Shown here: positions 1-25,436 of the stretch, one piece after another
Position numbering within the stretch: position 1 is the stretch's first letter
Layout of the letters: every line of letters begins with the position of its first letter
Virus record (IMG/VR): IMGVR_UViG_3300017725_000063
Span: 1-25,436 of that record
DNA: 25,436 bases
Reading direction: 5' to 3' (one strand)
From: a virus
Translations under genes and position numbers: made by a program
Notes under the pieces: generated by a model
What the model saw: only the letters and a program-made list of their open reading frames with translations
What the model was told of the DNA's origin: nothing
The model's database searches: none

Positions 1-246
1 AACACATTCATGGGCTTCAACATCTTGACAATGGGCGATCGTGATGAGGGTGGCATTCCCAAGCCGTCCACTCGTACTTGCTTTGCCTGGCACAAGGATT
101 CCATGGGCTATGCTGAGTCAATGGCTCAGAAAACCGAAGTCAACTATGTCCCAGAAAAGACATCGTTCTTGGTTAGCTCCATGTTCTCTGCTGGTTCCGT
201 CTCAATCGACGGCGAAGGCATTGTCAAAATTTCTTGCACTGAATAA
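1..246 (+). CDS. Major capsid protein, C-terminal part (5' truncated)
   Basis: The frame is open from the first base, so the gene begins upstream; 81 residues and a TAA stop are visible. The tail of the protein has the pattern of podovirus coat proteins: an FLVSSMFSAGSVSIDGEGIV stretch, in which a small-residue loop is followed by an acidic beta-strand and the last strand of the capsid fold. Position supports this, since a small head protein and the gp11/gp12-like tail genes follow directly. The call rests on that motif and on gene order; the fold-defining N-terminal part is not in the window. The next gene begins 12 bases later behind an AAGGAG ribosome site, so the two are probably co-transcribed. 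Confidence 0.65.
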   Translation, partial: NTFMGFNILTMGDRDEGGIPKPSTRTCFAWHKDSMGYAESMAQKTEVNYVPEKTSFLVSSMFSAGSVSIDGEGIVKISCTE

Positions 247-258
247 GGAGAATAAGAC

Positions 259-498
259 ATGGCATTCGCAACAGCAAACTGGGCAACCGTTGCCGCTTCA
301 AAGAGCGGTAATGCACCAGCTATCTATAGCTACAAATCTTCCGGCGACAACAAAGCTGCTATCGCTGGCTCTGGCTATTTTAACAAAGTTGAAGCTCTTA
401 TCACTACTGGTGATTGGATCTACACATACGGAAGCGATGGCGGTCAAACGCTCGTAGCTACCAACACATCAGGCGTTATCACAACGGCTGTAATCTAA
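259..498 (+). CDS. Small head-decoration or head-fibre-like structural protein (79 aa)
   Basis: A 79-residue protein lying between the coat gene and the tail adaptor. It is rich in Ala, Ser, Thr and Gly and predicted beta-rich, with a YSYKSSGDNKAAIAGSGYFN segment and a GDWIYTYGSDGG turn. That pattern (a residue-alternating strand, SGYFN, then a hydrophobic strand and a glycine turn) is familiar from small proteins beside phage coat genes and from some spike modules. A decoration or head-surface role is inferred from position and composition; nothing catalytic is visible. AAGGAG stands about eight bases before the ATG. A strong hairpin follows the stop codon, which may set the level of this transcript relative to the tail genes. 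Confidence 0.6.
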   Translation: MAFATANWATVAASKSGNAPAIYSYKSSGDNKAAIAGSGYFNKVEALITTGDWIYTYGSDGGQTLVATNTSGVITTAVI

Positions 499-503
499 AG
501 AAA

Positions 504-531
504 GAGGGAGCTGGTTCCGGCTGGCTCCCTC
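504..531 (+). promoter_or_regulatory. Intercistronic stem-loop after the head genes
   Basis: Perfect 8-bp inverted repeat GAGGGAGC (504-511) / GCTCCCTC (524-531) around a 12-base loop. The following bases are not T-rich, so this is not a standard intrinsic terminator. It may be a weak or factor-assisted terminator, or a 3' stabiliser for the abundant capsid mRNA. It starts five bases after the stop of the preceding gene and ends ten bases before the GGAG of the next. Confidence 0.5.
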
Positions 532-551
532 CACCCTTACGGAGAACGATT

Positions 552-1169
552 ATGGCTGCTGGTGATACCTCTCTTTCTATCTGCTCTGATGCACTAATAT
601 TGCTGGGCGCTTCTCCGATATCTTCGTTCACAGAGGGATCTGACTCGGCCCAGGCTTGTGATCGTCTATATCCAGACCTCAGAGATTCTTTGCTATCAAA
701 CTATCAATGGAGCTGGAGCGTTAAGAAGGTGCAGCTAAACCGCCTTTCTACTGCCCCCATTGACGAGTGGAAGTATGCTTACCAAATGCCAGGGGATATG
801 CTCTCCGGCGTGCTGGCCCTATTCACTAGCGCAGGAATTGGTGAAAACCCCGTCCGGTATGGATGGGAAGTTTACGGCGATCAGATCTATACAAATTTTG
901 AGAAGATATTTATCGACTACCAAAGTGCGATTGATGAGAGCAAGATGCCTAATTACTTTGTGCGCCTCCTTCGTACATCTCTCGCTGCTGAGTTAGCGTT
1001 TACAATTACCGATCAGATCAGCAAGTCGGATTACTTCCGGTCTTTGGCATATGGATCTCCTGGTGAATCAAACCGGGGTGGGCTGATGCGCGAGGCTATG
1101 AACATAGATAGCCGTGGCAAGCCACCACAGATCATTGAGGATTATTCTCTTATTGATGTGAGATACTAA
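552..1169 (+). CDS. Tail tubular protein A-like adaptor (T7 gp11-like)
   Basis: Codes for 205 residues, close to T7 gp11 (196). The N-terminus (ICSDALILLGASPISSF, then a DSAQACDRLYPDLRDSLLS segment and WSWSVKKVQL) is the typical start of this adaptor family: a helix hairpin carrying the 'A-L-x-x-L-G' and 'Y-x-x-x-R-D-x-x-L' patterns. The adaptor forms a dodecameric ring between portal and tail nozzle. The ATG at 552 is chosen because GGAG lies at 541-544; the frame is open further upstream, but that part runs through the preceding hairpin and looks non-coding. The nozzle gene follows one base after the stop, consistent with translational coupling. Confidence 0.8.
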   Translation: MAAGDTSLSICSDALILLGASPISSFTEGSDSAQACDRLYPDLRDSLLSNYQWSWSVKKVQLNRLSTAPIDEWKYAYQMPGDMLSGVLALFTSAGIGENPVRYGWEVYGDQIYTNFEKIFIDYQSAIDESKMPNYFVRLLRTSLAAELAFTITDQISKSDYFRSLAYGSPGESNRGGLMREAMNIDSRGKPPQIIEDYSLIDVRY

Positions 1170-1170
1170 T

Positions 1171-3369
1171 ATGCGGATTATGCAGTTCCAAACGAACTTC
1201 TCGGTTGGCGAACTTGATCCTCTTATTCGCGCTCGAACCGATCTGGCTCAATATAAGAACGCGCTTGAGGAAGCCACTAACGTCATTATTCAACCGCAAG
1301 GCGGGTTTAAGAGGCGTGATGGCATGAAGTTCATCTATGACTTTGGCTCAAGCTTTACTGACTTCAAGGTGATCCCGTTTGAGTTCAGCGTGGATGATAG
1401 TTACCTTTTGGTGTTCGTCAATCAAAGGATCTATGTGTTTAAGGCTGGTGTCTTGCAGGCCAATATCAACGGCTCTGGTAACGATTACATTACGGCAACA
1501 GACATAACCACAGCAATGCTAGACGAGATCAACTATACGCAAGCGGTCGATACTCTCATTCTCTGCCACGAGGATCTGCAAACTAAACGCCTGGTTCGCA
1601 ACAGTGATACGAGCTGGACGATAGAGAACTTGCCAATTACTAACTTGCCTCAGTACGCATATGCCTTCGATACGCATATGCCTGATTTCACAATCACGCC
1701 CAGCGCAACAACAGGTAACATTACAATTACCGCGTCTGGTGCAACCACTGATACCGGTACGGCTCAAGCTGGCGGTTCTGCTACAATCACACTAAAGTCT
1801 TCATCAAGCTATACTGGCGACGATCAGCCAAATGGTATGTTCATAACATTAACTTCCGGTACGGGATCTGGTCAGACGCGCCATGTTGAGGATTACGTTG
1901 CGTCCACAAAGGTTCTGACTGTCTATCCGGCCTGGGATACTGCGCCTGACAATACCACAGGTTACAAGGTCGAGGCGTTTGCGCCTGCTGCCGTTGGCGA
2001 ATACGCCCAGGTGACAAGCACGTTTGGCCGCGCTCGATATGTTGAGTATGTTTCTCCGACTGTAATGAAGGCTGTCACGGAAGTAGATTTCTTTGACACG
2101 GATGCCGTTACTACTGGCTTCTGGGAAAGTGAGCATGGGTATGAAGATGTTTGGTCTAATGCCCGTGGCTGGCCGCGCTCTGCTGCATTCCATGAGGGGC
2201 GGCTATACTTTGGTGGATCTAAGTCTCGACCCAATACAATTTGGGGTTCCGGTGTAATCAACTATTTTGACTTCAATGCCGGTACTGGACTTGATGATGA
2301 GAGCGTTGAGGCAACGATCAATACCAATCAGCTCAACACAATTGTCAATCTGTTCTCTGGCAACGACTTCCGCATTTTTACAACCGGCGGTGAGTTTGTA
2401 ATCTTACAGGGAACGAATGAGCCGATCACTCCATCGACATTCTTTGTGCGGCCTCAGACTCGCCTCGGGTCTAAGGCTGGTATTCCAATTGAGGATCTGA
2501 ATGGCGCGTCAATCTTTATTCAGCGTCAGGGCAAATCAATTAACGTGTTCCAGTTTGGCGACACGACTGCATCCTACCAGGTACAGAACATATCAGCACT
2601 AAGCTCTCACTTACTCAAGAACCCTGTTGATATGGCTGCGCGCAGGGCTGCATCGACAGATGAGTCGGATCGCTTGTTTGTGGTGAACGGCACTGACGGA
2701 TCTATGGCGGTTTACTCTATCCTGGTTGGTCAGAATGTTATTGCACCCAGCCGGTTCGTTACAGATGGTGAGTATATCGCTGTCGGCGTAGAGGTTGCAG
2801 ATGTCTATGTAATTGTTAAGCGCACGATAAACGGGTCCAATAATTATATGCTGGAGAAGTTTGACCCAGATCTCACGCTGGATAGCGTTAAGAGCGGTGG
2901 AGCGGCCTCCTCAGTGACGATGAACCAGTTACAGGGGAAGACAGTCCAGATCATAAGGGATGGCGTTCTAGAGCCTTCTCAGGTTGTCCCTGCCTCGCCA
3001 TACACGATTACCTTTGTCTCACCAGCTACGTCCAGCTATCAGGTTGGGCTGAACTATACAGTCACAGCCAGGACAATGCCTGCGGAGCCGGTGCTTTCCT
3101 CTGGATCTGTGCAAGGCTTTAAGAAGCGGATCATCCAGGTTGATGCCATTGTGAACAGCACGAAGGATATGACGATCAACGGCAAACAGGTTTCGTTTAG
3201 GAACTTTGGAGAGGATGTGCTGGACTCACCGGTTGAGGCCTTCACTGGCATAAAAACTATGCACGGTTTGTTAGGTTATAGCGGAACAGGGCAGATTACT
3301 ATTAGCCAAAATGTTCCATTGGAAATGATTGTTCTCGGTCTTGAGTACCGGTTGAGCGTAGGGAGTTAA
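1171..3369 (+). CDS. Tail nozzle / tail tubular protein B-like (T7 gp12-like)
   Basis: Codes for 732 residues; T7 gp12 is 794. The N-terminus is diagnostic for the podovirus nozzle family of BPP-1-like and related phages: NFSVGELDPLIRARTDLAQY, then a QPQGGFKRRDG motif. In such proteins the Gly-Gly-x-x-x-R-x-G turn starts the first propeller strands. The rest is beta-rich with many Thr, Ser and Gly. Around residues 325-410 a WPRSAAFHEGRLYFGGSKSR stretch, followed by an FRIFTTGGEFVI strand, is another family hallmark. The protein forms the hexameric tube that closes the tail and through which DNA and core proteins pass. There is a second possible start three codons in (ATG 1180). Confidence 0.82.
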   Translation: MRIMQFQTNFSVGELDPLIRARTDLAQYKNALEEATNVIIQPQGGFKRRDGMKFIYDFGSSFTDFKVIPFEFSVDDSYLLVFVNQRIYVFKAGVLQANINGSGNDYITATDITTAMLDEINYTQAVDTLILCHEDLQTKRLVRNSDTSWTIENLPITNLPQYAYAFDTHMPDFTITPSATTGNITITASGATTDTGTAQAGGSATITLKSSSSYTGDDQPNGMFITLTSGTGSGQTRHVEDYVASTKVLTVYPAWDTAPDNTTGYKVEAFAPAAVGEYAQVTSTFGRARYVEYVSPTVMKAVTEVDFFDTDAVTTGFWESEHGYEDVWSNARGWPRSAAFHEGRLYFGGSKSRPNTIWGSGVINYFDFNAGTGLDDESVEATINTNQLNTIVNLFSGNDFRIFTTGGEFVILQGTNEPITPSTFFVRPQTRLGSKAGIPIEDLNGASIFIQRQGKSINVFQFGDTTASYQVQNISALSSHLLKNPVDMAARRAASTDESDRLFVVNGTDGSMAVYSILVGQNVIAPSRFVTDGEYIAVGVEVADVYVIVKRTINGSNNYMLEKFDPDLTLDSVKSGGAASSVTMNQLQGKTVQIIRDGVLEPSQVVPASPYTITFVSPATSSYQVGLNYTVTARTMPAEPVLSSGSVQGFKKRIIQVDAIVNSTKDMTINGKQVSFRNFGEDVLDSPVEAFTGIKTMHGLLGYSGTGQITISQNVPLEMIVLGLEYRLSVGS

Positions 3370-3372
3370 GAC

Positions 3373-3831
3373 ATGGAAGCAATGTCAGTTATAGGACCGA
3401 TAGTATCAGTCGGCGGTAAGATTGCTGCGGCTGGTGCGCAAAGAGATGTTGGCCGCGCTCAACAAGCGGGTTACGAACAGCAAGCACAGGCTGCGGAGTT
3501 AAAGGGTCGGTCTGAAGCGATTGCTTATAAACAGCAGGGCGCGGATGCTTTGAGAAATTTAAATGAAACACTTGCGGCAATTGTTGCTCGTGCCGGTGCT
3601 GGTGGTGTAGATCCTACATCTGGATCGGCTGCAACTATGCAGATGTTTGCTATGTCGGAAGGTAGCAGAGAGGCTGCGGTTGCAAAAGACAATGCAGCTC
3701 TTGCTCTTGGAGAAGCTTACACGCAAAGCGGAATTTATAGATCAGCTGGGTCAACCGCAATGAAAAGCGCGAATGTAAGTGCTGCCGCAACACTGGGCGA
3801 GGCTGCTTACATGGCCGGTAAATTAGCATAG
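3373..3831 (+). CDS. Small internal virion / ejection protein (T7 gp14-like position)
   Basis: A 152-residue protein with an apolar N-terminus (IGPIVSVGGKIAAAGAQ), then a long Ala/Gln/Glu-rich helix (roughly residues 23-72) and an Ala/Gly-rich second half. This layout, with a short hydrophobic start and heptad-like helices directly after the nozzle gene, is typical of the smallest podovirus internal-core protein, which leaves the head first and reaches the outer membrane. Sequence identity to T7 gp14 is not evident by eye, so the role is inferred from architecture and position. AGGGAG before the ATG fixes the start. It begins three bases after the nozzle stop. Confidence 0.6.
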   Translation: MEAMSVIGPIVSVGGKIAAAGAQRDVGRAQQAGYEQQAQAAELKGRSEAIAYKQQGADALRNLNETLAAIVARAGAGGVDPTSGSAATMQMFAMSEGSREAAVAKDNAALALGEAYTQSGIYRSAGSTAMKSANVSAAATLGEAAYMAGKLA

Positions 3832-3844
3832 GTTAGGTTAAAGA

Positions 3845-6463
3845 ATGGCACAACTTCCACGATATCAGCGACTAGGGGTAAGAACCCGTCAGCCAGGTAG
3901 CATTGATTTCGCGGATACGCGGGAGCAAGCAAGGTATTCTCAGAACCTTTCGCAGCAACTAGATCGAATGTCTCAGTTTGCTTTTAAGGAAGCATCTAGG
4001 GCTGCTGAAGTAAGGGGTCAGGAACGTGTGCGCGAAGAGGGCGCTGTTGAAACTCTTGAGGCTATTGATAAAAAGGGCGGTGCGTTTAGTATTGCCGATC
4101 AGGCTGCATATGCACTTGGAAGTCGTGTTGCTGTAGCCGAAATACAAAATACCGCTGAAATCGAAACTATGCGGATTTTGAACGATGCAGAAAGGAATGA
4201 AACTCCCTTCTCTAGGGTTCAAGAGCAATTGTCGGATCTTACACTCGGTTACTCAGAATCACTGAGGGTAATTGATCCAACCGCTGCGGCTGTTTTAAGA
4301 GAAAACCTAAACGGCGCAACAGCCAAGGCGACAGAAAGATATTCAAATTGGTATGTAAATCTACAAGCTCAAAAGCAAAAGGTAAAAGCTGCCAATGCGG
4401 CGGATCTGCAATATAACAATGTTATACAGGGCGCGATCCTTCCAGGTTCAAACGCTGTAACAATCAAACAACAGATTGCTAAATCTATTGAGCTTCTTTC
4501 TGGCATGGGGTTGTCAGAAAAACAATTAAAGGCTTTTGAGCTTAAATCATACAGTGATGCTATTAAAGAAAATGCTATTTTTAACTTCAACTCATCTTCG
4601 GTTGAAGAGCAACAAATAACATTAAAGCGAATGGAGACTGTTCCTTTTACGGGAATGACTTTAGGGGAAACTCAAACTTTCAGAAAAGGCCTCCAAGGAA
4701 CATACAACAAAAACGTAGCGATGAGAGAGCAAAAGGTTTCAAATGTTGTTTCACTGATTAGTGATCAAGATGATATTGCTACTGCTGGGGGTGTCGTTTC
4801 TCAAAAAATGCTAACAGAGATAGAATCTCAGCTCGATGCTTTTGGGCCAGAAGGCGATAGGGCAAGAGCTGCTTATGAGCGCATGACCTTTGATATTGAT
4901 ACTGCTAATAATCTCAAAGCTATGATGCCTGCTGATCTGGCCAGCTTTGTTACCTCAATAGAATCTGGTCTTCCTGGCGTTGGTGAGCCTGGTCGGGATA
5001 CAGACGTAGAAGTTAAAACGTATGATTTCGCTGTTAAAATGTTGGATCAGTTTAATAAGGACATAGAAGACAATCCGATTTCCGCTGCTATGAAAAGACA
5101 ACTCACCGATGATAATAATAACTTAATTCAAATTAAGCCAATTGATTTTGGTCAAGATCCCAATCGTGTGGTTGCAGATCTTAGTTTAAGGTTTGACCAA
5201 GCAAAGCTAGTCTCTAACGCATATGGGACACCTCTTACTTTATTTACCAAAGAGGAAACAAAATTGTTTTCCAATGCTCTTAAATCTGCGTCTTTGAACG
5301 ATAGGTTGATTGCCTTGGAATCTGTTGTTGCAAGTGGAGATGCTATTGCGCTTCAAGCCTTTGAGGAGCTTGCTGGTACAGATGGAGCGTTTTATGCCGC
5401 CGTAGGTGCTTCAATGGTTTCTGGAAACAGAGATGTGGCTACCCGTGCGCTAGAGGGCCAAGCTATTATTGAGACAATGGGCAAGCCTAAACTTACATCA
5501 GACGCCGGTATGCCAGACGCAGATTCAATTTCTAATGAGGTGTTTAGATCTGTATTCGGTGAAACCCGAGACGCTATACCGGCTTACAGAGCGATGGCTG
5601 AAAACCTGTACGCTTTCTATGCGGAAGGCGCTACCGAGTTTGATGAAGTTCTTTGGAGAAATTCTTTGAATCAGGCTGTTGGATTTAATCCTGAGGATGG
5701 AACCGGTGGTATTGATACAGTCAGGTCTGTTTCAACACTTATTCCTAGTGGGAATACTGCTCTTGATGTGTCTAACGCCTTAATAGAAATGGACGCAAAT
5801 ATACTTTCTGCGGCTACATTAACGGGGCAAACAATAGCTCCTGAAATGTTTGAGGCTCTGTCCGGCGAGATCGAGCTATCTTTAGTTGATCCTGGGGCTA
5901 ATATATATCAGGTAACAAAAAGTGAAGGAACCTCTGGAGATTACAATCTTGTCTCTTTGGGGGGTGACAACTACGGATTTCTGTATAAAGACAGTGGCAT
6001 TGAAGTTGTGGATGACAAAGGCGATATACTTGTATTTGACCTAAAAAAAGTAATTGAACTTACTGCCGCCCGTGGCCCGGTTTATTATACGCAGGATCAG
6101 AAAGATGCGCTTGATGCTCAGAAGGATGTGGGGCAAGGAATTATTCCAGAACCATTGCTGGAGAAAATGGCTAAGCCGGGCATTGGCGTAATACCATCAA
6201 CTATTGTGTCTACGACAACATCTCTTGCGGAAACCGTATCAGACGTTGCTGAAGCTGTATCTGAAATCCCGGCTGCTGGTGCTACCGCTGTAAGTGAGTT
6301 GGACGAGAGAGAGGCGATACAAGCTAGCTTAATTGAGCTGCGGAAGAAATTTGAGCCAGGAACAAGTGCACACAAATACCTTAGCGCCTTTATTATACGT
6401 GCGTTTGATTCAAATAAAGTTTCCGTGGAAGATCTAAAAGCCGTGGAAAGTGATTTTAAATGA
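3845..6463 (+). CDS. Large internal virion protein (T7 gp15-like position)
   Basis: Codes for 872 residues, mostly long charged helices. The N-terminus (QLPRYQRLGVRTRQPGSIDF) followed by a heptad-rich segment (about residues 25-130) resembles ejection proteins of BPP-1-like podoviruses, which keep an unstructured positively charged start and then a helical tube. No enzymatic motif is visible. I found no transglycosylase-type E...S...GLMQ motif. The C-terminal 80 residues contain an Ala/Val/Ser-rich apolar linker and then charged helices. T7 gp15 is 747 residues and forms the periplasmic part of the DNA-ejection tube with gp16; that role is inferred from size and order. The stop overlaps the next start (ATGA), so the two proteins are translationally coupled. 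Confidence 0.6.
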   Translation: MAQLPRYQRLGVRTRQPGSIDFADTREQARYSQNLSQQLDRMSQFAFKEASRAAEVRGQERVREEGAVETLEAIDKKGGAFSIADQAAYALGSRVAVAEIQNTAEIETMRILNDAERNETPFSRVQEQLSDLTLGYSESLRVIDPTAAAVLRENLNGATAKATERYSNWYVNLQAQKQKVKAANAADLQYNNVIQGAILPGSNAVTIKQQIAKSIELLSGMGLSEKQLKAFELKSYSDAIKENAIFNFNSSSVEEQQITLKRMETVPFTGMTLGETQTFRKGLQGTYNKNVAMREQKVSNVVSLISDQDDIATAGGVVSQKMLTEIESQLDAFGPEGDRARAAYERMTFDIDTANNLKAMMPADLASFVTSIESGLPGVGEPGRDTDVEVKTYDFAVKMLDQFNKDIEDNPISAAMKRQLTDDNNNLIQIKPIDFGQDPNRVVADLSLRFDQAKLVSNAYGTPLTLFTKEETKLFSNALKSASLNDRLIALESVVASGDAIALQAFEELAGTDGAFYAAVGASMVSGNRDVATRALEGQAIIETMGKPKLTSDAGMPDADSISNEVFRSVFGETRDAIPAYRAMAENLYAFYAEGATEFDEVLWRNSLNQAVGFNPEDGTGGIDTVRSVSTLIPSGNTALDVSNALIEMDANILSAATLTGQTIAPEMFEALSGEIELSLVDPGANIYQVTKSEGTSGDYNLVSLGGDNYGFLYKDSGIEVVDDKGDILVFDLKKVIELTAARGPVYYTQDQKDALDAQKDVGQGIIPEPLLEKMAKPGIGVIPSTIVSTTTSLAETVSDVAEAVSEIPAAGATAVSELDEREAIQASLIELRKKFEPGTSAHKYLSAFIIRAFDSNKVSVEDLKAVESDFK

Positions 6464-9400
6464 ACCTTGGAAAAGCAGATATAAAGTTTTTAAATTCTGA
6501 CCCAAGAAGGAAGATGTCAGCTCCCGCTGCTACATGGGTTGAGAATGTTGTAAAGGCTAAAGACGTAGGTTTTTTAAATGGTGACGCTGGATCAAACTCT
6601 CCAGGTTTTGCCAAGTCACAAATCTGGGAGCCTATAATTGAATCGCTTAATGAAACTGAGTTTTTGAATAACGGCGAGAGATGGACTAACCCTGCTCGAT
6701 ATTTAATATCTGCGCCGACTACTGGACAGTATAAGTCTGAAAAAGCTTATAACAATGCGATTGAAAAAATCTTTTCTACTATCCGTCAAAATCAGATAAA
6801 TCTTTCTTCTGATCTAAAGCAGGTAAATAAAAGCTTTATTGAGAAACAAACTGTTGAGTTAGTAAATAGAGAGCGTGCTGAGTTGCAAAAGCTTTCCGAT
6901 GATAACCCTGGGTTTTTGTATGGAACGGCTCGGTTCGGTGGCGCAATGGCTGCATCATTAAGCGATCCAGTTACTCAGCAAGCTATGATGTTAGAAGGCG
7001 CTGTTGCCATTGGCAGAAGCATGTGGCGTCAACTATTTAATTCTGCTGTCTTAAATGGTGGCGCTGGTGCTTTTTCTGAAATTGCAGTTAAAGAATGGTA
7101 TGATGAGCTTGACGTTGATTATGAGTTTTCTGACTTTGTGGCTAATGTTTCTGCAAACGCTGCCTTGGGCGCGGCTCTTCCCCTTGCTGGTGCTGGCATA
7201 AAACTAACAGCTAATCAAGCAAGGAAAGGGTACTTAGCTCTAACTGGAAACAACCAGCGTGGCACATTGGAAAATCGTGAAATGGCTGCGGGTCTCTTGG
7301 AGGCTGAAGAGTTTGAAGAAGTAGAAAACCCACTTCAATCAGCCACACCCAATGAAGCTCAATATGTTCACAACCAAAGGCTAGTTGAGGCTGGTGCTGC
7401 TGCGGCTAATGCACAGCCACCGGCAATGTCTCCAGATGCTCCATTGCCTATGAGCGCCGCTTCTGTGAGTGCAGCTAATCTTGAAGGCGTAAACCTTATA
7501 TCTATGGTGAAAGCCTCTGATATTGGTGTTGATGCGGAAACATTCCAATTTAAAGCAGAGGGTGATGAGTTTGGCGTTACTGCAAGGCTGCAAGGCGTCC
7601 AAACATTCAACCCATATTGGGCTGGCACTGTTAGCGTTTATGAATATGCAGATGGTCGAAAGGTTATTGCAGACGGGCATCAACGTCTTGGATTAGCTAA
7701 ACGCATTATGGCTCAAGATCCGTCCCAGGATATCAGTTTACACGCATATACATTTAGAGAAATAGACGGTATCACGCCGGAAGAAATGCGCGTAGTCGCT
7801 GCGTTGAAAAACATAGTAGAGGGAAGCGGCACAGCAATTGATGCTGCAAAGGTCTTGCGTGTAGATCCTTCTAGGCTTCCAGATTTGCCACCAAATTCAG
7901 AGCTTGTGCAACAAGCTAGAGGCATAATGCCGTTAAGTGACAATTCATTTGGCATGGTTGTAAACGGGGTTGTACCGGCTAAGTATGCTGCATTTGTGGG
8001 TCGGTTGATTGACGATAGCGATTTGCAAGACGCAGCAATGAGTGTGCTTGCCAAAGCCAACCCAGAAAACAAATTCCAAGCGGAAGCTATAGTTCGCCAG
8101 GTTAAGGAAACCCCTTCAGAGCAAGTAACTCAAATATCTTTGTTTGGCGAAGAGCTAATGACAGAGAGTTACTATTTCGAGCGTGGTAAAATTCTGGACA
8201 GGGCTTATAAAGAGTTGCGCAGAGATAAAGCTGCGTTTGAAACACTTGTAAGAAACGCTGAAAGGTTGGAAGCTGAAGGAAACATCCTTGCGGCGGATGC
8301 AAATCAAAGAAAGGCGGCTACAGATGCCCAAACGATCACGCTCCTCCAAGCGCTTGCAAACCGCAAAGGGCCGCTCTCAGACGCCCTCAACGATGCAGCA
8401 AGGACAGCAAGGGACACAGGAAGCTATGGCCCAGCCACAAGCGGATTCCTTGATGCTGTCAGACGATCAATTGACGCAGGCGATTTCCAAAGCATATCTG
8501 CTGGCGACATTGGACGCGGCGTCGATGGTACAGCGGAGGTCACGCGACCTTCAATTGAAGAGCCAATCCTAGAGGGATTTGACGAACCTACAGGGCCAGC
8601 TTCAGATCAACAGACCGGGCAGCTTATAACAGATATGTTCGGTGCTGAGGAACCAGTTGTTACTCAGCGGCTTGACGTTTCTCCAATAGAGGAAGATGTG
8701 GTTGCGGTTCAAGAAATCAAAATGCCGATTGATGACAATCTTCCACCAGATCAAATCCGCGCGCAAGTTCGATCATTAACTGAAGAAAATACTCCAATAA
8801 TTAAAAATTTAATTAAACGTATTGATGAAAAATTTGGCACTGAATCAGGCGATAACATTAAAGATCTAGCTAAAGTTATACAAAAAGCAAACCGCCCATC
8901 AATTTTAGCTAAAAAGCCTTGGCATAAAGTGTCTCATATTAGAGATAGCTATAGGTTTAAAACCGTTATCAAAGATTTTAGAGATGTCCCGGCTATATTT
9001 AATGAGCTTCTAGCTAGTGGCATCAGGCTTGTAAAAGTCGATACAGGTAAACTATTCGATCCAAAAGAATGGGGATGGCGGATTATCGCGTTTGATCTGC
9101 GTATGCCTAACGGTCAGCTAGTCGAGTGGTATCTGCCGATCAAAGAGTTAGAAGCGCAGAAAAAAGCCGAGGGGCACTTGCTATTCGAGGAATGGCGAAA
9201 CAAAACCCCAGAGGAAATCCTAGAGCAGAATGACGCATATATGGAAACCATCCGAAAAAGCTGGAATGGTTACGACCAAGCGTTTCAGTCTTCGTTAGAC
9301 CGTATGGGCATTTCGATAGAAGATGCAGCGGCTTCCTGGTCTAAGGCGGAAAGTTCCATGCTGGAAGCTGCGCGGAAATCACCAAGCTCATCTGGCATGA

Positions 9401-9729
9401 TTACATCGTCAGGTGTTCGTGGTGCGGAGGTCCAGGTTCCGTCTAGTGTACGGATGGCTGACGAGCCATCGGTCCAGAAAAGCATAGCACGGGATGTGCC
9501 TTCTTCTATAAGTGCAAAATCTGTTTCAGACATTGAAGATACCTCCGATATTGATTTAGATATCACTTTGGCGCCGGATGTCAATATGGATCTTGAAGTT
9601 CCTGTAGGTCAGAGGCTCAATCTGGAGACAAACGAGCTTGAGGCTGTTTCAATGCCATTGAAAGACATTCGCGCTATGATGGATGAAGAAGACGCTGTAA
9701 TGAAACGGTTGGAGTTCTGTACGATATGA
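6460..9729 (+). CDS. Polyvalent internal virion protein with ParB-like and RelA/SpoT-like domains
   Basis: Codes for 1089 residues, sitting among the ejection proteins. Residues 1-260 are helical with apolar segments (about 155-185 and 225-250). Residues 372-470 hold a ParB/sulfiredoxin-type domain: ADGRKVIADGHQRLGLAKR contains the G-H-x-R box. This resembles the DdrB-like ParB domain of phage polyvalent proteins. Residues 776-945 resemble the RelA/SpoT nucleotidyltransferase fold as found in polymorphic toxins: RDSYRFKTVI (D829, R832), WGWRII (G872, R874), NGQLVEW (E889) and AEGHLLFEEWR (H906). The linkers (480-770, 960-1060) are acidic or low-complexity. In such packaged proteins the extra domains are thought to enter the cell with the DNA. 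Catalytic activity is unproven: family Gln is replaced by Trp after E889. ATGA overlaps couple it to both neighbours. Confidence 0.65.
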   Translation: MNLGKADIKFLNSDPRRKMSAPAATWVENVVKAKDVGFLNGDAGSNSPGFAKSQIWEPIIESLNETEFLNNGERWTNPARYLISAPTTGQYKSEKAYNNAIEKIFSTIRQNQINLSSDLKQVNKSFIEKQTVELVNRERAELQKLSDDNPGFLYGTARFGGAMAASLSDPVTQQAMMLEGAVAIGRSMWRQLFNSAVLNGGAGAFSEIAVKEWYDELDVDYEFSDFVANVSANAALGAALPLAGAGIKLTANQARKGYLALTGNNQRGTLENREMAAGLLEAEEFEEVENPLQSATPNEAQYVHNQRLVEAGAAAANAQPPAMSPDAPLPMSAASVSAANLEGVNLISMVKASDIGVDAETFQFKAEGDEFGVTARLQGVQTFNPYWAGTVSVYEYADGRKVIADGHQRLGLAKRIMAQDPSQDISLHAYTFREIDGITPEEMRVVAALKNIVEGSGTAIDAAKVLRVDPSRLPDLPPNSELVQQARGIMPLSDNSFGMVVNGVVPAKYAAFVGRLIDDSDLQDAAMSVLAKANPENKFQAEAIVRQVKETPSEQVTQISLFGEELMTESYYFERGKILDRAYKELRRDKAAFETLVRNAERLEAEGNILAADANQRKAATDAQTITLLQALANRKGPLSDALNDAARTARDTGSYGPATSGFLDAVRRSIDAGDFQSISAGDIGRGVDGTAEVTRPSIEEPILEGFDEPTGPASDQQTGQLITDMFGAEEPVVTQRLDVSPIEEDVVAVQEIKMPIDDNLPPDQIRAQVRSLTEENTPIIKNLIKRIDEKFGTESGDNIKDLAKVIQKANRPSILAKKPWHKVSHIRDSYRFKTVIKDFRDVPAIFNELLASGIRLVKVDTGKLFDPKEWGWRIIAFDLRMPNGQLVEWYLPIKELEAQKKAEGHLLFEEWRNKTPEEILEQNDAYMETIRKSWNGYDQAFQSSLDRMGISIEDAAASWSKAESSMLEAARKSPSSSGMITSSGVRGAEVQVPSSVRMADEPSVQKSIARDVPSSISAKSVSDIEDTSDIDLDITLAPDVNMDLEVPVGQRLNLETNELEAVSMPLKDIRAMMDEEDAVMKRLEFCTI

Positions 9730-12200
9730 GTTTTAGAAAATGTATTGATGATGGTGTTGCTGCCGGTGAGCTTTCTTCTGAAAAGGCTGAGGAGATTAAA
9801 AACCTTTTTGGTGATCTTGAGGTTCAATATAATAAGCAAATGGGTTTTGCTGCGGCCAGCTCCAAAGCTGCCTTAGATACATCTGCGGCTATAAATAAAT
9901 TATCGAAGGAAAAGAAACGCCGTGCAATGCTACAGGCTAAAACCTGGACAAAAATACGAATGCACATGGATACATTCGTAACGGCGGTTACAGGTGAGCA
10001 AGACAAATACAAAGCTACATTTGATATCTTTGAGCAATCTGTAACATCTCGCTTTAACAGTGTCGCCCAGGTGCAAAGCGCAATCCGATCCAGAGCAACA
10101 TCGAAAATGGATCAGTTTCTTGGAACCTTTAAAAGAAACATTATTGGAGAAACTAGGGAAAAAGCAAAGTTAGAAAATGTTATTAGTGAAATATTCAAGC
10201 CAGGATCAACCGATGATGTTTCAGCGCGACAAATGGCTGAAGCTTGGGCAGAGGCTGCTGAGTATTTAAGGTTAAGGTTTAACGCTGCTGGTGGTGCTAT
10301 ACCGAAGCGAAAGGATTGGGGTATGCCTCAATTCCACAACTCTGTTGCGGTTGCTGCTGCTGGATTTACTTCGTGGCGCGATACGATCCTTCCAAAGCTT
10401 GATGTTAATAAAATGATTGATGAGCAAACGGGATTGCCATTTTCTCCGCAAAAGCTTGAGCTTGTTTTGAAAGATGTTTTTGAAACTATCCGGACAAACG
10501 GTCAGAATAAAAACAAACCTGGGAGCTTTGCTGGGAACCAATCGTTTGCTTCACGACATCAAGACCATCGTTTCCTTGTATTTAAAGATGCTGACAATTG
10601 GATGAAGTACCAAGAGGCGTTTGGAAATCCTAATGCTTTCGATGTTATGATGGCTCATATCGACAATATGTCCAGAGACATTGCTTTGATGGAAGTGATG
10701 GGTCCAGATCCAAAGACCACTTTAAGATTTATGAAAGACACTCTTACAAAAGAGGCCAGTTTATCTGGTGATGCAAAACAAATTAATAGTGCATCCAAAG
10801 CAAATGCGTTTCTTGATGATCTGTATTCCGCCACGGTAGGAACAAACAATGCGCCGGTAGATGGCGTATTAGCAACAACTATGGCTGGCACAAGGAATGT
10901 TCTTCATTCGGCCCAGCTTGGTAGCGCAGCTATTGCCGCTATAACCGATACTAATTTTGGGCGGATAGCCAGGACAATGAATGGCCTTCCCCAAACTAAG
11001 ATGATTTCAAAGTATTTAGAGTTTATGAACCCGCTTTCTCTTGAGGAAAAGGGCCGGGCAGCAATTAGGCTGGGTCTTACTGCTGAAGGATGGTCTACCT
11101 TGGCCGCTGGGCAGATGCGTTATGTCGGGGAAATATCTGGTCCAGAAGTAACTAGGCGAATATCTGATTTTGTTATGAGAGCTTCGTTGCTTTCTCCATG
11201 GACGCAGGCGGGTAGATGGTCCTTTGGTATGGAGTACCTCGGATTCTTAGCTGACAATGTTAATTTGCAGTTTAAGGATCTCCCTGCAAATATGCAAAAG
11301 AGCATGGAACATTATAATATTGGCGCTGAAAAATGGGAGATTATGCGTAAAACCCCTCTATATGATTATGAGGGTGCGAGGTTCCTAAGAGCTGAGGATA
11401 TTGAAAACCGCACCGATATAAACCAAGAGCTTGCCCGTGACCTTGCAACAAACCTATCTGTAATGATTGACACAGAAACTAACTTTGCTGTGCCTAGTAG
11501 CTCTCTCCGTGGCCGTGTGGCGATTACAGGTGATGCCAAGCCAGGGACATTAGCCGGTGAGCTTACAAGATCCTTTGCAATGTATAAGAATTTTGGTGTT
11601 ACCCTAGTAAACACGCACATCATGCGTGGATTGGCCCAGCCTACGGGCAGAGGAAAAGGCGCTTATTTTGCAGACCTTATGATAAGCACAACACTTATGG
11701 GCGCTTTGGCAATGCAGCTAAAGGAAATGGCAAAAGGTAGAGACCCACGGCCAATGAACACCGCTGAGTTTTGGGGCGCTGCTTTCATGCAGGGTGGTGG
11801 CCTTGGTATCTATGGCGACTTTATGTTTGGCAGCGTTAATAGGTATGGTGGCGGCTTGGCTGAAACTATTGCCGGTCCCGTAGTCGGATTTGCAAACGAT
11901 GTTTCTCAGCTAACAGTAGGCAACATACTCCAGGCTGCACAAGGTAAAGACAGTAATGCCGCAAGCGAGTTCATTGGGTTTGCCGGACGATATACTCCTG
12001 GATCTAGTTTATGGTATGCACGACTTGGCCTTGAGCGATTGGTTATTGACCAGGGTAAACTGTGGGTCGATTCTGATACGCGCACAAAGATGCGTAGAAG
12101 TGCCTCTAAGTATAGAACACAATACGGTCAAAAATACTGGTGGTCACAGGGCGAGGCTCTCCCCGAAAGATCTCCAGAGCTATCAAACGTGTTTGAGTAA
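9726..12200 (+). CDS. Internal virion / ejection protein (824 aa), BPP-1-like
   Basis: Third large protein of the core block. The N-terminus (MSFRKCIDDGVAAGELSSEK) is a short helical start of the type 'F-x-x-C-I-D-D-x-V-A-A-G-x-I/L-S', followed by a coiled coil to about residue 85. Near residues 645-705 there is an apolar stretch (STTLMGALAMQLKEMAKG) and the motif MQGGGLGIYGDFMFG, which I associate with the C-terminal part of large virion proteins of BPP-1-like podoviruses. The C-terminal 60 residues are basic and aromatic (YRTQYGQKYWW). No muramidase motif is visible. It probably forms the membrane-spanning part of the ejection channel; this is inferred from position and the apolar segments. 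Its start overlaps the stop of the preceding gene by four bases. Confidence 0.58.
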   Translation: MSFRKCIDDGVAAGELSSEKAEEIKNLFGDLEVQYNKQMGFAAASSKAALDTSAAINKLSKEKKRRAMLQAKTWTKIRMHMDTFVTAVTGEQDKYKATFDIFEQSVTSRFNSVAQVQSAIRSRATSKMDQFLGTFKRNIIGETREKAKLENVISEIFKPGSTDDVSARQMAEAWAEAAEYLRLRFNAAGGAIPKRKDWGMPQFHNSVAVAAAGFTSWRDTILPKLDVNKMIDEQTGLPFSPQKLELVLKDVFETIRTNGQNKNKPGSFAGNQSFASRHQDHRFLVFKDADNWMKYQEAFGNPNAFDVMMAHIDNMSRDIALMEVMGPDPKTTLRFMKDTLTKEASLSGDAKQINSASKANAFLDDLYSATVGTNNAPVDGVLATTMAGTRNVLHSAQLGSAAIAAITDTNFGRIARTMNGLPQTKMISKYLEFMNPLSLEEKGRAAIRLGLTAEGWSTLAAGQMRYVGEISGPEVTRRISDFVMRASLLSPWTQAGRWSFGMEYLGFLADNVNLQFKDLPANMQKSMEHYNIGAEKWEIMRKTPLYDYEGARFLRAEDIENRTDINQELARDLATNLSVMIDTETNFAVPSSSLRGRVAITGDAKPGTLAGELTRSFAMYKNFGVTLVNTHIMRGLAQPTGRGKGAYFADLMISTTLMGALAMQLKEMAKGRDPRPMNTAEFWGAAFMQGGGLGIYGDFMFGSVNRYGGGLAETIAGPVVGFANDVSQLTVGNILQAAQGKDSNAASEFIGFAGRYTPGSSLWYARLGLERLVIDQGKLWVDSDTRTKMRRSASKYRTQYGQKYWWSQGEALPERSPELSNVFE

Positions 12201-12221
12201 ATGGAACAAATCTGCTATAGA
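12193..12221 (+). promoter_or_regulatory. Candidate sigma70-like promoter for the tail fibre gene
   Basis: TTGAGT (12193-12198), a 17-base spacer, then TATAGA (12216-12221), preceded by TG one base upstream (extended -10). It overlaps the end of the preceding gene and lies about 25 bases before the fibre start codon. Sequence and spacing are good, but no activity is known; it could provide separate fibre expression. Confidence 0.4.
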
Positions 12222-12246
12222 GTGAGCAAAGGAACGGGAAAACGAC

Positions 12247-15200
12247 ATGAGTGATATTGCAATCAATCCAGTAACGCGGCGCGTTCAGTTCACAGGTAAT
12301 ACTGGAACAGGTCCATTCGCCTTTACGTTCAACGTCTTAAATAGTAGCGATATCGCAGTGTATAAGAACACTACGTTGCTAACCTTAACAGCAGATTACA
12401 CGGTTACAATTGCCGCAAATGGCACTGGATCTGTGACGCTTCAAACTGGTCAGGCTGTTATTTCTTCTGACTATGTAACAATTATAGGTGGACGCAACCT
12501 GGAGCGAACCACTGATTTCGTTACTGCCGGTGACTTGCTGGCTTCAAGCCTAAATGAGCAGCTAGACAGCAATGTTATTATGTCTCAGCAGCTTGATGAG
12601 AGCTTTGGGAGAGCGCTGTCCGTAAGTCCTGGCGATGTTGATGTAAGCATGACTCTACCAGCCGCGGCCTCTAGGGCAAATCAGGTTGTAGCGTTCACTA
12701 GCACGGGTGCAGTAACTACCACTAACCTTACCGACCTGCCAGAGCTGACCGTTGACAAGCTAAATGTTGATAATCTTACTTTAGATGGCAACACGATTAG
12801 CACCACCAATTCTAATGGCAATCTAATACTTACGCCGAATGGCACTGGCGATGTTGTGGTTTCTGGTGATCTTGTGGTCAACGGGACAACGACAACCATT
12901 CATAGCACTGTGGTAGATATTGCAGATAAAAACATAACGATTGCTTATGGATCTTCGGATGCGGCGGCTGCAAACGGAGCTGGTATTACTGTCGATGGCG
13001 CTGATGCTACGATGAACTATTACAGCACTCCTGACGGGTGGGAGTTTAATAAGGCTGTAACTGTTGGATATACTGGAAGCACTCCGCAAGATCTTGGGGG
13101 CGTTTTAAATGTTTACTCAAGCAGCTCAAGCGTACCAGGGATGGTTATCAAAAGCTCTTCTACTTCTGTAGATCCAAAAATTCAGTTTGAATACTCAAGC
13201 CAGATCTGGACTGTAGGTCAGGACTCAAGCAGTGATGATTTCAAGATTATTAACGGAACTAATCTTAATAGCTCCGCTGAAATTCACATAAATACAGACG
13301 GTGATGTGGCTCTTGGCGGCGTTAGTCATTATTCCAACTATGAGCTATCCGTTCCACAAAGAGTTGCGATTAGATCTGGATCGGCTGTAGCCGGTATTGA
13401 TTTTGCTGGCACGACTGAGCTTTTATTTGATGGGAATGTTGGTGGCACAAATGGCAGCTTTGCCAAGTTTAGGTTTGCTAGTAATGAATCCACAAAAATG
13501 GAAATTGATGGCACTACCTTAAAGGCACATGCCTTTGCATCGGTAAGTGGCACCGGCGTATCTGTTACCGATGATCTTAAATTTAGTGACAACAAAAAAG
13601 CTGTGTTTGGGGATAGCACTGATCTTAGTGTATATTTCGATGCTAGTGCAAATAAAAGTTATATATCTCACACCGGAAGCGGAAGCTTTCCAGTATTAGA
13701 GTTTAATACTGATGGCTATGATATGCGCTTTCTAGGCGGTGGTTACTTTATGATTAGAGCTACGCCTGGCGCAGATGTTAAGCTGTACCATGCTGGTTCG
13801 ACCAAGCTCACAACTAGCAGCAGCGGGGTGGTAATAACCGGATCTATTACGGCTGATAGCTTTGGCGGTGTGCTTTCTATTGCTGACGGATCAAGCTCTG
13901 CGCCCTCTTTAACCAATACTGGTAATACAAATACAGGATTGTTCTTTCCTGCCAATAATCAAGTAGGTATATCCGCAAGCGCAAGCGAGATAGTAAATAT
14001 TAGCACCACCGGCGTTAAAATTACTCCATTTTCGGGAACAGATGCCCTTGTGCTAAATAACAATGACACGAGCATTGGTGATAATAATGCTATAGCTCGT
14101 ATTATTGCTACCGCAGATGATCCTACCGCCGACCAAGAGGGTGCAGAAATACTCTTTTTATCTGCTGGCGCATGGTCAACAGATAGTTATCCGACTGAAA
14201 TAATTTTAAGAACAGATAACGGTGGTTCCTTAACTAATCGTATGGTTGTTGGCTCCACAGGTGCAGACATCACTGGGACTATCACCAGCGATGGGCTGAA
14301 TGTAGCTGGCGAAGGAATAATATCTAGCGCAACTACTGTAACAGACTTATCTAATCCAATTTTGCAACTTACTGGATCAAGCTATACAGCAAATGGAGTG
14401 TATGGAATTGGTTTTAGTTATAATACTGACGGTAGTGGCACCTCTCCAGTCTTTGCTGGTTATCAACTGACATCTGGTAGTGGAAACACAAAAGGAAATC
14501 TTGTATTTGGGACGAGGGATACAACAACCGCAGGAGACGTTCCCCTAATACGACAGAAGATAGCACCTAACGGCGACATCAGCTTCTACGAGGACACAGG
14601 CACTACGCCAAAGTTCTTCTGGGATGCGAGTGCGGAGAGTTTGGGGATTGGTAGTTCTACTATTTACGGTGACGGAGGCTCTACTCTAAGCCTTAGCGAT
14701 GACTTGGGTGGAAATGTTGGGGGCCGTTTAGCTTTACATTATACTGGAAACTCTGGCTATGCTCAAATCTCTACTTCAAATGCAAATGATGTTGTAATTG
14801 ATGCTGATAGAACAAATGCAGGCAGCAACACTAATATACAATTCCGCATCGACAATTCAGAACGCATGCGCATCACATCAGCGGGATCGGTCGGGATTGG
14901 CACGAGTTCGCCTACTGACTATGACGGAGAAGCAGACAATCTAGTTGTTGCATCTTCGGGTCACACTGGCATCACAATCGCAAGTACAGGGTCAAACCAA
15001 AGAACTAACTTATATTTCTCTGATGGGACGGTTGGGTCTGCTGCATATAGGGGTGGTTTTTCTTACGACCATAACGATGACAGTTTACTTGTAAGAACCG
15101 CTGCTGCAGAAGCCGCTAGGATAGATGCCAGTGGAAACTTGTTAGTAGGTAAATCCTCTACCGCAGTTAATACGCAAGGTATACAGCTTGGTAGCAATGG

Positions 15201-16680
15201 TAGATTTTATGCTACTTCTGACGGTGCTGAGAGTGCAGTTTTTAATCGTAAAACATCTGATGGTACTATTGTTGATTTTCGCAAAGATAACACCACTGTG
15301 GGGAGTATTAAGTCACGATCTGGCGTTGTATCTACTTTGATTCTTGACCCCCGATCAAACGGAGCAGGTTTGACCGCTAGTTCAAACACAATCATGCCAA
15401 CTACAAATACAGGTTCGTTGGGAGGAGTCGTAGATTTAGGTTCTTCTGGAGGTTACGCATTTAGAGACCTCTACCTGTCTGGCGATATTACATTTGGTGA
15501 CGGGCATTTCATCGGGGACGGTAATGGCGACAACCTAGAGATTGTATCTGGCGCTAGCGAAAACATTTTACTAAAATCGGCTGGGGGTATTATTTCGTTT
15601 AACGATGCCAGCGGCTCAAATGAGTATGCTAGGTTTGATCCTTCAGGCGGATTGCTGGTGGGTACAACGACTGAAGGTAGTGTTGACGCTGACAACCTAA
15701 CAATCTCAGGTGACAACCGTGTGGGTATGACTATTAGAAGTGCCAACAGTGGCAGTTCTAGAATTTACTTTAGCGATGGAACGACTGGTGCAGCGGAGTA
15801 TGTAGGGTACATTACCTACGACCACTCAGACAATCACATGCGTTTTGGAAGCGCTGCGGCTGAAACCTTTAGGATTGATGCCAACCAAAACTTGTTAGTG
15901 GGCAAAACAGCATTAAGTAATACCACGAATGGCACTACAATATCCCCAGGTATTGGTATTCAAAGTACCATCACAACAGCAAGCGGTGCATCTCAGAACC
16001 TATTCTTAAACAGACAAGATGCCGACGGAAATTTTATTGCGTTTAGAAAAGCAAACAGTCCTGTAGGAAGTATTGGGAGTAGTGCTGGTACAAATATGAT
16101 AATGGGTACAGGCGCTACTGGTATCTATTTTAATAATGCGTCTCAATCCGTTCATCCGTGGAATATTTCTGCTAATCAAGCAAGAAGCGGGGCGATAGAT
16201 TTAGGTCTAGCCGCACACCAGTTCAGAAACATATATATAAATGGCGGTGTATTCCTTGGCGGCACTGGGTTGGCTAATAAGCTGGATGACTATGAAACTG
16301 GAAGTTGGACACCTGTTGTTGTTGGATCAACGTCAGCAGGAACAGGCACATATCAATCCCGTGTCGGCAAATATACAAAGATTGGTAATAGAGTTCTAAT
16401 TGAGGCGCAGGTATTTATGACAGCGCACACTGGCAGCGGAGCCTTTTTAATTAATGGGCTACCTTTTGCTAGCAGAAACGAGGCTCCCGGTGGCTATAAT
16501 TTTGCAAGACCTCTCGCAACATCAAACAGTTATCTAAATGGCGCAGTCGACATTGTGGTTAATAATAATACAACCTCTTTGGTTCTTGTTCTTAACCCAC
16601 AAGACGGATCGTCAGTTAGTAATTACGCTATTGATGGCTTATCAAGGATTAGACTTTCTGGGCATTACGATGTCGCATAA
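12247..16680 (+). CDS. Tail fibre / receptor-binding protein (1477 aa)
   Basis: The first 130 residues resemble the virion-anchoring domain of T7-type tail fibres (VQFTGNTGTGPFAFTFNVLN, then DYTVTIAANGTGSVTL and ERTTDFVTAGDLLASSLNEQ). A trimeric Ser/Thr/Gly-rich shaft follows, with ITSAGSVGIGTSSPTD-type caps, the IADKNITIAYGSSDAAAANG module and YYSTPDGWEFNKAV. Two related modules are repeated at about residues 895-1077 and 1147-1338. A conserved linker (NKLDDYETGSWTP, residue 1350 onward) leads to a C-terminal beta domain that probably contacts the host receptor. No intramolecular chaperone triad or endosialidase motif was recognised. The ATG at 12247 follows GGAACGGGA. The gene has its own candidate promoter and is followed by two small hairpins. 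Confidence 0.85.
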   Translation: MSDIAINPVTRRVQFTGNTGTGPFAFTFNVLNSSDIAVYKNTTLLTLTADYTVTIAANGTGSVTLQTGQAVISSDYVTIIGGRNLERTTDFVTAGDLLASSLNEQLDSNVIMSQQLDESFGRALSVSPGDVDVSMTLPAAASRANQVVAFTSTGAVTTTNLTDLPELTVDKLNVDNLTLDGNTISTTNSNGNLILTPNGTGDVVVSGDLVVNGTTTTIHSTVVDIADKNITIAYGSSDAAAANGAGITVDGADATMNYYSTPDGWEFNKAVTVGYTGSTPQDLGGVLNVYSSSSSVPGMVIKSSSTSVDPKIQFEYSSQIWTVGQDSSSDDFKIINGTNLNSSAEIHINTDGDVALGGVSHYSNYELSVPQRVAIRSGSAVAGIDFAGTTELLFDGNVGGTNGSFAKFRFASNESTKMEIDGTTLKAHAFASVSGTGVSVTDDLKFSDNKKAVFGDSTDLSVYFDASANKSYISHTGSGSFPVLEFNTDGYDMRFLGGGYFMIRATPGADVKLYHAGSTKLTTSSSGVVITGSITADSFGGVLSIADGSSSAPSLTNTGNTNTGLFFPANNQVGISASASEIVNISTTGVKITPFSGTDALVLNNNDTSIGDNNAIARIIATADDPTADQEGAEILFLSAGAWSTDSYPTEIILRTDNGGSLTNRMVVGSTGADITGTITSDGLNVAGEGIISSATTVTDLSNPILQLTGSSYTANGVYGIGFSYNTDGSGTSPVFAGYQLTSGSGNTKGNLVFGTRDTTTAGDVPLIRQKIAPNGDISFYEDTGTTPKFFWDASAESLGIGSSTIYGDGGSTLSLSDDLGGNVGGRLALHYTGNSGYAQISTSNANDVVIDADRTNAGSNTNIQFRIDNSERMRITSAGSVGIGTSSPTDYDGEADNLVVASSGHTGITIASTGSNQRTNLYFSDGTVGSAAYRGGFSYDHNDDSLLVRTAAAEAARIDASGNLLVGKSSTAVNTQGIQLGSNGRFYATSDGAESAVFNRKTSDGTIVDFRKDNTTVGSIKSRSGVVSTLILDPRSNGAGLTASSNTIMPTTNTGSLGGVVDLGSSGGYAFRDLYLSGDITFGDGHFIGDGNGDNLEIVSGASENILLKSAGGIISFNDASGSNEYARFDPSGGLLVGTTTEGSVDADNLTISGDNRVGMTIRSANSGSSRIYFSDGTTGAAEYVGYITYDHSDNHMRFGSAAAETFRIDANQNLLVGKTALSNTTNGTTISPGIGIQSTITTASGASQNLFLNRQDADGNFIAFRKANSPVGSIGSSAGTNMIMGTGATGIYFNNASQSVHPWNISANQARSGAIDLGLAAHQFRNIYINGGVFLGGTGLANKLDDYETGSWTPVVVGSTSAGTGTYQSRVGKYTKIGNRVLIEAQVFMTAHTGSGAFLINGLPFASRNEAPGGYNFARPLATSNSYLNGAVDIVVNNNTTSLVLVLNPQDGSSVSNYAIDGLSRIRLSGHYDVA
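14929..16260 (+). repeat. Duplicated shaft module inside the tail fibre gene
   Basis: Copy A (about 14929-15477) and copy B (about 15680-16260) share a protein pattern in the same order: 'DNL...SG..G.TI.S', 'YFSDGT.G.A.Y.G...YDH.D', 'AAE..RIDA..NLLVGK', 'NR...DG....FRK....VGSI', 'G..DLG....FR..Y..G'. DNA identity is only partial, so this is an old tandem duplication or modular acquisition. Confidence 0.7.
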
Positions 16681-16682
16681 TA

Positions 16683-16724
16683 CCCCTGTTGGATTACAGG
16701 GGAGTCAGGTGGCAATACCGCCAC
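16683..16724 (+). promoter_or_regulatory. Two adjacent stem-loops after the tail fibre gene
   Basis: CCCCTGT (16683-16689) pairs with ACAGGGG (16696-16702) around a 6-base loop; GTGGC (16709-16713) pairs with GCCAC (16720-16724) around a 6-base loop. They start two bases after the fibre stop. No T-run follows, so termination would be weak; the pair may protect the 3' end of the fibre message or reduce read-through to the small genes downstream. Confidence 0.45.
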
Positions 16725-16744
16725 GATAAACACAGGAGGCCAAC

Positions 16745-16996
16745 ATGGCGCTTACAGAAGAAACAGTTCAAGACAAAATCGAGATCGTGAGTGAACATAA
16801 ATTCATTCAAGTCAGAACGGCCACGATTATCAAACGTGATGGCGTAGAAATTAGCCAATCGTTTTCACGTCATGTCGTTGCACCTAACGACGACATCACA
16901 GGCGAAAGCGCAGAGGTTCAAGCTATCTGTGCCGCAGTACACACACAAGCGGTTAAGGATGCTTATGCCGCCCATCTAGCCGCACAGGAGGTTTAA
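16745..16996 (+). CDS. Small conserved marine-phage protein after tail fibre (83 aa)
   Basis: An 83-residue protein with the pattern DKIEIVSEHKFIQVRTATII, then a short strand and an 'E-V-Q-A-I-C-A-A-V-H-T-Q' helix. Small proteins of this type (beta-hairpin plus C-terminal helix) commonly follow tail fibres in marine phages; I do not know a function. A strong ribosome site, ACAGGAGG, precedes the ATG. It may be a fibre-associated or assembly protein; that is inference from position only. Confidence 0.6.
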   Translation: MALTEETVQDKIEIVSEHKFIQVRTATIIKRDGVEISQSFSRHVVAPNDDITGESAEVQAICAAVHTQAVKDAYAAHLAAQEV

Positions 16997-16999
16997 CCT

Positions 17000-17308
17000 A
17001 TGGCCGTAACTTACACTTGGACTATCCCCACCTGCGAACATGACATCGCAACAGGTGGCATTAACGTAGTACACTGGCGCTGCACTGGCGTAGACGGAGA
17101 TCACTCTGCGTCTAGCTATGGCACTGTCGGGCTAACACCTGACCCATCTGCTGCTGACTTCGTTGCCTATGCTGACGTAACTGAAGCACAGGCTCAAGGC
17201 TGGGTCTGGGGCAGCGTATCGCAAGATGATACAGAAGCTGCTATCGCAACCAAGATCGACAAACTAATTAACCCAACTGAAGCCTCTGGAAACCCTTGGG
17301 CTGCTTAA
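17000..17308 (+). CDS. Conserved marine-phage hypothetical protein (102 aa)
   Basis: A 102-residue protein with the recognisable order TYTWTIPTCEHD, 'GGINVVHWR' strand, 'SSYGTVGLTPDPSA' turn, then TEAQAQGWVWGSV and a C-terminal NPTEASGNPW. I have seen this order in many marine phage proteins next to tail fibres, but no function is established. It lacks a signal peptide, membrane span or catalytic motif. AGGAGG lies just before the start, only three bases after the previous stop, so it shares a transcript with its neighbours. Confidence 0.65.
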   Translation: MAVTYTWTIPTCEHDIATGGINVVHWRCTGVDGDHSASSYGTVGLTPDPSAADFVAYADVTEAQAQGWVWGSVSQDDTEAAIATKIDKLINPTEASGNPWAA

Positions 17309-17330
17309 CTTAAACTGAAAGGAGATCATT

Positions 17331-17546
17331 ATGACTGAAGAAAAAAAGGTCATTACGATTGACGAAATCGAGTACACTGAAGATCAACTAAGCGATGAGG
17401 CAAAGGTCTGCATTAATCATATTGGTTCGCTGGATCAGAAGATTGGTTCAGCCCAGTTTAATCTGACTCAGCTACAGGGTGGCCGTGAGTTCTTCATGGC
17501 ACGACTGAAGACGGCTCTGGAAATAACGGAAGAAGAAGATGGATAA
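17331..17546 (+). CDS. Small acidic protein, DUF6447-like (71 aa)
   Basis: A 71-residue acidic protein: a short strand (KVITIDEIEYTEDQLSDEAK) followed by a single long helix (residues 27-60) and an acidic tail. The 'I-x-I-D-x-x-E-Y-x-x-x-x-L-S-D-E-A-K' start is the one I associate with DUF6447 proteins of marine phages; that family assignment is from memory and unverified. The function is unknown. AAAGGAGATC is a near-perfect ribosome site. The next gene starts eight bases before this stop, within GGAAGAAGATGG, so they are translationally linked. Confidence 0.6.
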   Translation: MTEEKKVITIDEIEYTEDQLSDEAKVCINHIGSLDQKIGSAQFNLTQLQGGREFFMARLKTALEITEEEDG

Positions 17547-17733
17547 ACGTACAGTGGCTTCGGCGCATGAGCGGATTGATGGTATTGAAAAAGAGGTGAT
17601 TGCTATGCAGACAGAAATGCGAATCCAATTCAAAGATCTGTTTGGCCGGGTCAAGCGCATGGAAGCAATTATGATCGGAACAACAGGTTTTATCATCGCG
17701 CTCTTAGTTGCTGTTCTGACAAAGATGGGCTGA
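17539..17733 (+). CDS. XhlA-like membrane protein, lysis cassette
   Basis: A 64-residue protein: charged coiled coil (about residues 8-42; RIDGIEKEVIAMQTEMRIQF) and one C-terminal transmembrane segment (residues 45-62, MIGTTGFIIALLVAVLTK). This is the architecture of haemolysin XhlA-type phage proteins, in which the helix lies in the cytoplasm and the tail anchors in the inner membrane beside a holin. Its place ahead of a holin and endolysin fits. It overlaps the preceding gene by eight bases. It could equally be a pinholin accessory; there is no direct evidence for lytic action. Confidence 0.6.
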   Translation: MDKRTVASAHERIDGIEKEVIAMQTEMRIQFKDLFGRVKRMEAIMIGTTGFIIALLVAVLTKMG

Positions 17734-17737
17734 CAAA

Positions 17738-18211
17738 ATGATTGACCCTGTTACAGCGGTCGGTCTAGCTACATCCGCCTTTAATATTCTCAAGCAGGGA
17801 ATATCTGCTGGCAAAGATATACAAGAGATGAGCGGAACCCTGGCTAAATGGGGTTCCGCTTTTTCTGATTTCCAATACGCAGAAGATAAGACAAAGAACC
17901 CTCCATTCTATAAGATGATGAGCGACAATAGCGCCAATGCTATCGAAATATTCGCTCAGAAAAAGAAGATGGAGTCCATGAGAAAGGAAATAAAAGACCA
18001 TATATCATGGACTTACGGGCCAAGTGCTTGGAAGGAAGTCCTCGCCATCGAGGGGGAGATGAGAAGAATTAGGCGGGAACAGGCTTACAAAAAACAAGAG
18101 GCAATCGACAACACTATCAATTTTATTGTTGGTACGGTTATATTTTTGATTGCTTCTGCTGGTGTTGTCACAGGCTTTTATTATTTAGGCAGATATCAGG
18201 GCAAGTGGTAA
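17738..18211 (+). CDS. Conserved marine-phage membrane protein (157 aa)
   Basis: A 157-residue protein with an amphipathic N-terminal helix (MIDPVTAVGLATSAFNILKQ), a charged centre with the conserved-looking phrases NPPFYKMM and SWTYGPSAWKEVLAIEGEMR, and one transmembrane helix at the end (residues 128-150). I recognise the 'Y-G-P-S-A-W-x-E-V' pattern from many marine phage genomes between tail fibre and lysis genes, but no function is known. A role in lysis or at the inner membrane is inferred from position and the tail anchor. The stop TAA overlaps the next ATG (TAATG), implying coupling. Confidence 0.6.
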   Translation: MIDPVTAVGLATSAFNILKQGISAGKDIQEMSGTLAKWGSAFSDFQYAEDKTKNPPFYKMMSDNSANAIEIFAQKKKMESMRKEIKDHISWTYGPSAWKEVLAIEGEMRRIRREQAYKKQEAIDNTINFIVGTVIFLIASAGVVTGFYYLGRYQGKW

Positions 18212-18381
18212 TGTGGGTGCTTGTTTGGTTGCAGCTTGCTGGTGGAGTTGCTCACTTCGAGGTTGGTCAGTACGCATCTGAAAATATTTGCTTTGAAGAA
18301 AAGATAAGAGCGTCCATACTTGTGACAAAGAACAACGAATATCTTTATTGTTTTAAAGTTAAGATAGGAGAAAGTGAATGA
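18211..18381 (+). CDS. 56-aa small exported-type protein (too short for most gene callers)
   Basis: An open frame of 56 codons fills the space between two certain genes, overlapping the upstream stop by one base (TAATG) and the downstream start by four (ATGA). The product starts with a hydrophobic stretch (MWVLVWLQLAGGVAHF) like a signal or anchor, followed by a short soluble domain with two cysteines (C27, C47) that could form a disulphide in the periplasm. Proteins of similar size and two-cysteine layout stand at this place in other marine phages, from memory. A spanin-like or periplasmic role is possible but unsupported; there is no lipobox. Confidence 0.6.
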   Translation: MWVLVWLQLAGGVAHFEVGQYASENICFEEKIRASILVTKNNEYLYCFKVKIGESE

Positions 18382-18578
18382 CTGTAGCAATGGAAAGAGT
18401 TTTAGCTTGGAAGATGCTGCCCAGACTCATGATGTTGATGATGTCTGTGTCTGCTTGGAGGGTGGTCGAATGGTTCATGACGCTACCTGACCCCACAACA
18501 CAGCAGTCTGCGCTTGTAAGCGTAGTTACAGGGGCTATGACGGGTGCGTTTGCAGTATGGCTAGGGCATGAAACATGA
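18378..18578 (+). CDS. Holin-like small membrane protein (66 aa)
   Basis: A 66-residue protein with two apolar segments: residues 13-34 (MLPRLMMLMMSVSAWRVVEWFM) and 42-62 (QSALVSVVTGAMTGAFAVWLG), separated by a DPTTQQ turn. This is a class-II holin layout. The order 'M-L-P-R ... V-V-E-W-F-M-x-L-P-D-P' is one I associate with marine phage holin-like proteins. It has an AGGAG ribosome site, overlaps both neighbours by four bases (ATGA at each end), and is followed by another holin candidate and the endopeptidase. Which of the two is the timing holin cannot be told from sequence; the other may act as antiholin. Confidence 0.6.
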   Translation: MTVAMERVLAWKMLPRLMMLMMSVSAWRVVEWFMTLPDPTTQQSALVSVVTGAMTGAFAVWLGHET

Positions 18579-18919
18579 TAGCTCAAATCATAGGCTCACT
18601 TGGTGGGCTTGCAACAACCTATCTCGATAGCAAAGCTGTCGTTAAGAAGGCTGAAGCTGAGACAAAGATGAAGGTAGCTACTGGCGAGATTAGCTGGGAG
18701 CAAGCTGCGATACAGGCAAGCGATGGCTCATGGAAAGACGAGGCTTGGACGCTTGCTTTCATAGCCATAATCTTGTGTTCGTTTGTACCTCCGCTCCAGC
18801 CCTATATGAAGGAGGGCTTCGCTAATATATCAGCTGCACCTGAGTGGTTTCAGTGGGCTTGTTTTGCTAGCATATCAGCTAGCTTTGGTATCCGTACAAT
18901 GAAGGGGTTTAAGAAATGA
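18575..18919 (+). CDS. Holin, 3TM (GTA-holin-like) family
   Basis: A 114-residue protein. An apolar start (IAQIIGSLGGLATTYLDSKA) precedes a charged helix with the AEAETKMKVATGEISWEQAA phrase. Then DGSWKDEAWTL leads to two transmembrane helices (about residues 58-74 and 92-108). The phrase 'W-K-D-E-x-x-T' before the first strong membrane helix is characteristic of the 3TM holin family named after gene-transfer-agent release (PF11351-type). Such proteins permeabilise the inner membrane and let the endolysin reach peptidoglycan. The start overlaps the previous stop (ATGA) and its stop overlaps the endolysin start (ATGA), giving a tightly coupled lysis cassette. Confidence 0.7.
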   Translation: MIAQIIGSLGGLATTYLDSKAVVKKAEAETKMKVATGEISWEQAAIQASDGSWKDEAWTLAFIAIILCSFVPPLQPYMKEGFANISAAPEWFQWACFASISASFGIRTMKGFKK

Positions 18920-19371
18920 GTTATAAGTTAGGTAAGCGCAGCCTTGATAGGTTAATTGGTGTTGATGAACGCATGGTTGCTGTCGTTAAGTACGCTATTG
19001 GTGTGACTAAGCAGGACTTCTCTGTGATCTGTGGGCTACGCACCATCGAAGAGCAGAGGGCTTTGGTTGCCAAGGGTGCTAGTCAAACAATGAAGTCAAA
19101 GCATATTGATGGTTTGGCTGTAGATCTCATGGCCTACATAGATGGTGGCAGATGGGAGCTTAATCTTTATGACGAGATTGCTGACGCTATGGCAGAGGGC
19201 GCTCGTGCTGCTGATATTCCAATTCGTTGGGGTGCAGCTTGGTCTGTGTCAAACATTGCTCAGTACCATGAGGGCAACATGGAAGATGCAATGAATAGTT
19301 ATATTGATTTGCGTAGATCTCAGGGTCGCAGGCCATTTATTGATGGACCTCATTTCGAGCTTATGATTTAA
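18916..19371 (+). CDS. Endolysin: M15-type peptidase (L-alanyl-D-glutamate endopeptidase-like)
   Basis: A 151-residue peptidase of the VanY/T5-endolysin type (M15). The zinc and catalytic residues are visible: SKHIDGLAVD (H63, D70) and DGPHFEL (D143, H146), the same arrangement as in T5 endolysin. The N-terminal part (GKRSLDRLIGVDERMVAVVK) and the SVICGLRTIEEQ strand with the R-T motif also belong to this family. The enzyme cuts the peptide stem of peptidoglycan. An internal 25-residue stretch (about 112-136) is longer than in the shortest members. No signal peptide, so release depends on the holin upstream. It is the last gene of the plus-strand late block. Confidence 0.85.
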   Translation: MSYKLGKRSLDRLIGVDERMVAVVKYAIGVTKQDFSVICGLRTIEEQRALVAKGASQTMKSKHIDGLAVDLMAYIDGGRWELNLYDEIADAMAEGARAADIPIRWGAAWSVSNIAQYHEGNMEDAMNSYIDLRRSQGRRPFIDGPHFELMI

Positions 19372-19378
19372 GTATCGA

Positions 19379-19450
19379 GCGGGTGGTTCAACATATTGTT
19401 TGTTGGTTAACGTGCTACCGAATGCGCCAATCATTCACACGGCCACCCGC
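19379..19450. other. Structured inverted-repeat element between convergent operons
   Basis: GCGGGTGG (19379-19386) pairs with CCACCCGC (19443-19450). Inside, CAACA/TGTTG (19389-19393 / 19401-19405) closes a 7-base loop, and GAATG/CATTC (19420-19424 / 19432-19436) closes another 7-base loop, extended by CGTG/CACG (19411-19414 / 19438-19441). Together they make a 72-base three-way junction that can form on either strand. There is no T-run, so a plain intrinsic terminator is unlikely. It fills nearly all of the 19372-19460 gap. A bidirectional termination, RNA-stability or small-RNA role is inference. Confidence 0.45.
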
Positions 19451-19460
19451 ACGATCTTTC

Positions 19461-19571
19461 CTAGAATAAAATTCCTACCGCTGCCATAAGGCCAGCGCCG
19501 CTTACGAATCCTGCAAGCGCGCCGACCACGCCTGCAATCTCAAATTTCTTTTGCAGTTCTTCCTCGCTCAT
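19461..19571 (-). CDS. 36-aa single-span membrane microprotein
   Basis: A short open frame at the end of the minus-strand operon. The ATG overlaps the previous gene's stop (ATGA, 19568-19571), the usual coupling in this operon, and the frame ends at TAG. The product begins with a charged helix (MSEEELQKKFE) and continues with a Gly/Ala/Val-rich membrane helix (residues 13-36, IAGVVGAL... AVGILF) containing GxxxG-like spacing (GALAGFVSGAG). It resembles small phage membrane proteins that act as inhibitors or superinfection-exclusion factors, but nothing identifies its role. Confidence 0.55.
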   Translation of the reverse strand: MSEEELQKKFEIAGVVGALAGFVSGAGLMAAVGILF

Positions 19572-20014
19572 AACGCACCACCCACTTTAGTTTTATTCTT
19601 TGTGCTGCGTTGATGTTCTTGCCATTGCGCTGCGTAGACCAGCTCACGCTTGACGTTACAATCCAGGTCGCTGTGAAGTATGTCACGGAGCCGCTTCTTC
19701 AGTTTTCTTTTGTAATGGCCCTTTGAAGTATCTCGTTTAATGCGAACAGGGTTTCGAGTTGCTGCTGTAGGTTGTGCCGGTTTTGCTTCTTTGCGCTCTC
19801 GATCATGATTGATAGTTGACGTTGGCTTCGGGCCAATGCCTGCTTGCCTTCTGGGTTCATAGCTTTTCTGCCTTCCATCGATAAATTTTATTCCGTATTT
19901 TTTTGCAATCTTTACTACGGTTTTGTACGGTATCGACATTAGTGCAGATGCCTCTTTTTTTGTCAGCTTCATTTCGGCTGCTTTGATGCACTTGACAATA
20001 TCTTTGCCGTTCAT
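19568..20014 (-). CDS. HTH DNA-binding protein with basic C-terminal extension (148 aa)
   Basis: The start at 20014 is chosen because the ATG overlaps the previous stop (ATGA) behind GGAAGG; the frame is open upstream, but that part lies inside the preceding gene. Residues 15-45 form a helix-turn-helix (LTKKEASALMSIPYKTVVKI), then a KKYGIKFIDGRQK tail that closely parallels the preceding gene. Residues 50-148 are strongly basic (RIKRDTSKGHYKRKLKKRLR) with a C-terminal helical segment. The pattern is of a small phage DNA-binding or transcription factor. Target and sign of regulation are unknown. It lies downstream of the annealing protein in the early operon. Confidence 0.6.
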   Translation of the reverse strand: MNGKDIVKCIKAAEMKLTKKEASALMSIPYKTVVKIAKKYGIKFIDGRQKSYEPRRQAGIGPKPTSTINHDRERKEAKPAQPTAATRNPVRIKRDTSKGHYKRKLKKRLRDILHSDLDCNVKRELVYAAQWQEHQRSTKNKTKVGGAL

Positions 20015-20199
20015 TTCTTTTTCCTTCCGTCCATCTCCCAGGTTATATTGTTCTTGCGGCAGAACGCGCTGAGTAAAGCTTGCGACATACCCAGCTTCTC
20101 CGCTGCTTTCATCTGCGTTACTTGCCCAGCCAGATCCTCGACCACGCCAATCAACTCCCGTTTCTGGCGTGACCTCATTTGCTTCCAGGTCTCCATCAT
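20011..20199 (-). CDS. Small HTH protein (62 aa), paralogue of the next gene
   Basis: Codes for 62 residues. The first ATG of an ATGATG pair at 20199 is chosen since AAAGGAAA precedes it and it overlaps the previous stop. An N-terminal basic helix leads to an HTH (KAAEKLGMSQALLSAFCRKN) and ends in NITWEMDGRKKK, the counterpart of the 'GIKFIDGRQK' end in the next gene: homologous domains, this one without the basic extension. It is likely a DNA-binding cofactor or competitor of its neighbour; this is inferred from the domain alone. Confidence 0.6.
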   Translation of the reverse strand: MMETWKQMRSRQKRELIGVVEDLAGQVTQMKAAEKLGMSQALLSAFCRKNNITWEMDGRKKK

Positions 20200-20918
20200 T
20201 CTTTTCCTTTCTGTGCGCCCAAGATCTTGAGGCAATTCTTGTATCGCTTGTCGATCTCTTCTTTGAACCCGTCCGATAGCTTGTCGATTGACTGTTGGTT
20301 TTGCTCAATCAGTTCGCGCAGCATTGTCATGCGTTCCCGTGGAGGGATTGCAACTCCATCTTTGACTTCCAGTTTGGTATATACTGCGATTAGATTAATG
20401 AGATCGGCGGTAAACTTTTGCGCGTCCCACGATCCTTTATCGTCTCCAATGTGGTTCTTCAGTGTGAGCATATCCCCGGCTGGTGGTGCTGATGGCGGCT
20501 GCGTAGATTGAGCCTGCTGCTTTTGCGCTGCGGCCTTACGCGGTACAGCATCGATCTCGTTAAGGCTGGCGTATGTCCCGCCGTGCAAGCCAATGGATGC
20601 CAAAGCGCGGCCTATGGCGCTTGTCTCTGCGTTCTCCAGAGCGCTTGTTTTGTTGACGTTACCCTGTCCTCTGATCTCCTCGGCCATGCCAGATCCAACA
20701 ATCATCCCGGCGCTGTTGGTGATCGCTGCTTTGATAACAACTCGCTTGCCATCATCCATCAGGATCTCGGTGTTGATCCCGTGATCTGTGCCGAATGCTT
20801 TGCGGAATGCTTCGACGCGCACAAAAACCTCTGTATATTTCTTGCCGCCGCGCTGCGTCACGCCGTGCGTGCGATTGAGATCGTTCACCTCGGCCATTGC
20901 TTTTTGTAGTTCGCTCAT
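20196..20918 (-). CDS. ERF/Sak-like single-strand annealing recombination protein
   Basis: Codes for 240 residues. The ATG at 20918 is chosen over an upstream one because GTGAGGATC precedes it and it overlaps the previous stop (ATGA). The core has the pattern of phage annealing proteins of the ERF/Sak type: KKYTEVFVRVEAFRKAFG, a strand with IKAAITNSAGMIVGSGMAEE, then the helix SALENAETSAIGRALASIGL and HGGTYASLNEI. The C-terminal half starts with a Gln/Pro-rich linker (about residues 128-148) and ends in helices. Such proteins anneal complementary single strands during phage recombination. The Gp157-like neighbour upstream supports this. I am sure of the family type but not of the subclass. 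Confidence 0.65.
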   Translation of the reverse strand: MSELQKAMAEVNDLNRTHGVTQRGGKKYTEVFVRVEAFRKAFGTDHGINTEILMDDGKRVVIKAAITNSAGMIVGSGMAEEIRGQGNVNKTSALENAETSAIGRALASIGLHGGTYASLNEIDAVPRKAAAQKQQAQSTQPPSAPPAGDMLTLKNHIGDDKGSWDAQKFTADLINLIAVYTKLEVKDGVAIPPRERMTMLRELIEQNQQSIDKLSDGFKEEIDKRYKNCLKILGAQKGKE

Positions 20919-21400
20919 TTGATCCTCACTGTAACTGATGGATTGCCCATCTGATATTCGCAACCTGGCACAAGCTCCCCTGCGTCCATCTGTTTCTTGA
21001 TTGCAGTCATGTCTGGCCTGACTGTGACTGTTGTTAATTGGCTTGGAATGTCGTGCTGATCTACGACCACAACTTTCTTGCGCGGCTTGGTGCGGCTGAC
21101 TGTTGCCAGAGGGTGCTGGATCTTAGTCTGCCCCATTGCATCGAGCAAGTGACCGATCGTGATCGAGATCGCGTCCTGTTTGGCTGACAAACGCTTTGCT
21201 CTGGCGGTGTATGTCGCCGCCAACTCTTTCACTGACCCTTCGTAGATTGAGCATTCGGTGCGCTCTTGGATAAGCTTGCCCAAAATGTCCATTGCATCTG
21301 TCTCACCATCGAGCGTGTCAAGAAAGCTGTCTTGATCGTCGCCGGTCAATAGCCTAATTCTATCGGCCATGTCGCGGATCTCTTCAAATTTAATATACAT
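20915..21400 (-). CDS. Siphovirus Gp157-like protein
   Basis: Codes for 161 residues: a helical N-terminal half with a long coiled-coil region (about residues 30-95, VKELAATYTARAKRLSAKQD, then ITIGHLLDAMGQTKIQHPL) and a beta C-terminal half with 'T-V-S-R-x-x-P-R-K-K-V-V-V-V' and 'I-P-x-x-L' features. This order matches the Gp157 family (PF05565), found next to annealing proteins in many phages; it has been linked to resistance of the host to phage but the mechanism is unknown. AGGAGG stands before the ATG, and the stop overlaps the ERF/Sak start. It overlaps the gene before it by 11 bases. Confidence 0.7.
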   Translation of the reverse strand: MYIKFEEIRDMADRIRLLTGDDQDSFLDTLDGETDAMDILGKLIQERTECSIYEGSVKELAATYTARAKRLSAKQDAISITIGHLLDAMGQTKIQHPLATVSRTKPRKKVVVVDQHDIPSQLTTVTVRPDMTAIKKQMDAGELVPGCEYQMGNPSVTVRIK

Positions 21401-21710
21401 ATCGTCCTCCTGATTTTGTGACGGTCCAAATGATCTCGCCGTTGCCGTATTGGTTTTTATGACGCCGCCCGGTGTCTTCGATCAATTCCATTTCTTGCAG
21501 TTCCGTCAGGCGCGGTCTTATGCTAGTAATAGGTAGCCGCAGAGAGGCGCTTATCTGCTCCCCTGACCCTCCTCCCAGGGTCGATAGCGCGCGCAGGGTG
21601 TCCAACCGCCTGCCTGTGACCTTTGCGGCCACCTGGTGCGCCGCCGCGACTTCGGTATCTCCTGCCGCGCGGTGGTGCATCTTTTTGGTGTTCACTTCAT
21701 AGATCTTCAT
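21390..21710 (-). CDS. Winged-helix DNA-binding protein (106 aa)
   Basis: The start at 21710 is chosen for its GAGGAG site; earlier in-frame ATGs fall inside the preceding gene. Residues 33-100 form a winged helix: RLDTLRALSTLGGGSGEQIS, helix 3 LPITSIRPRLTELQEMELIE, then a wing with 'D-T-G-R-R-H-K' and a strand IIWTVT. This type of wHTH is common in phage early operons and may regulate early or late transcription, or serve as a component of replication complexes. It lies between two zinc-ribbon genes and the Gp157/ERF pair. Confidence 0.65.
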   Translation of the reverse strand: MKIYEVNTKKMHHRAAGDTEVAAAHQVAAKVTGRRLDTLRALSTLGGGSGEQISASLRLPITSIRPRLTELQEMELIEDTGRRHKNQYGNGEIIWTVTKSGGRYVY

Positions 21711-21909
21711 CGTCTTGCTCCTCAAATACTGCGCCCTCTCCCTGGCACGTTTCACAATCAATAGGATCTTCGTATGGTTCCCCGATGTCACGGCTAAAAC
21801 TTTGCACTTTGTAAGTGATCTCGATCATCTTGCCATCCCCATCGCATTCCGGGCATACCTTAGAAGCCTTTTCGCGCTGGTCTTGGAATATGTCTTTCAC
21901 CTTGCCCAT
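21697..21909 (-). CDS. DnaJ-type zinc-ribbon protein (70 aa)
   Basis: Two CxxCxGxG motifs are visible: CPECDGDG (C19, C22) and CETCQGEG (C52, C55), as in the central zinc domain of DnaJ, separated by about 30 residues. The tail is acidic. The start is ATG at 21909, overlapping the previous stop by one base behind AAGGGG; a GTG at 21912 in frame is also possible. Free-standing DnaJ-like zinc ribbons occur in phages and could bind nucleic acid or host chaperone partners. There is no J-domain. The function is unknown. Confidence 0.7.
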   Translation of the reverse strand: MGKVKDIFQDQREKASKVCPECDGDGKMIEITYKVQSFSRDIGEPYEDPIDCETCQGEGAVFEEQDDEDL

Positions 21910-22013
21910 CACTTGTCCCCTTCTGGCTTCTTACTGGAACAATGTTTGCAATATTCTTGCGGCGCGGCTCCACATTTGCGGCAGGCTTCTGAAAGCTTCC
22001 TCATGTTAGACAT
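21909..22013 (-). CDS. 34-aa zinc-ribbon microprotein
   Basis: Frame bounded by one-base overlaps on both sides: TAATG at the start, TGATG at the end. The product has CRKCGAAPQEYCKHC, i.e. C11, C14, C22 and C25, a minimal zinc knuckle. The residues outside are charged. It is too short for most gene callers, but its coupling to both neighbours and the Cys spacing support a real gene. Possibly a nucleic-acid or host-protein binder. Confidence 0.6.
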   Translation of the reverse strand: MSNMRKLSEACRKCGAAPQEYCKHCSSKKPEGDK

Positions 22014-22108
22014 TACAAAACCCCCGCAAAGAAAAATAAAAGGTAGAAGGTTAGAAACAAGCTCACCACTCCGACAGTATCTTTGACCCACTCTTTCCAA
22101 TCGTTCAT
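22013..22108 (-). CDS. 31-aa membrane microprotein
   Basis: ATG at 22108 behind a strong GAGGAG site; ends in TAA overlapping the next ATG (TAATG). The product starts with an amphipathic, charged segment (MNDWKEWVKDTVG) and continues in a single membrane span rich in Leu and Phe (residues 14-31). It has no recognisable family. Such small inner-membrane peptides in phage early operons sometimes act in host takeover or exclusion; that remains speculation here. Confidence 0.55.
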   Translation of the reverse strand: MNDWKEWVKDTVGVVSLFLTFYLLFFFAGVL

Positions 22109-22119
22109 AATTACACTCC

Positions 22120-22350
22120 TCAATTGTGATTTTTATTAAAGACTAACAAAACATTTCCGATGACTTTGCTGCTAAAGCCGGTGACGTTCATCAACTTTTC
22201 AATGAAAAACTGTTCTAAATCGGCGCCGTTTTTAAACTCCGCCCGGTAATATGGCTCACCGTGTTTGTTGAACATTTTTTCAAAGTAGGTATCTAAGTGC
22301 TTGGGTGCATCGGACATACGCTCGACCATGTTTGTATAATTAACTGCCAT
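22120..22350 (-). CDS. Early-operon protein of unknown function (76 aa)
   Basis: Codes for 76 residues; the start has AAGGAG at good spacing and overlaps the previous gene by 11 bases. The sequence shows two amphipathic helices (residues 5-30, then 43-56) and a C-terminal strand (VIGNVLLVFNK). An aromatic charged segment (GEPYYRAEFKNGADLEQFF) lies between. I do not recognise a family. Its place in a string of short, tightly spaced genes suggests an accessory early protein. Confidence 0.55.
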   Translation of the reverse strand: MAVNYTNMVERMSDAPKHLDTYFEKMFNKHGEPYYRAEFKNGADLEQFFIEKLMNVTGFSSKVIGNVLLVFNKNHN

Positions 22351-22546
22351 TGTTTACTCCTTTATCAATCTCTAAACACAAGCTTTTTAGGCTGCTGGCG
22401 ACTATCGTTTTATGATCGTTTTTATTAGCGAACCAGTTTACCATATTATACATACCGGGTTTTGAGCTATGTATAAGCCAGCCTTGATATTCCCAAGGAT
22501 GTCGCAGATCGCCCTTGCGTTTGGTTTTTTTAAATTTGGGTTCCAT
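22340..22546 (-). CDS. Basic early protein of unknown function (68 aa)
   Basis: The start at 22546 is preferred, as AAAGGAAACAG precedes it; the upstream extension runs through a hairpin and into the preceding gene. The first residues are basic (MEPKFKKTKRKGDLRHPWEY), followed by an aromatic strand pair (WLIHSSKPGMYNMVNWF) and a helix. This could bind nucleic acid or a host protein. No family was recognised. The stop lies inside the following gene's start region. Confidence 0.5.
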   Translation of the reverse strand: MEPKFKKTKRKGDLRHPWEYQGWLIHSSKPGMYNMVNWFANKNDHKTIVASSLKSLCLEIDKGVNNGS

Positions 22547-22572
22547 CACGCTGTTTCCTTTTGACTTAGTGA

Positions 22573-22588
22573 TGCGCCCGAAGGCGCA
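22573..22588 (-). promoter_or_regulatory. UUCG-tetraloop hairpin in an intercistronic gap
   Basis: Read on the minus strand, TGCGCC, TTCG, GGCGCA gives a 6-bp stem closed by a C(UUCG)G tetraloop, an exceptionally stable RNA hairpin. It lies in the 50-base gap between two early genes, whose other junctions mostly overlap. No U-run follows. It probably protects mRNA, acts as a partial terminator or adjusts expression between the first four and the later genes of the operon. Confidence 0.55.
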
Positions 22589-22596
22589 CTGCAAAA

Positions 22597-22944
22597 TCAA
22601 ATCAAGTAGGCTGGGCCGGTCCATGTAACACCTTTGAAGTTACCCTCGATGATGTTGCCCCGCGCCCGGTTCCGTGTTGGCGTTCCCCAACCGGCAGGGT
22701 AAAGGATGTCACCCTTCTTGAACTTGGGATCATCATCAACATTAACAATGAAGCCCCAAACGGAAGACATTGGAGTGCCTCCATTCGCTTTCATGATCTT
22801 GATGTATTTTTTGCCAACCTTAAAACCCAAGCCGCTGTTGAAACTGTCGATCATCTTTTCCTTTATGTCATCGTCAGTCCACATTCTCCAGCCTGCATAA
22901 TCAGCTTTAATATAGTCGATCAATTCTTGTATCTGCTTTTCCAT
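22597..22944 (-). CDS. Conserved phage protein of unknown function (115 aa)
   Basis: Codes for 115 residues, with a helical N-terminal 40 residues and a beta-rich remainder. Characteristic phrases are FKVGKKYIKIMKANGG, SSVWGFIV, 'F-K-K-G-D-I-L-Y-P-A-G-W', RARGNI and VTWTGPAYL. I recall similar proteins in cyanophages and other marine phages with this SH3-like, small barrel pattern, but with no known role. AGGAGA stands before the ATG. The end of the gene is followed by the UUCG hairpin, marking a boundary within the operon. Confidence 0.6.
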   Translation of the reverse strand: MEKQIQELIDYIKADYAGWRMWTDDDIKEKMIDSFNSGLGFKVGKKYIKIMKANGGTPMSSVWGFIVNVDDDPKFKKGDILYPAGWGTPTRNRARGNIIEGNFKGVTWTGPAYLI

Positions 22945-22955
22945 TTTCTTTTCTC

Positions 22956-23192
22956 CTATACCTTGAATATCTGATCTTGACCGACTTTGATGTGAGTCTC
23001 ACTGGCGGGAAACCAACCAGTAAACTCCCACTGGTCGATCATTGCTTTCGCGCCACGCAAGGTCTGAGCCGCATCGGTCGCGCCGCTTTGACCGGGAGGG
23101 AACATTAACCAGATCTTTTCTTCTGGAAAATACTCGATGATCCATTGAGTGTATCCATACTTACCAGGACCAAATTTCTTGACCTTAGCCAT
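22956..23192 (-). CDS. Early protein of unknown function (78 aa)
   Basis: The start at 23192 is chosen for its excellent AGGAGGAAAG site; an upstream in-frame ATG exists but is poorly placed. It encodes a basic start (MAKVKKFGPGKYGYTQWIIE), a hydrophobic strand pair (EKIWLMFPPGQSG), then a helix (AAQTLRGAKAMIDQWEFTGW) and a short end. The alternating strand-turn-strand-helix-strand pattern suggests a small globular fold. Not recognised. It is the third gene after the promoter. Confidence 0.55.
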   Translation of the reverse strand: MAKVKKFGPGKYGYTQWIIEYFPEEKIWLMFPPGQSGATDAAQTLRGAKAMIDQWEFTGWFPASETHIKVGQDQIFKV

Positions 23193-23203
23193 TTTCTTTC
23201 CTC

Positions 23204-23452
23204 CTAACAAATCCGCATTACTTGACCGGCTTTCGCCGCATCGATCCAGGCTTGCTGCCTAGCCTCGTCGTTGGCTTTGATCCGTGCCAACAAACTATCT
23301 TCGTAAGCAAACTCCCGCAAAGCATCCCAGCTGTCAGCCAAGCTTTTCTCAGCGATGATATCCTCGATGTCAGTCTGCCGCTCACCGGGCTGGCTGTTGT
23401 CGCCATTGTCGAACAAGTCAAACATTGCGGCGTCTTTCTGAATCTTAGCCAT
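23204..23452 (-). CDS. Acidic early protein of unknown function (82 aa)
   Basis: Codes for 82 residues; the ATG overlaps the previous stop by one base (TAATG) behind GAGGAGG. The first half is polar and acidic (DLFDNGDNSQPGERQTDIED), the second helical (DSWDALREFAYEDSLLARIK, then ARQQAWIDAAKAG). There is no membrane span or metal site. I do not recognise it. A DNA-mimic or protein-binding role could fit the acid content; no specific evidence supports that. Confidence 0.55.
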   Translation of the reverse strand: MAKIQKDAAMFDLFDNGDNSQPGERQTDIEDIIAEKSLADSWDALREFAYEDSLLARIKANDEARQQAWIDAAKAGQVMRIC

Positions 23453-23697
23453 TATGCGGCCTCCTCTTTGATTTTGTTGGCGATAGCTTCCGCCTGATTG
23501 AACATTGCTTTTGCGTCACCGTCATTGGCGAAGCCCTCTTCGCTGGCAAAGTCCATGCTACTCAAGAAGTAAGCATTTTTATATTCGTGGTTGACCATGA
23601 AGAAAGCCAAGAAGTGCTCGTTCTCACAGAAGCAGTCATTGCCGTTTACAACAGCCATGATCCCGCCGTTTTTCGCTCCGATAAATTCAATAGCCAT
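23452..23697 (-). CDS. First gene of the minus-strand early operon, unknown function (81 aa)
   Basis: Codes for 81 residues. A GAGAGGAATCGG site precedes the ATG, which lies about 30 bases after the predicted start of transcription. The N-terminal part is beta (MAIEFIGAKNGGIMAVVNGN) with two cysteines (C22, C24), the second half is helical and acidic (FNQAEAIANKIKEEAA). No family recognised. As the promoter-proximal gene it is likely to be the most highly expressed early product; genes in this place often act against the host. Confidence 0.55.
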   Translation of the reverse strand: MAIEFIGAKNGGIMAVVNGNDCFCENEHFLAFFMVNHEYKNAYFLSSMDFASEEGFANDGDAKAMFNQAEAIANKIKEEAA

Positions 23698-23730
23698 TTC
23701 CGATTCCTCTCTTGATTAACTTACTCCTAA

Positions 23731-23760
23731 TAGATAAGGTGATATCACAATAACAGTCAA
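23731..23760 (-). promoter_or_regulatory. Candidate early promoter of the minus-strand operon
   Basis: Read on the minus strand, TTGACT (23760-23755) is followed by an 18-base spacer and TATCTA (23736-23731). The -35 is close to consensus and the -10 is moderate. The predicted transcript starts near 23724, about 27 bases before the first ATG. The spacer holds the palindrome GTGATATCAC. Confidence 0.45.
23739..23748. promoter_or_regulatory. Palindrome, candidate operator for the RHH protein
   Basis: GTGATATCAC is a perfect 10-bp palindrome lying between the -35 and -10 of the minus-strand promoter, in the region divergent to an RHH gene. Small RHH proteins commonly repress their own divergent control region through such sites. 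The link is inferred from position. Confidence 0.4.
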
Positions 23761-23820
23761 GGGGTAAATCAAACTTTTTTTAAAGTATCTGATAACCGAT
23801 TGAAAGAAAAGGAAAGAAAG

Positions 23821-24066
23821 TTGAAATATCAAACCAAAGAAGAGGCCAAGAAGGCGCTCGTTGTTCGATTGCCTGCCGGGGTCAAAGCCCGATTAGATAG
23901 CGCTTCGCAGTCGCAGGGGATATCGCAAAGCCGGTTAGCTTCTGAGCTGATATCAGAGGGATTGAACCAATCTGTAAGCCTGGAGGCGATCCTTGATGAT
24001 GTCGGCGTCGTGATCGAGGATGACACCGATCAGACTGACATTGAAACGTGGCTCAATCGCATATGA
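23821..24066 (+). CDS. Ribbon-helix-helix repressor-like protein (81 aa)
   Basis: The RHH motif is near the N-terminus: strand ALVVRLPAGVKARLD, helices SQGISQSRLASELISEGL, as in Arc/CopG-type DNA-binding proteins. A C-terminal acidic tail (DDVGVVIEDDTDQTD) may serve in dimer contacts. The start is taken as TTG at 23821, with AAAGGAAAGAAAG at optimal distance; an earlier TTG at 23800 lacks such a site. It begins the plus-strand early operon, and the intergenic region it shares with the minus-strand operon contains a palindrome. It probably regulates one or both operons. The stop overlaps the RusA start (ATGA). Confidence 0.7.
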   Translation: MKYQTKEEAKKALVVRLPAGVKARLDSASQSQGISQSRLASELISEGLNQSVSLEAILDDVGVVIEDDTDQTDIETWLNRI

Positions 24067-24479
24067 CTACGACATATATATGGCTACCAGGTCAACCGAT
24101 CGGCAAAGGTCGGCCCAGGTTTACTCGCACGGGCAGAGTTTACACGCCAGAGAAAACGCGCAGATATGAGCATCGTCTGGCCGGTACTGCATCAAATTAC
24201 ATGATGCTGCGCCAGTTAGAGCCGACAACAATGCCATGTCATATGGTTATCAAGGCCCAATTTGAAATTCCGAAAAGCTGGACGAAAACAAAGAAGGCGG
24301 CTGCTGCGGCTTATGAGATATTACCCGGCAAGCCTGACATCGATAACATTGCCAAGATTGTAATGGATAGCTTTTCGGGCGTGGTGTTCGAGGATGATGC
24401 CCAGGTGTACGATCTAAAGGTTGTCAAAACTTACGGAGATCCATGCCTGTTGACAGAAGTCACTTGCTCGAAGTGGTAA
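24063..24479 (+). CDS. rusA: RusA-like Holliday-junction resolvase
   Basis: Codes for 138 residues. The ATG at 24063 overlaps the RHH stop; an upstream in-frame ATG would lie inside that gene. The family signature is clear: PIGKGRPRFTRTGR near the start, KPDIDNIAKIVMDSFSGVV (D92, D94) and FEDDAQV (D111, D112), the acidic residues that bind metal in RusA. E. coli RusA is 120 residues. It resolves four-way DNA junctions produced by recombination or replication, here together with the ERF/Sak annealing protein. A small gene starts inside its last 37 bases in another frame. Confidence 0.87.
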   Translation: MTTTYIWLPGQPIGKGRPRFTRTGRVYTPEKTRRYEHRLAGTASNYMMLRQLEPTTMPCHMVIKAQFEIPKSWTKTKKAAAAAYEILPGKPDIDNIAKIVMDSFSGVVFEDDAQVYDLKVVKTYGDPCLLTEVTCSKW

Positions 24480-24610
24480 CAGAAACGCCCCTGCAATTTC
24501 TTGCAAGGGCGATAGGACTGGGTTACATTGAAAGAGCCAACAACAATGCAGGGTCAGAATATACAAGCCCTGCCCAAATGAAAAGGGTAAAACGATGTCA
24601 CATTACATGA
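24443..24610 (+). CDS. 55-codon ORF bridging RusA and the replication gene
   Basis: ATG at 24443 preceded by GGAG (5 bases away), with the frame running 55 codons and overlapping the next gene's start by 16 bases. It fills a gap of 115 bases otherwise without a gene. The product is a short helical polypeptide (HLLEVVTETPLQFLARAIGL) with a basic C-terminus (MKRVKRCHIT). No family is recognised. A stable hairpin within the frame (24486-24511) makes the alternative, a purely regulatory leader with translational coupling, plausible. Confidence 0.45.
   Translation: MPVDRSHLLEVVTETPLQFLARAIGLGYIERANNNAGSEYTSPAQMKRVKRCHIT
24486..24511 (+). promoter_or_regulatory. Stem-loop downstream of RusA
   Basis: CGCCC-C-TGCAA (24486-24496) pairs with TTGCA-A-GGGCG (24501-24511) around a TTTC loop, ten base pairs with one mismatch. 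It lies six bases after the RusA stop. No T-run follows, so not a standard terminator; mRNA stabilisation or attenuation are options. It also lies inside the 55-codon frame. Confidence 0.45.
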
Positions 24611-25284
24611 CTGCACTTGCAATGCAGCAAAAGGGATTGAAGCCAGCAACTAAGGTTGTCTTGTATTGGCTTGCAGATCATCACAACAGTGAAACAGGTT
24701 TGTGTTTCCCAAGTCTAAGCATACTAGCAGAGGAATGTGATTTAGATCGATCAACAATTATCAGGCATATTGTGATTTTAGAGGGCAAGGGGTTGCTCAT
24801 GAGAGTAAACCGCAAGCGTAAAAACGGATCTACAACTAGCAACGGATATCAATTATTGCTAGGAAAACAACCCGTCGGAAAATACGACCCCCCCCGTCGC
24901 AAAATGCAACCCCCCCCAGTGGAAAATTGCGACCCCCTTAACCTTGGAAGTAATAACCTTGGAAATATAACCATTAATATAAACACCATTTTCGATTCGA
25001 TGTGGGAAATGTATCCTAAGAAAGTTGGTAAGGGTACAGCAAGGAAGGCACTGGCCAAGGCATTGGCAAAAGCTCCAGTCGATCAGATCCAACATTCGCT
25101 AGCACTCTTTGTCCGTTACTGGGGACAGCAAGACAAGAAGTTTATGCCACACCTGGCAACCTGGTTGAACGGTGAGCGCTGGGACGATGAGATTCAGCAG
25201 CCGTCTCTCCAGGACATGACAAGCGACCAGCAGATGCAGGCCATTCTAGGCTCACTGGCAACAGACAGAAAGATGATTCAATGA
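24595..25284 (+). CDS. Replication initiator, lambda O-like / HTH_36 type
   Basis: Codes for 229 residues. Residues 15-88 form a winged HTH: KVVLYWLADHHNSETGLCFP, SLSILAEECDLDRSTIIRHI, ILEGKGLLMRVNRKRKN. Residues 95-112 are a Pro-rich linker encoded by the 22-bp iterons. Residues 132-200 hold the C-terminal domain common to phage replication proteins: FDSMWEMYPKKVGKGTARKA, MPHLATWLNGERWDDE. Proteins with this pair of domains bind the phage origin, often inside their own gene, and recruit the helicase or its loader. AAAGGG precedes the ATG. The stop overlaps the next gene's ATG (ATGA), in the place where lambdoid phages have the loader. Two C8 runs in the linker are slippage-prone. Confidence 0.78.
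   Translation: MSHYMTALAMQQKGLKPATKVVLYWLADHHNSETGLCFPSLSILAEECDLDRSTIIRHIVILEGKGLLMRVNRKRKNGSTTSNGYQLLLGKQPVGKYDPPRRKMQPPPVENCDPLNLGSNNLGNITININTIFDSMWEMYPKKVGKGTARKALAKALAKAPVDQIQHSLALFVRYWGQQDKKFMPHLATWLNGERWDDEIQQPSLQDMTSDQQMQAILGSLATDRKMIQ
24862..24942 (+). repeat. 22-bp iterons inside the replication gene
   Basis: Three units in register: 24877-24898 (GGAAAATACGAC + C-run), 24899-24920 (GCAAAATGCAAC + C-run) and 24921-24942 (GGAAAATTGCGAC + C-run, then TTAAC). A shorter, related unit precedes them at 24862-24876 (GGAAAACAACCCGTC). The period of 22 is not a multiple of three, so each unit is read in a different frame and protein selection cannot maintain the match; the DNA itself must be what is conserved. 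Two units contain C8 runs (24888-24895, 24910-24917). Confidence 0.72.
24939..24990 (+). other. AT-rich unwinding-type region beside the iterons (putative origin)
   Basis: Directly after the iterons comes TAACCTTGGAA, given twice (24939-24949, 24954-24964), then an A/T-rich stretch (AATATAACCATTAATATAAAC). Iterons followed by an AT-rich stretch inside an O-type gene is the layout of the lambda origin. The region also codes for residues 115-132 of the protein (the repeated NLG). Origin function is inferred. Confidence 0.55.
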
Positions 25285-25436
25285 ACTACGAGCAGAGAAC
25301 CAAAGCAATCGGAGCATGGCTACAGAAAGAGTTGCAGTCGTATGACGTACCGGCAAACCACACGCCAGAACGAGCAGCAACCGAAATGACCGCAATGGTT
25401 GAAGACATCAACTCAGAGATCGTCAGCAACATAAAC
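25281..25436 (+). CDS. Early protein, 5' part (truncated by window end)
   Basis: 52 codons are visible, beginning with an ATG that overlaps the previous stop (ATGA). The start is helical: MNYEQRTKAIGAWLQKELQS, then a polar segment with a second helix (ERAATEMTAMVEDI). It occupies the place of a helicase-loader or accessory gene in lambdoid operons, but the visible part has no recognised motif. The 3' end lies outside the window. Confidence 0.6.
   Translation, partial: MNYEQRTKAIGAWLQKELQSYDVPANHTPERAATEMTAMVEDINSEIVSNIN

Follow-up and report, generated by a model that had tools for sequence, protein, structure and literature searches.

The locus described here raises the question of what an array of DNA repeats does in the middle of a marine phage's gene for a replication initiator: whether it forms the origin of the phage, or serves the expression of the gene or the sequence of its protein instead. 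The window, i.e. the whole stretch of DNA that was analysed, comprises 25,436 nucleotides (IMG/VR record IMGVR_UViG_3300017725_000063) and is closed by this O-like gene (Table 1). The initial annotation of the window had proposed an origin inside the initiator gene and, judging from sequence comparison, was very probably right: paired changes in the repeat arms, conserved spacing and a recognition helix that co-varies with the repeats all support the proposal.

Table 1 Features of the initiator gene, its repeats and the neighbouring resolvase gene (positions in the window)
Feature	Position	Strand	Basis or remark
RusA-like resolvase gene, replication/recombination module, just upstream of the initiator	24048..24479	+	PF05866, 2.4e-30
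O-like replication initiator gene, 229 aa	24595..25284	+	PF13730, phrog_270, AlphaFold model
Codons 51-57 (DRSTIIR), start of the predicted recognition helix (52-64)	24745..24765	+	Column correlation, model
Iteron 1	24871..24892		Dyad GTCGGAAAATACGAC, centre 24881
Iteron 2	24893..24914		Dyad GTCGCAAAATGCAAC, centre 24903
Iteron 3	24916..24937		Dyad GTGGAAAATTGCGAC, centre 24926
Two TAACCTTGGAA copies, 15-bp spacing, local form of the AACC repeat element	24939..24964	+	Codon bias, AACC clusters
AT-rich tract, candidate unwinding region	24939..24995		~30% GC; function suggested by the lambda layout (PMC7466680)

The three 22-bp direct repeats of the initial annotation were recovered mid-gene, spanning 24871-24937, with identities to unit 1 of 86% and 77% for the other two units. 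Their starts are spaced by 22 and then 23 bp, so that units 1 and 3, 45 bp apart, share one reading frame and unit 2 is out of frame. When the 22/23-bp triple was scored along the sequence by sliding, it gave 36 of 44 matches at 24871, whereas the highest score among 100 first-order Markov sequences of equal length was 26. A search of the window with the unit pattern, allowing up to three mismatches, returned three sites, all within the array, against 0.37 expected. The repeats are real and not a product of chance. The AT-rich stretch with a duplicated sequence, also noted initially, is present to the right of the array: TAACCTTGGAA occurs in exactly two copies in the window, at 24939 and 24954 (the TAACC pair), and the GC content is 30% at 24940-25019 versus 46% window-wide. 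The layout is thus one of several same-orientation repeats beside an AT-rich region, as in iteron-type origins.

The encoded protein matches HTH_36 (PF13730) with an E-value of 1.1e-14 and 54.4 bits, against a curated cut-off of 25, and replication-initiation PHROGs, among them phrog_270, replication initiation protein (1e-36). Three parts can be distinguished, namely a winged helix (residues ~1-96), a disordered linker that is encoded by the iterons (97-126) and a C-terminal helical domain (~129-200). The AlphaFold model predicts a winged helix-turn-helix fold with the recognition helix at residues 52-64 and low confidence for the linker. Fold comparison of the whole protein returned generic winged helices without a stand-out match; the pSK41-type Rep (4pql; Z 8.7, 84 residues, rmsd 2.7) is matched no better than many other winged helices, and the search for sequence relatives of solved structure gave none that was convincing (best E 0.91). 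Relatives were found in 130 phage records, all below 60% identity to the window protein. Residues 1-40 of the initiator (MSHYMTALAMKQ...LYWLADHHN; window 24595-24714) are near-invariant in relatives, unlike the variable recognition helix.

Each unit is in addition an imperfect dyad around an A-rich centre, of types such as GTCGCA-AAA-TGCGAC and GTCGCA-AAA-TGCAAC, a property absent from the initial annotation. Relatives were gathered in two ways: viral contigs were searched for similar proteins, and further sites were collected through the exact TAACC pair. Across them the arms vary in sequence but the dyad centres are fixed relative to TAACC, at -58, -36 and -13 bp: the mean dyad score (of 7 pairs; 35 dereplicated sites) peaks at 4.29, 4.20 and 4.54 at these offsets, respectively, against a background of 1.86 over all offsets. 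An extra 15-bp unit that had been placed near 24862 finds no such backing, being absent from the list of the repeat finder and having a mean dyad score of ~2.5 near that offset in relatives, close to this background, compared with 4.2-4.5 at the true units. The arms change in pairs, with several positions seen as G.C, C.G, A.T and T.A in different relatives, and 60-65% of cells are paired, falling to 16-30% when the partner position is offset by 1-3 bases. Units resemble each other within a genome (identity 0.71-0.74) far more than between genomes (0.38); in one relative, L005, TGGCAGAATCTGCCA and TAGCAGAATCTGCTA lie adjacent. A loss of the 22-bp spacing from a conserved protein had been named beforehand as evidence against the origin. 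In a comparison confined to a few registers, the best fit among 43 dereplicated relatives placed the centres at -58/-36/-13 in 36, with the array shifted by one codon in the other seven. The exception is L095 (L095:180-290), excluded from this count, where the last iteron alone is recognisable and the two upstream units have apparently been lost.

Base contacts of such a protein are expected at the start of the recognition helix. In the co-variation set of 43 dereplicated relatives, with the recognition helix taken as ten residues (51-60) at fixed positions, the distance between iterons correlated with that between recognition helices (r 0.68) and not with that between C-terminal domains (0.07). 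Controlling for the remainder of the DNA-binding domain gave a partial correlation of 0.65, a value attained in none of 10,000 permutations, and with a fixed register the values were 0.63 and 0.58. Column by column, iteron sequence was best correlated with residues 53 (r 0.61), 56 (0.56), 51 (0.52), 57 (0.48) and 54 (0.36), and all remaining columns, out of 58 scored in the DNA-binding and 85 in the C-terminal domain, stayed at or below 0.21. Mantel-type permutation tests leave shared ancestry partly in, which inflates them somewhat, yet ancestry would not pick out those five columns. The classes can also be seen by eye, D..S..IR pairing with GTCGCAAAATGCGAC, S..R..E with TRCGCAAAATCTGCGCA and S..R..Q with TGGCAGAATCTGCCA or GGTGCAGAATTTGCACC. 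At pair 6 of the dyad, Glu-56 accompanies C.G and Gln-56 mostly G.C or T.A. That iteron sequence tracks residues 51, 53, 54, 56 and 57 is strong indirect evidence that the initiator binds the iterons in its own gene. Sites that shift in step with the DNA-reading helix are as expected of a built-in origin of the lambda type.

Binding as such would also suit a different function, in which the dyads act as operators, for autoregulation of the initiator or as a roadblock, with the origin at another site. Co-variation of the sites indicates that they are bound but not for what purpose, and HTH_36 is a generic DNA-binding domain. However, the array is found mid-gene, ~280 bp past the start codon and beside the AT-rich tract, the nearest protein families are annotated for replication initiation, and the annotated lambda iterons occupy the same place. 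Moreover, the review PMC5703833 describes an initiator of plasmid pPR9, with pfam13730 as its N-terminal domain, that supports a mini-replicon and whose region sustains autonomous replication. We therefore consider the operator function improbable.

Selection could instead have acted on the protein, with the repeats arising from slippage that duplicated a proline-rich or low-complexity linker. The predicted disorder of the linker and the poly-C runs between the units would fit this, as does the fact that part of the symmetry survives synonymous recoding: the family mean dyad score is 13.1 as observed and 9.2 after recoding, so that the coding sequence accounts for part of the symmetry but not all of it. 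In several relatives recoding often attains the observed score, probably in part due to a misplaced anchor there. Recoding of the window gene matches its observed score in 0.5% of trials; the window iterons are among the weaker dyads, no linker centre reaching 6 of 7 pairs. Against protein-level selection, the same DNA encodes different peptides in unit 2 and in units 1 and 3, the arms change in pairs, and the iterons follow the residues of the recognition helix rather than the C-terminal domain, which leaves this explanation very unlikely. Hairpins in the initiator mRNA, acting in translation or copy-number control, would likewise give paired arm changes with short loops, but they are highly improbable, being disfavoured by the lack of an excess of G.T mismatches (35) over their complement A.C (44) among unpaired cells, by the three copies keeping the same sequence within a genome, by co-variation centred on the recognition helix of a fold that binds DNA, and by the lack of any Rfam match, RNA gene or tRNA.

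The reading of the array as an origin gains further from the TAACC pair. In 28 dereplicated genes of the protein-similarity set, the peptide NLGxNNLG is encoded with AAC at 56 of 56 positions, CTT at 50 of 56 and GGA/GTA at 55 of 56, although CTT makes up 20% of leucine codons in the same genes; a Gly to Val change in this peptide leaves the DNA word intact but for one base. Judged by this codon usage, the pair is conserved at the DNA level. A search of named phages with the pair as a 30-mer gave matches at chance level only.

Beyond the immediate relatives, coding-strand AACC runs adjoin the iterons in many diverse phage initiators. A survey of 99 dereplicated initiator genes, in which start queries and groups were chosen by us so that the shares are not a census, showed that AACC forms clusters, defined as 3 or more copies within 60 bp, more often than any other tetramer, namely in 67% of genes compared with 40% for the next tetramer, whereas its reverse complement GGTT was clustered in 1-2%. 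In the MR15 group, which has DUF1376 instead of HTH_36 as its N-terminal domain, the period is 7 bp, so that the reading frame changes at each copy; in others it is 11, 12-13, 15 or 17 bp. Overall, the copies occupy all three codon phases. In DUF1376-type initiators (L201:937-1731 and relatives L299-L366), GTGCAC-type dyads are followed by AACC at an exact 7-bp period in up to 8 copies. Synonymous shuffling lowered the share of genes with at least 3 copies from 0.86 to 0.25 in the Labrenzia group and from 0.52 to 0.10 in the window family; the decrease in the MR15 group was from 0.67 to 0.47, the peptide itself forcing many copies. The AACC run looks like a second, conserved origin element. 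The copies are one-stranded and their sequence is kept while the iterons diversify, and their variable spacing is ill-suited to one face of a duplex, from which recognition as a single strand after melting is proposed. Tentatively, and with rather more doubt than confidence, AACC may represent an undescribed second origin element across HTH_36 and DUF1376 initiators, which would suit single-stranded recognition by a conserved part of the machinery and whose role might be likened to that of the repeats in chromosomal unwinding elements. No description of AACC repeats at phage origins was found in the literature searched, whose coverage leaves out most subscription journals. Part of the Labrenzia group (L421, L422 and L426) also has an inverted CCCCCC/GGGGGG repeat ~20 bases past the AACC run, within the coding sequence.

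Intragenic origins of this kind have well-studied counterparts. In lambda, dimers of O bind dyad iterons within the O gene and the adjoining AT-rich tract melts (PMC7466680). In lambda ori and the Stx phages P27 and 933W, as in the window, the iterons lie inside the initiator gene and are interrupted inverted repeats whose centre is rich in A (PMC7466680), and the annotated lambda iterons, spaced 20, 24 and 23 bp, share with it a spacing of 20-24 bp, mostly not in threes, before an AT-rich tract. The lambda-like layout of the initial annotation thus stands for the intragenic dyad iterons and AT-rich tract, but not for the protein: lambda O belongs to PF04492 (5.7e-36 with the same library), which the window protein lacks, matching HTH_36 and other HTH families only. 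Lambda furthermore has four iterons and no AACC cluster in O, and no homologue of lambda P was recognised beside the window initiator. The latter is a functional analogue of lambda O outside its Pfam family, and belongs with the HTH_36 phage initiators. Initiators of Labrenzia phage vB_LagS-V1, mEp460 and Arthrobacter phage TaylorSipht, and likewise those of Rhodobacter phage RcDormio and Vibrio phage D77, share with the window an N-terminal domain of this type, linker repeats or dyads, and AACC repeats to the right; they depart from it in the sequence of the arms, the number of copies and the period of AACC (11, 12, 13 and 17 bp versus 15). More generally, in cultured phages with HTH initiators (RcDormio, the Labrenzia phage, Vibrio phages, mEp460 and others) the repeats are in the same place with AACC to the right. 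The staphylococcal plasmids pSK41 (RepA_N) and pPR9 share with the window a three-part initiator with a DNA-binding N-terminus, an intragenic origin and a C-terminal domain; the Rep of pSK41 binds boxes inside its own gene, and the linker encoded there is dispensable (PMC5703833). Unlike the window, these are plasmid systems with antisense copy control, and RepA_N (PF06970) gave no match in the window protein at E 0.1.

Combined, the intragenic array, its dyad symmetry and fixed geometry, the co-variation of iterons with the recognition helix and the DNA-level conservation of the TAACC pair support the view that 24871-24995 is the phage replication origin inside its own initiator gene, which, together with the following mechanism, we consider highly likely. 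By analogy with the lambda and pSK41/pPR9 origins, the N-terminal winged helix, probably dimeric, would insert one recognition helix into each dyad half, and three initiator dimers would fill the three iterons. The wrapped complex would then melt the AT-rich tract to the right (24939-24995), where the TAACCTTGGAA pair is a putative conserved contact within melted DNA or its flank, and the replicative helicase would be recruited by the C-terminal domain, a partner or both. What we infer from this arrangement is the binding of dimers, the melting, the loading of the helicase and the start of replication here in the cell.

No helicase loader was recognised beside the initiator, and the gene that follows it, of 176 aa, matches no PHROG or Pfam family. 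The second gene downstream encodes a weak HTH_36 protein (PF13730 5.6e-06, phrog_270 2.1e-06 for the L182 copy), located between initiator and terminase (L001:4140-4748, L182:12961-13569), possibly an initiator paralogue or a helicase-loading partner. The virion module is podoviral, with tail and head proteins in the window and a head-tail connector (PF12236) in the relative L182. Its combination with this replication module had appeared unexpected, but there is a precedent in Salmonella phage SI8 (Lederbergvirus), a P22-like podovirus that also bears an HTH initiator of the same kind. GC skew, put forward earlier as a marker of the origin, was rejected as such. Its cumulative minimum was displaced from the array: among six records, five had it 0.5-1.3 kb upstream of the motif and the sixth 1.7 kb downstream. 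As it coincides with divergent transcription, i.e. a change of gene direction, it does not locate the origin.

In bacterial genomes, the TAACC-pair pattern gave 32 matches, 29 of them without an O-like gene and three in O-like genes, all from Rhodobacterales (Donghicola, Thalassobacter and an uncultured Rhodobacterales). Initiator relatives were also present in Rhodobacterales genome records (L158:5636-6436, L151:1209-1559 and L161:3058-3423), which suggests that they belong to prophages. Both observations point to Rhodobacterales as the likely host group.

The interest of these origins lies in a readable specificity code and in the AACC element. Dozens of natural initiator/origin pairs are available in which contact residues and site co-vary while scaffold, spacing and flanking element stay constant, so the code by which an origin-binding winged helix recognises its site could be read from sequence and tested by swaps of residues and sites. 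Phages appear to diversify origin recognition, perhaps avoiding incompatibility, and the AACC element, if confirmed, would provide a common landmark for phage origins and a handle on how the DNA opens. As a minor observation, runs of eight C residues are located between the iterons (24888-24895 and 24910-24917), where slippage in replication or a sequencing misread is possible; the run length is the same in the closest relatives (L002 and L004).
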